Shown here in pieces: positions 1-64,000 of a stretch of 64,000 nt of DNA. The position numbers were made by a program, and so were the translations under genes. The stretch's first letter is position 1. Each line of letters begins with the position of its first letter. Source of the stretch: Streptomyces sp. Q6 (GTDB lineage Bacteria; Actinomycetota; Actinomycetes; Streptomycetales; Streptomycetaceae); NCBI RefSeq assembly GCF_036967205.1, contig NZ_CP146022.1, positions 3,100,001 to 3,164,000 of the forward strand. The letters run 5' to 3'. The notes below the pieces were generated by a model. That model made no database searches, was not told where the DNA came from, and saw only the letters and a list, made by a program, of their open reading frames with translations.

Positions 1-290
1 CACGATCGCCACCGCGATCGCCACCGCGGCCGATCCCCCGACCGACCCCGCGACCGGAACCGCGACCGATACCCCGACCGACACCGCCGCCGATCGCGAC
101 CGCCACCGATACCGGGCCGACACCGCCGCGACATCCCGGCCGACACCCCGGCCGATACCGCGGCGGATCGCGACCGACACCCCGACCCGCCACCGCCACC
201 ACGGCCCGCCACCGCCACCGATCGCGACTGCCCGCCACCGACCACCACCGACCGCGCCGGAACGCGCCGGATCGCGCCTGGTCGCCACCG
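1..290. repeat. Low-complexity CGAC/CGAT-rich degenerate repeat
   Basis: The first ~290 bases are a degenerate repeat of CGATCGCCACCG / GACCGACACC-like units. On the minus strand bases 180 to 1 stay open and would read as a Val/Ala/Gly-rich peptide, possibly part of a gene running off the left edge. I see no convincing ribosome site or domain, so no gene is called. It could also be non-coding repeat expansion. Confidence 0.5.
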
Positions 291-661
291 TCGCGGAGGG
301 TGGATCTCGCCGTGCGGCACCCCACCCGCCCCCCGGCCCTCTCCTCGCCACCTCCACACCAACTTCTCTGAACCTTCAAAAGACGGGAACCCATCGGAGG
401 GCCCGACCGTCCAACAGACACCTGCCGGTGAGTCTCCGCAGTGCGGTGTCGGCATCGCTGCTGGCTGCGAACGCTGACCACCCTCTCCGCCGCCTGCGGC
501 CGGCAGCCTGCCGTCACCGGCGCGCCCCCCTCCAACAGCGCCGGTGACGGCCCCTCCCCCTGCGGGCCGCTTCCGCCAACTCCCTTGACTGGCAATAACT
601 TTCCGGATATTCGTTGCGCGCGGAAGTTTCCTTCACTGCTGTTTCTCCGGAAGGGGAGCAA
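291..661. other. Non-coding upstream region of the GH3 gene
   Basis: About 370 bases without a supportable gene. Short open frames here are of the kind any high-GC sequence gives and have no recognisable product. The last ~15 bases hold the purine-rich ribosome site (GGAAGGGGAGCAA) of the downstream GTG start, so the promoter of the GH3 gene probably lies in this stretch. No clear -10/-35 was identified. Confidence 0.4.
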
Positions 662-2485
662 GTGCGCAACCGCCAGTCCAGCAAGGGTTTCTCCAGACGT
701 ACGCTGCTCGCCGCGGCCACCGCGGGTGTCGCCGCCGCGGGCCTGAGCGCCGCTCCCGTCCAGGCCGCCGCGGACGACCGCGACAAGGCCCTCAAACGCG
801 TCATCTCCGGGATGTCCCTGGAGGAGAAGGTCGGCCAGCTCTTCGTCATGCGGGTGTACGGCCACTCGGCCACCGCCCCCGACCAGGCCGACATCGACGC
901 CAACCTCAAGGAGATCGGCGTCCGCACGGCCGCCGAGCTGATCGACAAGTACAAGCTCGGCGGCATCATCTACTTCGCGTGGGCGCACAACGTCCGCGAC
1001 CCGCACCAGATCGCCGACCTCAGCAACGGGATACAGCAGGCCGGGCTCCGACAGCCGTCCCGCATACCGCTGTTGATCGCCACCGACCAGGAGCACGGCA
1101 TCGTCTGCCGGGTCGGCAAGCCCGCCACCCTGTTCCCCGGCGCGATGGCGCTCGGCGCGGGCGGCTCCCACTCCGACGCGCGCAAGGCGGGACAGATAGC
1201 CGGCGCCGAACTGCGCTCGGTCGGCATCGTCCAGGACTACGCGCCCGACGCCGACGTCAACGTCAACCCGGCCAACCCGGTCATCGGCGTCCGCTCCTTC
1301 GGCGCCGACCCTCAGGCCGTCGCCGCGATGGTCGCCGCCCAGGTCAAGGGGTACCAGTCGGCCGGCATCGCCTCGACCGCCAAGCACTTCCCCGGGCACG
1401 GCGACACCGCGACCGACTCCCACACCGGCCTGCCCGTCATCACGCACACGCGCGAGCAGTGGGAGCAGCTGGACAAGCCGTCGTTCGAGGCCGCGATCGC
1501 CGCCGGCATCGACTCGATCATGACGGCCCACATCGTCGTACCGGCCCTGGACCCGGCCGAGGACCCGGCGACGCTGTCCCGCCCCATCCTCACCGGCATC
1601 CTGCGCGAACAGCTCGGCTACGACGGTGTCGTGGTCACCGACTCGCTCGGCATGGAGGGCGTGCGGACCAAGTACGGCGACGAACGCGTCCCCGTCCTCG
1701 CGCTCAAGGCGGGCGTCGACCAGCTCCTCAACCCGCCGACCCTGGCCGTCTCCTGGAACGCGGTCCTGAACGCCGTGCGCAGCGGCGAGCTGACCGAGGA
1801 GCGGCTCGACGAGTCGATCCTGCGCATCCTGCGCCTGAAGGCCAAGCTGGGTCTCTTCAAGGAGCCGTACGTCACCCATCGCGGCGTCGACCGCACGGTG
1901 GGGACGGCCGCGCACCTGGCCGCCGCCGACCGGATCGCCGAGCGTACGACGACGCTCCTGGTGAACAAGGAGGGCCTGCTCCCGCTGTCCCCGCGGACGC
2001 ACAAGAACGTGCTCGTGCTCGGGGCGAACCCGGCGTCGCCCTCGCTCAGCGACGGTCCGCCGACCACCGTCATCGGCGCCGCCCTCACCGAACTCGGCTT
2101 CGCCGCCACGGTGTTGCCGACCGGCACCGCGCCGAGTCAGGCGGTCGTCGCGCAGGCGGTGGCGGCGGCCCAGGGCAAGGACGCGGTGGTCATCGGCACG
2201 TACAACGTCGGGGCGGGCAGCGCGCAGCAGTCCCTGGTGAACGCCGTGGCCGCGACGGGCGTCCCGGTCGTCACGCTGTCGATGCGCAATCCGTACGACG
2301 TGGCTCAACTGGCCTCGTCGGACGCGCATTTGGCGGCGTACTCATGGATCGACGTCGAACTGCGGGCCGCGGTACGGGTCCTCGCGGGCGAGGCCGAGCC
2401 GCGGGGCAAGCTGCCGGTCCCGGTGCAGAAGGCCGGCGACCCGACGCAGGTGCTCTATCCGATCGGCTACGGCCTGACGTACTGA
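662..2485 (+). CDS. Secreted GH3 beta-N-acetylhexosaminidase (NagZ-like)
   Basis: Glycoside hydrolase family 3 enzyme of 607 residues, probably removing terminal N-acetylglucosamine from muropeptides or chitin-derived sugars outside the membrane. The N-terminus (RNRQSSKGFSRRTLLAAA) has a twin-arginine motif followed by a hydrophobic stretch ending near AQA-like PVQAAA, so Tat export is expected. The NagZ-type signature KHFPGHGDT followed by DSH supplies the His/Asp dyad, and VVVTDSLGM holds the nucleophile Asp. A C-terminal GH3 alpha/beta domain follows (from about LLVNKEGLLPL). The GTG at 662 is preferred over the upstream frame start at 614 because GGAAGGGGAGCAA sits directly before it and the Tat signal begins there. 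Family assignment is firm; the natural substrate is inferred. Confidence 0.9.
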   Translation: MRNRQSSKGFSRRTLLAAATAGVAAAGLSAAPVQAAADDRDKALKRVISGMSLEEKVGQLFVMRVYGHSATAPDQADIDANLKEIGVRTAAELIDKYKLGGIIYFAWAHNVRDPHQIADLSNGIQQAGLRQPSRIPLLIATDQEHGIVCRVGKPATLFPGAMALGAGGSHSDARKAGQIAGAELRSVGIVQDYAPDADVNVNPANPVIGVRSFGADPQAVAAMVAAQVKGYQSAGIASTAKHFPGHGDTATDSHTGLPVITHTREQWEQLDKPSFEAAIAAGIDSIMTAHIVVPALDPAEDPATLSRPILTGILREQLGYDGVVVTDSLGMEGVRTKYGDERVPVLALKAGVDQLLNPPTLAVSWNAVLNAVRSGELTEERLDESILRILRLKAKLGLFKEPYVTHRGVDRTVGTAAHLAAADRIAERTTTLLVNKEGLLPLSPRTHKNVLVLGANPASPSLSDGPPTTVIGAALTELGFAATVLPTGTAPSQAVVAQAVAAAQGKDAVVIGTYNVGAGSAQQSLVNAVAATGVPVVTLSMRNPYDVAQLASSDAHLAAYSWIDVELRAAVRVLAGEAEPRGKLPVPVQKAGDPTQVLYPIGYGLTY

Positions 2486-2538
2486 CCCGTACCGACGCGT
2501 CGTACTGAACCGGACGCACCCGGCGTACGCAGCTCCCC

Positions 2539-2589
2539 GCGCACGCCACCCCCAACTGACGCAAAGCCCCCTGCACACCTGGCGTGCGC
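2539..2589 (+). terminator. Possible hairpin after the GH3 gene
   Basis: A perfect 10-bp inverted repeat, GCGCACGCCA (2539-2548) and TGGCGTGCGC (2580-2589), lies between the GH3 stop and the lipoprotein start. The 31-base loop and lack of a T-run make it a weak terminator candidate. Confidence 0.3.
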
Positions 2590-2634
2590 CCGCTCTCGCG
2601 GGTCACGCTGGGTGCGTATATCGGGGGGATTGCC

Positions 2635-3258
2635 ATGCTTGCGCGGACGGTCGGGGTGGTGTGCGCGGCGTCGTTGCTGACGCTCGCGCTGATGGGGTGC
2701 CAGGGGTCGTCGGATCCGCCGGACGACGGGGCGAACCCGTCGTCGCCGCGGCCGCTGCGGTCCCCGTCCGGGTACGGGGCGGTCTTCCTGGCGGTGGACG
2801 AGTGCAGTTCGCGCGGGCGCACGTCGTTCAACGAGGTGCCGTGCAGCAGCGAGCGGGCCGTGGCCAAGGTCGTCGCGCGCTACGAGGGCCTGCCGTCGAA
2901 CGGCCCTGCGTGTCCGGGCACCACCGACTTCGTCCTGCACATCAGCGAGAACCGGCCGTCGTCGGACGAGAACGGCGACGGGGCGGTCGCCCAGGGCTAC
3001 GCCTGCATGCGCAACCTGGAGGCCCCGCACCCCGGCGACGCGGGCGGCGGGGGCGGCCCGCGCACGATCGTCGGCGACTGCGTGTACTCCGCGGGCCAGG
3101 GACAGGTGCGCGAGACGGAGTGCGACGGCTCGGGCGAGCGGGCGCCGCAGTACCGGGTCACGAAGGCGGTCGGCACGCGCTCGGCGTGCCCGCCGTCGAC
3201 CTCCCTGTACGTGACGCTGGGCGGCGCCGAGCCGGTGGGATGCGCGGTGAGGATCTGA
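2635..3258 (+). CDS. Cys-rich secreted lipoprotein of unknown function
   Basis: 207-residue predicted lipoprotein. The N-terminus MLARTVGVVCAASLLTLALMGC is a signal peptide ending in a lipobox (LMGC), so the mature protein should be lipid-anchored on the outer face of the membrane. The mature part carries about eight more cysteines (DECSS, VPCSS, PACPG, YACMR, GDCVY, TECDG, SACPP, GCAVRI), suggesting disulphides. The spacing recalls the actinobacterial LppU/SCO3897-type lipoproteins, but no function is known to me. ATG 2635 is chosen over the in-frame 2584 start because the signal peptide begins there and a G-rich ribosome site (TCGGGGGGAT) precedes it. It is followed by a strong hairpin, so it is probably transcribed alone or with the GH3 gene. 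Confidence 0.75.
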   Translation: MLARTVGVVCAASLLTLALMGCQGSSDPPDDGANPSSPRPLRSPSGYGAVFLAVDECSSRGRTSFNEVPCSSERAVAKVVARYEGLPSNGPACPGTTDFVLHISENRPSSDENGDGAVAQGYACMRNLEAPHPGDAGGGGGPRTIVGDCVYSAGQGQVRETECDGSGERAPQYRVTKAVGTRSACPPSTSLYVTLGGAEPVGCAVRI

Positions 3259-3275
3259 CACCGGACGGCGCGTGA

Positions 3276-3304
3276 GAGAGGGGGCACCCCAGGCGCCCCC
3301 TCTC
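3276..3304 (+). terminator. Intrinsic terminator-like hairpin between convergent genes
   Basis: Perfect 10-bp stem GAGAGGGGGC / GCCCCCTCTC with a 9-base loop, just after the lipoprotein stop and before the convergent aminopeptidase stop. Likely serves both strands. Just downstream (about 3310-3350) CACGGCGTCAC is repeated several times. Confidence 0.65.
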
Positions 3305-3344
3305 CCGCACGCTCACGGCGTCACACCATCACGGCGTCACGGCG

Positions 3345-4754
3345 TCACGGGCGGAGCTTCAGCTCACGTGCTCCGTCGACCCGGTCGAGCTTCGCGTCGT
3401 GCGGCGCCTTCGCCGTCGTACCGGACAGGCCGGCCCACGCGAGGATCCGCGACGTGGCGAGGGCCTTGTCGTCGGCCGTCAGACCCGCCACGTTCGCGCC
3501 GTGGTTGGCGTGCGGCGCGGTGAGCACGTACGAGTCGCGGGCCCCGGACCCGAGGCGGAAGCGCTCCGCGCCCCACGGGTCGTTGTCGCCGTACACGTAC
3601 AGCATCCGCGTCGCGTTGTGGCGCACCCACGTGTCGACGTCGCGCATCGCCCACGGCTGGAACTTCATGGGGATGTCGCGCGGTACGAAGTTGCGCGGCG
3701 GCTGGTAGCCGTAGCGCGACAGGTCCGCGAGCCAGGGCTGCTTGATGTCGGGCGAGCCGAGCTGGGTGCCGGCCTGGTAGTAGTACGGCGTGTACTGGGT
3801 CAGGCCCTGGTCGGCGTAGGAGGACCAGCCGCCGACCGCGTCGACGTAGTCGAAGAGCGCCTGGTCGGTGACGGTCGCGGCGTCGGGGACGTCGGCGCAG
3901 GCGGACTCCGGCTGGTACTGCCAGAAGCCCCAGAAGAGGTCGAGGACGGTCGCCTCGTACGCCTTGTCCACCGAACCGACCGTGTTCACGGTGTAGTTGT
4001 TGGCGGCGAGGTACTCCTTGTACTTCGTCTCCAGCGCGTCCCGGCGTACGAGCGTCTCGCGCTGCACCTTCTGGAGGGCGACGCGGCAGTCCTTCGGGCC
4101 GACGTTCGCGAGGAACCTGTCGTACGCGGAGTCCTCGTCGTTCACGACGTCGTTCGGGGCGACGTAGGCGACGACGCCGTCCATGTCGCGCGGGTAGAAG
4201 CGCTCGTAGTAGGTGGCGGTCATGCCGCCCTTCGAGCCGCCGGTGGTCAGCCACTTCTGGCCGTAGACCGGCTTGAGGGCCTGGAAGATGCGGTGCTGGT
4301 CGCTGGCCGCCTGCCAGATGTCGAGCTTGGTCCAGTCGGCGGGCTGCGGCCTGGACGGCGTGAAGAAGCGGTACTCGACGGAGACCTGGTTGCCGTCGAC
4401 GATCCGCGTCGGCTCGCTGCGCGACGGGTTCGTGGAGACGTTGTAGCCGCTGGTGAACATGACCGTCGGGCGGCTGACGTCCTTGTGCAGCACCGTGATG
4501 CGCTGCTGGAACGTGCCCTTGGACGGGTGCTTGTGGTCGATCGGCTGGGTGTAGTTGAGGACGAAGTAGCGGTAGCCCGTGTAGGGCTTCTCCTCTATCA
4601 GGCTCATGCCGGGTATGGCGAGGAGCCGGTCCTTGATGTCGGTGGCCGCGGCGGTCGCGGGCTGTTCGACGGCGGTCGCCGTCGAGAGCCCGGCCGCGCT
4701 CACGGTGCCTATCAGCACCACGAGGGACAGCAGCCATCTGAGAGTTTTGCGCAT
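3345..4754 (-). CDS. Secreted prolyl tri/tetrapeptidyl aminopeptidase (MEROPS S37)
   Basis: 469-residue exported serine peptidase of the Streptomyces PS-10/S37 family, which releases Pro-containing tri- or tetrapeptides from protein N-termini outside the cell. The signal peptide is MRKTLRWLLSLVVLIGTVSAA with cleavage expected soon after ATA. The nucleophile Ser sits in TTGGSKGGMT, and VYGDNDPWGAERF and APHANHGAN carry the likely catalytic Asp and His. Start is the ATG at 4754, preceded on the minus strand by CAGGGGAGGGTGC, a good ribosome site; the frame continues upstream to 4868 but without signal-peptide sense. Monocistronic between a terminator and a 144-base promoter region. Family is confident; exact cleavage preference is inferred from homologues. 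Confidence 0.88.
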   Translation of the reverse strand: MRKTLRWLLSLVVLIGTVSAAGLSTATAVEQPATAAATDIKDRLLAIPGMSLIEEKPYTGYRYFVLNYTQPIDHKHPSKGTFQQRITVLHKDVSRPTVMFTSGYNVSTNPSRSEPTRIVDGNQVSVEYRFFTPSRPQPADWTKLDIWQAASDQHRIFQALKPVYGQKWLTTGGSKGGMTATYYERFYPRDMDGVVAYVAPNDVVNDEDSAYDRFLANVGPKDCRVALQKVQRETLVRRDALETKYKEYLAANNYTVNTVGSVDKAYEATVLDLFWGFWQYQPESACADVPDAATVTDQALFDYVDAVGGWSSYADQGLTQYTPYYYQAGTQLGSPDIKQPWLADLSRYGYQPPRNFVPRDIPMKFQPWAMRDVDTWVRHNATRMLYVYGDNDPWGAERFRLGSGARDSYVLTAPHANHGANVAGLTADDKALATSRILAWAGLSGTTAKAPHDAKLDRVDGARELKLRP

Positions 4755-4898
4755 GCACCCTCCCCTGGAGATACACAGATGCGCTCCGGAAGCTATCGGA
4801 GCAACTCGCGCACCACCAGAGGTACTTGATGTCCGCTCAGCGCAACGGCCCCTCGGGGCACAGGACATGACACCCGAATCGGACAGCGGGGCGTGATC

Positions 4899-5318
4899 TC
4901 AGAACTTGACCCAGCCCGAACTGCGTGACGCGCCGGCCACCTTCCCCTTCACGCGCACCCAGCGGTGGCCCGCGTGGACGGTCACGGGACCGGCGTGGTG
5001 GGTGTAGCGGCCCTCGTCGACGACGGCGCGGCTGCCGCGCGCCTGGACGCTGACCGACATGGTCTGGCGGCGGCCGGTGCGCTCGGCGAAGGTGACGGCG
5101 CAGATGTAGTCGCGCTTCTTGTAGACGACGGTGCGGCCGGTGGCGAAGGTCAGGGTGCGGACCTTGTGTCCGGCGCAGAGCGCGGCGGCCTGCGCGCCGC
5201 CGACCCCGGGCCCGCCCACGACGAGCGCACCGGTCCCGACCAGGACGGCCAGGGCGACCGCGAGCGCACGGCGTGGCCGGCGTACGTCACGTATGCCGTC
5301 GTCGTCACCTCTTCGCAC
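4899..5318 (-). CDS. Small secreted protein of unknown function
   Basis: 139-residue protein with a long positively charged N-region and a hydrophobic core (RRPRRALAVALAVLVGTGALVV) ending at GGAQA-AALC, a plausible signal peptidase site. The mature part (about 95 residues) holds two cysteines (ALCAG, YICAV) and alternating beta-rich sequence, compatible with a small disulphide-linked secreted domain. GTG 5318 is chosen because GGGAGGGG lies about 5-6 bases upstream; GTG 5336 in the same frame is an alternative. In this sequence the frame is open upstream into the ABC exporter gene, with no stop between. I interpret that as a frameshift in the exporter, not as a real fusion. No family recognised. 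Confidence 0.6.
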   Translation of the reverse strand: MRRGDDDGIRDVRRPRRALAVALAVLVGTGALVVGGPGVGGAQAAALCAGHKVRTLTFATGRTVVYKKRDYICAVTFAERTGRRQTMSVSVQARGSRAVVDEGRYTHHAGPVTVHAGHRWVRVKGKVAGASRSSGWVKF

Positions 5319-5478
5319 CGCAGCCCCTCCCGTCACATCGTCCCCAGCGTACTGATGAACGGACGCGACATGCGGGGCCGATGGTTGCACGACGCCCCGC
5401 GCGGGGTCCCGGGGCAGCGCGGCGGGACGACCGGCCGGACGCCGTCCGGCGCCCGGGGTGCCGCGACCCGGCTCCGCG

Positions 5479-8400
5479 TCACGCGGCAGCCGTCGCGTCC
5501 TCCCCACGAACGTGCGCCACAGCGCCGCGTACTTGCCGTCGCGGGCCAGCAGTTCCTCGTGGGTGCCGTCCTCCGCGACCCGGCCGTGGTCCATCACCAC
5601 GACGCGGTCCGCGCGGGCCGCCGTCGTCAGGCGGTGGGCGACGACCAGGGTCGTACGGCGGCCCGCGATGCGGTCCGTGGCCTGGTTGACCTGGGCCTCG
5701 GTGGCGAGGTCGAGGGCCGCGGTCGCCTCGTCGAGCAGGAGGATGTCGGGGTCGACGAGTTCGGCGCGGGCCAGGGCGATCAGCTGGCGCTGGCCCGCGG
5801 ACAGGTTGCGGCCGCGCTCGGCGACCTCGTGGAGGTAGCCGCCGTCCAGCGTCGCGATCATCTCGTGCGCGCCGACCGCGCGGGCCGCCGCCTCGACCTG
5901 CGCGTCCGTGGCGTCCGGGCGGCCGTAGGCGATGGCGTCGCGGATCGTGCCCTGGAAGAGGTACGCCTCCTGCGGGACGACGCCGAGCCGGTGCCGGTAC
6001 GCCGTGAGGTCGAGGTCGCGCAGGTCGGTGCCGTCGACGGTGACCCGGCCGCCGGTCGGGTCGTAGAACCGGGCGACGAGCTTGACCAGCGTCGACTTGC
6101 CCGCGCCGGTCTCGCCGACGAAGGCGACGGTCTGCCCGGCGGGGATGCGCAGCGCCACGTCGTTGAGCGCCACTTCCTCGTCGGCGGGGCCCCCGTACGC
6201 GAAGTCGACGTCCTCGAAGGCGATCTCGCCGCGCAGGGAGAGCACGTCGAGCGGTTCGCGGGCGGCCTTCGTGGAGGTCGGCTCGCGCAGCAGCTCCTGG
6301 ATGCGGCCGAGCGAGACGGTCGCCTGCTGGTAGCCGTCGAAGACCTGGGAGAGCTGCTGCACGGGCGCGAAGAACAGGTCGATGTAGAGGAGGTACGCGA
6401 CCAGCGCGCCGGTCGTCAGCGTGCCCGCGTCGACCCGGTGCGCGCCGACCATCAGGACGGCCGCGGCCGCCACCGACGACAGGAGCTGCACGAACGGGAA
6501 GTAGATCGAGATCAGGAACTGGCCGCGGATGCGCGCGGAGCGGTAGCTGTCGCTGTGCTCGGCGAACCGCCGCCCGCCGTCCCGCTCGCGTCGGAAGGCC
6601 TGCACGATCCGCAGCCCGGCGACGGTCTCCTGGAGTTCGGCGTTGACGACGGAGACGCGCTCGCGGGCCAGCTCGTACGCCTTCACGCTGGAGCGGCGGA
6701 AGAAGAACGTGCCGATGATCAGCGGCGGCAGCGTCGCGAACACGACGAGGGCGAGCTGTACGTCGATGACGAGCAGGGCGACCATGATGCCGAAGAACGT
6801 GACGACCGAGACGAACGCGGTGACCAGACCGGTCTGGAGGAACGTCGACAGGGCGTCGACGTCCGTGGTCATGCGGGTCATGATCCGGCCGGTCAGCTCC
6901 CGCTCGTAGTAGTCGAGCCCGAGCCGCTGGAGCTGCGAGAAGATCTTCAGGCGCAGCGAGTACAGGACGCGCTCACCGGTGCGCCCGGTCATCCGGGTCT
7001 CGCCGATCTGCGCGGCCCACTGCACGAGGACGGCGACGAGCCCGAGCGCGGCGGCGGCCCAGACCGCGCCGAGCGCGAGCTGGGTGACGCCTTCGTCGAT
7101 GCCGTGCCGGATGAGGACCGGCAGCAGCAGACCGACGCCCGCGTCCACGGCGACCAGGGCGAGGCTGATCAGGAGCGGCGCTCCGAAGCCGCGCAGGAGC
7201 CTGCGCAGTCCGTACGACTCCTCGGGCGTGACGGCCCGCGCCTCGTCGATGTCGGGGGTGTCCACGGCGGGCGGCAGCGCGTCGACCTGGGCCAGGAGTT
7301 CCGGTGTCGCGGGCATCCCGGACAGCGCGGTGTCCTTGGGCTCGCGGTCGCCGGCCCACAGCCGGGGGGTGACCCCGCGCTCGGCGTCGAACTCGGCGTC
7401 GAGTTCGTCCCGTACGGAGGTGTCCTCGGCGGGGGCCTGCGGCAGGGCGTGTCCGGGCGAGACGCCGCCCAGTTCGTCGGGGTCGGTCAGCAGGCGCCGG
7501 TAGAGCGGGGATCCGGCCTCCAGCTCCTCGTGCGTGCCGATCGCGGCGAGCCGCCCGCCGTCGAGGACGGCGATGCGGTCGGCGAGGCCGAGGGTGGAGC
7601 GGCGGTGGGCGATGAGGAGCGTGGTCCGCCCCGCCATCACGTGCTTGAGGGCCTCGTGGATCTCGTGCTCGACGCGGGCGTCCACGGCGGACGTGGCGTC
7701 GTCGAGGACGAGCAGGCGCGGGTCGGTGAGGAGGGCGCGGGCGAGGGCGACGCGCTGGCGCTGGCCGCCGGAGAGGGTGAGTCCGTGCTCCCCGACCTCG
7801 GTGTCGTAGCCGTCGGGCAGCTCGGCGATGAACCGGTCGGCCTGCGCGGCGCGCGCGGCCGCCTCGATCTGCTCGTCGGTCGCGTCCGGGACGCCGTACG
7901 CGATGTTGGCGCGCAGCGTGTCCGAGAACAGGAACGAGTCCTCGGGCACGAGGCCGATCGCGGACCGCAGCGACGCGAGGGTCAGCTCGCGCACGTCGTG
8001 GCCGCCGACGAGGACGGCGCCGTGCGTGACGTCGTACAGGCGCGGCAGCAGCAGCGAGACGGTGGACTTGCCGGAGCCGGAGGAGCCGACGACGGCGAGG
8101 GTCTCACCGGCGCGGATCTCGAAGGAGAGCCCGTCGAGGACGGGCCGGTCGGCACCCGCGTACTCAAAGGAGACGTCGTCGAACTCGACGGTCGCCGGGG
8201 CGTCGGCGGGCAGCTCCTTGGTGCCGTCGGTCAGGGACGGCTCGGTGTCGATGAGTTCCAGGACGCGCTCGACGCCGGCGCGGGCCTGCTGCCCGACGGT
8301 GAGCACCATGGCGAGCATCCGGACCGGGCCGACGAGCTGGGCGAGGTACGAGGAGAAGGCGACGAACGTGCCGAGGGTGATCTGGCCGCGCACGGCGAGC

Positions 8401-9194
8401 CAGCCGCCGAGGGCCAGCATGGCGACCTGTCCGAGGGCGGGCACGGCCTGGAGGGCGGGGGTGAACTTGGAGTTCAGCCGGATCGTGCGCAGCCGTCCGG
8501 CGAACAGCTTCCGGCCGACCTCCCGGAGCTTGCCGGTCTCCTGGTCCTCCTGCCCGAACCCCTTCACGACGCGTACGCCGCTGACGGCGCCGTCGACGAC
8601 CCCCGCGACGGCGGCGGCCTGCGCCTGCGCGTACCAGGTGGCGGGGTGCAGCCGGGAGCGGCTGCGGCGGGCGATGAACCAGAGGGCGGGGGCGACGGCG
8701 AGCGCGACCAGGGTCAGCGGCAGCGAGAGCCACGCCATGATCACCAGGGAGATGACGAAGAGCAGGACGTTCCCGATGGTCATCGGGAGCATGAAGAGCA
8801 GGCCCTGGATCAGCTGGAGGTCGCTGGTGGCGCGGCCGACGACCTGCCCGGTCGACAGCTCGTCCTGACGCCGCCCGTCGAGCTTCGTGATCGTGTCGTA
8901 CATCTCGGTGCGCAGGTCGTGCTGGACGTCGAGGGCGAGCCGGCCGCCGTAGTAGCGGCGGATGTAGGTCAGGACGTACACGACGACGGCGGCGCCTATC
9001 AGGACGCCCGCCCACACGCCCATGGACCGGGAGTGGTCGCCGATCACGTCGTCGATGATGACCTTGGTGATCAGCGGGACGAGCGCCATGACGGCCATGC
9101 CGCCGAGCGAGGCCCCCAGCGCGAGGAAGACGTCCTTGGGGTAGCGCAGGGCGTACCCCCACAGTCGCTTCGCCCAGCCCTGTCGCTCCGCCAC
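5479..9194 (-). CDS. Tandem ABC exporter (TM-NBD-TM-NBD), frameshifted at 3' end
   Basis: About 1,238 residues if corrected: two fused half-exporters, each a six-helix membrane domain plus an ATPase. Half 1 has Walker [11 protein letters not shown], signature [14 protein letters not shown] and Walker [11 protein letters not shown]. Half 2 has [24 protein letters not shown] and [10 protein letters not shown]. Half 1 has Asp where half 2 has the catalytic Glu, so only one ATP site looks fully active, as in heterodimeric multidrug exporters. After LWRTFVG the frame as given runs on with no stop into the next gene. Adding one G in the G-run (plus-strand CCCC at 5502-5505) gives [10 protein letters not shown] then TGA at 5479, a natural end. 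Start GTG 9194 follows GAGAGGCGG; GTG 9257 in the same frame is weaker. Substrate unknown. Confidence 0.85.
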
Positions 9195-9395
9195 GCGTGC
9201 CGCCTCTCGTTCGCCTGCTGCCGTGCCCACCTGCTGTCGTGCCGTGAGGACCAACACGGGCCGGACCGTTTTTCATCCCGCTTTCACGCGGCGGCAACAA
9301 TCGCGGGCTGCCCCGTCCCCTCCGGGGTCACCGTCCGTCATCAGCGTCCGTTCCTCACCGTCCGCGAGCCCCGTCCGCGATCCCCCGTCCGCGAT

Positions 9396-9446
9396 CCCTC
9401 TCCGTGACCCCTTTCCGTGACCCCTTTCCGTGATCCCTTTCCGTGA
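9396..9446 (+). repeat. 13-bp tandem repeats in the divergent intergenic region
   Basis: Three consecutive 13-base units CCCCTTTCCGTGA (9408-9420, 9421-9433, 9434-9446, the last starting with T), preceded by a 12-base variant and by related CCGTCCGCGATCC units from about 9355. They lie in the ~310-base region between the divergent ABC exporter and the GT39-like gene (9195-9508), which otherwise shows no gene. They could bind a regulator or be simple slippage repeats. Confidence 0.7.
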
Positions 9447-9508
9447 TCCACAGGTGGCACCCAGGTCCGACACAGCCGGTGCCCACCCGCGCCGTGCACC
9501 TTTCACTG

Positions 9509-11758
9509 GTGACCTCTGCGATCGAACCGCTCCCCCACGCCCCCGCACCGCCGCCGCCGACGGCCGCGCCGACCGTGCACCGCGCGCCGCGCTGGTCGCT
9601 GCCCGCGCTGCTCGCGACCCTCGCGCTCGCCGCGGTGCTGTACGCCTGGAACCTGTCCGGCAGCAGCCTCAACAGCTTCTACAGCGCCGCGATCTACAGC
9701 GGCACGCAGAGCTGGAAGGCCTGGTTCTTCGGCTCCATCGACGCCGGAAACTTCCTCACGGTCGACAAACCGCCGTTCGCGCTGATGGTGATGGGCCTGT
9801 TCTGCCGGGTCCTCGGCTTCGGCACGTGGCAGATGATGGTGCCGCAGATCGCGGCCGGGCTCGGCACGATCTGGATCCTGCACTCCTCCGTGAAGCGGGT
9901 GTGGGGCCACGCGGCGGCCGCGATCGCCGCCCTCGTCCTCGCCCTGACGCCGATCACCGTCGCGATCAACCGCGACAACAACCCGGACACCATCCTGGTG
10001 CTCCTCATGGTGGGCGGCGCGGCCCTCGCGCTGCGGGCCACCCGTGACGGCAGGCTGCTGCCGCTGCTCGCGTCGGCGGCCTGCTTCGGCCTCGCCTTCA
10101 ACACGAAGATGCTCCAGGGGTACATCGCGCTGCCCGCGGTCCTCGCCGTGTACCTGTACGCGTCCCACCTCGGCTGGGCGAGGAAGGCCCGCAACCTGGC
10201 CCTCGCGGCCGTGGTGCTCGCCGTGTCCAGCTTCTGGTGGGCCACGGCCGTCTCGCTGGTGCCCGCGTCCGAGCGCCCGTACATCGGCGGCTCGACCGAC
10301 GGCTCCGCCTGGGACCTGATCATGGGCTACAACGGCCTGGGCCGGATCCTCGGCGGCGAGGGCAACGGCGGGGGCGGCGGCGGGGGCGCCAGTTTCGCGG
10401 GGACCGCGGGCCTCGGCCGGCTGTTCAACGACACCCTCGGCGGCCAGATCTCCTGGCTGCTCCCGTTCGCGGCGATCGCGCTGGTCGGCGGCCTGGTGCT
10501 GTGCGGCCGCGCGCCGCGCACCGACCTCACGCGGGCGGCCCTCGTCCTGTGGGGCGGCTGGCTGCTCCTGCACTACGTCACCTTCGCCACCGCCGAAGGC
10601 ACCATGCACCCCTACTACACGACCGCGGTCGCCCCCGGAGTCGCGGCGCTGTGCGGAGGCGGCGGCGTGATGCTCCTTCGCGCCTTCCGCGCCGACAAGC
10701 GGTGGGCGTGGGTGCTGCCGGTCGCGCTCGGCGTGACCGGGATCTGGGCGGTCGTGCTGCTGCGCCGCGCGTCCGGCTGGAACGGCTGGCTGTGGCCGCT
10801 GGTCGCCGTCGTCATGGCGCTCGCGATCGCGGGCCTGCTCGTCTTCCGTACGGCGTCGGGCGCGCGGCTGCGGCTGTTCGCGGCGGCGGTCGCGGCGGCG
10901 ATCGTCGCGTCGGTGGCGGGTCCGGCGGCGTACTCCTTCGCCGAGCCGTTCTCCACCGGCGGGGGCGGCGGCATGGGCGGCACGAACCCGACGGCCGGGC
11001 CCACGACGGGCAACAGCATGGGCGGCCCCGGCGGAGGCTTCCCCGGTGGCGGCGAGCTGCCGGGCGGCGGGCAGCAGCGGGGTTCGGGCCAGGGCGACCA
11101 AGGCGGTGGTCCCGGGGGCCAGGGCGGCCAGGAGGGCGGATTCACGCCTCCGAACGGCTCGGGCGGGATGCCGGGCGGCGGGGAGATGCCAGGCGGTCAG
11201 GCGGGTGGCGAGATGCCCGGTGGCGGTGAGATGCCGGGCGGAGGCGAGATGCCCGGTGGCACGCAGCAGGACGGCGACGGTGGCACCGGTGGCCGTCCCA
11301 GCGGTGGCATGGGCGGCGGTGGCATGGGCGGCGGTGGCATGGGCGGCAGCGTCGACAGCGACCTGATCTCGTACCTGGAGAAGCACCAGGACGGCGCCGA
11401 GTGGCTGCTCGCGGTCTCCAACTCGCAGTCCGCCGCGCAGATCATCCTCAGCACGAAGCAGCCGGTCATCTCCATGTACGGCTTCTCGGGCTCGGACAAG
11501 GGCATGACCGTAGCGAAGCTCAAGAAGCTGGTCGCGAGCGGCGAGCTGCACTACATCCAGGTCGGCGAGAGCGGCATGGGCGGGGGCATGGGCGGCGACG
11601 ACGTCAGCTCCGCGGTCACCGCGTGGGTGAAGAAGCACGGCACGGCGGTGAAGGAGAGCGAGTACAGCAAGAACGCGTCATCCTCGTCGTCGACCTCGAC
11701 ACCTTCGGCATCCTCATCGTCGTCCCTCTACCGACTGGACCCGTCAGACGTGAACTAA
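9509..11758 (+). CDS. GT39/ArnT-like membrane glycosyltransferase with Gly-rich tail
   Basis: About 749 residues. The N-terminal two thirds has around ten hydrophobic segments and resembles actinobacterial glycosyltransferase-39 (dolichyl-phosphate mannose/ArnT-like) proteins: an external loop SIDAGNFLTVDKPP with acidic residues near the first helix, then ITVAINRDNNPDT. Such enzymes move sugars from polyprenyl phosphates to acceptors outside the membrane. After the last helix (AAYSFAEPF) comes a Gly/Pro/Met-rich segment with repeated GGEMPGG units, then a globular extracytoplasmic domain (DSDLISYLEKHQDGAEWLLAV...). A Ser-rich end (SSSSSTSTPSASSSSS) closes the protein. GTG 9509 is proposed as start; GTG 9494 or the frame start at 9443 are possible, since no strong ribosome site decides. 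Donor and acceptor are unknown. Confidence 0.8.
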   Translation: MTSAIEPLPHAPAPPPPTAAPTVHRAPRWSLPALLATLALAAVLYAWNLSGSSLNSFYSAAIYSGTQSWKAWFFGSIDAGNFLTVDKPPFALMVMGLFCRVLGFGTWQMMVPQIAAGLGTIWILHSSVKRVWGHAAAAIAALVLALTPITVAINRDNNPDTILVLLMVGGAALALRATRDGRLLPLLASAACFGLAFNTKMLQGYIALPAVLAVYLYASHLGWARKARNLALAAVVLAVSSFWWATAVSLVPASERPYIGGSTDGSAWDLIMGYNGLGRILGGEGNGGGGGGGASFAGTAGLGRLFNDTLGGQISWLLPFAAIALVGGLVLCGRAPRTDLTRAALVLWGGWLLLHYVTFATAEGTMHPYYTTAVAPGVAALCGGGGVMLLRAFRADKRWAWVLPVALGVTGIWAVVLLRRASGWNGWLWPLVAVVMALAIAGLLVFRTASGARLRLFAAAVAAAIVASVAGPAAYSFAEPFSTGGGGGMGGTNPTAGPTTGNSMGGPGGGFPGGGELPGGGQQRGSGQGDQGGGPGGQGGQEGGFTPPNGSGGMPGGGEMPGGQAGGEMPGGGEMPGGGEMPGGTQQDGDGGTGGRPSGGMGGGGMGGGGMGGSVDSDLISYLEKHQDGAEWLLAVSNSQSAAQIILSTKQPVISMYGFSGSDKGMTVAKLKKLVASGELHYIQVGESGMGGGMGGDDVSSAVTAWVKKHGTAVKESEYSKNASSSSSTSTPSASSSSSLYRLDPSDVN

Positions 11759-11770
11759 CGTGCACAGAAA

Positions 11771-11806
11771 GGCCCCTGACGCTTCATCACCGAAGCGGCA
11801 GGGGCC
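11771..11806 (+). terminator. Intrinsic terminator after the GT39-like gene
   Basis: GGCCCCTG-A-CGCTTC, loop ATCACC, GAAGCG-G-CAGGGGCC: a 14-bp stem with one internal mismatch, 12 bases after the stop codon. Confidence 0.75.
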
Positions 11807-11863
11807 GTCCGCGTCATGTGATTGACGCGAATTGTTCACCCAAACACTACGTGTCCATGTCAC

Positions 11864-11898
11864 TCTACGCGGGTTGCATCTCCTTCAACCCGCGTAGA
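11864..11898 (+). promoter_or_regulatory. Perfect 13-bp inverted repeat upstream of the nuclease gene
   Basis: TCTACGCGGGTTG (11864-11876) and CAACCCGCGTAGA (11886-11898) flank a 9-base loop, ending 17 bases before the nuclease ATG. It could be an operator or a leader-RNA hairpin. A GTTCACCC element at 11834-11841 resembles one half of a PHO box, but a second direct-repeat unit is not evident. Confidence 0.6.
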
Positions 11899-11915
11899 AC
11901 GGACGGACACCCCCC

Positions 11916-12710
11916 ATGCCCGGAATCCACATACGCACCGCCACGCTCACCGCGGCCGCGCTGATGGCGGCCGTCACCCTCCCCCTGACCACGGCGGGCC
12001 CCGCCGCCGCGACGACCACCGCGTACGACTCGACGTACTACAAGAACGCGATCGGCAAGACCGGCACGAGCCTCAAGTCGTCGCTCCACACGATCATCAG
12101 CAGCCAGACCAAGATCTCGTACTCCGCGGTCTGGAACGCCCTGAAGGTCACCGACCAGGACCCGAACAACAGCAACAACGTGATCCTGCTGTACAGCGGA
12201 GTCTCGCGGTCCAAGACCCTCAACGGCGGCGACGTCGGCGACTGGAACCGCGAACACACCTGGGCCAAGTCGCACGGCGACTTCGGCGAGGTGACGGGCC
12301 CCGGCACGGACCTGCACCACCTGCGCCCCGCCGACGTCCAGGTCAACAGCATCCGCGGCAACAAGGACTTCGACAACGGCGGCAGCACCGTCGCGGGCGG
12401 CGGCGGCAGCCTCACCGACTCCGACTCCTTCGAGCCGCGCGACGCGGACAAGGGCGACGTGGCCCGCATGATCCTCTACATGGCGGTGCGCTACGAGGGC
12501 GACGACGGCTTCGCCGACCTGGAGCCCAACGAGTCGGTGAGCAACGGCAGCAACCCGTACATGGGCAAGCTCTCCGTCCTCAAGCAGTGGAGCGACGAGG
12601 ACCCGCCCAGCGCCTTCGAGGAGAAGCGCAACCAGGCCATCTACGACACCTACCAGCACAATCGCAACCCGTTCATCGACCATCCGGAATGGGTCGAGGC
12701 GATCTGGTAG
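11916..12710 (+). CDS. Secreted endonuclease I family nuclease
   Basis: 264-residue exported nuclease of the endonuclease I (EndA/Dns, HNH-like) family, expected to degrade DNA outside the cell for nutrient recovery. The signal peptide (MPGIHIRTATLTAAALMAAVTLPLTTAGPAAA) ends near residue 32. The family core is NREHTWAKSH followed by DLHHLRPADVQVNSIRGN, giving the catalytic His and metal-binding Asn/His residues. The C-terminal RNPFIDHPEWVEAIW matches the family end. ATG 11916 is the only sensible start for the signal peptide. It lies 17 bases after a perfect inverted repeat and is closed by a hairpin, so it is monocistronic and probably specifically regulated. Confidence 0.9.
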   Translation: MPGIHIRTATLTAAALMAAVTLPLTTAGPAAATTTAYDSTYYKNAIGKTGTSLKSSLHTIISSQTKISYSAVWNALKVTDQDPNNSNNVILLYSGVSRSKTLNGGDVGDWNREHTWAKSHGDFGEVTGPGTDLHHLRPADVQVNSIRGNKDFDNGGSTVAGGGGSLTDSDSFEPRDADKGDVARMILYMAVRYEGDDGFADLEPNESVSNGSNPYMGKLSVLKQWSDEDPPSAFEEKRNQAIYDTYQHNRNPFIDHPEWVEAIW

Positions 12711-12723
12711 CCAGAGCGCGAAA

Positions 12724-12749
12724 GAGGGCCACCCCCTGGGGTGGCCCTC
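12724..12749 (+). terminator. Intrinsic terminator after the nuclease gene
   Basis: GAGGGCCACCCC and GGGGTGGCCCTC form a 12-bp perfect inverted repeat 14 bases after the stop. It separates the nuclease from the toxin operon that follows. Confidence 0.7.
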
Positions 12750-12877
12750 CGTCATGTCACAGCCTTGATTCAGTCCCCGTTCCCCGCTTCCGCCCCAAGA
12801 TAGGCTCGCTTGTACGAATCATGCGCAGCACACACCTCTTGCGTCTGCGTGCGACTCAAGCAGCGGTCGAGGGGGCC

Positions 12878-13285
12878 ATGGGCGATCACAAGAATCCGAA
12901 GGACCTACGGGCCAAGCACGAGGACCTCACCAAACTCGCGGACGACCTCGACGGCATGCAGGAGTACCTGACACGTCAGGTGCGGCGTATGGACGGCATC
13001 GTGGATGCCATCGAGGCGGGGTGGCAGGGTCCGGCGGGCTCGGCGTACCGACAGTTCCATCGGGCCGCGGCGGAGGACGCGGTGCGCATCCGCGAGGTCA
13101 TGAAGGTCATCGAATCCGCGGTGCGCATGAGCCGGGACGGCTTTACGGAACGAGAGCTGGACGTGCTGGCGCGGATGCGCAGCATCAAGGTCGACATCGG
13201 CAGCGAGGTCGACCGTCTGTCCACACCGAACCCGGCCGCAGCCGAGCCGGAGGCCCGCCCGCGCAGCGGCCTCGACAGCCTGTGA
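12878..13285 (+). CDS. WXG100-family protein (first of pair)
   Basis: 135-residue helical protein with the WXG turn in EAGWQGPAGSAYRQF at about residue 50, typical of ESAT-6/WXG100 proteins that pair up and travel through type VII (ESX/EccC) secretion machines. Two long helices flank the turn (DLTKLADDLDGMQEYLTRQVRRM and DAVRIREVMKVIESAVRM), followed by a charged tail. ATG 12878 is selected because CGAGGGGGCC precedes it; the open frame extends far upstream without coding character. It heads a gene set with a second WXG100 gene 63 bases downstream and a large toxin, an arrangement typical of T7SS-delivered polymorphic toxins. No secretion machinery is in the window. Confidence 0.8.
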   Translation: MGDHKNPKDLRAKHEDLTKLADDLDGMQEYLTRQVRRMDGIVDAIEAGWQGPAGSAYRQFHRAAAEDAVRIREVMKVIESAVRMSRDGFTERELDVLARMRSIKVDIGSEVDRLSTPNPAAAEPEARPRSGLDSL

Positions 13286-13348
13286 CCTGTGTGGTCCGGA
13301 GACCATCCCGCACCGCAGCAGCACCGTAGGCAACCACAGGGGGACGAC

Positions 13349-13660
13349 ATGCCGCCGATCTCGGACGACGACCACATCACCGTCAAACTGGCCACGCTTC
13401 AACACTTGTCCGGTGAGCTGGAGGACATTCTCAAGAAGCTCAACGGGACGCTGGACGAGCTGTACGAACGTGTCGAACCCGTCGTTCTCTCGTGGAGCGG
13501 CGAGGCACGTGAGGCGTTCATCGACAAGCTGGACGAGTGGGACCGGTCCGCTCAGGATCTTCAGGCGTCACAGAAGTGGCTGCACGAGGTCGTGACCACC
13601 GGCCACATCAACTACGCGGCAGCACATCGCGCGGTGCTGCGCGGCTGGGGAGGCGCCTGA
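13349..13660 (+). CDS. WXG100-family protein (second of pair)
   Basis: 103-residue WXG100-like helical hairpin: helix 1 VKLATLQHLSGELEDILKKLNGTLDELYERVEPV, the turn SWSGEAREAF and helix 2 IDKLDEWDRSAQDLQASQKWLHEVV. It probably forms a heterodimer with the preceding WXG100 protein or with the N-terminal domain of the downstream toxin, acting as a secretion partner. ATG 13349 follows CAGGGGGACGAC. Its TGA stop overlaps the toxin ATG (TGATG), so the two are translationally coupled. Confidence 0.82.
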   Translation: MPPISDDDHITVKLATLQHLSGELEDILKKLNGTLDELYERVEPVVLSWSGEAREAFIDKLDEWDRSAQDLQASQKWLHEVVTTGHINYAAAHRAVLRGWGGA

Positions 13661-15408
13661 TGGCGGGCCCGTCCCCCACGCCGTCCCGAAGCGGCGCGCC
13701 CGGCGGCGGAACCATCGACGTCAAGCCGTCCACGCTGCACCAGGTCGCCGGTGGATTCGCCGGCCAGCAGACGCCGTTCGACAAGGGCGCCAAGGACCTG
13801 CTCACCGCGCTCAAGGAGTACCCGGACGCGGGCGGCTACGGCACCGCCCCACAGGCCTTCGCCACCGAGTACGTGAAGGTCGGCAACCGCTACTTGGAGG
13901 TATGGGCCAAGTCGGTCGCCAGCATCGGGGGCGGGGCTGTCGGCTTCGCGACGACGGCGAACAACTACTCCAGGGCGGAGGCGGCGAACGACCCGTCGGG
14001 CCGGACGCACGCCCAGGTACAGCAGCCGCCCGTCGTCATCGACAAACCGCCGAAGTACGAGTCCGTCCCCAACCTCAGATGGGGGGACGACGACGGCGGA
14101 GACGACTTCATCCGCTCGCTCTTGGAGTGGATACCGGATGTCGTCTGGCACATCATCCGCCCGCTCCTGGAACACGCGTTCCGCTGGGGCAAGGTCGCCG
14201 AGGTCTATCCGTTCCCTCAGCAGCACTACGTGCAGTCGCTCTCCGAGGCCTGGAGAGACTCTACGGTCCCGCTGGGTATGACGATGGGCGGCCTCGACGG
14301 GCTCGTCAGCAGCATCACGCAACAGAGCAACAGCGAATGGCACGACGCCATGCGTCAGTTCTGCAGTTCGCTCTGGGGCAGCACGGCATGGGGGCAGTCC
14401 ACCGCGGGCTATCAGTGGAAGCACGACAGCGCCTCCAGCCAAACGGCCACGCATCCGGTCATGGCGGTGCTCCACGACTCCGCCATGAAGGTCAGCAGCC
14501 TGCTGCACGAATACGCCGAAGCCGCCGTCGACCTGAACGGCAAGGTCTGGGACATCTACTTCAAAGCCGTGAAACAGGCCGTGGGCGACATCGACCTCAG
14601 CGACGGCGTCGACCTCAAGGACCTCAAGGAGGGCGCCAAGGGAGTCGGCCGATTCCTGAAAGGCGTGGTCACGGGCGGCGCGGAGCTCGGTGCCGAGATC
14701 ACTCTGAACATCGACACGGCCGCACTGAACGCCGTGGTGGAGGCGTACAACCGCCGCGTGAACGCCCTTACGCCGCAACTCACCGCACTCATGGGACCGC
14801 TCGACGAGGCATACCGCAGCGCACCCACCTACGCGGCGGAGGAGGCACGGGCCGAAGCGTTCGGGGCCCGTGCGCTCAATGACTTCAAGCACGATCTGAA
14901 GTGGACCGACCCAGAGAACGCCAAGAACGGCATTTACAAGATCGACCTGGCGAGCAACGAGTGGCTGGGAGGCGGCCACACCCTGGACAAGCACGTCGGC
15001 AAGACCGATGAGCAGCTGGCCCAGCGGCTGCGGGACCAAGGCGGTCCGCCCACCGCTGCCTGGCCACACGGAAGGCCTGCCATCGGCGGTGCGTCCACCT
15101 TCGCGACGCCCGAGCGCGCCCAGGAACTGACGCAGTACAACGTCGACCAGAACTCCAGCCAGATCAAGACGTGGCTGGACGACCCGAACCGAGACCCGAA
15201 ACTACCCATCCAAACCGAGGCGCCGAACGGCGAATACAGTGGCCGAAGCGTCACCAAGCAGCCGAACGACGTGAATCACCAAGGCTTCAAAACCGACGGG
15301 CTCGATGCCGAGGCCATCCCTGTGAAGGGCGTCAGAACCATTCTGAAGTACGACCCCTCGCTCGATCCGCCGTTCGTCGTGCTGACGTCGATGCCTGAAC
15401 AGGCCTGA
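13660..15408 (+). CDS. Polymorphic toxin: T7SS-type N-terminus, RNase A-like CdiA-CT C-terminus
   Basis: 582-residue toxin. Residues ~18-110 (IDVKPSTLHQVAGGF..., ...VWAKSVASIGGGAVGFATTANNY) look like a WXG/ESX-type helical delivery domain, followed by a long helical linker region. The C-terminal ~145 residues match the bacterial CdiA-CT RNase A-like domain: GGHTLDKHVGKTDEQLAQRLRD, ASTFATPERAQ, IKTWLDD, VRTILKYD and FVVLTSMP. By analogy with the Yersinia kristensenii CDI toxin, His445 (KHV), Arg456 and Thr576 are the likely catalytic residues. The predicted action is cleavage of target-cell RNA after delivery to competitors. The start overlaps the upstream stop, with GGGGAGG before it. Base composition is visibly less GC-extreme than neighbours, suggesting acquisition. 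Delivery by type VII secretion is inferred from the WXG100 partners. Confidence 0.85.
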   Translation: MAGPSPTPSRSGAPGGGTIDVKPSTLHQVAGGFAGQQTPFDKGAKDLLTALKEYPDAGGYGTAPQAFATEYVKVGNRYLEVWAKSVASIGGGAVGFATTANNYSRAEAANDPSGRTHAQVQQPPVVIDKPPKYESVPNLRWGDDDGGDDFIRSLLEWIPDVVWHIIRPLLEHAFRWGKVAEVYPFPQQHYVQSLSEAWRDSTVPLGMTMGGLDGLVSSITQQSNSEWHDAMRQFCSSLWGSTAWGQSTAGYQWKHDSASSQTATHPVMAVLHDSAMKVSSLLHEYAEAAVDLNGKVWDIYFKAVKQAVGDIDLSDGVDLKDLKEGAKGVGRFLKGVVTGGAELGAEITLNIDTAALNAVVEAYNRRVNALTPQLTALMGPLDEAYRSAPTYAAEEARAEAFGARALNDFKHDLKWTDPENAKNGIYKIDLASNEWLGGGHTLDKHVGKTDEQLAQRLRDQGGPPTAAWPHGRPAIGGASTFATPERAQELTQYNVDQNSSQIKTWLDDPNRDPKLPIQTEAPNGEYSGRSVTKQPNDVNHQGFKTDGLDAEAIPVKGVRTILKYDPSLDPPFVVLTSMPEQA

Positions 15409-15472
15409 TCTCAGCAGTCGTGGACCACCTATACCGGGAGCAACAATCAACACACGCTGGTATCCCGAATCG

Positions 15473-16099
15473 ATGACGTGGCGGGACGTCGAACCCGCGA
15501 AGCACCCCTTCGACCCCAGCCGCGCGCTGGACGCTGTGCGCGCGGTCGTCGCCTCTCCCGACCCGGAATCGGGCCGCCCCCGTGGACTCTGGTCCGACAA
15601 CTCGATCGCTCAAGGTCTCGCCGAGCACTACGGAACGTGGGCGTTCGGCTGGTACACCGCCATGCAGTTGTACCCGGACTCCGGCACGGTGATCAGGGAG
15701 CTTCCGCCCTGTGGCCTCGGTGCCCGTGATCTCGATCAGCAGGCGCGCCGCTACACCGACGCACTCCTCCAGTGGCGCGGATGGCTGGAGGAGCTAGCCG
15801 CTGCCTTCGCTCCTTTCGTACCCGGGCCGGACAGTGACGCGGCAACACGTCGACAGTTGCGCGAAAGCGGAGTCGCAGCCCTGGTCACGCTCGTCGTGGA
15901 ACGGACGCAGGCCGGCGAACTGTGGCTCGGCACCTGTGCTCAAGCCCTCACCTGGTTCCTGGAGGCGACGGGCGTGCCCGTTGCAGAGGCCGAGGAACTT
16001 GTGGACGACATCGTGGACGGTGAGTTCGCCAGTTGGGTCGCCCCCGACGCCGAAGCGATCGGCCGGGCGCGGAAGGCTGTCGGGGAACACCGTGCGTGA
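15473..16099 (+). CDS. Unrecognised acidic protein, probable immunity protein to the RNase toxin
   Basis: 208-residue soluble, mostly helical, acidic protein of no family I recognise. It starts 64 bases after the toxin stop on the same strand, the usual place of the cognate immunity gene in polymorphic toxin loci, and an RNase-bearing cell would need one. Its stop overlaps the GTG start of the Fic gene by 8 bases, so it might instead be a partner or antitoxin of the Fic protein. Trp-rich stretches (GTWAFGWYTAMQLY, LLQWRGWLEELAAAFAPF) and VVERTQAGELWLGTCAQALTWFLEATG are its main landmarks. ATG 15473 is the first available start; its ribosome site is weak. Confidence 0.6.
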   Translation: MTWRDVEPAKHPFDPSRALDAVRAVVASPDPESGRPRGLWSDNSIAQGLAEHYGTWAFGWYTAMQLYPDSGTVIRELPPCGLGARDLDQQARRYTDALLQWRGWLEELAAAFAPFVPGPDSDAATRRQLRESGVAALVTLVVERTQAGELWLGTCAQALTWFLEATGVPVAEAEELVDDIVDGEFASWVAPDAEAIGRARKAVGEHRA

Positions 16100-16754
16100 C
16101 GCCCTCGAGTCCTGGCTCGACGTGCGTTCCTCAGTGGACTGGGGCCGCCTGTGCCCGGATGTGTCCGGGCCTGTCCGGGGGCGGCGCGACGGTATCGACG
16201 CTGCGGCGGTTGCCCGTCGCGATGTCCGTGATCCGGGCAGGGGTGAACGGTTGCGCGCTGCTTGGCGCCAAGCCAAACGAGATGCGGCGGCGGGCCGTGA
16301 TCTCGATTTCGGACGCCTCGCCGGTTGGCAGGAGGTGCTTCTCGGACGCCCTGACGTGGCACTTCGCACTCACCCCGCATACGCCAAGGGTGGCCGGGAG
16401 CGGTATGGCGTGACCGGGGCCACCGCGCGGCAGTTCTCGTCCTGCCTGGCCGAGGCCACGCGTTCCGAGACCGACGAGCCGCTCCCGGCCCGTGCCGCTC
16501 GCGTCTATCTGGACATCTGCTTTTTCCACCCGTTCGACGACGGCAACGGCCGTGCGGCGCTGCTCGCCCTTGGGCACGTCCTCGCACGCGAGGACGTCAT
16601 CCTGGATGAGGTCGGCCCGCTTCACATCCCGCGATACGCCCCTGACCCGTACGGTCCTCAGTCACTGTCGCGGCTGGTCCACGCCCTTGTGCGGGCCGCC
16701 GCGAGCAGGGGCGGTGGGCCTGTTTCCCCTGTCCCTTCCTCCGCCAGGCGGTAG
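16092..16754 (+). CDS. Fic-domain protein
   Basis: 220-residue Fic/Doc-fold protein. The active-site loop is FFHPFDDGNGRAAL (His146), matching the HPFx(D/E)GNGR signature of enzymes that transfer AMP or another nucleotide/phosphate moiety to a protein hydroxyl. The helix before it (ARQFSSCLAEATR...ARAARVYLDI) is typical. No clear (S/T)xxxE(G/N) inhibitory helix is seen, so control may come from another protein; the gene it overlaps by 8 bases is the obvious candidate. GTG 16092 is chosen because the reading frame upstream lies inside the previous gene and the overlap suggests coupled translation. Its role (toxin, toxin tail or immunity partner) is not settled. Confidence 0.75.
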   Translation: MRDALESWLDVRSSVDWGRLCPDVSGPVRGRRDGIDAAAVARRDVRDPGRGERLRAAWRQAKRDAAAGRDLDFGRLAGWQEVLLGRPDVALRTHPAYAKGGRERYGVTGATARQFSSCLAEATRSETDEPLPARAARVYLDICFFHPFDDGNGRAALLALGHVLAREDVILDEVGPLHIPRYAPDPYGPQSLSRLVHALVRAAASRGGGPVSPVPSSARR

Positions 16755-16763
16755 TCAGCACTC

Positions 16764-17084
16764 ATGTCCGTCCCACCACCTCCGACTCGCTCCAGAAGCG
16801 CCTCCTACCCCGACCGCGAAACCGCGCAATGGGCCACCCAACAGGTCGTCACCGCCAACGAGCAGTTGATCCACCGCTGGCTCGCCCAGCGGACCCGCTC
16901 CCGGCTGACCGTCGAAGCGTCATGGCCGTCGCGGCCCGATCCGGTGGGCCGGGTCCTGTTGCAGGCCATGATGCTGGCCGGCCGGGAGCCCGTGGACGTA
17001 CGCGCGGCCCGGGTGATTCTGAAGCGGGAGCCTTCCGTCCCGCACGGGTTCGTCGTGCACGCCTCGTTCCCGATCTACGTATAG
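16764..17084 (+). CDS. Orphan RNase A-like toxin tail (truncated CdiA-CT domain)
   Basis: 106-residue protein beginning 9 bases after the Fic stop. From SASYPDRETAQWATQQVV through NEQLIHRWLAQ to VRAARVILKREP...HGFVVHASFPIYV it lines up with the C-terminal two thirds of the RNase A-like domain of the toxin at 13660 (STFATPERAQELTQYNV, SSQIKTWLDD, GVRTILKYD...FVVLTSMP). The segment carrying the first catalytic His (HTLDKHV) is absent and the Thr of LTSMP is replaced by Ala (HASFP). It is therefore probably a displaced, inactive toxin tip of the 'orphan' type found beside immunity genes, or a reservoir for recombination. Start ATG 16764 has only a weak AGGCGG site. Confidence 0.65.
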   Translation: MSVPPPPTRSRSASYPDRETAQWATQQVVTANEQLIHRWLAQRTRSRLTVEASWPSRPDPVGRVLLQAMMLAGREPVDVRAARVILKREPSVPHGFVVHASFPIYV

Positions 17085-17097
17085 AGGTCTGTCCGTC

Positions 17098-17778
17098 ATG
17101 CCGATGAGTCCCCTCGAACACGACCACCGCTACGGCGAGTTGGACCAGGTACTGCGTGCGTACGTGGGTCAGCCCGCCGACGACACGCAGGACAGGCCGA
17201 GCGTCGCCCTCACGGCGTACCTGCGCCACACCTGGCACACCCGCCCCTGGGCGCTGGCCGTCGCCGAGTCACAGGTGCGCGAGTACGCCCGCAACCCGCC
17301 GGGGCGCCTGCGCCTCAGGCTCGGCGAGTTCTACCCGGTACCCGATGTCGGACTGGCCGAGGACGGCGTCCAGGACTGGCTGTTCGTCCTCGCCGACCAC
17401 ATCAAGCGCGGTGTCGAGGAGGGCGAGGTGCCGCCACCGGCCGCTCCCGAGACCCACTGGGAGTGGCACGCCCGCTTCCCGGAGCTGGGCCAGTTCCTGG
17501 GGGGCTGGTTCTCCCAGGACATGCCGGACGAGTGCGACACCCATGACACGGCGATCGCCGACTACGTCGCCGGTACGCACCCGAGCCTCGTCGCCCGCCT
17601 CGCCGGGGAACTCGGCGAACTGCTCGCGCTCGACCTCGACGAGGCCGACTACGCCCAGGCGCTCGCGGAGTTGGGCATGGAGGTCGACCCGCCGGAGCCG
17701 TACGCGCCGAGCGGGTGGCTGGCGCTGGTCATGGCGCGGCTGAGCGGGCCCGCCGCGGTGTACGGGCCGCGCCCCTAG
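17098..17778 (+). CDS. CdiI_2-like contact-dependent inhibition immunity protein
   Basis: 226-residue acidic protein. The second half, FPELGQFLGGWFSQDMPDE then THPSLVARLAGELGELLALDLDEADYAQALAELGMEVDPPE, matches the pattern of small CdiI_2-type immunity proteins (a conserved aromatic-Q-D motif and a helical EL...L...D segment). The N-terminal ~100 residues are an extra region. It sits 13 bases after the orphan RNase A-like tail, forming a second toxin-tip/immunity pair. The immunity call rests on pattern recognition and context. Its TAG stop shares the CTAG with the stop of the convergent gene. Confidence 0.65.
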   Translation: MPMSPLEHDHRYGELDQVLRAYVGQPADDTQDRPSVALTAYLRHTWHTRPWALAVAESQVREYARNPPGRLRLRLGEFYPVPDVGLAEDGVQDWLFVLADHIKRGVEEGEVPPPAAPETHWEWHARFPELGQFLGGWFSQDMPDECDTHDTAIADYVAGTHPSLVARLAGELGELLALDLDEADYAQALAELGMEVDPPEPYAPSGWLALVMARLSGPAAVYGPRP

Positions 17779-19385
17779 GCAGGCGGCCGTACCGGCAGGA
17801 CCAGCACGGTCGGCCCGGCTGTCGCCAGTGCCGTCGTCAGGTCGTCGCGCAGCGCCTGCGGAGACGTTCGCGTCCCCGGGGCGCCGAAAGACGCGGCCAG
17901 GGCCACGAAGTCGGGTCGGCCATCGGGCGCCTCCCCCTCCGTGTCGTCGACGATCAGCCACGTGACGTGGAGCGATTCCTGTTTCGCCGTGGCCAGTTCG
18001 GCGATCGAGTAGAGCGCGGTCCCGGTATCGGACACCGCGAGGGCGGGCGTCGTCGGGTCGGCCACCGCCGCGCCGAGGGCCGCCGGGAATCCGTAGCCGG
18101 GGCCGCCCGCTCCCTGCGCCGAGTGCAGCGGGCCCGGCCAGGACGACCAGGCCGACGAGGTCAGGGAGGTCAGGTCCCAGAAGGACGGGGCGCGGGGCGG
18201 GAGCGCCTCGCGGATCGACGTCAACAATCCGTGGTTCAGGGCGTGTTCGGGGGCGCCGAGGCGTTCTCGTACGGTGGCGAGTGCCTCGGCGACGCGGCTC
18301 GGCGCGTTGTCGTCGGGGCGGGACTCGACCGTCTCCAGGAGGGCCTGGAGTGCGAGGCGCGCGTCCGCGTGGATGCCGAGGGCCGGGTGGTTGGCCTCCA
18401 GCTTGCCCGCGTCCGCCTCGACGTGGATGATGCGGCCGCGCGGCGTGAAGCTGTGGTGGTTCGAGGAGAGTTCCCCCAGGCCCGAGCCGATGACGAGGAG
18501 GACGTCCGCGTCCTCCAGGACGTCCATCACCCGGCGGTCGTCGAGGCAGGACCGGAGGGAGAGCGGGTGTTCCCAGGGGAACGCGCCCTTGCCGCCGAAC
18601 GTGCAGACCACCGGCGCCGACACCTTCTCCGCCAGCGCGCGCAGCTTCCCGGCCGCGTCCGCGCGGACCACACCGCCACCCGCCACGATCACCGGACGCT
18701 CCGCGTGCGCGAGCACGTGTGCGGCGACGGCGGTGAGTTCGGGGCGCGGGACGAGTTCGTGCGGGGTCGCGTCGACCGCCGTGACGACCGGCAGGGAGGT
18801 CGGCGCGAGGAGCACGTCCTGCGGGATCTCCACGTACACCGGGCCGTGCGGCGCGCTCAGCGCCGACTCCCACGCCTCGGCGATCGCGGACGGGATCTGC
18901 GACTGCGTACGGACCGGGTGGACGGACTTCACCACGTCCCTGAACGCCGCCTGCTGGTCCCGGAGTTCATGCAGATAGCCGTGGCGGCCACCGCCGAGGC
19001 CCGCCACCGGCACCTGGCTCGCCACCACCAGGACCGGAGCCGAGGCGGCCGCCGCCTCCTGGAGCGCGGGCAGCGTCATCAGCGCGCCGGGGCCGGTCGA
19101 GACGAACAGCGGCGCGACCTCCCCGCTCACCCGCCCGTACGCGTCCGCCGCGAACCCGGCGCTCAGCTCGGTGCGCAGACCCACGTACCGGATCAGGTCG
19201 CAGCGGCGCAGCGCGTCGAAGAGGGCGAGCGCGTGCTGTCCCGGGAGGCCGAAGACGGTGGACGCGCCGAGACCCGCGAGGGTCTCCACGACCAGGTCGC
19301 CGCCGGTCCGCCCCGGCGGCGGGTTGAGTGCCGCCTCGATCTGCCGGGGCGTGGGGCTCAGGACGAGGTCGTGGTCGTGGGTCAT
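17775..19385 (-). CDS. Thiamine-pyrophosphate enzyme homologue (acetolactate synthase-like)
   Basis: 536-residue member of the TPP-dependent decarboxylase/acetolactate synthase superfamily with the three domains in order. The PYR domain has VFGLPGQHALALFDAL and the conserved Glu in LRTELSAGFAADAYGR. The middle domain has PVIVAGGGVVRAD, and the C-terminal PP domain has GGPGYGFPAALGAAVA. The cofactor motif normally written GDG...NN reads SDTG...DD (AVSDTGTALYSIAEL...WLIVDDTEG), so metal-TPP binding may be altered. It ends an operon with an agmatinase-family hydrolase, an amidase and an NCS1 permease, suggesting a role in guanidino or amino-acid carbon breakdown. ATG 19385 has GAGGAGA upstream. 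Reaction unknown. Confidence 0.8.
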   Translation of the reverse strand: MTHDHDLVLSPTPRQIEAALNPPPGRTGGDLVVETLAGLGASTVFGLPGQHALALFDALRRCDLIRYVGLRTELSAGFAADAYGRVSGEVAPLFVSTGPGALMTLPALQEAAAASAPVLVVASQVPVAGLGGGRHGYLHELRDQQAAFRDVVKSVHPVRTQSQIPSAIAEAWESALSAPHGPVYVEIPQDVLLAPTSLPVVTAVDATPHELVPRPELTAVAAHVLAHAERPVIVAGGGVVRADAAGKLRALAEKVSAPVVCTFGGKGAFPWEHPLSLRSCLDDRRVMDVLEDADVLLVIGSGLGELSSNHHSFTPRGRIIHVEADAGKLEANHPALGIHADARLALQALLETVESRPDDNAPSRVAEALATVRERLGAPEHALNHGLLTSIREALPPRAPSFWDLTSLTSSAWSSWPGPLHSAQGAGGPGYGFPAALGAAVADPTTPALAVSDTGTALYSIAELATAKQESLHVTWLIVDDTEGEAPDGRPDFVALAASFGAPGTRTSPQALRDDLTTALATAGPTVLVLPVRPPA

Positions 19386-19405
19386 CGGGCGTCTCTCCTC
19401 AAGGG

Positions 19406-20380
19406 TCAGGAGGCCGTACGGGACTCCGCGATCTGCCGCGACATGATCGTCGTCAGCTCGTACGCGGTGTGCGAGGCGGCGACCGCGGTGATCTCCGCGT
19501 GATCGTACGCGGGGGCCACCTCGACGACGTCCGCCGAGACCAGGTTGCACGAGGACAGGCCGCGCAGGATCTCCAGGAGCTCGCGGGACGTCATGCCGCC
19601 CGCCTCCGGGGTGCCCGTGCCCGGCGCGTGGGCCGGGTCGAGGCAGTCGATGTCGATGGAGATGTAGAGGGGCCGGTTCCCGATGCGCTGGCGCAGCTGG
19701 TCGGCGACCTCGTCGGCGCCGCGGCGGTAGATGTCCGCCGAGGTGACGATGCCGAAGCCCATCTTCTCGTCGTCGGTGAGGTCCTGCTTGCCGTAGAGCG
19801 GGCCGCGGGTGCCGACGTGGGAGAGGGCGGACGTGTCGAGGATGCCCTCCTCGACGGCGCGGCGGAACGGCGTGCCGTGCGTGTACTCGGCGCCGAAGTA
19901 CGTGTCCCAGGTGTCGAGGTGCGCGTCGAAGTGGAGCAGCGCGACCGGGCCGTGCTTCTTCGCGACGGAGCGCAGCAGCGGCAGGGCGATGGTGTGGTCG
20001 CCGCCGAGGGTCATCATGCGGGCGCCGGTGCCGAGCAGGTCGTCGGCGGCGGCCTCGATGGTCTCGACGGCCTCGTTGATGTTGAACGGGTTCGCCGCGA
20101 TGTCGCCCGCGTCGGCGACCTGCGCGAGCGCGAAGGGCGACGCGTCCTGTGCCGGGTTGTAGGGGCGCAGGAGGCGCGAGGCCTCGCGGATCGCGTTGCC
20201 GCCGAAGCGGGCGCCGGGGCGGTACGAGACGCCGGTGTCGAAGGGCACGCCCACGACGGCGACGTCCGCCGTGCCGACCTCGTCCAGGCGGGGCAGCCGG
20301 GCGAAGGTCGCGGGGCCCGCGTAGCGCGGGACGCGGGAGGAGTCGACCGGGCCGCGGGGTGTGGGGTGCTCGCTGGTCAT
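19406..20380 (-). CDS. speB: Agmatinase/guanidino-ureohydrolase family enzyme
   Basis: 324-residue arginase/agmatinase-fold enzyme that hydrolyses a guanidino compound to an amine plus urea. The two-manganese site is complete: [20 protein letters not shown], and [19 protein letters not shown]. It may act on agmatine, or on a related compound such as guanidinobutyrate; the sequence alone does not decide. It lies 20 bases upstream of the TPP-enzyme gene and downstream of a nitrilase-family hydrolase and NCS1 permease, all on the minus strand, so one operon is likely. ATG 20380 is taken, with GTG 20398 in frame as an alternative; AAAGG precedes both weakly. Confidence 0.88.
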
Positions 20381-20444
20381 GGCGTGCTTGCCTTTCACGT
20401 GAACTGGCGTACTGGCGGACGTACGGGGAGAGGGCGGTGCGGGA

Positions 20445-21269
20445 TCAGGGTGCGTACAGCTCGGGGCGCCGGTCCCCGAACACGTCGTTGTGGTCGCCGA
20501 GCCGCTTGTCGCGGGCCTGCGCGAGATCGCAGGACGCGAGCAGCAGGACGGGCCCGTCGGTCGGCGTGTGCCCGGCGAGCGGGAAGCCGTCCGGGTCGAC
20601 GATGACGGAGCCGCCGGTCCAGGCGACGCCGCGCTCGGCGCCGGCCCGGTCGCAGGCGGCGACGTACATGCGGTTGACGGCGGCGTCGGCCTGGACGCGG
20701 ACGACCTCGCCGGGGCGTTCGCCGGCCGGGCGCGGGAACAGCGGCCAGTTGACGGGCGCGCACAGCAGCTCGGCCCCGTCGAGGGCCGCCCGCCGCACCC
20801 ACTCGGGGAACTCGACGTCGTAGCAGACCATCACGCCGATCCGGCCGACGCCCTCGATGTCGACGACGGGCGGCGCCGCGTCACCGGGTACGAAGAAGTC
20901 CTTCTCGGTGCCGAAGAGGTGGGCCTTGCGGTAGACGGCGCGGACGGTGCCGGTCGGGTCGACGAGGACGGCGCTGTTGCGTACGAGGCCGTCGGCGTCG
21001 AGCTCCGCGAAGCCCGCCACCAGGGTGACGCCGTGCCGGCGCGCGGCGGCCGCCCAGGCGGTGACGGTGGGCCCGTCGACCGGCTCGGCGAGGGCCCGCG
21101 CCTCGGCGGCGTCCGCGAAGACGTAGCCGCTATTGGCGAGCTCGGGCAGCACGATCACGCGCGCCCCGGCACCGGCCGCGACGTCGATGGCCTCCTCGGC
21201 GGCGGCCAGGTTCGCGGCGACGTCACCGACCCCGAGGGCCAGCTGCGCACACGCCACGGTCGTCGTCAT
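20445..21269 (-). CDS. Nitrilase-superfamily carbon-nitrogen hydrolase
   Basis: 274-residue C-N hydrolase with the Glu-Lys-Cys triad visible: [10 protein letters not shown] (Glu), [10 protein letters not shown] (Lys) and [12 protein letters not shown] (Cys). These enzymes cleave nitriles, amides or carbamoyl groups; in this operon an amide or carbamoyl-polyamine substrate released by guanidine breakdown is plausible. The ATG overlaps the stop of the upstream NCS1 permease (ATGA), indicating coupled translation and probable transport of its substrate or precursor by that permease. Confidence 0.87.
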
Positions 21270-22738
21270 GCTCCGGCACCTTCCAGTTCCGCCTCGCTGG
21301 CCTCGACCGCCGCGCGCTCGGCGTCGAGGTCGATCCCGCGCGTCAGGACGTAGTACAGGATGCCTCCGACCAGCAGGCCGACCACGAACGAGATGTCGAA
21401 TCCGCCGAGCGCCTCGGCCAGCGGGCCGGTGTAGAAGGACGTCGTGAAGAACGGCACCATCGCGGCGAACCCGACGACGTACGCGGTCAGGCCCTGCCAG
21501 GACCAGCGGCCGTAGATGCCCTTCGGGTCGAAGATCGCGGTGATGGCGTAGTGCCCGCGGCGCACCGCGTAGAAGTCGACCAGGTTGACCGCGGTCCACG
21601 GGATCAGGAAGTACAGCATCAGCAGGATGAAGTCGTTGAACGAGCCGAGGTAGTCCTCGGGCAGCAGCAGGGCCACGACCAGGACGGCCAGCTCGATCAC
21701 GACGATGCCGGTGATGCGGGAGCGCACGGTGGGGCGCACGGGACGGAAGGCGTCCACCGCACTCGTCGTCGTGAGCATCGCGCCGTACGCGTTCACGGCC
21801 ATGATCGTGATGAGCGCGAGGGCGGAGACGACGACGGCGAAGGTGCCGAAGCCGGGCAGGATGTCGTTGCCGACGGCGCGCAGGCTGTTGATCGCGTCCG
21901 GCGCCTTCATCGACGAGGCGAGCAGCGCGCCCAGCGACATCAGCCAGACCGCGGAGAGCGCGGCACCGGCGTACGTCCACCAGATGACCTTGCGGGCCGA
22001 CACGTCGCGCGGCAGGTAGCGCGAGTAGTCGGAGACGTAGACGGCGTACGAGATCTGGTAGCCGGCGGCGCCGCAGAAGACAATCAGGAACGACGTCCAG
22101 GAGTGGCCCCCGGACGACGCGGCCACCTCGTGCGGGTGGAGCTGCACGAGCGCGCCGACGGTGATGACGCCGAAGACGACGATCAGTACGTACGTCAGCC
22201 AGCGCTGGACCAGGTGCAGCAGGTCGTGCCCGACGACGGCGAGGACGACCGCGACGGCGATGAGGATCGCGTACCAGGCGCGGGCCCCGCCGGGGAGCAC
22301 GGTGGTCAGGCCCTGCGCGGCGAGGACGACGTTGAAGACGTTGAAGCCGATGTAGACGAAGACGACCGCCGCGAACGGGACGACCGCGCCGCGGATCCCG
22401 AACTGGGCGCGCGACTGGATCATCTGCGGCAGGCCCATGCGCGGGCCCTGGTTGGCGTGGAACGCCATGAAGAACGTGCCGAAGCAGGCGCCGAGCGCGA
22501 CCGCCGCCACCGACCAGCCGAGGCTGAGTCCGAGGGAGGGGCCGATGAACCCGGTCACCATCGTGGTGAGCACGAAGTTGCCGGTGAACCAGAACGGGCC
22601 CTGGTGCCAGACCTTGCCGTGGCGCTCGCGCACCGGCACGTAGTCGATGGACCGGACCTCGATCAGGCCGCGCCCGCCCTCGGGTGCGTGGGCCACCGCT
22701 GTCTTGTCGGCTGTGTTGTCGGCCGCGGGAGCGCTCAT
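21266..22738 (-). CDS. NCS1-family nucleobase/allantoin-type permease
   Basis: 490-residue membrane protein with about twelve hydrophobic segments and the NCS1 hallmarks: RSIDYVPVRERHGKVWHQGPFWFTGNF at the start, GPRMGLPQMIQSRAQFGIRG, and VNLVDFYAVRRGHY near helix 10. NCS1 carriers import cytosine, purines, allantoin, hydantoins or thiamine with Na+ or H+. Genes downstream point to a nitrogen-rich guanidino or amide substrate. ATG 22738 is supported by GGGAGGAG just upstream. It is the first gene of the minus-strand operon and divergent from a PucR regulator across about 157 bases, so PucR control is likely. Confidence 0.88.
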   Translation of the reverse strand: MSAPAADNTADKTAVAHAPEGGRGLIEVRSIDYVPVRERHGKVWHQGPFWFTGNFVLTTMVTGFIGPSLGLSLGWSVAAVALGACFGTFFMAFHANQGPRMGLPQMIQSRAQFGIRGAVVPFAAVVFVYIGFNVFNVVLAAQGLTTVLPGGARAWYAILIAVAVVLAVVGHDLLHLVQRWLTYVLIVVFGVITVGALVQLHPHEVAASSGGHSWTSFLIVFCGAAGYQISYAVYVSDYSRYLPRDVSARKVIWWTYAGAALSAVWLMSLGALLASSMKAPDAINSLRAVGNDILPGFGTFAVVVSALALITIMAVNAYGAMLTTTSAVDAFRPVRPTVRSRITGIVVIELAVLVVALLLPEDYLGSFNDFILLMLYFLIPWTAVNLVDFYAVRRGHYAITAIFDPKGIYGRWSWQGLTAYVVGFAAMVPFFTTSFYTGPLAEALGGFDISFVVGLLVGGILYYVLTRGIDLDAERAAVEASEAELEGAGA

Positions 22739-22895
22739 CGCGGCTCCTCCCTCACTGCTGTACGGGCCACGGGACTGCGGAACCGCGGCAGACGGAACGT
22801 AGCCGCGGGTGAGCGACCGCTTCGATCGCCCTGAGGGCGAATCCTCGCGCACCCCCTGGACATCGCGTACAGCCGACGTGCCGGACACTGGACGC

Positions 22896-24374
22896 ATGGC
22901 GCTGCTCCTGTCCGACCTGGTCGACCGTCCCGCACTGCATCTGTCCGTCGCCGCGTGCCCCGAGCACCTCGACCGGCCGGTGCTGGCCGCGCACGCCTCG
23001 GAGCTGGTGCGTCCCGGATCGTGGCTCCAGGGCGGCGAGCTCCTGATGACCATCGGGCTGCTGCTGCCGATGGACGTGGCGGCCTGTCGCGCGTACGTGG
23101 ACGACGTGACGGCGGGCGGCGCGCACGCCCTGGCGCTCGGGCTCGGTCCTGAGCTTCCGTACCAGGAGGCGCCCGAGCCGCTGGTGACGGCGGCGCGCGA
23201 GGCGGGGCTTCCGCTGCTCACGGTCGGCGAGGAGGTGCCGTTCATCGCGGTGACGAAGGCGGTGTTCGCGGCGCAGGCCGCCGAGCAGCGGGCCGCCGTG
23301 GAGAGCGCCTTCGAGACCCAGCGGCGGCTGACCGCGGCCGCCGCGAGCGGGCAGGGGCTGACCCCGACCCTGGACGCGTGGACGTCCGCCACGGGCATCC
23401 GCGCCCAGGTCACCGACCCGCTGGGCCGCGTGATCGCCGGGGACCCGGCGGCGCCCGGCGGGGAGAGCACGGAGCTGATCCGCCGGGTCGCGGTCGGCGG
23501 CCTGCGCTCCAGCGCGGTCGCGCCGGGTCTGGAGGTGCAGCCGCTCGGCGCGCGCAGGCTGCGCGGCATGCTGGTGCTGGCCGGTGACCCGGGCCCGGAC
23601 GCCCGCCTGCTCATCTCGGGTCTGGTGTCCCTGCTCTCCCTGGAGCTGGAGCGGCGCCACCTCGCCGACGAGCCCGAACGCCGCCGCAGGGCGGGCCTGC
23701 TGGGCCGTCTCCTCGACGCGGCGACCACCGCCGAGCAGGCCGCGGACCTGCTGGCGGGGGCGGGGCTCGCGGCCGACGCGGTGCGGGGCGTCGCCGTCGC
23801 CGCGCCGTCCGACGACGCCGCCCGGGAGATCGCCGCGGACCTGGCGCTCGCCGTGCCGGGCGGGCTCACCCGGACCCGCGGCGCGCTCGTCGAGGCGGTC
23901 GTCGGTGAGGGGCTCGACCTGGACGCGGTCCTCGCCCACTTCGCGCAGGGCTGCCCCGCGGGCATCGGCTCGGCGGTGCCGCCGGGTGCGGCCCGCACCT
24001 CGCTCAGGGAGGCCGGCGGCCTGCTGGAGCTGAGCCGCGCCGCGGGGCGGCCGGTCCGTGCCCGCAGCGACCGCGCCGGGGCGCTGCTCCTGGACCTCGG
24101 CGACCGCGCGACGCTCACCGGTTACGCGGACGCGCTGCTCGGCCCGCTCGACACGGCGGACCCCACCGGCGCGCTGGCGCTGACCCTGGCGACCTGGCTG
24201 GACACCGGAAGCTCCTGGGAGGAGACGGCCCGCCGCCTGGGCCTGCACCGGCACACCGTCCGCAACCGCCTGGACAAGATCGCCCAGCTCACGGGCCGCC
24301 GTCTCGACGACGGCGACGCCCGCTTCGACCTGTGGCTCGCGGTCCGCGCACGCCGGGCGGCGCGCCGCGCGTAA
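22896..24374 (+). CDS. PucR-family transcriptional regulator
   Basis: 492-residue regulator with an N-terminal purine-catabolism PucR domain (LSDLVDRPALHLSV...ELVRPGSWLQGGELLMTIG), a central GGDEF-like/CdaR-type region and a C-terminal helix-turn-helix (ETARRLGLHRHTVRNRLDKIAQLTGR). PucR/CdaR proteins sense nitrogenous metabolites and switch catabolic operons. Divergent placement from the NCS1 permease operon makes it the probable regulator. ATG 22896 is preferred because the PucR domain begins there; an in-frame ATG at 22809 would add 29 residues. No strong ribosome site for either. Confidence 0.85.
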   Translation: MALLLSDLVDRPALHLSVAACPEHLDRPVLAAHASELVRPGSWLQGGELLMTIGLLLPMDVAACRAYVDDVTAGGAHALALGLGPELPYQEAPEPLVTAAREAGLPLLTVGEEVPFIAVTKAVFAAQAAEQRAAVESAFETQRRLTAAAASGQGLTPTLDAWTSATGIRAQVTDPLGRVIAGDPAAPGGESTELIRRVAVGGLRSSAVAPGLEVQPLGARRLRGMLVLAGDPGPDARLLISGLVSLLSLELERRHLADEPERRRRAGLLGRLLDAATTAEQAADLLAGAGLAADAVRGVAVAAPSDDAAREIAADLALAVPGGLTRTRGALVEAVVGEGLDLDAVLAHFAQGCPAGIGSAVPPGAARTSLREAGGLLELSRAAGRPVRARSDRAGALLLDLGDRATLTGYADALLGPLDTADPTGALALTLATWLDTGSSWEETARRLGLHRHTVRNRLDKIAQLTGRRLDDGDARFDLWLAVRARRAARRA

Positions 24375-24413
24375 GCGACCTCAGGCGGTTGCGGACGGTG
24401 TGCCGGTTCAGGG

Positions 24414-24495
24414 GGTTCAGGCAGCTCAAGCAGCCCAGGGGGTTCAGACCGCTCAGGCGGTTCGGGCGGTTCAGGCAGCTCAAGCAGCCCAGGGG
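24414..24495. repeat. 54-bp-spaced direct repeat in a convergent intergenic region
   Basis: A 28-base block (24414-24441) recurs exactly at 24468-24495, embedded in further GTTCAGGC/GCTCAGGC units. It fills the gap between the convergent pucR-like and EamA genes. The period is a multiple of three, but no supportable gene covers it, so coding is not claimed. Confidence 0.7.
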
Positions 24496-24506
24496 ATTCA
24501 GGCAGC

Positions 24507-25532
24507 TCAGGCCGTGTGCGCGGGGGTCTCCGTCTCGCCCTCTGGCTCGCTCTTGCCCTCGCCCTCGCCTTCGCCCGCATCCTCCACCGCGACGCTCGGG
24601 ACCGGTGCGGCGGCGGCTCGTGCCCGGGAGCGGGACACGGCAACGCCCGCCAGGCACAGCACACCGCCGAGCAGCGTCAGCCAGCCCGGCACCTCGTCGA
24701 GGAACAGCCAGCTCAGCAGGACGACGATCGCGGGGACGGCGTACGTCGTGGCGCCCATCTTCCCGGCGGGCGTACGGGCCAGGGCGTACGTCCACGTGGT
24801 GAAGGCGAGGGCGGTCGGTACGACGCCCAGGTAGATCATGTTGAGCGTCGCCGACATCGGGGCCCGGGACACCTCTCCGGCGAGCTGCCCGGCGAAGGGC
24901 AGGCAGACCGCGGTCCCGATGAGGCAGCTGAACATCGTCACCTGCAACGGGCTGCCGTACGACAGCGCGGGCTTCTGGGCGACCACGCCCGTCGCGTACG
25001 CCACCGCGGCGAGCAGGCAGAGCACGACGCCGAGCAGCGACGTCGACTCCTTCGCGTCGGAGGACCCGGCCGACATCGACAGGCCGACGACGACCGCTCC
25101 GGCGAACGACACCGCCATGCCCGCGACGAGCCGGGGCGGCAGCGCCTCCCCCAGGAGCCGGGCGGCGAGCAGGGCCATCAGGATCGGCCCGACGTTCACC
25201 AGGAGCGCCGCGGTCCCCGCGTCGACGAGCCGCTCGCCCCAGTTCAGCGCGACCATGTACCCGCCGAACCAGACCGCGCCGGAGACCACGATCCCGCGCC
25301 AGGCCCCGCGCGGCGGCAGCCCCTCGCGACGGATCAGCATCAGGACGCCGAGCACCACGGACGCGGCGAGCAGCCGGCCCAGGGCGAGCGCGCCCGGCGA
25401 GTAGGCGGCACCGGCGCTGCGGATGGAGACGAAGGCGGACGCCCAGGCGAACACCGTGAAACAGACGGCTCCGACCGTGAGCAGGCCGGGCGTGACGGCG
25501 CTCCGGGACGTGAGCGGGGTGCGTGTGGTCAT
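24507..25532 (-). CDS. EamA/DMT-family efflux transporter
   Basis: 341-residue drug/metabolite transporter with ten predicted helices in two EamA repeats (AWASAFVSIRSAGAAYSPGALALGRLL ... VNVGPILMALLAARLLGE; second repeat ending with LSWLFLDEVPGWLTLLGGVLCLAGV). It probably exports an amino acid, metabolite or drug. The C-terminal ~35 residues are a soluble acidic tail with GEGEGEGKSEPEGETE. An inverted repeat (TTCGG-N6-CCGAA) lies 22 bases upstream of its ATG and matches one at the upstream ArsR gene, so ArsR control is likely. The start lacks a clear ribosome site. Confidence 0.85.
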   Translation of the reverse strand: MTTRTPLTSRSAVTPGLLTVGAVCFTVFAWASAFVSIRSAGAAYSPGALALGRLLAASVVLGVLMLIRREGLPPRGAWRGIVVSGAVWFGGYMVALNWGERLVDAGTAALLVNVGPILMALLAARLLGEALPPRLVAGMAVSFAGAVVVGLSMSAGSSDAKESTSLLGVVLCLLAAVAYATGVVAQKPALSYGSPLQVTMFSCLIGTAVCLPFAGQLAGEVSRAPMSATLNMIYLGVVPTALAFTTWTYALARTPAGKMGATTYAVPAIVVLLSWLFLDEVPGWLTLLGGVLCLAGVAVSRSRARAAAAPVPSVAVEDAGEGEGEGKSEPEGETETPAHTA

Positions 25533-25553
25533 GTGGGAAGCGTACGGAAAAAA

Positions 25554-25575
25554 CATTTCGGCGTCCACCGAAATG
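25554..25575. promoter_or_regulatory. Inverted-repeat operator upstream of the EamA gene
   Basis: CATTTCGG-CGTCCA-CCGAAATG, a perfect 8-bp dyad. The core TTCGG-N6-CCGAA is the same as that at 26512-26529 in the ArsR promoter. Probably bound by the ArsR-family product. Confidence 0.65.
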
Positions 25576-25634
25576 AATGGCCGCAAGCCGGCAGCGGTAC
25601 GGCCGGGGCGGTCACGCCGTCGACGGCATCCGGC

Positions 25635-26491
25635 TCAGCGCCACGCCTGCTCCGTCAGCCCGAGGAGGTCGTGCAGCGCGCGCTCCCCGTCGGCGGTCAC
25701 CCGCAGCGCCCGGCCGGGGTCGCGCTCCACCCAGCCCCGCGACAGCGCGCGGGCGTACAGCCGGGCGCCCGCGAGCCCGCCGAGGTGGCGGCGGCGCTCC
25801 GTCCAGTCCATGCAGGAGCTCGCGAGCGGCCTGCGTCCGTGGGGGGTCAGGTCGACACCGACCCGCTCGAACCAGTCGCGCCCGGCGTCGGTGATCTCGA
25901 ACACCCCGTCCGTACGCAGCAGTTCGCGCTCCTCCAGGGCGTCGGTCACGGCCATGCCGAGTCGCCCCGCGACATGGTCGTAGCAGACGCGGGCGCGGGC
26001 CAGCGGGTCCGGCGCGGCGACCACCGGCACGGTGTGCGCGGCGTCCCGGTCGGGGATCGCGTGCGAGGCGAGGGCGTCGACGAGGCGCGCGGTGCCGGTG
26101 TCCGCGATGCGCACGAGGCTGCGGCGCCCTCGCGCTCGGCGACGCACACCCCGGCGCTCACCAGGCGGGCCAGATGGCCGCTGACGGTGGACGGGGCGAC
26201 CCCGGTGATCCGGCTCAGCTCACCGGCGGTCCAGGCCCGCCCTTCGAGCAGGGCCATGCAGATCGCGGCCCGCGTCTCGTCGGCGAACACCGCGGCCAGG
26301 GCGGCGAGACGGGCGGCGGGCGCGACGGCGTCGGCGGTGACCTCGGCACCCTCAGCGACGTCGGCAGCGGTGACCTCGGCACCCTCCGCGACGTCGGCAG
26401 CGGTATCAGGAGTGACGCCGGCGGCGGCGACGTCAGCAGGGGCGTCGGCAGCGGGATCGGCGGCGGTGTCGGGAGCAGCATCGGCAGACAT
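25635..26491 (-). pseudogene. ArsR-family regulator, interrupted by a -1 frameshift
   Basis: Two abutting frames make up one ArsR-type regulator. The first (from ATG 26491) has an Ala-rich lead with an 11-residue tandem repeat (AEGAEVTAADV), then a winged helix: RLAALAAVFADETRAAICMALLEGRAWTAGELSRITGVAPSTVSGHLARLV, ending at VCVAEREG. The second continues in the -1 frame as RRSLVRIADTG and carries the C-terminal part with CYDHVAGRLGMAV and CMDWTERRRHLGG, typical of large actinobacterial ArsR-type regulators. Adding one base in the GGCGCC near 26123-26128 joins them. As given the regulator is truncated after the DNA-binding domain. ATG 26491 has GCTGGGGGC upstream. It lies 102 bases upstream of the EamA gene on the same strand. 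Confidence 0.8.
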
Positions 26492-26511
26492 GCCCCCAGC
26501 ATGCCGTAAAA

Positions 26512-26529
26512 GTTCGGCCGACACCGAAC
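26512..26529. promoter_or_regulatory. Inverted-repeat operator upstream of the ArsR gene
   Basis: GTTCGG-CCGACA-CCGAAC, a perfect 6-bp dyad with 6-base spacer, 20 bases upstream of the ArsR ATG. It shares TTCGG-N6-CCGAA with the EamA promoter element, fitting autoregulation. Confidence 0.62.
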
Positions 26530-26615
26530 CGTCGACGCCGCGGCCTGCCGCCGTACGCGGTCCACTCCTCGGAATCGATCACCGGCCCCCAGCGGCCCCC
26601 GGCACAATGGGACCC

Positions 26616-27419
26616 ATGCCGATACCCGGGATCCCCAGCGACACTCCGACCCGCGCCGCCCTGATCGACCACCTCGTCCGTACCCGTATCGCGGGCGATG
26701 TGGCCACCCCCCGCGAGAACAACCTCTCCCACTACCGGAAGCTCGCGAACGGTGACCGGCACTTCTGGCTGGGTCTGGAGCTCGGCGACCGGTGGACCGA
26801 CGAGCAGGACGTGCTCGCGGTCATGGCGGAGCGCTGCGGCGTCATCGACGACCCGGAGCACCGGTACGGCCAGGACACCATCGACCCGGAGCTGACGGTC
26901 GACGCCCTGGAGCGGATGGCGGCCCGGCTGCGCAAGGCGGCCGAGGGCCGGCAGAGCGTGCTGTTCGCGACGGGTCACCCGGGCGGGCTGCTCGACGTGC
27001 ACCGCGCGACGGCGACCGCGCTGCGCGCCGCCGGCTGCGAGATCGTCGTGATCCCCGAGGGCCTCGCGACCGACGAGGGCATGGTCTTCCAGTTCGCGGA
27101 CGTGGCGATGCTGGAGCGCGGCGCGACGCTGTGGCACACGCACTCCCCCGACCCGATGACCCGCATCCTCGACGGCCTGGAGCGCGAGGGCCGCCGGCTG
27201 CCCGATCTGGTCGTCGCCGACCACGGCTGGGCGGGCTGCGCGGCCCAGCGCGGTCTGGACTCCGTCGGGTACGCGGACTGCAACGACCCGGCGCTGTTCG
27301 TCGGCGAGGCCGAGGGCACCATGCAGGTGACCGTCCCGCTGGACGACCACGTGACGAGCCCGCGCCACTACGACCCGATGACGGCGTACCTGCTGGACGC
27401 GGCGGGACTGCTGGGCTAG
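26616..27419 (+). CDS. Conserved actinobacterial phosphatase-like protein
   Basis: 267-residue cytosolic protein of a family usually annotated simply as phosphatase in Streptomyces. Landmarks are ATPRENNLSHYRKLANGDRHFWLGLELGDRWTDEQDVLAVMAERCGV, VLFATGHPGGLLDVHRATA, LWHTHSPDPMTRIL and VVADHGWAGCAAQRG. Repeated His/Asp clusters (GHPGG, HTHSPDP, ADHGWAG) could bind metal. The biochemical role is not known to me. Start is ATG 26616 or ATG 26607, both in frame; the family start PIPGIPS favours 26616. Divergent from the ArsR gene. Confidence 0.65.
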   Translation: MPIPGIPSDTPTRAALIDHLVRTRIAGDVATPRENNLSHYRKLANGDRHFWLGLELGDRWTDEQDVLAVMAERCGVIDDPEHRYGQDTIDPELTVDALERMAARLRKAAEGRQSVLFATGHPGGLLDVHRATATALRAAGCEIVVIPEGLATDEGMVFQFADVAMLERGATLWHTHSPDPMTRILDGLEREGRRLPDLVVADHGWAGCAAQRGLDSVGYADCNDPALFVGEAEGTMQVTVPLDDHVTSPRHYDPMTAYLLDAAGLLG

Positions 27420-27434
27420 GACCCGTCCGGGTCG

Positions 27435-27450
27435 CACCCGCGCGCGGGTG
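27435..27450. terminator. Palindrome between convergent genes
   Basis: CACCCGCGCGCGGGTG is a perfect 16-base palindrome located 16 bases after the phosphatase-like stop and 13 before the convergent CDF stop. A short bidirectional terminator is plausible though there is no T-run. Confidence 0.4.
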
Positions 27451-27462
27451 GGCGCACCGCCC

Positions 27463-28464
27463 TCACCACGGGTTCAGCCCCTCCGTACGGCGTTGGGCGA
27501 AACCGGGCGTCGGGTCCAGGTACACCCGCCGCACCGCGGGGAACCGCTCGCGGAGCCGCCGTGCGGCGTCCTCGCAGGCCCACTCGATCTGCGCGGCGGT
27601 CGAGGCGTCCCGGAAGTCCACCTTGGCCGCGACGAGCGCCTCGCGGGGCCCCTGCACCAGGGTCGTCAGTTCGAGCACGGCCTCGACGTGCTCGCCCTCG
27701 ACCAGCAGGACGCGGATCTCGTCCCGCACCGACTTCGGCAGCGGCCGCCCGACGAGCAGTTCCGCGTTGGAGCGGCCGAGGACCCACGCCACCCACAGCA
27801 GCAGCGCGCCGATGCACAGCGACGCGATCCCGTCCCAGACCCCGGATCCGGTGAGCTGCCCGCCGAGCAGGCCGCCCGCGGCGAACAGGAGCCCGGCCAG
27901 TGCCGCGCTGTCCTCCAGGACGACGGCCTTCACGGCGGTGTCGGGCGTGTGCCGCAGATACGTACCCATGGGCGCCTTGGCGCGCGCCGCCTCCCCCCGC
28001 GCCTGCTTGACGGCGGTGCGCAGCGAGAAGCCCTCCAGCAGGAACGCGACGGCCAGCACGATGTACGACACCAGAGGGTCGCCGAGCTCCTCGCCCGCGA
28101 CCAGGGTGTGGATCCCGTCGTACAGCGAGAAGACGGCGCCGCCGACGAACGTGGCCACCGCGGCGAGCAGCGCCCACACGTACCGCTCGCCCCCGTAGCC
28201 GAGCGGATGCTCCTCGTCGGCGGGCTTCTCGCTGCGCTTCAGTGAGGTGAGCAGCAGCAGTTCGGTGACGGTGTCGGCGAACGAGTGGGCGGCCTCGGAG
28301 AGCATCGCGCTGGAGCCGCTGATGACACCGGCGACGGCCTTCGCCAGGGCGATCCCCAGATTGGCGAGCGCGGCGACGATGACGGTGAAGACGCTCTCGC
28401 CACCCGCCTCGCCGTCGCCGCTCTCCTGCGCCGTCCCACCCGCACCGTCAGCCCGTACATCCAT
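27463..28464 (-). CDS. Cation diffusion facilitator (CDF) metal transporter
   Basis: 333-residue CDF-family exporter of divalent cations such as Zn2+ or Mn2+. Six hydrophobic segments are visible; helix 2 carries the HSFAD metal motif (LSEAAHSFADTVTE) and helix 5 VLEDSAALAG. The C-terminal ~110 residues (RDEIRVLLVEGEHVEAVLELTTLV...AKVDFRDAS) form the cytoplasmic domain, ending RRVYLDPTPGF. Metal specificity cannot be read. It is 54 bases downstream of the TesB gene on the same strand, so co-transcription with the acyl-CoA genes is possible. Confidence 0.87.
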   Translation of the reverse strand: MDVRADGAGGTAQESGDGEAGGESVFTVIVAALANLGIALAKAVAGVISGSSAMLSEAAHSFADTVTELLLLTSLKRSEKPADEEHPLGYGGERYVWALLAAVATFVGGAVFSLYDGIHTLVAGEELGDPLVSYIVLAVAFLLEGFSLRTAVKQARGEAARAKAPMGTYLRHTPDTAVKAVVLEDSAALAGLLFAAGGLLGGQLTGSGVWDGIASLCIGALLLWVAWVLGRSNAELLVGRPLPKSVRDEIRVLLVEGEHVEAVLELTTLVQGPREALVAAKVDFRDASTAAQIEWACEDAARRLRERFPAVRRVYLDPTPGFAQRRTEGLNPW

Positions 28465-28518
28465 GTACGGGACGGTATGTCCGATCAGGGTGAAACGCGA
28501 ATGCCGCCCGGGTGCGGC

Positions 28519-29391
28519 TCAGCGCGGTACGCGGACGACGCCCTCCTGGATCACGGTGATCGCGAGCCGCCCGTCCTGCGTGTAGATCCGGGCCTGCCCG
28601 AGCCCGCGGCCCCCGGCGGCGGACGGCGACTCCTGGTCGTAGAGCAGCCATTCGTCGGCGCGGAAGGGCCGGTGGAACCACATGGCGTGGTCGAGCGACG
28701 CGCCGACCACGTCGCCGACGGCCCAGCCGCCGCGCCCGTGCGCGAGCAGGACGGAGTCGAGCAGCGTCATGTCGGAGACGTACGTGGCGAGGCAGACGTG
28801 CAGCAGCGGGTCGTCCGCGAGCTTGCCGTTGGTGCGGAACCAGACCTGGGAGCGCGGCGGCTGCGGCTCGCCCACGAAGGCGAACGGCGGCGCGTCGGCG
28901 TACCGCAGGTCGACGGCCTCCCGGGCTTCGAGGAGCCGGTCGACGACCGTGCGGTCGACGAAGGCGTCCGCGTAGCGCGGCAGCATCTCGGCCGCGGTCG
29001 GCAGCGTCTCGGGGTCGGGCGCCGGCGGCATGTCGGCCTGGTGGTCGAGCCCTTCCTCGTACGTCTGGAAGGACGCGGAGAGGTGGAAGATCGGCTGACC
29101 GTGCTGGACGGCGACGACGCGGCGCGTGGTGAAGGAGCGCCCGTCGCGGATCCGGTCGACGGTGTAGACGATGGGCGCGCCCGGGTCCCCGGCCACGAGG
29201 AAGTACGCGTGGAGGGAGTGGGCGAGCCGGTCGGCCGGGACGGTGCGCCCGGCGGCGACCAGCGCCTGGGCCGCCACCTGTCCCCCGAAGACACGGGGGA
29301 CGACGGCGGACCGGGACTGGCCGCGGAAGATGTCCTGCTCGATCTGCTCGAGGTCGAGCAGATCGAGCAGGGACTCAAGTGCCTGTTGCAT
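28519..29391 (-). CDS. tesB: Acyl-CoA thioesterase II (TesB)
   Basis: 290-residue double-hotdog thioesterase that hydrolyses acyl-CoA to free acid and CoA. Motifs include the first hotdog FGGQVAAQALVAAGRTVP...LHAYFLVAGDP and the second LDHAMWFHRPFRADEWLLYDQESPSAAGGRGLGQARIYTQDGRLAITVIQEGVVR. The Asp of LDHAMWFH and the Gln of IQEG match the TesB catalytic set. It lies 47 bases downstream of an acyl-CoA dehydrogenase gene, so it may drain CoA during fatty-acid turnover. Confidence 0.92.
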   Translation of the reverse strand: MQQALESLLDLLDLEQIEQDIFRGQSRSAVVPRVFGGQVAAQALVAAGRTVPADRLAHSLHAYFLVAGDPGAPIVYTVDRIRDGRSFTTRRVVAVQHGQPIFHLSASFQTYEEGLDHQADMPPAPDPETLPTAAEMLPRYADAFVDRTVVDRLLEAREAVDLRYADAPPFAFVGEPQPPRSQVWFRTNGKLADDPLLHVCLATYVSDMTLLDSVLLAHGRGGWAVGDVVGASLDHAMWFHRPFRADEWLLYDQESPSAAGGRGLGQARIYTQDGRLAITVIQEGVVRVPR

Positions 29392-29438
29392 AGGGACAGT
29401 TGTATCCGGCAGCTGTTCGGGGTGACAGGCGCGGCGGG

Positions 29439-30596
29439 TTACAGTCCCATGTTCTTCGCGATGATCGACTTCATGATCTCGCTGGTGCCGCCGTAGATGC
29501 GGTTGACGCGGTTGTCCGCGTACAGGCGGGCGATCGGGTACTCGTTCATGAAGCCGTAGCCGCCGTGCAGCTGGAGGCAGCGGTCGATGACGCGGTGCGC
29601 GACCTCGGTGCAGAACAGCTTCGCGGACGCGGCCTCGGCGGCCGTCAGCTCACCGGCGTCGAGGGCCTCCAGGGCGCGGTCGGCGACGGCCTCGGCGGCG
29701 TCCACCTCGGCCTGGCAGGCGGCCAGCTCGAACTTGGTGTTCTGGAAGGACGCGACCGGCTTGCCGAAGACGGTGCGCTCCTGGACGTAGCTCTTGGCGA
29801 ACTGCACGGCGGCCTTGGCCTGCGCGTACGCGCCGTAGGCGATGCCCCAGCGCTCGGAGGCCAGGTTGACGCCGAGGTAGTGGAAGCCCTTGTTCTCCTC
29901 GCCGAGCAGGTCCTCGACGGGCACCTTCACGTCGACGAACGCCAGCTCGGCGGTGTCGGACGTGCGCAGGCCCAGCTTGTCGAGCTTGCGGCCGATCGAG
30001 TAGCCCTCGGACGTGGTGTCGACGGCGAAGAGCGAGATGCCGAAGCGGCGGTCCTCGGCGGTCGGCGCGGAGGTACGGGCGCAGACGATGACGCGGTCGG
30101 CGTGGACGCCGCCCGTGATGAAGGTCTTGGCGCCGTTGAGGACGTAGTGCGTGCCGTCCTCGGAGAGCTTCGCGGTGGTCTTCATGCCCGCGACGTCGGA
30201 GCCGGTGCCCGGCTCGGTCATCGCGAGGGCCCACATCTCCTCGCCGGCCACGAACTTCGGGAGGTAGCGCTTCTTCTGCTCGTCGGTGGCGAGCATCTTG
30301 ATGTACGGGAGCGCGAGCAGGACGTGGACGCCCGAGCCGCCGAAGGAGACGCCCGCGCGGGCGGTCTCCTCGTACTGGATGGCCTCGAACTTGTGGGTGT
30401 CCAGGCCGGCGCCGTCGAACTCCTCCGGGACGTTGATCCCGAAGAGGCCGAGCTCGGCCATCTTGCCGTAGAGCTCGCGCGGCACGATGCCCTGCTGGAA
30501 CCACTCGTCGTAGTGGGGGACGACCTCGGCCTCGATGAAGGCGCGCAGGGTCTCCCGGAACGCCTCGTGGTCCTCATTGAAAACGGTACGGCGCAC
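29439..30596 (-). CDS. Acyl-CoA dehydrogenase (LCAD-like)
   Basis: 385-residue FAD enzyme introducing the alpha-beta double bond in an acyl-CoA. Signature stretches are LAMTEPGTGSDVAGMKT, LNGAKTFITGGVHAD, LGVNLASERWGIAYGAYAQAKAAVQFAKSYVQERTVFGKP and LHGGYGFMNEYPIARLYADNRVNRIYGGTSEIMK. The catalytic Glu of the MCAD position is replaced (IYGGTSE), so the base is probably the Glu in NLASERW, as in long-chain and isovaleryl dehydrogenases. GTG 30596 is chosen because GAGGGAGAG precedes it and residues begin VRRTVFNEDHEAFRETLRAF. First gene of the unit with tesB. Substrate chain length not determined. Confidence 0.88.
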   Translation of the reverse strand: MRRTVFNEDHEAFRETLRAFIEAEVVPHYDEWFQQGIVPRELYGKMAELGLFGINVPEEFDGAGLDTHKFEAIQYEETARAGVSFGGSGVHVLLALPYIKMLATDEQKKRYLPKFVAGEEMWALAMTEPGTGSDVAGMKTTAKLSEDGTHYVLNGAKTFITGGVHADRVIVCARTSAPTAEDRRFGISLFAVDTTSEGYSIGRKLDKLGLRTSDTAELAFVDVKVPVEDLLGEENKGFHYLGVNLASERWGIAYGAYAQAKAAVQFAKSYVQERTVFGKPVASFQNTKFELAACQAEVDAAEAVADRALEALDAGELTAAEAASAKLFCTEVAHRVIDRCLQLHGGYGFMNEYPIARLYADNRVNRIYGGTSEIMKSIIAKNMGL

Positions 30597-30663
30597 GGAG
30601 AACTCTCCCTCTATGACGAGACCTACTACGAGACCTGCTGCGAGATCTGTGACAAGACCCAGG

Positions 30664-30677
30664 ACTAAGCGCTTGCT
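30664..30677. promoter_or_regulatory. Palindromic site upstream of the acyl-CoA dehydrogenase
   Basis: ACTAAGCGCTTGCT contains the perfect palindrome AAGCGCTT and resembles TetR-type operators of actinobacterial acyl-CoA genes. It lies about 70 bases upstream of the GTG start. Confidence 0.4.
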
Positions 30678-30718
30678 CAGCAAAGGTTACCGGTCGGTCA
30701 TGTGACCGTCCAGAGATG

Positions 30719-30754
30719 CAGATCACTCTGCGGCGATACAGATCACTCTGCGGC
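30719..30754. repeat. 20-bp-period duplication spanning the TetR stop
   Basis: CAGATCACTCTGCGGC occurs at 30719-30734 and again at 30739-30754. The second copy holds the TGA stop of the minus-strand TetR gene; the first repeats that stop downstream. Looks like a local duplication. Confidence 0.65.
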
Positions 30755-31333
30755 AGCGGCGAACGCTCCGCGCGCCAGCTTGTGCAGCATCCCGGCCGTC
30801 GCGCTCCGCCCGGGGAGCGAGCCGGGGCGGCTCAGGTGCGGCGTGGAGTTCAGCAGCCCGAAGACCGCGTGCACGGCCACGCGCGCGTGCGGCTCGGCGA
30901 GGTCGGGATAGACCTTCTGCACGGCCTGCACCCACAGCTCGACGTACTGGCGCTGCAACTGGCGCACCAGCTTGCGGTCACTGTCGCGCAGCCGGTCGAG
31001 CTCGCGGTCGTGCAGCGTGATCAGGTCGCGGTCGTCGAGCGCGAAGTCGATGTGCCCCTCGATGAGCGAGTCGAGCAGCGCCTCGGGGCCGTGCTCGGAC
31101 TCGGCCACCCGGCGCTTGCCGCCGGTCAGCAGCTGACCGCTGATGCCGACGAGCAGCTCGGCGAGCATCGCGTCCTTGCCGGCGAAGTGCCGGTAGAGCC
31201 CAGGGCCGCTGATGCCGACCGCGGCTCCTATCTCGTCGACCCCCACGCCGTGGAAACCACGCTCGGCGAAGAGCCGGGCGGCCTCCCTGAGGATCTGCTC
31301 GCGGCGGGTGGGGGCGTCGGTTCTGGTGGCCAT
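30743..31333 (-). CDS. TetR-family regulator of acyl-CoA/leucine catabolism
   Basis: 196-residue TetR repressor. The N-terminal HTH is REQILREAARLFAERGFHGVGVDEIGAAVGISGPGLYRHFAGKDAMLAELL. The rest is the ligand-binding helical domain. It is divergent from the mccB-mccA-hmgL-ivd operon, and two 16-bp related sites lie in the 96 bases between them, so it probably represses both itself and the operon and senses an acyl-CoA intermediate. ATG 31333 has no evident ribosome site, so the transcript may be near leaderless. Confidence 0.88.
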   Translation of the reverse strand: MATRTDAPTRREQILREAARLFAERGFHGVGVDEIGAAVGISGPGLYRHFAGKDAMLAELLVGISGQLLTGGKRRVAESEHGPEALLDSLIEGHIDFALDDRDLITLHDRELDRLRDSDRKLVRQLQRQYVELWVQAVQKVYPDLAEPHARVAVHAVFGLLNSTPHLSRPGSLPGRSATAGMLHKLARGAFAAAAE

Positions 31334-31355
31334 GGAAGCAATTCTAGACAGCGAG

Positions 31356-31371
31356 GTTAGCGAGCGTTAAC
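31356..31371. promoter_or_regulatory. TetR operator copy 1
   Basis: GTTAGCGAGCGTTAAC; its reverse complement differs from copy 2 at two of 16 positions. Lies 23 bases upstream of the tetR ATG. Confidence 0.6.
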
Positions 31372-31384
31372 CTGAAGGAAATCT

Positions 31385-31400
31385 GTTAACGCTCATTAAC
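31385..31400. promoter_or_regulatory. TetR operator copy 2
   Basis: GTTAACGCTCATTAAC, 30 bases upstream of the mccB ATG. With copy 1 in opposite orientation, centres 29 bp apart, it gives each divergent promoter its own site. Confidence 0.6.
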
Positions 31401-31429
31401 TGCTCATGATCTGAGTGAGGGGCCGCGGG

Positions 31430-33052
31430 ATGCAGGACGCACCGGAGCTGACGAGCGCGGCGGACCCCGCGTCGGACGCCTGGCGGGCCAACGAGGCGGC
31501 GCACCGCGCGCTGGGCGAGGAGCTGCGGGCCAAGCTCGCGGCGGCCCGGCTGGGCGGCGGCGACCGGGCCAGGGCGCGGCACACCGCGCGCGGCAAGCTG
31601 CTGCCCCGCGACCGCGTCGACCAGCTGCTCGACCCGGGTTCCCCGTTCCTGGAGCTGGCCCCGCTCGCGGCGGACGGCATGTACGAGGGGCAGGCGCCGG
31701 CCGCGGGTGTCATCGCGGGGATCGGCCGGGTCAGCGGGCGTACGTGCGTGATCGTGGCCAACGACGCCACGGTCAAGGGCGGCACGTACTACCCGATGAC
31801 CGTGAAGAAGCACCTGCGCGCCCAGGAGGTCGCGCTGGAGAACCGGCTGCCGTGCGTCTACCTGGTGGACTCGGGCGGCGCGTTCCTGCCGATGCAGGAC
31901 GACGTCTTCCCGGACCGCGAGCACTTCGGGCGGATCTTCTACAACCAGGCGCGGATGTCCGGCGCGGGCATCCCGCAGATCGCGGCGGTGCTCGGCTCGT
32001 GCACGGCGGGCGGCGCGTACGTCCCGGCGATGAGCGACGAGGCCGTGATCGTCCGCAATCAGGGCACGATCTTCCTCGGCGGTCCGCCGCTGGTGAAGGC
32101 GGCCACCGGAGAGGTGGTGACGGCGGAGGAGCTGGGCGGCGGCGAGGTCCACGCACGCGTCTCGGGCGTCACCGACCACCTCGCCGAGGACGACGCGCAC
32201 GCGCTGCGCATCGTCCGCACGATCGTCTCCACGCTGCCGGAGCGCGGCCCGCTGCCGTGGGCGGTGAAGGCCGCGATCGAGCCGAAGGTGGACCCGGCGG
32301 GTCTGTACGGCGCGGTGCCCGTCGACTCGCGCACCCCGTACGACGTCCGCGAGGTCATCGCCCGTGTCGTCGACGGCTCGCGCTTCGCGGAGTTCAAGGC
32401 CGAGTTCGGGCAGACGCTGATCACGGGCTTCGCGCGAATCCACGGCCACCCGGTCGGCATCGTCGCGAACAACGGCATCCTGTTCTCCGAATCCGCCCAG
32501 AAGGGCGCCCACTTCATCGAGCTGTGCGACCAGCGCGGCATCCCGCTGCTGTTCCTCCAGAACATCTCGGGCTTCATGGTGGGCCGTGACTACGAGGCGG
32601 GCGGGATCGCCAAGCACGGCGCCAAGATGGTCACGGCGGTGGCCTGCACGCGCGTGCCGAAGCTGACGGTCGTGATCGGCGGCTCGTACGGCGCCGGCAA
32701 CTACTCGATGTGCGGGCGGGCCTACAGCCCCCGCTTCCTGTGGATGTGGCCCGGCGCCAAGATCTCGGTCATGGGCGGCGAACAGGCCGCGTCGGTCCTC
32801 GCGACCGTGAAGCGCGACCAGATGGAGGCGCGCGGCGAGGAGTGGGCGGCCGAGGACGAGGACGCCTTCAAGGCGCCGATCCGCGCCCAGTACGAGACCC
32901 AGGGCAGCGCCTACTACGCGACCGCCCGACTCTGGGACGACGGTGTGATCGACCCGCTGGAGACCCGTCAGGTCGTCGGCCTGGCCCTGACCGCCTGCGC
33001 CCACGCGCCGCTCCCGGAGAAGTCCGGCGGCTTCGGCGTCTTCCGGATGTGA
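31430..33052 (+). CDS. mccB: Methylcrotonoyl-CoA carboxylase beta subunit (carboxyltransferase)
   Basis: 540-residue carboxyltransferase that moves CO2 from biotin to 3-methylcrotonoyl-CoA in leucine breakdown. MCC-type landmarks are [70 protein letters not shown] and [20 protein letters not shown]. First gene of a four-gene operon in the leucine/isovalerate order. ATG 31430 follows GAGGGGCCGCGGG. The substrate call rests on similarity pattern and on the linked HMG-CoA lyase and acyl-CoA dehydrogenase. Confidence 0.88.
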
Positions 33053-33123
33053 CGGCCATGACGACGTCCCCGACACCTTCCGGAACTCCTTCCACGACGA
33101 CTTCTCCTGCGAGGGGAACGACC

Positions 33124-35082
33124 TTGTTCGAGACCGTACTTGTGGCGAACCGGGGCGAGATCGCCGTCCGCGTCATCCGCACGCTGCGGGCGCTCGGCAT
33201 CCGCTCGGTCGCCGTCCACAGCGACGCCGACGCGGACGCCCGGCACGTGCGCGAGGCCGACGAGGCCGTACGGATCGGACCGCCCCCGGCCGCCGAGAGC
33301 TATCTGTCCGTGGAGCGCATCCTGGAGGCGGCCGCCGCGACGGGCGCGCAGGCGGTGCACCCGGGCTACGGCTTCCTCGCGGAGAACGCGGGCTTCGCGC
33401 GGGCCTGCGAGGAGGCCGGCCTGGCCTTCATCGGCCCGTCCGCCGACGCCATCGCCCTCATGGGCGACAAGATCCGCGCCAAGGAGACGGTCGGCGCGGC
33501 CGGGGTGCCGATCGTCCCGGGCGGCCGCGATCCGGAACTGGCTGAGGCGGCCCGTGAGTTGGGCGCCCCCGTCCTCCTGAAGCCGTCCGCGGGCGGTGGC
33601 GGCAAGGGCATGCGCCTGGTGCGCGACCTGACCGTCCTGGAGGACGAGATCGCGGCCGCGCGGCGCGAGGCGCGGGCCTCGTTCGGCGACGACACGCTCC
33701 TCGTGGAGCGCTGGATCGACCGCCCCCGGCACATCGAGATCCAGGTCCTCGCGGACGCGCACGGCAACGTGGTGCACCTCGGTGAGCGCGAGTGCTCCCT
33801 CCAGCGGCGCCACCAGAAGATCATCGAGGAGGCCCCGAGCGTCCTGCTCGACGAGGCCACCCGCGCGGCGATGGGCGCGGCGGCCGTTGAGGCGGCCCGC
33901 TCGTGCGGGTACCGGGGCGCGGGCACGGTGGAGTTCATCGTGCCGGGCGACGACCCGTCCGCGTACTGCTTCATGGAGATGAACACGCGCCTCCAGGTCG
34001 AGCACCCGGTGACCGAGCTGATCACCGGCCTGGACCTGGTGGAGTGGCAGGTCCGTGTGGCGGCGGGCGAGCGGCTCCCGTTCACCCAGGCCGACATCAC
34101 GCTCACCGGCCACGCGGTCGAGGCCCGCCTGTGCGCCGAGACCGTGTCCGTCCGGGAGGGCGCCCGCGGGTTCCTGCCGTCGGGCGGCACGATCCTCGCC
34201 CTGCACGAACCCGAGGGCGACGGCGTGCGCACCGACTCGGGCCTCACCGAGGGCACGGAGGTCTCGTCCCTGTACGACCCGATGCTCGCGAAGGTCATCG
34301 CGTACGGCCCCGACCGGGACACGGCGCTGCGCAGGCTGCGGGCCGCGCTCGCCCGCACGGTGACCCTCGGCGTCCCGACGAACGCCGGGTTCCTGCGCCG
34401 CCTGCTGGCCCATCCTGCGGTCGTGGCGGGCGAGTTGGACACCGGGCTCGTGGAGCGGGCGGTGGACGACCTGGTCGAGACGGAGGTCCCGCCGGAGGTG
34501 TACGCGGCGGCCGGCGTGCTGCGCCAGCGGTCCCTGGCACCGGCTCAGGACGGCTGGGTGGATCCGTTCGCCCGGCCCACCGCGTGGCGGCTCGGCGGCG
34601 AACCGGCGTGGACGGTGCACCACGTACGGGTCCCGGGTCACGACCCCGTCGAGGTCAGGGTGCGCGGCACCGAGGTCCTGGTCGACGGCGCCCCCACGGT
34701 CCCCGCCCGTCTCACCGCGTCGGCCGGCGACTGGCTGGCCCGCGACGGCGACGCCTGGCACGTCCAGGACCACGATCCGGTGGCGGCGAGCCTGACCGGC
34801 GCGGGTTCCGGCGGCGCGGGCTCCCTGACCGCCCCGATGCCCGGCACGGTCACGGTCGTGAAGGTGGCGGTGGGCGACGAAGTGAGCGCGGGCCAGAGCC
34901 TGTTGGTGGTGGAGGCGATGAAGATGGAGCACGTGATCGCGGCGCCGCACGCGGGCGTGGTGACGGAGCTCGATGTGTCCGCGGGCACGACGGTCGCCAT
35001 GGACCAGGTGCTGGCCGTGGTGTCCGAGGAGGGCGCCTCGCCGCAGGCGCCGGTGTCCGAGGCCGAGGAGGCCCGGCGATGA
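33124..35082 (+). CDS. mccA: Methylcrotonoyl-CoA carboxylase alpha subunit (biotin carboxylase + BCCP)
   Basis: 652-residue biotin-dependent carboxylase subunit. It has an N-terminal biotin carboxylase (FETVLVANRGEIAVRVIRTLR, KPSAGGGGKGMR, the ATP-grasp region and MEMNTRLQVEHPVTE), a linker, and a C-terminal biotinyl domain with VVEAMKMEHVIAAPHAG, where Lys600 carries biotin. Works with MccB. The TTG at 33124 is selected because GAGGGGAACGACC lies right before it and family members begin MFxTVLVANRG. An ATG at 33058 and a GTG at 33049 overlapping the mccB stop are in frame but would add a Ser/Thr/Pro-rich lead without a ribosome site. Confidence 0.88.
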   Translation: MFETVLVANRGEIAVRVIRTLRALGIRSVAVHSDADADARHVREADEAVRIGPPPAAESYLSVERILEAAAATGAQAVHPGYGFLAENAGFARACEEAGLAFIGPSADAIALMGDKIRAKETVGAAGVPIVPGGRDPELAEAARELGAPVLLKPSAGGGGKGMRLVRDLTVLEDEIAAARREARASFGDDTLLVERWIDRPRHIEIQVLADAHGNVVHLGERECSLQRRHQKIIEEAPSVLLDEATRAAMGAAAVEAARSCGYRGAGTVEFIVPGDDPSAYCFMEMNTRLQVEHPVTELITGLDLVEWQVRVAAGERLPFTQADITLTGHAVEARLCAETVSVREGARGFLPSGGTILALHEPEGDGVRTDSGLTEGTEVSSLYDPMLAKVIAYGPDRDTALRRLRAALARTVTLGVPTNAGFLRRLLAHPAVVAGELDTGLVERAVDDLVETEVPPEVYAAAGVLRQRSLAPAQDGWVDPFARPTAWRLGGEPAWTVHHVRVPGHDPVEVRVRGTEVLVDGAPTVPARLTASAGDWLARDGDAWHVQDHDPVAASLTGAGSGGAGSLTAPMPGTVTVVKVAVGDEVSAGQSLLVVEAMKMEHVIAAPHAGVVTELDVSAGTTVAMDQVLAVVSEEGASPQAPVSEAEEARR

Positions 35083-36035
35083 CTTCGGACCTGCCCATGG
35101 TCGTCCCCGCCCCGGGCCTGCCCACCCGGGTGCGCATCCACGAGGTGGGCGCCCGTGACGGCCTCCAGAACGAGAAGACGGCCCTGCCCACGGAGGTGAA
35201 GGCGGAGTTCGTCCACCGCCTGGCGCGGGCCGGTCTGACGACCATCGAGGCGACGAGCTTCGTCCACCCCAAGTGGGTCCCCCAACTGGCGGACGCGGAG
35301 GCCCTGTTCCCCCTCCTCCAGGACATCGAGGGCGTCCACCTCCCCGTCCTCGTACCGAACGAACGCGGTCTCGACCGGGCCCTGGCGCTCGGCGCGACCC
35401 GTATCGCCGTGTTCGCCAGCGCCACCGAATCGTTCGCGAAGGCCAACCTGAACCGCACGGTGGCCGAGTCCCTCGCGATGTTCGAACCGGTCGTGGCACG
35501 GGCCAAGGAGGCAGGCGCCCAGGTCCGCGGCTATCTCTCGATGTGCTTCGGCGACCCCTGGGAGGGGCCCGTCCCCGTGCACCAGGTCGTGGCGGTCGCC
35601 ACGGCCCTCAGGGACATGGGCTGCGACGAGCTGAGCCTCGGCGACACGATCGGCGTGGCCACGCCGGGCCACGTCCAGGCGTTGCTCGCGCGACTCAACG
35701 AGGAGGGCGTGCCGACGCACACGATCGGTGTGCACTTCCACGACACGTACGGCCAGGCGCTCGCCAACACCCTCGCCGCGCTCCAGCACGGCGTGACCAC
35801 CGTCGACGCGTCCGCCGGAGGTCTCGGCGGCTGCCCGTACGCGAAGAGCGCCACCGGCAATCTCGCCACCGAAGACCTCGTCTGGATGCTGCACGGACTC
35901 GGCATCGAGACCGGGGTCGACCTCGGCCGTCTCACCGCCACCAGCGCGTGGATGGCCGGCCACCTGGGCCGACCCAGCCCGTCCCGCACCGTTCGCGCCC
36001 TCGTACCCGAGGCACAGTCCCCGCAGGAGCAGTGA
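35079..36035 (+). CDS. hmgL: Hydroxymethylglutaryl-CoA lyase
   Basis: 318-residue HMG-CoA lyase cleaving HMG-CoA to acetoacetate and acetyl-CoA, the last step of leucine degradation. Signature residues: VRIHEVGARDGLQNEKT (substrate/metal Arg-Asp), GVHFHDTYGQALAN (metal His pair) and GGLGGCPYAKSATGN with the catalytic Cys. Its ATG overlaps the mccA stop (ATGA). Confidence 0.93.
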   Translation: MTSDLPMVVPAPGLPTRVRIHEVGARDGLQNEKTALPTEVKAEFVHRLARAGLTTIEATSFVHPKWVPQLADAEALFPLLQDIEGVHLPVLVPNERGLDRALALGATRIAVFASATESFAKANLNRTVAESLAMFEPVVARAKEAGAQVRGYLSMCFGDPWEGPVPVHQVVAVATALRDMGCDELSLGDTIGVATPGHVQALLARLNEEGVPTHTIGVHFHDTYGQALANTLAALQHGVTTVDASAGGLGGCPYAKSATGNLATEDLVWMLHGLGIETGVDLGRLTATSAWMAGHLGRPSPSRTVRALVPEAQSPQEQ

Positions 36036-36040
36036 GACAG

Positions 36041-37201
36041 ATGGATCACCACCTCTCCCCCGAGCACGAGGAACTCCGGCGCACCGTCGAGGAGTTCGCG
36101 CACGACGTCGTCGCGCCGAAGATCGGGGACTTCTACGAGCGGCACGAGTTCCCGTACGAGATCGTGCGCGAGATGGGCCGGATGGGCCTGTTCGGGCTGC
36201 CGTTCCCCGAGGAGTACGGCGGCATGGGCGGCGACTACCTGGCGCTGGGCATCGCGCTGGAGGAGCTGGCGCGGGTCGACTCGTCGGTCGCGATCACCCT
36301 GGAGGCCGGGGTGTCTCTCGGCGCCATGCCGCTGCACCTGTTCGGCACGCGGGAGCAGAAGCGGCAGTGGCTGCCGAAGCTGTGCTCGGGCGAGGTCCTG
36401 GGCGCCTTCGGGCTGACCGAGCCGGAGGCGGGTTCGGACGCGGGTGGCACCCGCACGACGGCGGTCCGCGACGAGACGACCGGCGACTGGGTCATCAACG
36501 GCACGAAGTGCTTCATCACCAACTCGGGTACGGACATCACGGGGTTGGTGACGGTCACGGCCGTGACCGGCCGCACGGCCGACGGCAAGCCGCTGATCTC
36601 CTCGATCATCGTCCCCTCCGGCACGCCCGGGTTCACCGTCGCGGCACCGTACTCGAAGGTGGGGTGGAACGCGTCGGACACCCGTGAGCTCCACTTCGAC
36701 GACGTACGGGTGCCCGCCGCGAACCTCCTCGGCACCGAGGGCCGCGGCTTCGCCCAGTTCCTGCGGATCCTCGACGAGGGGCGTGTCGCGATCTCGGCGC
36801 TCGCGACCGGTCTGGCGCAGGGCTGCGTCGACGAGTCGGTGAAGTACGCCAAGCAGCGCAAGGCCTTCGGGCGGAACATCGGCGGGTACCAGGCCATCCA
36901 GTTCAAGATCGCCGACATGGAGATGAAGGCGTACACGGCGCGGCTCGCCTGGCGGGACGCGGCGTCGCGGCTGGTGTCCGGCGAGCCGTTCAAGAAGGAG
37001 GCCGCGCTCGCGAAGCTGTACTCGTCGACGGTCGCGGTGGACAACGCCCGCGAGGCCACGCAGATCCACGGCGGCTACGGCTTCATGAACGAGTACCCGG
37101 TGGCCCGTATGTGGCGGGACTCCAAGATCCTGGAGATCGGGGAGGGCACGAGCGAGGTGCAGCGGATGCTGATCGCCCGGGAGCTGGGGCTCACGTCGTA
37201 G
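36041..37201 (+). CDS. Acyl-CoA dehydrogenase, probably isovaleryl-CoA type
   Basis: 386-residue acyl-CoA dehydrogenase. LTEPEAGSDAGGTRTTA and NGTKCFITNSGTDITG bind FAD/substrate; the C-terminus has ATQIHGGYGFMNEYPVARMWRDSKILEIGEGTSEVQRMLIARELGL, with Glu in the MCAD catalytic position (IGEGTSE). Four bases after hmgL it completes the operon; in known liu operons this slot oxidises isovaleryl-CoA. A short-chain role is inferred from that context. It corresponds in position to the branched-chain acyl-CoA dehydrogenase of related Streptomyces. Confidence 0.85.
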   Translation: MDHHLSPEHEELRRTVEEFAHDVVAPKIGDFYERHEFPYEIVREMGRMGLFGLPFPEEYGGMGGDYLALGIALEELARVDSSVAITLEAGVSLGAMPLHLFGTREQKRQWLPKLCSGEVLGAFGLTEPEAGSDAGGTRTTAVRDETTGDWVINGTKCFITNSGTDITGLVTVTAVTGRTADGKPLISSIIVPSGTPGFTVAAPYSKVGWNASDTRELHFDDVRVPAANLLGTEGRGFAQFLRILDEGRVAISALATGLAQGCVDESVKYAKQRKAFGRNIGGYQAIQFKIADMEMKAYTARLAWRDAASRLVSGEPFKKEAALAKLYSSTVAVDNAREATQIHGGYGFMNEYPVARMWRDSKILEIGEGTSEVQRMLIARELGLTS

Positions 37202-37227
37202 CCCCGTGCCCTTGCGGCGGTTGAGGA

Positions 37228-37277
37228 GCGGGGTCCGGGGCAGCGCCTCGTGACGGAGGGGGCGCACGGGACCCCGC
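37228..37277 (+). terminator. Hairpin at the end of the leucine operon
   Basis: GCGGGGTCC (37228-37236) pairs with GGACCCCGC (37269-37277) around a G-rich loop. From memory, the text around it (GGTTGAGGAGCGGGGTCCGG) resembles a dispersed Streptomyces intergenic repeat. Confidence 0.5.
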
Positions 37278-37297
37278 CCCCTGGACAGCTCAGAAAC

Positions 37298-37310
37298 TTA
37301 GGTTAACCTA
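37298..37310 (+). promoter_or_regulatory. DmdR/IdeR-type iron box before desE
   Basis: TTAGGTTAACCTA, a shortened version of the 19-bp actinobacterial iron box, 57 bases upstream of the proposed desE start. Iron-loaded DmdR1 should repress here. Confidence 0.7.
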
Positions 37311-37366
37311 CCCTCAGTTTCATGACCCTGTCCGGCCGGTCCGGCACGTCCGAAAGCAGCCCCCTG

Positions 37367-38422
37367 ATGCCCAACGCCCGCCTGTCCCGCCCCTCCCGCC
37401 GCGGCATCCTGGCCGCCGGTGGCGCCCTCGGCCTCGGTGTCGCGCTCGCCGCCTGCGGCAACGACGACGGTTCGAAAGACAGCGGTTCGGGCTCCACGGC
37501 GAAGGCCGACAAGTCCGGCCCCTGGTCGTTCAAGGACGACCGCGGCACGACCGTGAAGCTGGACAAGGTCCCGGCGAACATCGTCGCCTTCACCGGCGTC
37601 GGCGCGGCGCTCTACGACTACGGCGTGCAGGTCAAGGGCGTCTTCGGCCCCACCACGGTCAAGGGCGGCAAGCCCGACGTGCAGGCCGGCGACATGGACG
37701 TCTCCAAGGTCACCGTCATCGGCAACGAGTGGGGCCAGTTCAACATCGAGAAGTACGCGAGCCTCGCGCCCGACGTCCTGATCACCACGATGTTCGACGA
37801 CGCGGGCACCCTCTGGTACGTCCCGGAGGAGTCCGCGAAGAAGATCGCGAAGCTCGCCCCGAGCGTCGGGATCTCCGTGTTCGACCGCCAGTTGACCCAG
37901 CCGCTGGAGCGTATGTACGCGCTGGCCGAGTCGCTCGGCGCCGACCTGAAGGCCGACAAGGTCGTCGCGGCGAAGAAGCGTTTCGAGACCGCCGCGGCCC
38001 GGCTGCGCAAGGCCGCCAAGGCCCACCCCGACATCAAGGTGATGGCCGGTTCCGCGAGCGCCGACATCTTCTACGTGTCCGGCACGGACCTCTCCATCGA
38101 CCTGGAGTACTTCAAGGCCCTCGGCGTGAACTTCGTGGAGCCCACGGAGGCCGCGAAGAAGGCGTCCGGCGGCTGGTTCGAGAACCTGAGCTGGGAGAAC
38201 GTCGACAAGCACCAGGCCGACATCATCATGATGGACGACCGTGCCCAGGCCCTCCAGCCGGACGCCCTCAAGGGCGAGAAGCCGACCTGGGACAAGCTGC
38301 CCGCCGTCAAGGCCGGCCAGGTCATCGCCCGCTCCCCCGAGCCGATCCTGTCCTACGACAAGTGCGCCCCGCTCCTGGAGAACCTCGCCGAGGCCATCGA
38401 GAACGCGAAGAAGGTGTCGTAA
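37367..38422 (+). CDS. desE: Ferric desferrioxamine-binding lipoprotein DesE
   Basis: 351-residue substrate-binding lipoprotein for ferric hydroxamate siderophores. RPSRRGILAAGGALGLGVALAAC shows a twin-Arg-like n-region and a lipobox with Cys. The mature part is a class III binding fold: DRGTTVKLDKVPANIVAF, LAPDVLITTMFDD, DIIMMDDRAQAL. ATG 37367 places the signal peptide normally and has a GAAAG site; ATG 37322, in frame, is only 11 bases past the iron box. Followed closely by desF; the ATPase/permease partners are not in the window. Confidence 0.88.
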   Translation: MPNARLSRPSRRGILAAGGALGLGVALAACGNDDGSKDSGSGSTAKADKSGPWSFKDDRGTTVKLDKVPANIVAFTGVGAALYDYGVQVKGVFGPTTVKGGKPDVQAGDMDVSKVTVIGNEWGQFNIEKYASLAPDVLITTMFDDAGTLWYVPEESAKKIAKLAPSVGISVFDRQLTQPLERMYALAESLGADLKADKVVAAKKRFETAAARLRKAAKAHPDIKVMAGSASADIFYVSGTDLSIDLEYFKALGVNFVEPTEAAKKASGGWFENLSWENVDKHQADIIMMDDRAQALQPDALKGEKPTWDKLPAVKAGQVIARSPEPILSYDKCAPLLENLAEAIENAKKVS

Positions 38423-38426
38423 CCCC

Positions 38427-39314
38427 ATGACCGCGACGACCGAAGCCCCCGCGGCGACCCCTTACAGGATGTTCGACTTCTTCGATCTGGAAGTGGTCCG
38501 CACGCGGCGGCTCGGGCCGTCGCTCCTGAGGGTCACGTTCACGGGTCCCGAACTCGCCGACTTCCACGGCGGCGGCCGGGACCAGTCCCTGTCCCTCTTC
38601 CTGCCGCACCCCGGACAGCAGGCCCCCGTCCTGCCGACGCCCGAGCCCGGCGACGACGGCCGCGCCTGGCACGCGGCGTACCGGGCGATCCCGAACGACG
38701 AGCGCGCGATCATGCGCTCGTACACGCTCAGCGGCCAGCGGCGGCACCCCGCGCAGGAGGTCGACATCGACTTCGTGCTGCACGGTACCGACGCGGACGA
38801 CACCGTCGCGGCCGGCCCCGCCTGCCGCTGGGCGCGGGCCGCGCGGCCCGGCGACAAGGTCGTCGTGCTCGGCCCGGCGGCCACCGACAACACCGCGGTG
38901 CGCTGCCGTCCCCACGACGACTTCGACCACATCCTGATGTGGGGCGACGAGACGGCGCTGCCCGCCGCGCTCGGCGTGCTCGCGTGGCTGCCCGCGTCGG
39001 TGTCGGCGCACGTGTGGCTGGAGGTCCCGCACCGGGCCGACATCCAGCCGATCCGCACCGCGGCCCGGCTGACGGTGCACTGGCTGGTCCGCGACGAGGA
39101 CGCGCCGAGCGCGCTCCAAGCGGTCCGCGACACCCGGCTCCACGACGCGGCTCGCCCGTACGCCTGGCTGGCGGGCGAGTCCGGGACGATGAAGGAGCTG
39201 CGCCGCCATCTCGTGCGGGAGCGCGGCTACGACAAGCGGGCGGTGACGTTCGTCGGCTACTGGAAGCGCGGGCTGAGCGAGGACGCGCTGCGGGAGGAGC
39301 CCGCCGACGCGTAA
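38427..39314 (+). CDS. desF: Siderophore-interacting ferric reductase DesF
   Basis: 295-residue SIP/ViuB-family flavoprotein releasing iron from imported ferrioxamine by reduction. MRSYTLSGQRR is the FAD-binding RxY(T/S) motif; VDIDFVLHG and AARPGDKVVVLGPAA follow, then the C-terminal NAD(P)H-type region LMWGDETALPA and YAWLAGESGTMKELRRHL. It starts five bases after the desE stop, so desEF is one iron-regulated operon. Confidence 0.9.
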   Translation: MTATTEAPAATPYRMFDFFDLEVVRTRRLGPSLLRVTFTGPELADFHGGGRDQSLSLFLPHPGQQAPVLPTPEPGDDGRAWHAAYRAIPNDERAIMRSYTLSGQRRHPAQEVDIDFVLHGTDADDTVAAGPACRWARAARPGDKVVVLGPAATDNTAVRCRPHDDFDHILMWGDETALPAALGVLAWLPASVSAHVWLEVPHRADIQPIRTAARLTVHWLVRDEDAPSALQAVRDTRLHDAARPYAWLAGESGTMKELRRHLVRERGYDKRAVTFVGYWKRGLSEDALREEPADA

Positions 39315-39392
39315 CTCCCTTTCCACTCCGGCTCTTTCAAGCCACTTCCGTGCATTTCGGTCACAGAACAGGGGCGGGGTCGCAAGCTCAAC

Positions 39393-39411
39393 TTAGGTTA
39401 GGCTAACCTAA
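39393..39411 (+). promoter_or_regulatory. Perfect 19-bp iron box before desA
   Basis: TTAGGTTAGGCTAACCTAA, the full consensus dyad for DmdR1/IdeR-type repressors in Streptomyces, 76 bases upstream of desA. Confidence 0.9.
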
Positions 39412-39486
39412 GTCAAGGGGTTGCGACCTCGCCCCTTCTCCTGCCCCACCCGGGAACACCCTCATCCCCACCCGGAGGAACCGTTC

Positions 39487-40929
39487 ATGCGCTCGCACCT
39501 GCTCAATGACACGACCGCGGAGCTCTACCGCAGTTCCGTGACGGAGGGAATCGAGCGGGTGGCGGCCAAACTCGCCACCACCACACGGCCGTTCACGGGC
39601 GTCACCCCCGACGCCCTCGCCCCCACCATCGACGCCGTCGACCTCGACAAGCCGCTCCACGACACCATCGCCGTGCTCGACGAGCTGGAGGACGTGTACC
39701 TCCGGGACGCCGTCTACTTCCACCACCCCCGCTACCTCGCCCACCTCAACTGCCCGGTCGTCATCCCGGCCGTCCTCGGCGAGGCGATCCTCTCCGCGGT
39801 CAACTCCTCCCTGGACACCTGGGACCAGTCGGCCGGCGGCACCCTCATCGAGCGCAAGCTCATCGACTGGACCGCGGCCCGGATCGGCCTCGGGCCCGCC
39901 GCCGACGGCGTGTTCACCTCCGGCGGCTCGCAGTCCAACCTCCAGGCGCTGCTCCTCGCCCGCCAGGAGGCCAAGACCGACGACCTGGCGAAACTGCGGA
40001 TCTTCGCCTCCGAGGTCAGCCACTTCAGCGTGAAGAAGTCCGCGACGCTGCTCGGCCTCGACCCGCGGGCCGTCGTCTCCGTCCCGGTCGACCAGGACAA
40101 GCGCATGCGGACCCTGGCCCTGGCCGCCGAGCTGGAGCGCTGCCGCCGCGACGGGCTCGTCCCCATGGCCGTCGTCGCGACCGCCGGCACCACCGACTTC
40201 GGCTCCATCGACCCGCTGCCGGAGATCGCCGAGCTGTGCGAGCGGTACGGCACCTGGATGCACGTCGACGCCGCGTACGGCTGCGGGCTGCTCGTGTCCC
40301 CGAGGAACCGCGACCGGATCGACGGCATCGAGCGCGCCGACTCCGTGACCGTCGACTACCACAAGTCCTTCTTCCAGCCGGTCAGTTCGAGCGCCGTGCT
40401 GGTCCGCGACGGGGCCACGCTGCGGCACGCCACGTACCACGCGGAGTACCTCAACCCCCGTCGTACGGTCGCCGAGCGCATCCCCAACCAGGTCGACAAG
40501 TCCCTCCAGACCACGCGCCGCTTCGACGCCCTCAAACTGTGGATGACGCTGCGCGTGATGGGCGCCGACGGGATCGGCGGCCTCTTCGACGAGGTCTGCG
40601 AACTCGCGCGCCAGGGCTGGGAGCTGCTCGTCGCCGACCCGCGCTTCGACGTGGTCGTCGAGCCCCGCCTGTCGACCCTCGTCTACCGCTACATCCCGGC
40701 CGGGATCACCGACCCGGCCGAGATCGACCGCGCCAACCTGTACGCCCGCAAGGCCCTGTTCGCCTCCGGTGACGCCGTCGTCGCGGGCACGAAGGTGGGC
40801 GACCGCCAGTTCCTGAAGTTCACCCTGCTCAACCCCGAGACGACCCTCGCCGACATCTCGGCCGTCCTCGACCTCATCGCCGGCCACGCCGAGCAGTACC
40901 TGGGAGACACCCTTGACCGCGCCTCTTGA
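39487..40929 (+). CDS. desA: Lysine decarboxylase DesA
   Basis: 480-residue PLP enzyme of the group II decarboxylase fold, making cadaverine from lysine for desferrioxamine synthesis. The PLP lysine is in [14 protein letters not shown] (Lys293); [19 protein letters not shown] and [12 protein letters not shown] are the other cofactor contacts. ATG 39487 follows a strong CCGGAGGAACC. First gene of desABCD under the perfect iron box; its end overlaps desB by 17 bases. Confidence 0.94.
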
Positions 40930-42184
40930 GACACACGACTTCATCGGGATCGGGCTCGGCCCCTTCAACCTCGGCCTCGCCTGCCTGACCGAGCCGATAG
41001 CCGAGCTGAACGGTGTCTTCCTGGAGTCCAAGCCGGACTTCGAGTGGCACTCGGGGATGTTCCTCGACGGCGCCCACCTCCAGACCCCGTTCATGTCGGA
41101 CCTGGTCACGCTGGCCGACCCGACCTCCCCGTACTCGTTCCTCAACTACCTCAAGGAATCGGGGCGGTTGTACGCCTTCTACATCCGCGAGAACTTCTAT
41201 CCGCTGCGCGTCGAGTACAACGACTACTGCCGCTGGGCCGCCGCGAAACTCTCCTCGATCCGGTTCTCGACGACCGTGACCGAGGTGACGTACGACGAGG
41301 GCACGGGCCTGTACACGGCGCTGACGGAGAGCGGCGCGACGTACCGCGCCCCGCACCTGGTCCTCGGCACCGGCACCCCGCCGCACATCCCCGAGGCGGT
41401 CCAGGGCCTCGGCGGCGACGCGATCCACAACTCCCGCTACGTGCAGCACAAGCAGGAGCTCCAGCGGAAGAAGTCGATCACGCTGGTCGGCAGCGGCCAG
41501 TCCGCCGCCGAGATCTACTACGACCTGCTCAGCGAGATCGACGTCCACGGCTACCGGCTGAACTGGGTCACGCGCTCCCCGCGCTTCTTCCCCCTCGAAT
41601 ACACCAAGCTGACGCTGGAGATGACGTCCCCGGACTACATCGACTACTTCCACGCGCTGCCCGAGGCCACCCGCTACTCCCTGGAGGAGAAGCAGAAGGG
41701 CCTGTTCAAGGGGATCGACGGCGAGCTGATCGACTCGATCTTCGACCTGCTCTACCAGAAGGGCCTCGGCGGGCCCGTCCCCACGCGGCTGCTCACCAAC
41801 TCGGCGCTGCGCAGCGCCCGTTACGAGGACGGCACGTACACGCTCGGCCTGCACCAGGCGGAGCAGGACAAGGCGTACGAGATCGAGACCGAGGGCCTGA
41901 TCCTGGCCACCGGCTACAAGTACGCGGCGCCCGCGTTCCTGGAGCCCGTCAAGGACCGCATCCGGCTGGACGGCCGGGGCCGCTACGACGTCGCCCGCAA
42001 CTACTCGATCGACACGACCGGGCGGGGCATCTTCCTCCAGAACGCGGGGGTGCACACCCACTCGATCACCAGCCCCGACCTGGGCATGGGCGCCTACCGC
42101 AACAGTTACATCATCGGCGAGCTGCTCGGCACCGAGTACTACCCCGTCGAGAAGACCATCGCGTTCCAGGAGTTCGCCGCATGA
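40913..42184 (+). CDS. desB: Cadaverine N-monooxygenase DesB
   Basis: 423-residue flavin N-monooxygenase that turns cadaverine into N-hydroxycadaverine. FAD motif [17 protein letters not shown] at the start, NADPH motif [17 protein letters not shown], and the late [13 protein letters not shown]. It begins with TTG 40913, supported by TGGGAG six bases before and by the FAD motif position. Overlaps both desA and desC, showing tight coupling. Confidence 0.94.
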
Positions 42185-42744
42185 GCACCACCACCACCAC
42201 CGGACAGCTGACCCTGCGCCCCCTCGACCCGGCCGCCGACGCCGAGCTGCTGCACCGCTGGGTCACCGACCCCAAGGCCGCGTTCTGGCTGATGCAGGAC
42301 GCCAGGCTGGAGGACGTCGAGCGCGAGTACATGGCGATCGCGGCGGCCGAGCACCACGACACGTTCCTCGGCCTGCACGACGGGGAGCCGGCGTTCCTGA
42401 TGGAGCGCTACGACCCCGCGCACGTCGAACTCGTCGGCCTGTACGAGCCCGAGCCCGGCGACATCGGCATGCACTTCCTGACCGCGCCCTCCGAGATACG
42501 CATCCCCGGCTTCACCCGGGCCGTGATCACCGCGGTCATGGAGCACCTCTTCGCCGACCCCGCGGTCGAGCGCGTCGTCGTCGAACCCGACGTACGGAAC
42601 ACGGCGGTGCACGCCCTGAACGAAGCCGTCGGCTTCGTGCCCGACCGGGAGATCGCCAAGCCGGAGAAGACGGCGCTGCTGAGCTTCTGCACGCGGGCCG
42701 CGTTCGAAGCAGCGACCGGCCGGCGGACGGGGGGCGCGGCATGA
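42181..42744 (+). CDS. desC: Hydroxycadaverine acyltransferase DesC
   Basis: 187-residue GNAT-like acyltransferase of the RhbD/IucB type that adds succinyl (or acetyl) to N-hydroxycadaverine. [28 protein letters not shown] opens the family domain and [31 protein letters not shown] forms the CoA region. Starts at the ATGA overlap with desB and ends at an ATGA overlap with desD. Confidence 0.92.
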
Positions 42745-44516
42745 CCCTCGCCGACACCGTCTCCCACCTGTCCCCCGAGCGCTGGGCCGAGGCCAACCGG
42801 CTCCTGATCCGCAAGGCGCTCGCCGAGTTCAGCCACGAGCGCCTGCTCACCCCCGAGCCGACCGAGGGCGCCGACCGGTACGTGGTCCGCAGCGACGACG
42901 GCCTCACCCGCTACCGGTTCACGGCGCGCCGCCTGCGCCTGGACCACTGGCAGGTGAACCCGGCCTCCCTCACCCGGCACCGGGACGGCACCGAACTCCC
43001 GCTGAACGCACAGCAGTTCTTCATCGAGATGAAGGACTCCCTCGGCCTGTCCGACGCGATCCTGCCCGTCTACCTGGAGGAGATCTCCTCCACGCTCTCC
43101 GGCACCTGCTTCAAACTGACGAAGCCGGACGTGTCCGCCGCCGAACTCGCCGCGTCCGGCTCGTTCCAGGACATCGAGACGGGCATGACCGAGGGCCACC
43201 CCTGCTTCGTCGCGAACAACGGACGGCTCGGCTTCGGCATCCACGAGTACCTGTCGTACGCGCCCGAGACCGCGAGCCCCGTCCGTCTGGTCTGGCTGGC
43301 GGCGACGCGCGAGCGGGCCGCGTTCACGGCGGGCGTCGGCCTGGACTACGAGTCGTTCCTCCGGGACGAGCTGGGCCGGGACACGCTCGACCGCTTCGAC
43401 ACGATCCTGCGTGACAAGGGCCTCGACCCGGCCGACTACCTGCTCATCCCGGTCCACCCGTGGCAGTGGTGGAACAAGCTCTCCGTCACGTTCGCCGCCG
43501 AGGTCGCGCAGCAGCACCTCGTCTGCCTCGGCGAGGGTGACGACGAGTATCTGGCGCAGCAGTCGATCCGTACGTTCTTCAACACGACGTCCCCGTCGAA
43601 GCGCTACGTGAAGACGGCGCTGTCCGTCATCAACATGGGCTTCATGCGCGGCCTTTCGGCGGCGTACATGGAGGCGACCCCGGCGATCAACGACTGGCTG
43701 AGCCACCTCATCGAGAACGACGAGGTGTTGAAGGGCACGGGTCTCACCATCATCAGGGAGCGGGCGGCCGTCGGCTACCGGCACCTGGAGTACGAGGCGG
43801 CCACCGACCGCTACTCGCCGTACCGCAAGATGCTGGCGGCGCTGTGGCGCGAGTCGCCGGTGCCGTCGCTGGCCGAGGGCGAGCGCCTGGCGACCATGGC
43901 GTCGCTGCTGCACGTGGACCGCGCGGGCCGCTCGTTCGCGGGCGCCCTGATCGCGCGCTCGGGCCTGACCCCGGCGCAGTGGCTGAAGCCGTACCTGACG
44001 GCGTACCTGACCCCGCTCCTGCACAGCTTCTACGCCTACGACCTGGTGTTCATGCCGCACGGCGAGAACGTCATCCTGGTCCTGGACGAGCGCGGCGTCG
44101 TGACGCGGGCGATCTTCAAGGACATCGCCGAGGAGATCGCGGTGATGGACACCGACGCGGTGCTGCCGCCGAAGGTGGACCGGATCCGCGCGGACGTGCC
44201 CGACGACATGAAACTCCTGTCGATCTTCACGGACGTCTTCGACTGCTTCTTCCGCTTCCTCGCGGCGAACCTGGTCGAGGACGGTGTCCTGGACGAGAGC
44301 ACGTTCTGGGGCGCGGTCGCCGAGTGCGTCCGCGACTACCAGCGGTCGACGCCCCAACTCGCCGACAAGTTCGCCCAGTTCGACATGTTCGCGCCGAGCT
44401 TCGCGCTGTCCGCCCTGAACCGCCTCCAACTGCGCAACAACGAGCAGATGGTCGACCTGGCGGACCCGTCGGGCGCGCTGCAACTGGTCGGCGACCTGGA
44501 GAACCCGATCGCGTAG
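42741..44516 (+). CDS. desD: Desferrioxamine NIS synthetase DesD
   Basis: 591-residue IucA/IucC-family siderophore synthetase that joins and cyclises N-hydroxy-N-succinylcadaverine units with ATP. Recognisable are TEGHPCFVANNGRLGFGI (ATP site), LIPVHPWQWWNKL, TSPSKRYVKTALSVINMGFMRGLS and FMPHGENVILVLDERGVVTRAIFKD. Last gene of the operon before a strong terminator. Confidence 0.95.
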   Translation: MTLADTVSHLSPERWAEANRLLIRKALAEFSHERLLTPEPTEGADRYVVRSDDGLTRYRFTARRLRLDHWQVNPASLTRHRDGTELPLNAQQFFIEMKDSLGLSDAILPVYLEEISSTLSGTCFKLTKPDVSAAELAASGSFQDIETGMTEGHPCFVANNGRLGFGIHEYLSYAPETASPVRLVWLAATRERAAFTAGVGLDYESFLRDELGRDTLDRFDTILRDKGLDPADYLLIPVHPWQWWNKLSVTFAAEVAQQHLVCLGEGDDEYLAQQSIRTFFNTTSPSKRYVKTALSVINMGFMRGLSAAYMEATPAINDWLSHLIENDEVLKGTGLTIIRERAAVGYRHLEYEAATDRYSPYRKMLAALWRESPVPSLAEGERLATMASLLHVDRAGRSFAGALIARSGLTPAQWLKPYLTAYLTPLLHSFYAYDLVFMPHGENVILVLDERGVVTRAIFKDIAEEIAVMDTDAVLPPKVDRIRADVPDDMKLLSIFTDVFDCFFRFLAANLVEDGVLDESTFWGAVAECVRDYQRSTPQLADKFAQFDMFAPSFALSALNRLQLRNNEQMVDLADPSGALQLVGDLENPIA

Positions 44517-44534
44517 ATCGGCCCCACCGACCGG

Positions 44535-44568
44535 AAGGGGCTCGGGAGACGGTCCTCCCGAGCCCCTT
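44535..44568 (+). terminator. Terminator of the desABCD operon
   Basis: AAGGGGCTCGGGAG, loop ACGGTC, CTCCCGAGCCCCTT, a perfect 14-bp stem followed by TCTCGT. Confidence 0.88.
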
Positions 44569-44612
44569 TCTCGTACGCACGCGCTCCCCCGGCCTGATGC
44601 CAGAATTGCCCC

Positions 44613-45526
44613 ATGGCGGAAATCATCCAGCGCGACGGCACGTGGACGTTCGACGGCGAGACGCTGCGGCTGGTACCCGGGCGCGACAAGGCGGTGAGTC
44701 TGCTGCGCAGGACGCTGGGGGAGATAGCCGTGCCGCTCCAGGCCCTCGCCGGTGTCTCGTTCGAGCAGGGCAAGAAGTCGGGGCGGCTTCGCCTGCGGCT
44801 GCGCGACGGCGCCGATCCGCTGCTCCAGGCCACCGGCGGCAAGCTGGCGGAGAGCGCGGACCCGTACCAACTGGGCGTCGAGTCGGACCGGTACGGGGTC
44901 GCGGAGTACTTCGTGGACGAGGTGCGCAACGCACTGCTGCTCGAACAGATCCCGTCCTCCCCCGTCACGGCCTACCTCCTGCCGGGGCCGTCCGTCCCCC
45001 TGTCGGTCTCCGCCGGGGACGGCACGGCGACCTTCGACGGCGAGCACGTGCGCCTGGAATGGAACTGGAAGACGGAGGACGCCAAGGCCTCCGCCGGTAC
45101 GCGGCTGCTCGCCCTCGGCGATGTCGCCGCGGTGGAGTGGCAGCCCGCCGAGGGCCTGGAGAACGGCTGTCTGCGCTTCACGGTCCGCTCGTCGCCGACG
45201 AAGGCGCCACCGAAGTACGACCCGAACTCGATCGAGCTGTGGGGCTTCAAGAAGGACCCGCTGATGGCGCTGATCGCGGCGGCGGTCCAGGCCCGACTCC
45301 CCCACCCGGCGGCGACGGCCGCGACGCCCCCGAAGGAACTCACGCCGCGGCCGGCCGCGCGGCCCGCACCCTGCCCCCACCCGTCCCGGCTCCCGCCGCC
45401 CCCGCCGAGGACGATCACGACGCACTGCTGCGCCGGCTGCGGGAGCTGGGCGAGCTGCACCGCTCCGGAGTCCTGACGGACGAGGAGTTCACGGCCGCCA
45501 AACAGGCCGTCCTGCAACGCATGTGA
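44613..45526 (+). pseudogene. DUF4429 / SHOCT protein, interrupted by a -1 frameshift
   Basis: The first frame from ATG 44613 encodes two DUF4429 repeats (IIQRDGTWTFDGETLRLVPG...IAVPLQALAGVSFEQGKKSGRLRLRL; then FDGEHVRLEWNWK...IELWGFKKDPLMALI). It then loses sense as PCPHPSRLPPPPP. The frame one base over carries the missing end, PAPAAPAEDDHDALLRRLRELGELHRSGVLTDEEFTAAKQAVLQRM, a SHOCT domain, stopping at 45526. One extra C in the five-C run 45374-45378 would restore a ~304-residue protein. Function unknown; SHOCT domains are short oligomerisation/binding modules. Lies between the des terminator and a convergent phosphatase. Confidence 0.82.
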
Positions 45527-45548
45527 CGGCTCGTCACATATCAGGCGC

Positions 45549-47162
45549 TCAGCGCTTGACCTTCCGCGCCACCACGAACCGGTCGATCTCCGCGCCGGTC
45601 TCCGCGAGCCCGCGCACCGTCAGTGTCGCCGTCCGCCCCACCGGCGCGGGCTCGACGTCCACGCGCAGGAACGAGTAGTTCGTGTACCGCACCCGGGACC
45701 AGTCCACCGTCACGGACTTCTTGCCGCCGTCGGCCTCGGTGACGTACGACGCGAACGGGTCGACGTCCTTCTCATTGCCCTCGTACGTGTCCGCGACCGG
45801 GAACGCGTACAGGCTCTTGCCCGCCGCGCCCGCGGTGACGTAGACGACGCCGTCGGTCTCCGGATAGGCGGTCCCGCCGATCGGCAGCTCCTTGGTGACC
45901 TTGTCGCCCTTGAGGACGTCGGAGCGCTCGTACACGTGGTTGTGGCCGTTGACGACGAGGTCGACGGTGTACTTCTCGAACAGCGGCACCCACTCCGTGC
46001 GCACCCCGCCCTCGGAGGCGTGGGCGGTGGCGGTGCAGTACACGCAGTGGTGGAAGAAGACGACGACGAAGTCGATGCCGGACCCCGGGGCGCGGAACTT
46101 CTTCAGCTGCCGCTCGAACCAGGTGGTCTGCGTGCCCCCGCTGATCCCCAGGTTCGCCGGGATCTCGTACGAGACGTCGTTCGCGTCGAGCGAGATGACC
46201 GCGGTGTTGCCGTGCACGAAGGAGTAGACGCCCGGCAGGTTCTTCGGGTCGGGTCCGTTCGTGGGCGGGGCGAACCGGGCCTCCTGGCTGCCGTAGCCGT
46301 TCGGCGAGTACCACGCCTCCATGTCGTGGTTGCCGTAACTCACCATCCACGGCACGGACTTGGCGACCGACTCGGTCTGCGCGAGGAACTGGTCCCAGGT
46401 GCGGGCGTCGAAGGTGTCCTTCGTCTGGCCCTGCCCGGACGGGTCCGCGTACGCGATGTCACCGGCGTGCAGGTGGAAGGCGGGGCCCTGGGCGAGGATC
46501 AGGCTGTCGTTGGCGAGCGCGTGGTAGCTCACGCCCTGGTCGCCGAAGGCGGTGAAGGTGAAGCGCTCGGCGCGGGCGGGCGCGGTCGTGAACGTGCCGA
46601 TGGTGCCGGCGAAGCGCGGCGTCGCCGGGTCGAAGCCCTGGTGGCCGACGCCGTAGTAGTACGTCCGGCCGGGCTTGAGGTGGGTCAGCTTGGCGTGGAC
46701 GTAGTACTGGGTGTGGTCGGCGCTCGTACCGACGCCCGCGGGGGTGTGGAGGGCGCGGATCTCGGCCGGGATCTTCCGCGAGAGGTCGCCCGCGTGCGCG
46801 CCGATCCGGATGAACGGGTTCTTCACGGCGACCGGGACCTGCCAGGACACGGTCATCTCGGTGCGCGCGTCGTCGCCGTACGAGAGATGCCGGCCGAAGG
46901 GGGCGACGAGCGCGCCGTCGACGTGCTCGGCGGCCGCGTTCGAGGCCGTCGCGGGGGCGGCGGGCGCGGCCTGGGCGGCGCCCGGCACGAAGACGCCGCC
47001 CGCGACCGCGCCGAGGGTGACGGCGCCGCCGCGGATCATGGTGCGGCGGGAGAAGGTGCTGCGCAGGTACTCGTGCTGCTCGGCCAGGCTGCGGCCGGCC
47101 AGGGCGTCGGGTACGCCCATGCGTGGGATGTCCATGGCCGGAAAGGTGCTTGGGGCATCCAT
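45549..47162 (-). CDS. Tat-exported purple acid phosphatase-like metallophosphoesterase
   Basis: 537-residue exported phosphatase. RSTFSRRTMIRGGAVTLGAVAGGVFVPGAAQA is a Tat signal. A fibronectin-like N-domain (TVSWQVPVAVKNPFIRIG...THLKPGRTYYYGVGH) precedes the catalytic fold with all seven metal motifs: TAFGDQG, HAGDIAYAD, YGNHDME, FFHHCVY and NGHNHVYER. It likely frees phosphate from organic esters outside the cell. ATG 47162 has GGGCGAG upstream; later Met codons at 47135 and 47120 are alternatives. Two direct 11-mers resembling a PHO box lie just upstream. Confidence 0.9.
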   Translation of the reverse strand: MDAPSTFPAMDIPRMGVPDALAGRSLAEQHEYLRSTFSRRTMIRGGAVTLGAVAGGVFVPGAAQAAPAAPATASNAAAEHVDGALVAPFGRHLSYGDDARTEMTVSWQVPVAVKNPFIRIGAHAGDLSRKIPAEIRALHTPAGVGTSADHTQYYVHAKLTHLKPGRTYYYGVGHQGFDPATPRFAGTIGTFTTAPARAERFTFTAFGDQGVSYHALANDSLILAQGPAFHLHAGDIAYADPSGQGQTKDTFDARTWDQFLAQTESVAKSVPWMVSYGNHDMEAWYSPNGYGSQEARFAPPTNGPDPKNLPGVYSFVHGNTAVISLDANDVSYEIPANLGISGGTQTTWFERQLKKFRAPGSGIDFVVVFFHHCVYCTATAHASEGGVRTEWVPLFEKYTVDLVVNGHNHVYERSDVLKGDKVTKELPIGGTAYPETDGVVYVTAGAAGKSLYAFPVADTYEGNEKDVDPFASYVTEADGGKKSVTVDWSRVRYTNYSFLRVDVEPAPVGRTATLTVRGLAETGAEIDRFVVARKVKR

Positions 47163-47175
47163 CTCGCCCGGATAC

Positions 47176-47197
47176 GCGGGGTGAACAGGGCCCGAAC
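47176..47197 (-). promoter_or_regulatory. Candidate PHO box (PhoP site) upstream of the phosphatase
   Basis: On the minus strand GTTCGGGCCCT is followed directly by GTTCACCCCGC: two 11-base direct units starting GTTC, as PhoP sites do in Streptomyces. The site is only 14 bases from the chosen ATG, which weakens the call. Confidence 0.35.
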
Positions 47198-47331
47198 AAG
47201 CGGCATGGCGCGTTTCAAGCCTTGGCCACATCCACCCCAAGGACCCCGGACTCTGTCACGACCTGGTGACCCTTGCCCGATATCGGGCAGGATTCTTGCG
47301 AAAGCCCTCGCGGTCCCCCAGGATCTACCGG

Positions 47332-47589
47332 GTGCACGAGGAACTTGTCGATCATCTGACGCGGACCACGTCCCTGAGCCGGGGCGAGGCGCTGCGGGTG
47401 ATCCAGGACGTGCTCGCCTACTTCGACGAGCCGGCGGAGGACTACGTCCGCCGCCGTCATCGCGAGCTCCAGGGTCAGGGCCTGGTGAACGCGAAGATCT
47501 TCGAGCAGATCACGACGGACCTGCGGTACCGGGCGGTGGCGCCACCGGAGCTCTCGCTCCGACAGCTGCGCCGCATCGTCTACGGCTGA
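47332..47589 (+). CDS. Small conserved protein upstream of glmS
   Basis: 85-residue soluble, helical, charged protein (VHEELVDHLTRTTSLSRGEALRVIQDVLAYFDEPAEDYVRRRHRELQGQGLVN, then IFEQITTDLRYRAVAPPELSLRQLRRIVYG). I recognise no domain, but it reads as a genuine compact gene with a plausible AGGATCTACCG ribosome site before GTG 47332. It ends 22 bases before glmS and is probably co-transcribed with it. Function unknown. Confidence 0.65.
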   Translation: MHEELVDHLTRTTSLSRGEALRVIQDVLAYFDEPAEDYVRRRHRELQGQGLVNAKIFEQITTDLRYRAVAPPELSLRQLRRIVYG

Positions 47590-47611
47590 ACAGAGGGGAT
47601 TCTCAACACTT

Positions 47612-49429
47612 ATGTGCGGAATTGTCGGCTACATCGGCAAGCGTGACGTCGCGCCGCTCCTCCTTGAGGGGTTGCAGCGCCTGGAGTACCGCGGATACGA
47701 CTCCGCGGGCGTCGTGATCACCAGCCCCAAGGCGACCGGCCTGAAGATGGTCAAGGCGAAGGGCCGCGTCCGCGACCTGGAAGCAAAGGTCCCGGCCCGC
47801 TTCAAGGGCACGACCGGCATCGCCCACACCCGCTGGGCCACCCACGGCGCCCCCTCCGACGAGAACGCGCACCCGCACATGTCCGGCGACAACAAGGTCG
47901 CCGTCGTGCACAACGGCATCATCGACAACGCCTCCGAGCTGCGCGCGAAGCTGACCGCCGAGGGCGTCGAGTTCCTCTCCGAGACGGACACCGAGGTCCT
48001 CGTCCACCTCATCGCCCGCTCGCAGCAGACGGACCTGGAGGACAAGGTCCGCGAGGCGCTCCGCCTGATCGAGGGCACGTACGGCATCGCGGTCGTGCAC
48101 GCCGACTTCCCGGACCGCATCGTGGTGGCCCGCAACGGCTCGCCGGTCGTCCTCGGCATCGGCGACAAGGAGATGTTCGTCGCCTCGGACATCGCGGCCC
48201 TCGTCTCCCACACCCGCCAGATCGTCACCCTCGACGACGGCGAGATGGCGACCCTGAAGGCCGACGACTTCCGTACGTACACCACGGAGGGCACCCGCAC
48301 GACGGCGTCCCCGACGACCGTGGAGTGGGAGGCCGCCTCGTACGACATGGGCGGCCACGACACGTACATGCACAAGGAGATCTTCGAGCAGGCCGACGCC
48401 GTGGACCGCGTGCTGCGCGGCCGCATCGACGACCGCTTCTCCACCGTGCACCTGGGCGGCCTGAACCTGGACGCCCGCGAGGCGCGTTCCGTGCGCCGCG
48501 TGAAGATCCTCGGCTGCGGCACCTCGTACCACGCGGGTCTGATCGGCGCCCAGATGATCGAGGAGCTGGCCCGCATCCCCGCGGACGCCGAGCCCGCCTC
48601 CGAGTTCCGCTACCGCAACCCGGTCGTGGACCCCGACACCCTGTACATCGCGGTGTCCCAGTCCGGCGAGACCTACGACGTCCTCGCGGCGGTCCAGGAG
48701 CTCAAGCGCAAGGGCGCCCGCGTCTTCGGCGTCGTGAACGTCGTCGGCTCGGCGATCGCCCGCGAGTCCGACGCCGGTGTCTACGTCCACGCGGGCCCGG
48801 AGGTCTGCGTCGTCTCGACCAAGTGCTTCACGAACACGACGGTCGCCTTCGCGCTGCTCGCCCTGCACCTCGGCCGCATCCGCGACCTGTCCGTCGCCGA
48901 CGGCAAGCGCATCATCGAGGGCCTGCGCAAGCTCCCGGCCCAGATCACCGAGATCCTGGACCAGGAAGCGGAGATCAAGAAGATCGCCGAGGAGTACGCG
49001 GACGCCCGCTCGATGATGTTCATCGGCCGCGTCCGGGGCTACCCGGTGGCCCGCGAGGCGTCCCTGAAGCTCAAGGAGGTCTCCTACATCCACGCGGAGG
49101 CCTACCCGGCCTCGGAGCTGAAGCACGGCCCCCTCGCGCTCATCGAGCCGGCGCTCCCCACGGTCGCGATCGTCCCCGACGACGACCTGCTGGAGAAGAA
49201 CCGCGCCGCGCTGGAGGAGATCAAGGCCCGCTCCGGCCGCATCCTGGCGGTGGCCCACCAGGAGCAGGAGAAGGCCGACCGCACGATCGTCGTCCCGAAG
49301 AACGAGGACGAGCTGGACCCGATCCTCATGGGCATCCCGCTCCAGCTCCTCGCCTACCACACGGCGCTGGCCCTCGGCCGCGACATCGACAAGCCGCGCA
49401 ACCTGGCCAAGTCCGTCACGGTGGAGTAG
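47612..49429 (+). CDS. glmS: Glutamine-fructose-6-phosphate aminotransferase
   Basis: 605-residue GlmS making glucosamine-6-phosphate for cell-wall precursors. The N-terminal glutaminase begins MCGIVGYIGKRDVAPLLLEGLQRLEYRGYDSAG with Cys2 as nucleophile, followed by HTRWATHGAPSDENAHPH and VVHNGIIDN. Two SIS domains follow (ILGCGTSYHAGLIGAQMIEELARIPADAEPASEFRYR...SQSGETYDVLAAV; IGRVRGYPVAREASLKLKEVSYIHAEAYPASELKHGPLALIE), ending LAKSVTVE. Followed by a strong terminator. Confidence 0.96.
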   Translation: MCGIVGYIGKRDVAPLLLEGLQRLEYRGYDSAGVVITSPKATGLKMVKAKGRVRDLEAKVPARFKGTTGIAHTRWATHGAPSDENAHPHMSGDNKVAVVHNGIIDNASELRAKLTAEGVEFLSETDTEVLVHLIARSQQTDLEDKVREALRLIEGTYGIAVVHADFPDRIVVARNGSPVVLGIGDKEMFVASDIAALVSHTRQIVTLDDGEMATLKADDFRTYTTEGTRTTASPTTVEWEAASYDMGGHDTYMHKEIFEQADAVDRVLRGRIDDRFSTVHLGGLNLDAREARSVRRVKILGCGTSYHAGLIGAQMIEELARIPADAEPASEFRYRNPVVDPDTLYIAVSQSGETYDVLAAVQELKRKGARVFGVVNVVGSAIARESDAGVYVHAGPEVCVVSTKCFTNTTVAFALLALHLGRIRDLSVADGKRIIEGLRKLPAQITEILDQEAEIKKIAEEYADARSMMFIGRVRGYPVAREASLKLKEVSYIHAEAYPASELKHGPLALIEPALPTVAIVPDDDLLEKNRAALEEIKARSGRILAVAHQEQEKADRTIVVPKNEDELDPILMGIPLQLLAYHTALALGRDIDKPRNLAKSVTVE

Positions 49430-49459
49430 TCAGCCGCCGCCCTCCGGCGCAGAACGACT

Positions 49460-49501
49460 GAACGGGTCCCGCGCGTGCCACCGAGCGCGCGGGACCCGTT
49501 C
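49460..49501 (+). terminator. Terminator after glmS
   Basis: GAACGGGTCCCGCGCG and CGCGCGGGACCCGTTC form a perfect 16-bp stem around a 10-base loop. Confidence 0.88.
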
Positions 49502-49544
49502 GCGAAGGGCCGGGGTCGCCCATTACCCCGGCCCGCTGTGGCTG

Positions 49545-50117
49545 TCAGCCGGCGGCCGTCACCCCCCGGCCGGCAGCACGACCGGGCAGCGCGGTCGGCA
49601 GCCCCGCCATCGAGGCCGTGGCCCCGTACCAGGCGAGCAGACCGCCCGCGGCGGCGAACCAGCCGCCGACCTTGGCCAGGGAGTCCGTGTCACCGAACGC
49701 GGCGACGGCGAGCAGCACCAGCGCCACGAACAGCGCCGCGTACGTGCCCCGCGTGAAGACGCCCGCCCCGCCGGAGCCGAGTGTCAGGCTCAGCGCGAGC
49801 AGCGCGAAGAGGAGCAGGAAGAGCCCCGCGGCGTTCGCGGAGACGGGGTCGTCGGAGGCGACGCCCCAGGTGAACCAGAAGGCACCGAGTCCGGCGTACG
49901 CCGTGCCGGTGAAGCCGTCCTCGCGCAGGGCGAGCAGACCGGCGACGAAGAGGGCGATGCCGCCCACGTAGGTGGCGAGAGAGACGGCGTCGGCGGCCGT
50001 CACGCCGTCGATCACCTGGGTGTGCCCGAGGCCGAAGGCCAACAGGGTCAGTCCCAGGGCGAGTCGGCCGAGAGTCGAGACGGTGGAGGTGCTTCCCGCG
50101 GAGACGTCGTTGTCCAC
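49545..50117 (-). CDS. Acetate uptake transporter family (GPR1/FUN34/YaaH/SatP)
   Basis: 190-residue six-helix membrane protein of the acetate/succinate uptake family: LGRLALGLTLLAFGLGHTQVI, LATYVGGIALFVAGLLALREDGFTGTAYAGLGAFWFTWGVA, then three further helices. It probably imports or senses acetate. The usual NPAPLGL in helix 1 is altered, so transport competence is not certain. GTG 50117 has AAGGGAG six bases upstream. A near-perfect 12-bp inverted repeat lies about 73 bases upstream. Confidence 0.8.
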   Translation of the reverse strand: MDNDVSAGSTSTVSTLGRLALGLTLLAFGLGHTQVIDGVTAADAVSLATYVGGIALFVAGLLALREDGFTGTAYAGLGAFWFTWGVASDDPVSANAAGLFLLLFALLALSLTLGSGGAGVFTRGTYAALFVALVLLAVAAFGDTDSLAKVGGWFAAAGGLLAWYGATASMAGLPTALPGRAAGRGVTAAG

Positions 50118-50189
50118 AGCGGGCTCCCTTCGTGCGAAGTGCGGGTGCTGTGCTGTCGCTGTGCCGGTGTCGTGCTGTTCCGGCGACCG

Positions 50190-50216
50190 GTATGTACCCT
50201 TCACAAGGGCACATAC
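50190..50216. promoter_or_regulatory. Inverted repeat in the acetate-transporter promoter
   Basis: GTATGTACCCTT-CAC-AAGGGCACATAC: 11 of 12 bases pair. Its position upstream of the GTG start fits an operator; the binding protein is unknown. Confidence 0.55.
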
Positions 50217-50334
50217 CACCTCTACGCACGAGTAGATTTATCCATCGGGCGCGCATGCACCGGAGAATGAACGGCCGTACCCCGCAGGCAGGTTGAAGAA
50301 CCGTCAGGCGCGTCCCACCTGGAACGAAGACCCG

Positions 50335-50859
50335 TTACGGAATGACGACGACGGGTCGCTGGGCCCGCCGCGCGAGCCGGCCCGCCACCGAGCCGAAGAT
50401 CCGCCCCACGAGCCCGTGCGTCGAGCCGACCACGATGGCGTCGGCGGAGTACTCGCGGCCGACCTCCTCCAGCTCGTGGCAGATGTCGCCACCGCGCTCG
50501 ACGAGGATCCAGGGCACCTCGGACAGGTACTCCGCACAGGCCAGCTCCAGCCCGAGCACCTCGGTCCTGTGGTCCGGCACGTCGACGAAGACCGGGGGCT
50601 CACACCCCGCCCACACGGTCGTCGGCAGCCTGTTGGCCACGTGGACGATGATCAGGCCCGAGCCCGAGCGGTGGGCCATGCCGATCGCGTAGGCCAGGGC
50701 GCGCTCGCTCGACATGGAGCCGTCGAAGCCGACGACGACACCGTGCTTGAACGCGGGATCGCAGGCGTGACGTGTTTCTTCCGCCGCCTGGGGGGTCACC
50801 GTGTGATCGGCGACCTGCCGCTTGCGGCCTTCGGGTTCGGAGAATTCGTGACCGGCCAT
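50335..50859 (-). CDS. Universal stress protein (UspA family)
   Basis: 174-residue UspA-like protein. After a ~35-residue lead, VVVGFDGSMSSERALAYAIGMAHRSGSGLIIVHV opens the fold and DAIVVGSTHGLVGRIFGSVAGRLARRAQRPVVVIP ends it with the ATP-binding G-2x-G-9x-G(S) motif. A role in stress or energy-state response is the family norm; nothing specific is visible. ATG 50859 is the most reasonable start. Confidence 0.85.
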   Translation of the reverse strand: MAGHEFSEPEGRKRQVADHTVTPQAAEETRHACDPAFKHGVVVGFDGSMSSERALAYAIGMAHRSGSGLIIVHVANRLPTTVWAGCEPPVFVDVPDHRTEVLGLELACAEYLSEVPWILVERGGDICHELEEVGREYSADAIVVGSTHGLVGRIFGSVAGRLARRAQRPVVVIP

Positions 50860-51399
50860 GAGTGTCTCGGCGTGTACCTCGTGGGCCTCGTATGAGGGGA
50901 CGACAAATGATCGGCGGAGCTGTGTCCGGGAATCATCTTCCCAACCCCATACCCCCAAGGGTACGGCGACACTCCTCCTCTGCCCAGACTCCGGCCCACG
51001 CTCAGGCCTGTATGTACGTGCGCCGTGAAAGATGACTGATGCGCGCATGGCATGCCGTGCAAGGGCGGTGGTGGGAGACGGGCGGGCGTTCAGGGGAGCA
51101 TGCACGAGGCTCCGCCCGTATGGCAATGGTTGCTGCCCCGTACAGGCGGTTTGCGCACCCTTGTGGCCCCGTCCAGGCCGGATCGGGTGACCGGAGCGCA
51201 TGCCGCGCGTTGAACTCCCGACCGCCACGACCCAGGGAGCCCCAGGGAGCACTCCGTGACCGGACCGACCACGGCGCACCATCCGACGACCACCGCACGC
51301 CGGAGCGTTCCGGCGCCTACCCGCGCGCCCGAGTCGCACACCCGAGCGACCCCTCACGCCGAACACACGCCACCCGCGGGTTCCGAGGGAGTGAGCGAT
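50860..51399. other. 540-base intergenic region
   Basis: Between the divergent Usp gene and the small gene at 51400. Open frames here lack coding character. It should contain the usp promoter and that of the small membrane protein; I identify no specific sites. Confidence 0.4.
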
Positions 51400-51663
51400 G
51401 TGATGCGCTGGGCGGCATTCAGCTGCGTCCTGGTGCCGCTCGTACTCGTCTGGTACGGCGGCTCGGCCGCGGGCGCCGCCGGCGCGGCGCTGGGGCTCGC
51501 CGCCGTGACCGCGGTCTGCCGGGTGCTGCTCCGCCAGTCCGAACGCGGCGCCGAACGGTTGCACAGTGAACAGTGTTGCCCTCATCGTGGCAGGCACGGC
51601 AGGACCGGTTCGGGGGCGCACAGGGGCGGGCGCCGCACCGAGCGTGGTGCGCCGGTCGACTGA
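51400..51663 (+). CDS. Small membrane protein upstream of adpA
   Basis: About 87 residues. One or two hydrophobic segments (MRWAAFSCVLVPLVLVWYGG and AAGAAGAALGLAAVTAVCRVLL) are followed by a basic, Cys-His-rich tail (SEQCCPHRGRHGRTGSGAHRGGRR). GTG 51400 or ATG 51403 is preferred, because GAGGGAG lies seven to ten bases before them; the frame is open further upstream. No family recognised; similar small genes sit upstream of adpA in related genomes as far as I recall. Confidence 0.5.
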   Translation: MMRWAAFSCVLVPLVLVWYGGSAAGAAGAALGLAAVTAVCRVLLRQSERGAERLHSEQCCPHRGRHGRTGSGAHRGGRRTERGAPVD

Positions 51664-52062
51664 CCGGTTTCCGCGCACTACCCCGTAGATTTTCAGCCAA
51701 CTTCACCCAGGGTGGCTTCCCTTGCGATTCGGCGCCTCCAACCCCCGTTCCACCAGGGCCGAAAGGACCCCAAAAGGCCGGTGCACCCTATGGGGACCGG
51801 CCACTGAGTTGAGGCGCACTTCCCAGCAACGCCCGTGAGTGCAACGCTTCGTGATCGAATGCTTCACGCCAAGTTGCCATGTCGACAATGTGCCAGGTCT
51901 TTAACTGGTCACGACGGCACCACGGGACACAGTAGATTCGATCATGACTGTCTGATCAGTAGGCGGCGGGGGACTTCGTGCAGGACCGAGGGGAAACGTG
52001 CAGGAGCGAACAGCCCGTCAAAGTATTGAGGGAGCCGCGATCACCGAGGGGGGCTTAGCAGG
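51664..52062 (+). promoter_or_regulatory. Long adpA upstream/leader region
   Basis: About 400 bases without a gene, AT-richer than its surroundings. adpA genes are known for long, multiply regulated upstream regions. The last 30 bases hold GAGGGGGGCTTAGCAGG, the ribosome site. Individual operators were not assigned. Confidence 0.5.
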
Positions 52063-53334
52063 ATGAGCCACGACTCCACCACTGCGCCGGAGGCGGCGGC
52101 TCGCAAGCTGACAGGCAGGCGGCGGCGAGAGATCGTCGCGGTGCTGCTCTTCAGCGGCGGACCCATCTTCGAAAGTTCCATTCCGCTCTCCGTGTTCGGA
52201 ATCGACCGTCAGGACGCGGGAGTTCCTCGTTACCGGTTGCTGGTGTGCGCCGGCGAAGAGGGACCGCTGCGGACCACGGGGGGACTCGAACTCACCGCAC
52301 CGCACGGCCTGGAGGCGATCGCGCGGGCAGGCACGGTCGTCGTGCCGGCCTGGCGCTCGATCACCTCTCCGCCGCCGGAGGAGGCCCTCGACGCGCTGCG
52401 CCGCGCGCACGAGGAGGGCGCCCGCATCGTCGGCCTGTGCACCGGCGCGTTCGTGCTCGCCGCGGCAGGGCTGCTCGACGGCCGCCCGGCGACCACGCAC
52501 TGGATGTACGCGCCGACGCTCGCCAAGCGCTATCCGTCGGTCCACGTGGACCCGCGCGAGCTCTTCGTCGACGACGGCGACGTGCTCACCAGCGCCGGCA
52601 CCGCGGCCGGAATCGATCTGTGCCTGCACATCGTGCGCACGGACCACGGCAACGAGGCGGCCGGAGCGCTCGCCCGCCGCCTGGTGGTCCCACCGCGCCG
52701 CAGCGGCGGTCAGGAGCGCTACCTCGACAGGTCTTTACCCGAGGAGATCGGCGCGGACCCGCTGGCCGAGGTCGTCGCCTGGGCCCTGGAGCACCTCCAC
52801 GAGCAGTTCGACGTGGAGACGCTGGCCGCCCGCGCCTACATGAGCCGCCGCACCTTCGACCGCCGCTTCCGGTCGCTGACGGGGTCCGCCCCGCTCCAGT
52901 GGCTGATCACGCAGCGGGTGCTGCAGGCCCAGCGGCTCCTGGAGACCTCCGACTACTCGGTCGACGAGGTGGCCGGGCGCTGCGGGTTCCGCTCCCCCGT
53001 CGCGCTGCGCGGACACTTCCGGCGCCAGCTGGGCTCGTCCCCTGCCGCGTACCGGGCGGCGTACCGCGCGCGCAGGCCGCAGTCCGGCGACAGCCCGGGG
53101 AGCAACGGGAAGTCCGACAAGCCCGTCGAGATCGCACCGGTGCAGGGGCCCGACACCCCGGGCACGGGGCCGGTCCCGGCCCAGTCGCGGCGCACCGCCG
53201 CGGCGTCCGCGCTCGGCGTCTCCGCGGCCTCGCTGCCCACGGGGCCGACCGGGCACGCGGAGGGTGCGGGGCAGCACTCCGAGGCGTTCGCGCCGGGCCG
53301 GGCGAGCCTTCCCGGACCGCGCACGGCACCGTAG
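52063..53334 (+). CDS. adpA: Central developmental regulator AdpA (BldH)
   Basis: 423-residue AraC/XylS-family regulator controlling morphological differentiation and antibiotic genes in Streptomyces. The N-terminal ThiJ/PfpI/DJ-1-like dimerisation domain runs from [27 protein letters not shown] to [35 protein letters not shown]. The C-terminal double HTH is [76 protein letters not shown]. Codon 225 (52735-52737, Leu of DRSLPEE) is TTA, the bldA-dependent rare codon that is the established control point of adpA. It lies in the linker between domains, as expected. The last ~80 residues are a disordered Pro/Gly/Ser tail. Confidence 0.96.
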
Positions 53335-53396
53335 GAGAGCACCGAGCTGACGCCGTCGTCTGCCAGCAGAGACGTCCGACCCGTAGGGTTGACCGC

Positions 53397-53999
53397 ATGA
53401 ACGATCGCATGGTGTGGATCGACTGCGAGATGACCGGACTCTCGCTGGCGAACGACGCGCTCATCGAGGTGGCCGCACTGGTCACCGATTCGGAGCTGAA
53501 CGTACTCGGCGACGGTGTGGACATCGTGATCCGCCCGCCGGACGAGGCGCTGGAACAGATGCCCGAGGTGGTGCGCACCATGCACACCGCCTCGGGCCTC
53601 CTCGACGAGCTGGCAGCCGGTACGACGCTGGCCGACGCCGAGGAGCAGGTCCTGTCCTACGTACGTGAACACGTCAAGGACGCGGGCAAGGCCCCGCTCT
53701 GCGGGAACTCGGTCGGCACCGACCGCGGATTCCTGCTGCGCGACATGCCGACGCTGGAGGAGTACCTCCACTACCGGATCGTCGATGTGTCCTCGGTCAA
53801 GGAACTGGCCCGGCGCTGGTACCCGAGGGCGTACTTCAACAGTCCGGAGAAGAACGGCAACCACCGGGCCCTCGCCGACATCCGCGAGTCCATCGCGGAG
53901 CTGCGCTACTACCGCGAGGCGGTCTTCGTCCCGCAGCCGGGCCCGGACTCCGACACCGCGAAGTCGATCGCGGCGAAGTACGTCCTGCCTGCGGAATAG
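53397..53999 (+). CDS. orn: Oligoribonuclease
   Basis: 200-residue DEDDh 3'-5' exoribonuclease that finishes RNA and pGpG turnover by degrading di- and short oligonucleotides. Exo [10 protein letters not shown], Exo [13 protein letters not shown] and Exo [15 protein letters not shown] are all present, with the YxxH-type His. It follows adpA in the order known for Streptomyces (ornA). ATG 53397 is chosen as the family N-terminus ([15 protein letters not shown]). Confidence 0.95.
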
Positions 54000-54121
54000 T
54001 CCCTCGTACGCCCCTGTGTACGGGGTCCGCGGAGCCCAGGAAAAAGGTGGGCGCGAGCACCCCTTCGGACCCTGTACACTTTTTCTCGGCCGGTCGGAAG
54101 AACGACAAAAGACCGGACATG

Positions 54122-54194
54122 GTGGGTGTAGCTCAGTTGGTAGAGCACCTGGTTGTGGTCCAGGTGGCCGCGGGTTCAAGTCCCGTCACTCACC
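54122..54194 (+). tRNA. tRNA-His (GTG anticodon)
   Basis: Complete cloverleaf. Acceptor GTGGGTG pairs with CACTCAC, D-arm GCTCAGTTGGTAGAGC, anticodon loop TTGTGGT (anticodon GTG), and T-arm GCGGGTTCAAGTCCCGT. The G at 54121 can be the extra G-1 typical of tRNA-His, opposite C54194. No CCA is encoded. Confidence 0.95.
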
Positions 54195-54203
54195 CTGAAG
54201 GGT

Positions 54204-54237
54204 CGAAGGCCCCGGTTCGAGAGAACCGGGGCCTTCG
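54204..54237 (+). terminator. Terminator after tRNA-His
   Basis: CGAAGGCCCCGGTTC, GAGA tetraloop, GAACCGGGGCCTTCG: a perfect 15-bp stem nine bases after the tRNA. Confidence 0.88.
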
Positions 54238-54273
54238 GCGTGTTCCGAGGGCTGCGGGACTTGAACCCGTCAC

Positions 54274-55329
54274 TCACGACGAGGCGCGTATCACCAGCTC
54301 CGTGGGGAGCACCAGGTGCCGCTCCGCGCCCCTGCGGACCGAGGAGCGCTTGCCCTCGGCGGCGAGCGCGATCTCGTCCAGGAGCAGCCCCGTCATGGCC
54401 CGGCCCATGTCCCGGGTGGGCTGGCGCACGCTGGTCAGGCCGGGCTCCATGTGGCGGGCGATCATGGAGTCGTCGAAGCCGACCAGGGCGACGTCGTCCG
54501 GGATGCGCCGGCCCGCCTCGCGCAGCACCTGGCGGGCGCCCGAGGCCATCAGGTCGGAGCAGGCGAAGACGGCGTCCAGACCGGGACTGCGTTCAAGAAG
54601 ATCAGCCATGCACCGCCGGCCGCCCTCCTCGGTGAAGTCTCCGTAGGCCACCAGTTTCTCGTCGTACGCGAATCCGGACGCGCCCAGTTCGTCCTCGTAT
54701 CCGGCGAGTCGCCGCTGGGCGCCGTAGACGTCGAGCGGGCCCGCGATGATGGCGACGGAGCGGCGGCCGCGGGAGATCAGGTGCTCGACGGCGGAGCGGG
54801 CGCCGGCGTAGTTGTCGGTGTCGACCGAGGGCAGCGGCTCGTCGGCGGAGCGCGGGCCGCTGATCACGGTCGGGATGTCCATCTGGAGGAGACGGTCGGC
54901 GAGCGGGTCGTCGGCGTGCACGGAGACCAGCAGGACGCCGTCCACGCGGTGCGCGGCGAGGTAGGCCGCGAGGCGGTCCTGTTCGCGCTCGCCACGTGCG
55001 AACGTCAGCAGAAGCTGCAGGTTGGTCTCGGCGAGGGCCATGCCGACACCGCCGACCATGCCGGAGAAGTAGGGCTCGGAGAAGAACCGGGACTCGGCCT
55101 CGGGGACGACCACCGCTATGGAGTCCGTGCGGTTGGCCGCGAGGGCCCGCGCCGCCGTGTTCGGTACGTAGCCGAGCTCGGCGACCGCCTCCTCGACCGC
55201 CGCCCGCGTACGGTCGCTGACCCGGGGGGATCCGTTGATCACCCGGGAGACCGTGCCCCGGCCGACGCCTGCCCTGGCCGCGACCTCCTCAAGGGTCGGA
55301 CGCCTGCTGTGAGTGCCGCGAGCCGCCAT
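54274..55329 (-). CDS. cebR: Cellobiose-responsive LacI-family repressor CebR
   Basis: 351-residue LacI/GalR repressor: HTH RPTLEEVAARAGVGRGTVSRVINGSPRVS at the N-terminus, then the periplasmic-binding-like sensor (DSIAVVVPEAESRFFSEPYFSGMVGGV ... VALVGFDDSMIARHMEPGLTSVRQPTRDMGRAM). It represses cellulose/cello-oligosaccharide genes and is released by cellobiose or cellotriose. ATG 55329 has GGAGGTAGGAG upstream. It is divergent from cebE, with a canonical CebR box between. Confidence 0.92.
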   Translation of the reverse strand: MAARGTHSRRPTLEEVAARAGVGRGTVSRVINGSPRVSDRTRAAVEEAVAELGYVPNTAARALAANRTDSIAVVVPEAESRFFSEPYFSGMVGGVGMALAETNLQLLLTFARGEREQDRLAAYLAAHRVDGVLLVSVHADDPLADRLLQMDIPTVISGPRSADEPLPSVDTDNYAGARSAVEHLISRGRRSVAIIAGPLDVYGAQRRLAGYEDELGASGFAYDEKLVAYGDFTEEGGRRCMADLLERSPGLDAVFACSDLMASGARQVLREAGRRIPDDVALVGFDDSMIARHMEPGLTSVRQPTRDMGRAMTGLLLDEIALAAEGKRSSVRRGAERHLVLPTELVIRASS

Positions 55330-55447
55330 GACTCCTACCTCCCCAAGTCTCACGCGGAATCTAACAGCCCGATAACCGCACCAACTTGTCGCTGCCCGGT
55401 GTCTTGACACCCATGGGCCGAGCGACGACTCTTCAACACATCACGGA

Positions 55448-55461
55448 TGGGAGCGCTCCCA
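55448..55461. promoter_or_regulatory. CebR box before cebE
   Basis: TGGGAGCGCTCCCA, the perfect 14-bp CebR palindrome, in the cebR-cebE intergenic region. Confidence 0.92.
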
Positions 55462-55584
55462 CCCTAGTGGACGCATACAGAAGCCGCACGTTCCCCGCCC
55501 GAGCCGCACATGAACGAACGGGCCCAGTCAGGCAGTTGGCCGGGGTTTGGCACTTCAGAGCAATTGAGCACTTTGGAGGACGCA

Positions 55585-56913
55585 ATGCGCACGACTGCCC
55601 GAAAGTCCCGACGCGCGATGACCTTTGCGGTCGTCGCCGCCCTGGCCACGGGGCTGCTCGCCGGCTGCGCGAGCGATGACGACGACAGCTCCGACGGCGG
55701 ATCGAGCGGAGGCGCCGGCGGCGGTGGCAAGACCACCCTCACCATCGGCACCTTCGGCACCTTCGGGTACAAGCAGGCGGGGCTGTACGACGAGTACATG
55801 AAGCTCCACCCGGACATCACCGTCAAGGAGAACGTCACCACCCGCACGGACGTCTACTGGCCCAAGACGGTCACCCGTCTCCAGGCCGGTTCCGGCACCG
55901 ACGACGTGCAGGCCATCGAGATCGGCAACATCACCGACGCGGTGCAGACGCAGGCCTCCAAGTTCGTCGACCTGGGCAAGGAGGTCGACAAGTCCCAGTG
56001 GCTGGACTGGAAGCTGAAGCAGGCCACCACCAAGGACGGCAAGACCATAGGGCTCGGCACGGACATCGGTCCGATGGCGATCTGCTACCGCAAGGACCTG
56101 TTCAAGAAGGCCGGTCTGGAGACGGACCGCGCCAAGCTCGCCGAGCAGTGGAAGGGCGACTGGAGCAAGTACGTCGCCCTGGGCAAGGACTACATGAAGA
56201 AGGCGCCCAAGGGCACCAAGTTCGTGGACTCGGCGTCCTCCGTCTACAACGCGGCCCTCGGTGGCGAGTCCGAGCGCTACTACAAGGACGAGACCACCGT
56301 CGACTGGGACAAGTCCGAGGGTGTGAAGAAGTCCTGGGACGTCGCCATGGAGGTGGCGACCAGTGACATGTCGGCGAAGCTGAAGCAGTTCGACAAGGCG
56401 TGGGACCAGGGTTACGCGAACGGCACGTTCGCCAGCGTCGCCTGCCCCGCGTGGATGATCGGCTACATCCAGGAGAAGTCCGGCAAGGCCGGTTCCGGCA
56501 AGTGGGACGTGGCGGCGGCGCCGACCGCGGCCAACTGGGGCGGCTCGTTCCTCGGTGTGCCGACGGCGAGCAAGCACCAGAAGGAGGCCATCGCCTTCAC
56601 GAAGTGGCTGACCGCCCCCGAGCAGCAGGCGAAGGTCTTCGCGAAGCAGGCCAGCTTCCCCTCGACGCCGTCCGCGTACGGGTCGCTGAAGCCGAAGGCC
56701 GAGACGGCCGCGTACTTCTCGGACGCTCCGCTGACGCAGATCTTCTCCGACTCGGCGAAGACCATCCCGTCGCAGTACTTCGGCATCAAGGACCAGCCGA
56801 TCAACACCGCGATCACTGACATCGGCATCCTCCAGGTCGAGCAGAAGGGCAAGTCGCCCGAGCAGGGCTGGGACGCGGCGTCCAAGGAAGTCAAGGACGT
56901 GCTCGGACAGTGA
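55585..56913 (+). CDS. cebE: Cello-oligosaccharide-binding lipoprotein CebE
   Basis: 442-residue extracellular solute-binding protein (ABC family 1). Signal RTTARKSRRAMTFAVVAALATGLLAGC with a lipobox Cys anchors it to the membrane. It then binds cellobiose/cellotriose for the CebFG permease: LTIGTFGTFGYKQAGLYDEYMKLHPDITVKENV and ACPAWMIGYIQ are typical. ATG 55585 follows TTTGGAGGACGCA. First gene of the cebEFG operon under the CebR box. Confidence 0.94.
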   Translation: MRTTARKSRRAMTFAVVAALATGLLAGCASDDDDSSDGGSSGGAGGGGKTTLTIGTFGTFGYKQAGLYDEYMKLHPDITVKENVTTRTDVYWPKTVTRLQAGSGTDDVQAIEIGNITDAVQTQASKFVDLGKEVDKSQWLDWKLKQATTKDGKTIGLGTDIGPMAICYRKDLFKKAGLETDRAKLAEQWKGDWSKYVALGKDYMKKAPKGTKFVDSASSVYNAALGGESERYYKDETTVDWDKSEGVKKSWDVAMEVATSDMSAKLKQFDKAWDQGYANGTFASVACPAWMIGYIQEKSGKAGSGKWDVAAAPTAANWGGSFLGVPTASKHQKEAIAFTKWLTAPEQQAKVFAKQASFPSTPSAYGSLKPKAETAAYFSDAPLTQIFSDSAKTIPSQYFGIKDQPINTAITDIGILQVEQKGKSPEQGWDAASKEVKDVLGQ

Positions 56914-57935
56914 CCGTGTCAAAAGAGGCTCTCGCGCAGTCCGCGTCGAGTGCCGAAGCCGCGCCCTCCGACAAGGAGGGCGCGGCCCGCGGTACTCACG
57001 GTCGCGGTACGGCCAAGGCTCCTGACTCGTGGCGCAGCCGGCTGTACCGCTGGGACATGAAGGCGTCGCCGTACGCGTTCATCTCCCCGTTCTTCATCAT
57101 CTTCGGCGCCTTCTCGCTGGTGCCGCTGCTCTACACGGCCTGGTACTCGCTGCACAACGTGCAGCTGTCCTCCCTGGACACACAGACCTGGGCCGGCCTC
57201 GACAACTACACGAACCTGTTCGCGTCGGACTTCTTCTGGAACGCCCTGCGCAACACGTTCAGCATCGGTCTGCTGTCGACCGTGCCGCAGCTGGCGGTCG
57301 CGATCTGGCTCGCGCACATGCTCAACTACCGGCTGCGCGGCTCGACCTTGTGGCGCGTCGTGATGCTCACCCCGTACGCGACCTCGGTGGCGGCGGCGAC
57401 GCTGGTCTTCGCGCTGCTGTACCAGCCCGAGAACGGCATGATCAACTGGGCGTTCGACCTGGTCGGTCTCGACCCGGTCAACTGGAAGGAATCCGACTGG
57501 GGTTCACAGTTCGCGATCTCCTCGATCGTGATCTGGCGGTGGACCGGTTACAACGCGCTGATCTACCTCGCCGCGATGCAGGCCATTCCGGCGGACCTGT
57601 ACGAGTCGGCGGCGCTCGACGGCGCCAACCGCTGGCAGCAGTTCCGGCACGTGACCATCCCGATGCTGCGTCCGACGATCCTGTTCACCGTGGTCGTCTC
57701 GACCATCGGCGCGACCCAACTGTTCGGCGAGCCCCTGCTGTTCGGTGGCGTCAGCGGCTCCAAGGGCGGGTCCGAGCACCAGTACCAGACGCTCGGTCTG
57801 TACATGTACGACCAGGGCTGGATGATCGGCAACCTGGGCAAGGCCTCCGCCATCGCCTGGTCGATGTTCCTGATCCTGCTGGTCATCGCCGCGATCAACA
57901 TGCTGATCTCCCGACGGCTGAGGAAGTCCCAATGA
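56910..57935 (+). CDS. cebF: Cello-oligosaccharide ABC permease CebF
   Basis: 341-residue MalF-type permease with six helices; the EAA loop is YESAALDGANRWQQFRHVTIPMLRPTI. About 45 disordered residues precede helix 1. GTG 56910 overlaps the cebE stop; GTG 56916 is also possible. Needs the multitask MsiK ATPase, known in Streptomyces to energise CebEFG and not present here. Confidence 0.93.
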   Translation: MTVSKEALAQSASSAEAAPSDKEGAARGTHGRGTAKAPDSWRSRLYRWDMKASPYAFISPFFIIFGAFSLVPLLYTAWYSLHNVQLSSLDTQTWAGLDNYTNLFASDFFWNALRNTFSIGLLSTVPQLAVAIWLAHMLNYRLRGSTLWRVVMLTPYATSVAAATLVFALLYQPENGMINWAFDLVGLDPVNWKESDWGSQFAISSIVIWRWTGYNALIYLAAMQAIPADLYESAALDGANRWQQFRHVTIPMLRPTILFTVVVSTIGATQLFGEPLLFGGVSGSKGGSEHQYQTLGLYMYDQGWMIGNLGKASAIAWSMFLILLVIAAINMLISRRLRKSQ

Positions 57936-58837
57936 CCACCACTGATGTGACGTTGCCTCAGGTGGCCCCGCCGGACGCGCAGGGCCGTCGCGGCCGGCGG
58001 CGGGTGATGGGCGCGGGCAAGCACCTGCACGCGGGCCCTGTCACGTACGTCGTCCTGGCCCTGTTCGCCGCGGTGTCGCTGGCCCCGCTGCTGTGGACTG
58101 TGGTCGCGGCCTCGCGCACCAACGCGCGGCTCGCGCAGACCCCGCCGCCGTTCTGGATCGGCGGCAACCTGTTCAAGAACCTCGAACGGGCGTGGAACGA
58201 GGCGGGCATGGGGACCGCGATGGTCAACACGATCCTCGTGGCGTCCGCCATCACGGTCGGCACGGTGCTCTTCTCCACGCTGGCCGGATTCGCCTTCGCC
58301 AAGCTGCAGTTCAGGTTCTCCAGCCTGCTGCTCCTGCTCACCATCGGCACGATGATGGTGCCGCCGCAGCTCGCGGTCGTCCCGCTGTACCTGTGGATGT
58401 CGGACCTCGGCTGGGCCAACCAGTTGCAGACGGTCATCCTGCCGACCCTGGTCAGCGCCTTCGGTACGTTCTTCATGCGGCAGTACCTGGTGGGGGCGCT
58501 GCCGAGCGAGCTCATCGAGGCCGCGCGGGTCGACGGGGCGAGCAGTCTGCGGGTCGTGTGGCACGTCGTCTTCCCGGCGGCGCGTCCGGCGATGGCCGTG
58601 CTCGGACTCCTGACGTTCGTCATGGCCTGGAACGACTTCCTGTGGCCGATCATCGCGCTCAACGCCGAGAACCCGACGGTCCAGGTCGCCCTGAACCAGT
58701 TGGGCACCGGCTACATCCCCGACGACTCGGTGATCATGGCCGGTGCGTTGCTCGGGACGCTGCCGCTGCTCATCGCGTTCCTGCTGTTCGGCAAGCAGAT
58801 CGTGGGCGGCATCATGCAGGGCGCCGTCAAGGGGTAG
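57932..58837 (+). CDS. cebG: Cello-oligosaccharide ABC permease CebG
   Basis: 301-residue MalG-type permease, six helices, EAA loop IEAARVDGASSLRVVWHVVFPAARPAMAV. Starts at the ATGA overlap with cebF. It closes the uptake operon; the repeat-bearing 390-base gap to bglC follows. Confidence 0.94.
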   Translation: MTTTDVTLPQVAPPDAQGRRGRRRVMGAGKHLHAGPVTYVVLALFAAVSLAPLLWTVVAASRTNARLAQTPPPFWIGGNLFKNLERAWNEAGMGTAMVNTILVASAITVGTVLFSTLAGFAFAKLQFRFSSLLLLLTIGTMMVPPQLAVVPLYLWMSDLGWANQLQTVILPTLVSAFGTFFMRQYLVGALPSELIEAARVDGASSLRVVWHVVFPAARPAMAVLGLLTFVMAWNDFLWPIIALNAENPTVQVALNQLGTGYIPDDSVIMAGALLGTLPLLIAFLLFGKQIVGGIMQGAVKG

Positions 58838-58943
58838 TCCCCGGGACCCGTCGGACCGGCGGTTCCGCAGCGCCGGAGGGGGGTGCTGCGGGCTCGCCGG
58901 TGGGCCGGTGTGCGCGGGCGCGCCGCGAGCGCGCGTGGGTACC

Positions 58944-59123
58944 GCGGCTGCGGGCCGTGTGTGGCTGGTCGCGCCCCGCGGCGGAGCCGCGTATCGACAC
59001 AGCCCCGCGCCCCTGACGGCTTGCGGCCTCGCCGCTTGCCTTCATCGATGAGATGCCGCACCGAAGGTGCGCGTCTCAGGGCGCGGGGAACTGCGCGACC
59101 AGCCACACACGGCCCGCAGCCGC
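58944..59123. repeat. Two inverted copies of an intergenic repeat (31-bp perfect arms)
   Basis: Bases 58944-58974 are the exact reverse complement of 59093-59123 (core CGGGCCGTGTGTGGCTGGTC). Each arm continues into a matching CCCCGCGCCCCTGA-type end. This looks like a paired Streptomyces extragenic repeat that occurs elsewhere in such genomes, as I remember. It fills the 390 bases between cebG and bglC (58838-59227), which hold no gene. It could form a very strong RNA hairpin and separate cebEFG from bglC. Confidence 0.8.
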
Positions 59124-59214
59124 CCAGGAACCGCACGCCCCGCGGCGCATCGGCGCACACCCCCGGACACGCCACACCCCTCCCACCCCCAACTCATCCT
59201 CTCCGCACACCCCT

Positions 59215-59228
59215 TGGGAGCGCTCCTA
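59215..59228. promoter_or_regulatory. CebR box overlapping the bglC start
   Basis: TGGGAGCGCTCCTA matches the CebR palindrome with one mismatch. It covers the likely ribosome site (GGGAG) and its last base is the A of the bglC ATG. Confidence 0.85.
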
Positions 59229-60682
59229 TGACCACGACCAACAGCACGGGCACCGCCACCACCACGGCCCCCACCTCGCTCACCCGCTTCCCCGCAGGGT
59301 TTCTGTGGGGGTCGGCCACCGCCGCGTACCAGATCGAGGGTGCGGTGGCGGAGGACGGGCGGACGCCCTCGATCTGGGACACGTTCAGCCACACTCCGGG
59401 GAAGGTGCACAACGGCGACACCGGGGACGTCGCCGTCGACCACTACCACCGGTGGCGCGACGACGTACGGCTCATGGCGGACCTGGGTCTGACCGCGTAC
59501 CGCTTCTCCGTGGCGTGGCCGCGGGTGCAGCCCACCGGGCGCGGGCCCGCCGTGCAGCGCGGGCTCGACTTCTACCGGGGGCTCGTCGACGAGCTGCTCG
59601 GGCACGGGATCAAGCCCGTGGTGACCCTCTACCACTGGGACCTGCCGCAGGAGCTGGAGAGCGCGGGCGGCTGGCCCGAGCGGGACACCGCGCACCGGTT
59701 CGCGGAGTACGCGGGGATCGTCGGCGAGGCGCTCGGCGACCGTGTCGAGCAGTGGGTGACCCTCAACGAGCCCTGGTGCAGCGCCTTCCTCGGCTACAGC
59801 TCCGGTGTGCACGCCCCGGGCCGCACCGACCCGGCCGCCGCGCTGCGTGCCGCGCACCACCTCAACCTCGGGCACGGCCTCGCCACGCAGGCGCTGCGCG
59901 ACGTGCTGCCGGCCCGCGCGGACATCGGGATCAGCCTCAACCCGAGCGTGGTGCGGGCGCTCACCGACGCCCCCGCCGACCTGGACGCGAAGCGCCGGAT
60001 CGACGCCCTCGCCAACCGCGTCTTCACCGGGCCGCTGCTCAAGGGCGCCTACCCGCAGGACCTGATCGACGACACGGCGCGCCTGACCGACTGGTCGTTC
60101 GTGAAGGACGGGGACACCGCCGTCGCGCACCAGCCGCTCGACTTCATCGGCCTGAACTACTACACGCCGGCCGTCGTCTCGGCCGCCCGTCCGGAGCAGG
60201 ACGGGCCGCGCCTCGACGGGCACGGCGCGAGCGAGCACTCCCCCTGGCCGGCCTCCGACGACGTCGCCTTCCACCACGCGAACCACGAGGTCACCGCCAT
60301 GAACTGGCCGGTGGACCCGACGGGTCTCACCGATCTGCTGCTCGACTACACGGCGCAGGCCCCGGGCGTGCCGCTGTACGTGACGGAGAACGGCGCCGCC
60401 TACGACGACGTCGTCGGCGCCGACGGCCAGGTGCACGACCCGGAGCGGGTCCGCTACCTGCACCTCCACCTCGCCGCGATCCATGAGGCGATCGACCGGG
60501 GCGCCGATGTGCGCGGGTACTTCCTGTGGTCGCTGCTCGACAACTTCGAGTGGGCGTACGGGTACGGAAAGCGGTTCGGCGCGGTCTACGTCGACTACGA
60601 GACGCAGGCCCGTATCCCCAAGTCCAGCGCCGTCTGGTACTCCCAGGTCGCGCGCAGCGGCGGTCTGCCCGCCGCCGAGTAG
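59228..60682 (+). CDS. bglC: Intracellular beta-glucosidase BglC (GH1)
   Basis: 484-residue GH1 enzyme hydrolysing imported cellobiose and cellotriose to glucose, lowering the CebR inducer. [29 protein letters not shown] is the family start; acid/base Glu in WVTLNEPW and nucleophile Glu in [12 protein letters not shown] are present, and [21 protein letters not shown] closes the barrel. No signal peptide, so cytosolic. The start is fixed by ATG 59228 within the CebR box. Confidence 0.95.
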
Positions 60683-60690
60683 CCGGGGGA

Positions 60691-60728
60691 GGGCCGGTAC
60701 GTCGCGTGGCGAGGTGACGTACCGGCCC
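60691..60728 (+). terminator. Terminator after bglC
   Basis: GGGCCGGTACGTC pairs with GACGTACCGGCCC (13 bp), followed by TTATTTTT: a classic intrinsic terminator. Confidence 0.92.
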
Positions 60729-60780
60729 TTATTTTTCGGCTATGCCAGATATCGCCATTTTTGAGCAGTTCTGAGGCGCC

Positions 60781-62457
60781 ATGGGCGTACTCAAGGACCA
60801 CCCCGAACTCGTCCTGTTCGCGAGCCTCGCACTCGGCTACCTCGTCGGGAAGCTGCGTGTGGGGCCGCTGACGCTGGGCGGCATCTGCGGCACCCTGATC
60901 GTCTCGCTGCTCCTCGGCGCCTGGACCAAGGCCGAGGTCTCCGACGACGTGAAGACGGTGTTCTTCGCGCTGTTCATCTTCGCGCTCGGCTACATGGCCG
61001 GGCCGCAGTTCTTCCGCAACCTCAACAAGAAGTCGCTGCGCTTCTTCGTGCTGTGCGGCATCGAGCTGGTCTGCGTCCTCGGCATCGCCTTCGGACTCGC
61101 CAAGTGGTTCGACCTCGACGTCGGTACCGCCTCCGGCATCCTGGCCGGTGCGGCCACCGAGTCGGCCGTGGTGGGTACGGCGACCGAGTCCATCGGCAAG
61201 CTGACGAACCTGACCGCCGCGCAGATCTCCGAGTACCAGGGCAACGTCGCCACCGCGTACACGGTCTGCTACCTGTTCGGCCTGATCACGATCGTGCTCT
61301 ACACGAGCCAGATCATGCCGATGCTGCTGCGGATCAACCTGCGCGACGCCGCCCGTGAGCTGTGGGAGCGCACGCGCAGCCGCGGCAGCCTGGAGGCGGA
61401 CGAGCGGCCCGCCCTGCCCGGCATGGTGGGCCGTACGTACCTGGTGACCACCGCCGACGGCCGGACGGTCGGGGATCTCCAGACGGGTCTCGACGACCGG
61501 ATCACGATCGAGTCCGTCAAGCGCGGCAGCAGGATCCTCGACGTCACCCCGGAGCTGGAACTCACTCTGTCGGACCTGGTGCTGCTCGTCGGCCGCCGGG
61601 CCAACGTCATCGACGCGGGCCGCCTGATCGGGCCCGAGACGCCGGGCGTGCCCGGCCTCGACTCGCCGCTGGCCAGCCGTGAGGTGTCGATCACCGACAA
61701 GTCGCTCGACGGCATGACGGTGGACGCGCTCCAGAAGGCGAACCCCGAGTTCCACCGGGACGGCGTCTACGTCACCGACATCACGCGCGGCGACAACGAC
61801 CTGCCCGCCACCGGCGACACGGTCCTGCACCGCGGCGACGTCCTCACCCTGGTGGGTGCCCGTTCGGGGCTCAACAAGCTGGTCGCGAAGATCGGCTCGG
61901 TCGTCAAGAACGACGCCACCGACTTCATCTACCTCGGGCTCGGCATCGCGGCCGGTTCCCTGCTGGGGCAGATCGTCGTGAAGTTCGGCGACGTGCCGCT
62001 GTCGCTCGGCACGGGCGGTGGCTGTCTGATCTCGGGGCTGCTCTTCGGCTGGTTCCGCTCCCGGTCGCAGACCTTCGGCGCGTTCCCGCCGCAGGCCGCC
62101 TCGACCATCAAGGACATGGGCCTCGCGGTCTTCATCGCCTGCACGGGTCTGGTGTCGGGGCCGCAGGCCTGGCCGCTCCTCAAGGAGTACGGGGCGCTGC
62201 TGCCGTTCGCCGGGATCGCGATGGTGCTGGTCCCCGCGACGCTCTCACTGGTCGTCGGACGCAAGCTCCTCAAGATCGAGAAACCGCTCCTCATCGGCGC
62301 CATCGCGGGACAGCAGTGTTCGACCCCCGCGATCACCGCCGTCACCCAGGTGGCGCAGTCGTCGGTGCCGATGCTCGGCTACACGATCACCTACGCCCTC
62401 TCCAACTTCCTGCTCCCCCTGACGGGCCCCGTGCTCGTCGGCGTACTCGGACACTGA
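60781..62457 (+). CDS. AspT/YidE-family aspartate-alanine exchanger-type transporter
   Basis: 558-residue transporter of the aspartate:alanine exchanger (AAEx) family. N-terminal helices (LVLFASLALGYLVGKLRVGPLTLGGICGTLIVSLLLGAW) lead to the GxxxA-type stretch ILAGAATESAVVGTATE. Two RCK_C/TrkA-C domains (~YLVTTADGRTVGDLQ and ~VSITDKSLDGMTVDAL) sit in the middle, and C-terminal helices with LGTGGGCLISGLLFGWFRSRSQTFGAFP follow. It may swap aspartate for alanine to conserve energy when coupled to a decarboxylase. A homologous gene follows 16 bases on. Confidence 0.85.
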   Translation: MGVLKDHPELVLFASLALGYLVGKLRVGPLTLGGICGTLIVSLLLGAWTKAEVSDDVKTVFFALFIFALGYMAGPQFFRNLNKKSLRFFVLCGIELVCVLGIAFGLAKWFDLDVGTASGILAGAATESAVVGTATESIGKLTNLTAAQISEYQGNVATAYTVCYLFGLITIVLYTSQIMPMLLRINLRDAARELWERTRSRGSLEADERPALPGMVGRTYLVTTADGRTVGDLQTGLDDRITIESVKRGSRILDVTPELELTLSDLVLLVGRRANVIDAGRLIGPETPGVPGLDSPLASREVSITDKSLDGMTVDALQKANPEFHRDGVYVTDITRGDNDLPATGDTVLHRGDVLTLVGARSGLNKLVAKIGSVVKNDATDFIYLGLGIAAGSLLGQIVVKFGDVPLSLGTGGGCLISGLLFGWFRSRSQTFGAFPPQAASTIKDMGLAVFIACTGLVSGPQAWPLLKEYGALLPFAGIAMVLVPATLSLVVGRKLLKIEKPLLIGAIAGQQCSTPAITAVTQVAQSSVPMLGYTITYALSNFLLPLTGPVLVGVLGH

Positions 62458-62473
62458 GAGGACGGTCCGCGAG

Positions 62474-64000
62474 ATGATCGACTTCCTCAATCGGAACATC
62501 TTCCAGCCGTATCCGGAGCTTCTGGTGTTCATCACCGTCGCCTTCGGGTTCCTGCTCGGGAAGATCCGCTACAAGGCCATCGCGCTGGGCGCCGTCACCG
62601 GCTGTCTGGTCGCGGGGCTGCTGCTCGGCTCCTGGTCCAAGGTCCAGATCGACGGCACGGTGAAGAGCCTGTTCTTCATCATGTTCCTGTTCGCCCTGGG
62701 CTACAAGGTCGGTCCGCAGTTCTTCCGCGGTCTGAAGAAGGACGGCCTGCCGCAGGTCCTGAACGCCATCGTCGTGTGTGTGACCGGCCTGCTGGTGTGC
62801 TGGCTGTTCGCGTCGATGCTCGGCTACGGCCCCGGTCTGTCGGCCGGACTCCTCGGCGGGGCGCTCACCCAGTCCGCCGTCATCGGTGTCGCGCAGGACG
62901 CCATCGGCACCCTGCCCGGCCTGTCGTCGGGCGCGGCCAAGAACGAGGAGAACCTCGTCGCCATCGGCTACGCCGTGACGTATCCGCTGGGCACGATCCT
63001 GTGCGCGATGCTGCTCGCCAACATCCTGCCGAAGATCTACAAGAAGGACCTCGCCGCCGAATCGGCCATCATGGCGAAGGAGCTGGACGCCCCGGACGAC
63101 GACCCCGACCTCCACGAGGGCTACTACGAGGTCGTGCTGCGGGCCTACACGATCCAGCGCCCCGACATCGTCGGCCGCACGATCGAGGACTTCGAGCAGC
63201 AACAGCAGCAGCTCGGTCACCGCATCTACCTCACGCGGGTCCGCCGCGACGGGGCGATCATCGACCACACCCAGCAGACGGTGCTGCGCGAGGGCGATGT
63301 CGTGGCGCTGAGCGCGCTGCGCGGCTCCCTCGTCGACTACGACGCCCGTACGCACATCGGCATGGAGACCGACGACGTCGAACTCCTCGGCTACCAGACC
63401 GAGTCGCTGCACGTCGTCGCGTCGGAGAAGGCCCAACTGGGCAAGACCGTCGCGGAGTTGCGGCGCGAGCCGTTCATGGTCGGCGTCTACATCGAGAAGA
63501 TCTACCGCTCGGGCGCCGAGTTCCCGTACCGCCTCTCCACGAAGATCGAGCGGGGTGACACGCTCATCCTCACCGGGCCCAAGCGGCTCGTGGACCCGGC
63601 GGGCAAGGAGATCGGCAAGCCGGTCCCCACCTCGTTCGCGACCGACATGATCTGGGTCGGCCTCGGCATCTTCCTCGGCGGCTGCCTCGGCATCCCCGCG
63701 CTCACCGTCTCCGGCGTCCCGATCTCGCTGTCCACCTCGGGCGGCGCGCTCATCATGGGCCTGGTCTTCGGCTGGATCCGCGGCAGGTACCCGACGTACG
63801 GCAACGTGCCGCCCGGCGCCCAGTGGTTCATGGACACGCTCGGCCTGTGCATGTTCGTCGCGATCGTCGGCATCAACGCGGGTCCGAGCTTCACCTCGGG
63901 TCTGTCGGAAGCGGGCTGGGGCCTGCTGATCTTCGGCGCGGTCGCCACCGTCATCCCGCTGATCATCGGCTTCCTCTTCGGCCACTACGTGCAGAAGATC
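62474..64000 (+). CDS. Second AspT/YidE-family transporter (partial, runs off window)
   Basis: Open from ATG 62474 to the window edge (509 codons, no stop). Same architecture as its neighbour: MIDFLNRNIFQPYPELLVFITVAFGFLLGKI, the membrane stretch GLLGGALTQSAVIGVAQDAIG, two RCK_C domains (IVGRTIEDFEQQQQQLGHRIYLTRVRRDG and LGKTVAELRREPFMVGVYIEKI), then a C-terminal membrane half with LSTSGGALIMGLVFGWIRGRYPTYGNVP. It is clearly a paralogue, in an operon with the first. Only the last helices should be missing. A decarboxylase gene might follow. Confidence 0.86.
   Translation, partial: MIDFLNRNIFQPYPELLVFITVAFGFLLGKIRYKAIALGAVTGCLVAGLLLGSWSKVQIDGTVKSLFFIMFLFALGYKVGPQFFRGLKKDGLPQVLNAIVVCVTGLLVCWLFASMLGYGPGLSAGLLGGALTQSAVIGVAQDAIGTLPGLSSGAAKNEENLVAIGYAVTYPLGTILCAMLLANILPKIYKKDLAAESAIMAKELDAPDDDPDLHEGYYEVVLRAYTIQRPDIVGRTIEDFEQQQQQLGHRIYLTRVRRDGAIIDHTQQTVLREGDVVALSALRGSLVDYDARTHIGMETDDVELLGYQTESLHVVASEKAQLGKTVAELRREPFMVGVYIEKIYRSGAEFPYRLSTKIERGDTLILTGPKRLVDPAGKEIGKPVPTSFATDMIWVGLGIFLGGCLGIPALTVSGVPISLSTSGGALIMGLVFGWIRGRYPTYGNVPPGAQWFMDTLGLCMFVAIVGINAGPSFTSGLSEAGWGLLIFGAVATVIPLIIGFLFGHYVQKI

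Follow-up and report, generated by a model that had tools for sequence, protein, structure and literature searches.

A probable WXG100/ESX-linked toxin locus of Streptomyces with an RNase A-like tip and a conserved, shortened relative of that tip beside a CdiI_2 protein

The window analysed here is a 64,000-nucleotide stretch of the genome of Streptomyces sp. Q6 (contig NZ_CP146022.1), in which seven plus-strand genes lie between positions 12878 and 17778, an arrangement on which the open reading frames and the Pfam matches agree with an earlier reading made from the sequence alone. Two genes encoding WXG100 proteins, WXG1 (135 aa, 12878..13285; PF06013, 2.2e-10) and WXG2 (103 aa, 13349..13660; PF06013, 1.6e-10), are found directly upstream of a toxin gene, in which we distinguish an N-domain, TOXN (toxin residues 1-430, 13660..14949), recognized by its conservation in relatives, and a tip, TOXC (residues 431-582, 14950..15408). 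Next come G4 (208 aa, 15473..16099), a Fic protein gene that overlaps it (220 aa, 16092..16754; PF02661, 9.9e-8), a shortened RNase A-like gene, TAIL (106 aa, 16764..17084), and the gene of a CdiI_2 protein (226 aa, 17098..17778). All matches of the locus (WXG1, WXG2, toxin, Fic, TAIL and CdiI_2) pass the curated Pfam cut-offs. The Fic start, GTG at 16092, is our choice, and in relatives the gene models were built on profile matches, with simple rules for the start codon. The same gene order was found in dozens of genomes and is therefore not due to chance. A search of the locus with a defence-system library returned nothing but weak matches, for Fic and, in a single case, for WXG1.

The relatives were compared in a set of named loci, the best 80 of 182, which were picked by similarity to TAIL, so that the presence of TAIL in all 80 is by construction, and in a less biased scan of 199 genomes. 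The scan counts rest on 44 full-length N-domains (among them that of G019:C2, despite an in-frame stop) and on 51 TAIL places that are open and of nearly full length, and leave out one TAIL with an in-frame stop, partial or weak TAIL rows and shorter N-domain rows. The genome (G) set and the named set are not independent because several strains occur in both (e.g. L055/L200 and L067/L141).

The NCBIfam WXG scores of 39.6 bits (WXG1) and 43.1 bits (WXG2) lie just below the cut-off of 44.85, and the W-x-G motif is present in 65 of 71 relatives of WXG1 and in 70 of 70 relatives of WXG2. The motif YxxxD/E is a signal of ESX/T7SS systems; the form YxxA[DE] occurs in 60 of 60 aligned toxins, the window copy being located at residues 103-107 of TOXN. 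A profile comparison of toxin residues 1-112 with WXG1 and WXG2 gave no significant match. The sequence-only reading had tied its case to an ESX system in the complete genome, and an EccC ATPase is indeed encoded there (773.8 bits, E 1.2e-232, cut-off 346.55). Together with the PF06013 and PF18431 matches this upholds the description of a toxin that is linked to WXG100 proteins and ends in an RNase A-like tip. TOXN is conserved in 46 of the 199 genomes. The locus is probably an antibacterial, WXG100/ESX-linked toxin locus; from what is known of such families, the toxin would leave the cell via ESX, helped by the WXG pair, and the tip would cut RNA in neighbouring cells.

The profile search that had been proposed for the toxin C-terminus gave a match to PF18431 (RNAse_A_bac) at residues 439-579 (4.7e-20, 72.9 bits vs a cut-off of 27), covering the whole profile (1-113). 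The tip also aligns end to end with chain B of the CdiA-CT/CdiI complex of Yersinia kristensenii (PDB 5E3E; 5e3e_B, 5.3e-13). According to the review PMC9086364, His175, Arg186, Thr276 and Tyr278 of the Yersinia toxin are all needed for full activity. The first three positions are kept in the window tip as His445, Arg456 and Thr576, whereas Met578 stands where Yersinia has Tyr278. In the 76 tips compared, His and Arg are present in 76/76, Thr or Ser in 76/76, and the Tyr278 column holds Met in 62 and Tyr in 10. In the 199 genomes an RNase A-like match lies directly behind each of the 44 full-length N-domains (one match being cut to profile positions 1-57, and one having an in-frame stop), so that the proposal of different classes of tip on one N-domain was not borne out. 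The tips vary in sequence only (median identity 0.44), and their first helix is the most alike segment, with a mean identity of 0.76 in residues 440-460 vs 0.37 in residues 461-560.

Contrary to what had been supposed, an RNase A-like tip on a WXG-linked toxin is not new. The part of PMC3482391 (a 2012 table) that was available lists Ntox41 with the motif [RK]H, [KR] and [ST]xxP, in Actinobacteria, with T7SS (WXG, LXG) export; since the motif agrees, we infer that Ntox41 corresponds to PF18431. That same part names no immunity protein for Ntox41 and does not mention a truncated partner, whereas TAIL and CdiI_2 accompany the toxin here. The carrier also differs from that in Yersinia, being a WXG-linked toxin and not a CDI two-partner toxin. 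No description of the present locus was found in the open-licence literature on Streptomyces/WXG100 toxins, Ntox41 and dead-toxin immunity, an absence that carries little weight; PMC12691689, in its accessible part, concerns other exported toxins.

The relatives differ in a cassette that comprises the tip, in some cases with a longer part of the toxin, and the gene that follows, in what we call the slot, and that is surrounded by a frame of WXG1, WXG2, TAIL and CdiI_2. In the 65 complete loci the distances of the frame genes correlate with each other (Spearman 0.50-0.85), and frame distances vs those of TOXN/TOXC give values of -0.01 to 0.10; beyond the WXG genes the correlation of TAIL with CdiI_2 is weak (0.21, vs 0.12 for TAIL with TOXC). 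The slot holds family A, family B or, in the window, the G4-Fic pair, three families that look unrelated. For this comparison 76 of 81 loci were used, those lacking either an intact tip or a label for the slot being dropped; 73 of the 76 share their slot type with the locus of the nearest tip. In the 65-locus set the agreement of tip and slot type is 0.95, vs 0.46 on average and 0.68 at most after shuffling. TOXN also tracks the slot type in part (0.78 vs a shuffled maximum of 0.72), and the presence of near relatives in the set lifts the nearest-neighbour agreement of all genes above the shuffled mean. In natural swaps the breakpoints lie at the tip and where TAIL begins. At the DNA level they are seen in L153/L169 and L195/L173; similarity returns at about the TAIL start in L153 vs L169 and vs L149, and before SLOTA in L195 vs L173. 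An older slot gene has been retained in L195, and old slot genes are found behind new ones.

Tip and slot gene, the probable antidote, are exchanged between species as one unit, and the comparison makes a conserved frame around an exchanged tip-plus-slot cassette very probable. If true, the locus would be a natural record of such exchange inside a fixed frame. The sequence-only reading had taken a lower GC content of the toxin genes as a sign of acquisition. The lower GC stands for TOXN (66%) and TOXC (65%) vs 70.7% for the window, but an upstream endonuclease gene also has 67%, and Fic and CdiI_2 have 70-72%; for the tip-plus-immunity cassette, acquisition is supported by the swaps between relatives. 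The return of similarity at about the TAIL start in the two L153 comparisons might also suggest that TAIL and CdiI_2 persist mainly because they serve as a homology arm when cassettes are exchanged. We regard this as very improbable, as the TAIL protein is under strong selection (median dN/dS 0.217, with which the values for TOXN, TOXC and SLOT, taken only from pairs of at least 60% identity, are not comparable) and similarity returns before SLOTA in the L195 pair.

It is likely that the slot gene provides immunity against its tip; judged by family knowledge it would shield the producer, in the window through G4 and perhaps Fic. G4 occupies the place of families A and B in the relatives and, at E-values up to 1, matches nothing in Pfam or NCBIfam. 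Its relatives occur in at least 96 of 392 genomes (like all genome-search counts a lower bound), mostly outside such loci, by which a one-off gene is ruled out. Fic proteins share the core motif HPFx[DE]GN[GK]R, which reads HPFDDGNGR in the window, L153, L177, L195 and L210 and HPFHDGNGR in L127; in most of the wider family Ala replaces the second Gly. In Fic toxin-antitoxin modules the partner carries the inhibitory motif [ST]xxxE[GN]. When the G4 family was searched for this motif at 34 distinct places, only L106 (= L135) had it and the window did not, so that G4 was rejected as a partner with the canonical motif. Among 33 crude gene calls next to G4-Fic pairs elsewhere (nine loci), no family was found in more than two.

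The distribution of the G4 relatives, together with a Fic gene beside or fused to them in 32 of the 34 distinct places, would also fit a passenger role for the two genes, either as toxin and antitoxin or as a second toxin, with CdiI_2 alone providing immunity to the tip. Fic/Doc is listed as a toxin class with WXG export in the accessible part of PMC3482391 (in which three DUF names were sought and not found), and there are empty-slot loci (L048 and L055/L200) that still contain TAIL and CdiI_2. Nevertheless, we consider such a role doubtful. Of the four G4-Fic loci whose tip is intact, each has the tips of the other three as its nearest (ranks 1, 2 and 3 in all four). In their other genes these loci lie scattered, although not without exception: the TAIL nearest to that of L177, for instance, is in L153. 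Moreover, no further slot gene was found in the window, L153 or L177, and G4 lacks the canonical Fic-inhibiting motif. If the slot gene is indeed the immunity gene, a Fic pair at this position would mean an enzyme-based antidote or a role for the partner G4.

The CdiI_2 protein was identified correctly by the sequence-only reading: it matches PF18593 (1.6e-26, 93.3 bits vs a cut-off of 26.7), and the family profile A5, which includes five CdiI_2 proteins from other loci, matches the Yersinia CdiI, chain A of the same complex (5e3e_A, 1.3e-10). The window protein alone, compared with solved structures, found no CdiI chain. The Streptomyces CdiI_2 protein is about 120 residues longer at its N-terminus than the Yersinia CdiI, and differs further in being preceded by an extra, putatively dead RNase A gene, TAIL. 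TAIL matches PF18431 at profile positions 26-113 only (8.9e-12), and the TAIL profile A3 matches 5e3e_B residues 27-112 (2.3e-5); TAIL and CdiI_2 hence match both chains of one solved toxin-immunity complex.

The first helix, with the catalytic His and Arg, is missing from TAIL, also upstream of it, in 81 of 81 loci, and was seen in 74 of 74 control tips. The Thr position holds Ala in 61, Ser in 9, Thr in 9 and Gly in 2 of the 81 loci, and the Tyr position Phe in 70, Val in 9, Leu in 1 and Tyr in 1. An active PF18431 member was rejected on account of these missing residues, and TAIL is probably inactive as an RNase. None of the other five genes compared is as conserved as TAIL; in this comparison L041 is represented by a second, damaged tail copy. 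Among the full-length N-domains of the scan 42 of 44 have TAIL next to them, the other two being cases of a contig end and of a cut tip. Far from being the orphan it was taken for, TAIL is therefore a conserved gene with a constant truncation.

On balance we favour, as a whole and by a small margin, an ESX-linked toxin with frame and cassette in which TAIL and CdiI_2 form an immunity-side pair; the placement of the pair on the immunity side is moderately likely. It is favoured by the match of the two proteins to the chains of one toxin-immunity complex, by the grouping of TAIL with RNase A tips that have CdiI_2 directly behind them (UFBoot 100) and by the presence of both genes in the empty-slot loci. 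Against it, L064 has a TAIL but no CdiI_2 match was found there. The two would descend from an older RNase A-inhibitor pair; TAIL would have shed the helix that bears the catalytic His and Arg and persisted as a dead RNase A that partners CdiI_2. They may thus form a standing second layer of immunity that is constant while the tips change, TAIL being a partner, stabilizer or decoy for CdiI_2, or a binder of the toxin. If true, a conserved inactive relative of a toxin would serve on the protective side.

A displaced old tip with its immunity gene, kept as an orphan module that is either a reservoir or a remnant, would account for the grouping of TAIL with RNase A tips that are directly followed by CdiI_2 (UFBoot 100), for the position of TAIL where the exchanged cassette ends on the right and for the retention of old slot genes behind new ones. 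A reservoir, however, is expected to be full-length and varied, whereas TAIL is monophyletic (19 of 19 sampled, support 71, on a long branch), is truncated identically in 81/81 loci and follows the frame, not the tips. The conservation of TAIL and its dN/dS already speak against an orphan module, which we hold to be improbable. This explanation, which has counterparts in other polymorphic toxin loci, is close to the view of the sequence-only reading.

The history that TAIL and CdiI_2 have in common with the WXG pair, and their place next to 42 of the 44 full-length N-domains, raise the question of whether they are a chaperone-like pair for folding, loading or export of the toxin, outside immunity. 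In L079, L080 and L082 the WXG pair even lies directly before TAIL and CdiI_2. Such a role seems unlikely, as the family of CdiI_2 includes a known inhibitor of an RNase A toxin, and TAIL is kept in eight places without a full-length N-domain. Loss together with the toxin is also expected if TAIL is an export partner, and the few retained copies are compatible with that.

Within the immunity-side reading, a more specific proposal is that TAIL is a pseudo-RNase which, together with CdiI_2, could guard against RNase A-like tips of many kinds and might do so by binding their first helix. TAIL lacks exactly this helix, the segment most alike among the tips; we put the idea forward tentatively, as less than probable. 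RNase S is a split form of RNase A, of which the S-peptide is the N-terminal helix with a catalytic His. The S-peptide segment is about the part missing from TAIL, and the suggested binding could be likened to that of the two RNase S pieces. TAIL differs in being a separate gene from which the other catalytic residues are missing as well, and complementation is a guess.

PMC9484751 describes the esaG/tipC arrays of Firmicutes, which are similar to the present locus in having several immunity genes in a row after a T7SS toxin and in being exchanged by recombination, but are tandem relatives of one family, whereas here three slot families lie between fixed frame genes. A single toxin with two immunity proteins that differ in structure, as proposed here, is known from Tde5 with Tdi5a and Tdi5b (PMC13392607); Tde5 is a T6SS DNase of Pseudomonas, and the part of that paper at hand describes no dead toxin relative beside it.

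All seven genes that the sequence-only reading had placed at 12878..17778 on the plus strand are borne out, in a window of 70.7% GC from a genome of 8.95 Mb in two contigs. Clear family matches were obtained for both WXG100 proteins (WXG1 and WXG2), the RNase A-like tip of the toxin, the Fic protein, the second RNase A-like protein (hereafter TAIL) and CdiI_2, and none among the Pfam and NCBIfam profiles for G4 (208 aa), encoded directly behind the toxin. The toxin family profile also matched residues 1-113 of the Yersinia kristensenii toxin chain 5e3e_B (5.3e-13), and the ESX/EccC system on which that reading depended is represented in the genome by an EccC protein (773.8 bits). The toxin locus is real and well bounded, and the toxin itself is of a known kind. 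Just 5' of the locus, 11916-12710 (+) encodes a member of the endonuclease I family (PF04231, 2.1e-41).

An RNase A-like tip on a WXG100-associated toxin, proposed as a novelty, is not new, since a 2012 survey (PMC3482391), where it treats Ntox41, already gives T7SS (WXG, LXG) export for this domain and Actinobacteria among its hosts, and a review (PMC9086364) counts Gram-positive representatives within the bacterial branch of RNase A. Because the DKH, R and TSMP of the window's tip occur in the order of the Ntox41 motifs given in the survey ([RK]H, [KR], [ST]xxP), we take the two, on these motifs, to be the same domain. RNase A-like domains were also seen in other Streptomyces in open frames of ~1,500-2,400 residues (G025:C1:1139761, G185:C32:138829 and other places), which probably represent other toxin types. 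Other Streptomyces proteins with full RNase A-like tips (loci L087-L093, L095) are directly followed by a CdiI_2 gene whose product is about a third identical to that of the window.

Within the genus, PF18431 was present in 70 of 199 genomes, and 60 loci were fetched around these places (the G set); a second, named set comprised the best 80 of 182 TAIL loci from named GTDB genomes, all titled Streptomyces. The usual gene order is WXG1, WXG2, the toxin (N-domain TOXN and tip TOXC), a slot gene in the immunity position, TAIL and CdiI_2. A search for the N-domain gave matches in 46 of the 199 genomes, and an RNase A-like match lies within 200 bases downstream of all 44 full-length copies. In 65 complete loci the median pairwise identity was 0.78 for TAIL, 0.73 for CdiI_2, 0.68 for WXG2 and 0.60 for WXG1, against 0.44 for TOXC and 0.38 for TOXN, and the G set ranked the genes alike. 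Distance matrices intercorrelate at 0.50-0.85 among the four best conserved genes, and those of TOXN and TOXC correlate with them at -0.01 to 0.10. At the sequence level the loci display a conserved frame around an exchanged cassette of tip and slot gene. In L079, L080 and L082 the WXG pair lies between slot gene and TAIL, so that the four frame genes are adjacent, with toxin and slot gene upstream; in L039, L059, L066, L070, L072 and L232 WXG1 is on the strand opposite to the rest of the operon.

Slot proteins of the G set that were amenable to clustering formed two families (21 and 17 loci), with the window by itself. Among 76 labelled loci (named set plus window) the first slot gene belonged to family A in 46, to B in 25 and to G4 in four, and was absent from one. 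The G4 loci with an intact tip are the window, L153 (S. hokutonensis), L177 (S. tagetis) and L195 (S. griseofuscus); L210, with G4-Fic but without an intact tip, was left out of this count, and in L127 the pair follows a toxin remnant. Slot type was shared with the nearest tip in 73/76 loci; the corresponding agreement was 47/70 for WXG1, 48/69 for WXG2, 53/67 for TOXN, 53/76 for TAIL and 49/74 for CdiI_2. By tip identity the four G4 loci hold ranks 1, 2 and 3 to one another in 4/4 cases; in the remaining genes they are for the most part dispersed, except that the nearest TAIL of L177 is that of L153 and the second-nearest WXG2 of L195 is that of L153. With slot labels shuffled in the 65-locus set, agreement averaged 0.46 and reached at most 0.68, compared with an observed 0.95 for TOXC and 0.65-0.68 for the frame genes. 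Since TOXN agreement (0.78) exceeds its shuffled maximum of 0.72, the N-domain in part co-travels with the tip. Some of the slot-type agreement stems from near relatives in the set.

Natural swaps were visible in blastn comparisons (rows >120 bases). Starting at the WXG genes, L153 and L169 share ~90% DNA identity until ~60 bases short of the tip, show no match where the former carries tip and G4-Fic and the latter tip and family A gene (SLOTA), and return to 91% identity at about the TAIL start. L195 and L173 share 84% identity through roughly the first 720 toxin bases, after which a stretch is unmatched; a region of 95% identity begins shortly upstream of SLOTA. L195 combines a different tip with G4-Fic and keeps SLOTA, the sole slot gene of L173. 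Judged from these alignments, such a pattern fits joint replacement of tip and immunity gene with the old immunity gene left behind, although the direction of change is an inference. Slot genes are likewise stacked in other loci, e.g. L186, L194, L211, L213 and L216.

Relatives of G4 were found in at least 96 of 392 genomes. Counting places fetched twice once, Fic is beside or fused to G4 in 32 of 34 distinct places, 12 of them one-frame fusions, and the toxin-slot Fic copies retain the Fic core motif. Protection may come from G4, Fic or both. It would be unusual for an antidote to be an enzyme; that G4 acts by binding is the simpler idea, and our guess.

TAIL lacks the catalytic first helix. 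In 81/81 loci, none of the forward frames in the 300 bases preceding TAIL matched a model for the first helix of the tip (E <1), and the same model detected the helix in 74/74 control tips. The first upstream start codon lies four codons before the conserved TAIL block in 47 of 76 scored loci, four further loci lacking the search motif. The catalytic Thr position of TAIL is occupied by Ala (61), Ser (9), Thr (9) or Gly (2), and the Tyr position by Phe (70), Val (9), Leu (1) or Tyr (1); both aligned catalytic residues of the first helix are kept in 76/76 toxins. The median dN/dS of 0.217 points to selection on TAIL. In the 199 genomes TAIL lies within 5 kb of 42 of the 44 full-length N-domains; of the other two, one is on a contig ending before the TAIL position and one has its tip cut to the first part. 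Conversely, 9 of 51 TAIL places have no full-length N-domain in reach, and since one is probably the second half of the contig just mentioned, which would be split, eight keep TAIL after loss or shortening of the toxin. Three other genera of the family also have TAIL, in the usual gene order in L231-L234 and with a broken toxin in L230; outside the genus, the TAIL matches in a phylum-wide sample of 396 genomes were all weak and to other RNase A-like proteins.

In a tree of 52 sequences, TAIL is one group (support 71) on a long branch and clusters with eight RNase A tips that belong to other toxins and immediately precede CdiI_2, split from the tips of window-type loci with support 100. Among 24 candidates scored per genome the TAIL profile matched tips of other toxins preceding CdiI_2, and at 0.001 no intact tip of window-type loci.

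From what is known of these families, the toxin would be exported through ESX, its tip would cleave RNA, and the slot proteins and CdiI_2 would act as inhibitors. We propose that TAIL and CdiI_2 form a constant immunity-side module. L064, which has TAIL with no CdiI_2 match, and the weak residual correlation of the two genes (0.21) count against such a module, and the pair may instead serve export. The immunity-side module is supported by both genes being retained in the absence of the toxin and occurring in empty-slot loci (L048, L055/L200). By profile matches, TAIL is related to one chain and CdiI_2 to the other chain of the same known toxin-immunity complex. New in this locus are the conserved, apparently dead RNase A partner and the Fic-containing putative immunity slot. 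In residues 37-55 of the window's TAIL, His37, Arg38, Trp39, Arg45, Arg47, Glu51, Trp54 and Pro55 do not vary across an alignment of 64 TAIL proteins, a possible binding surface.
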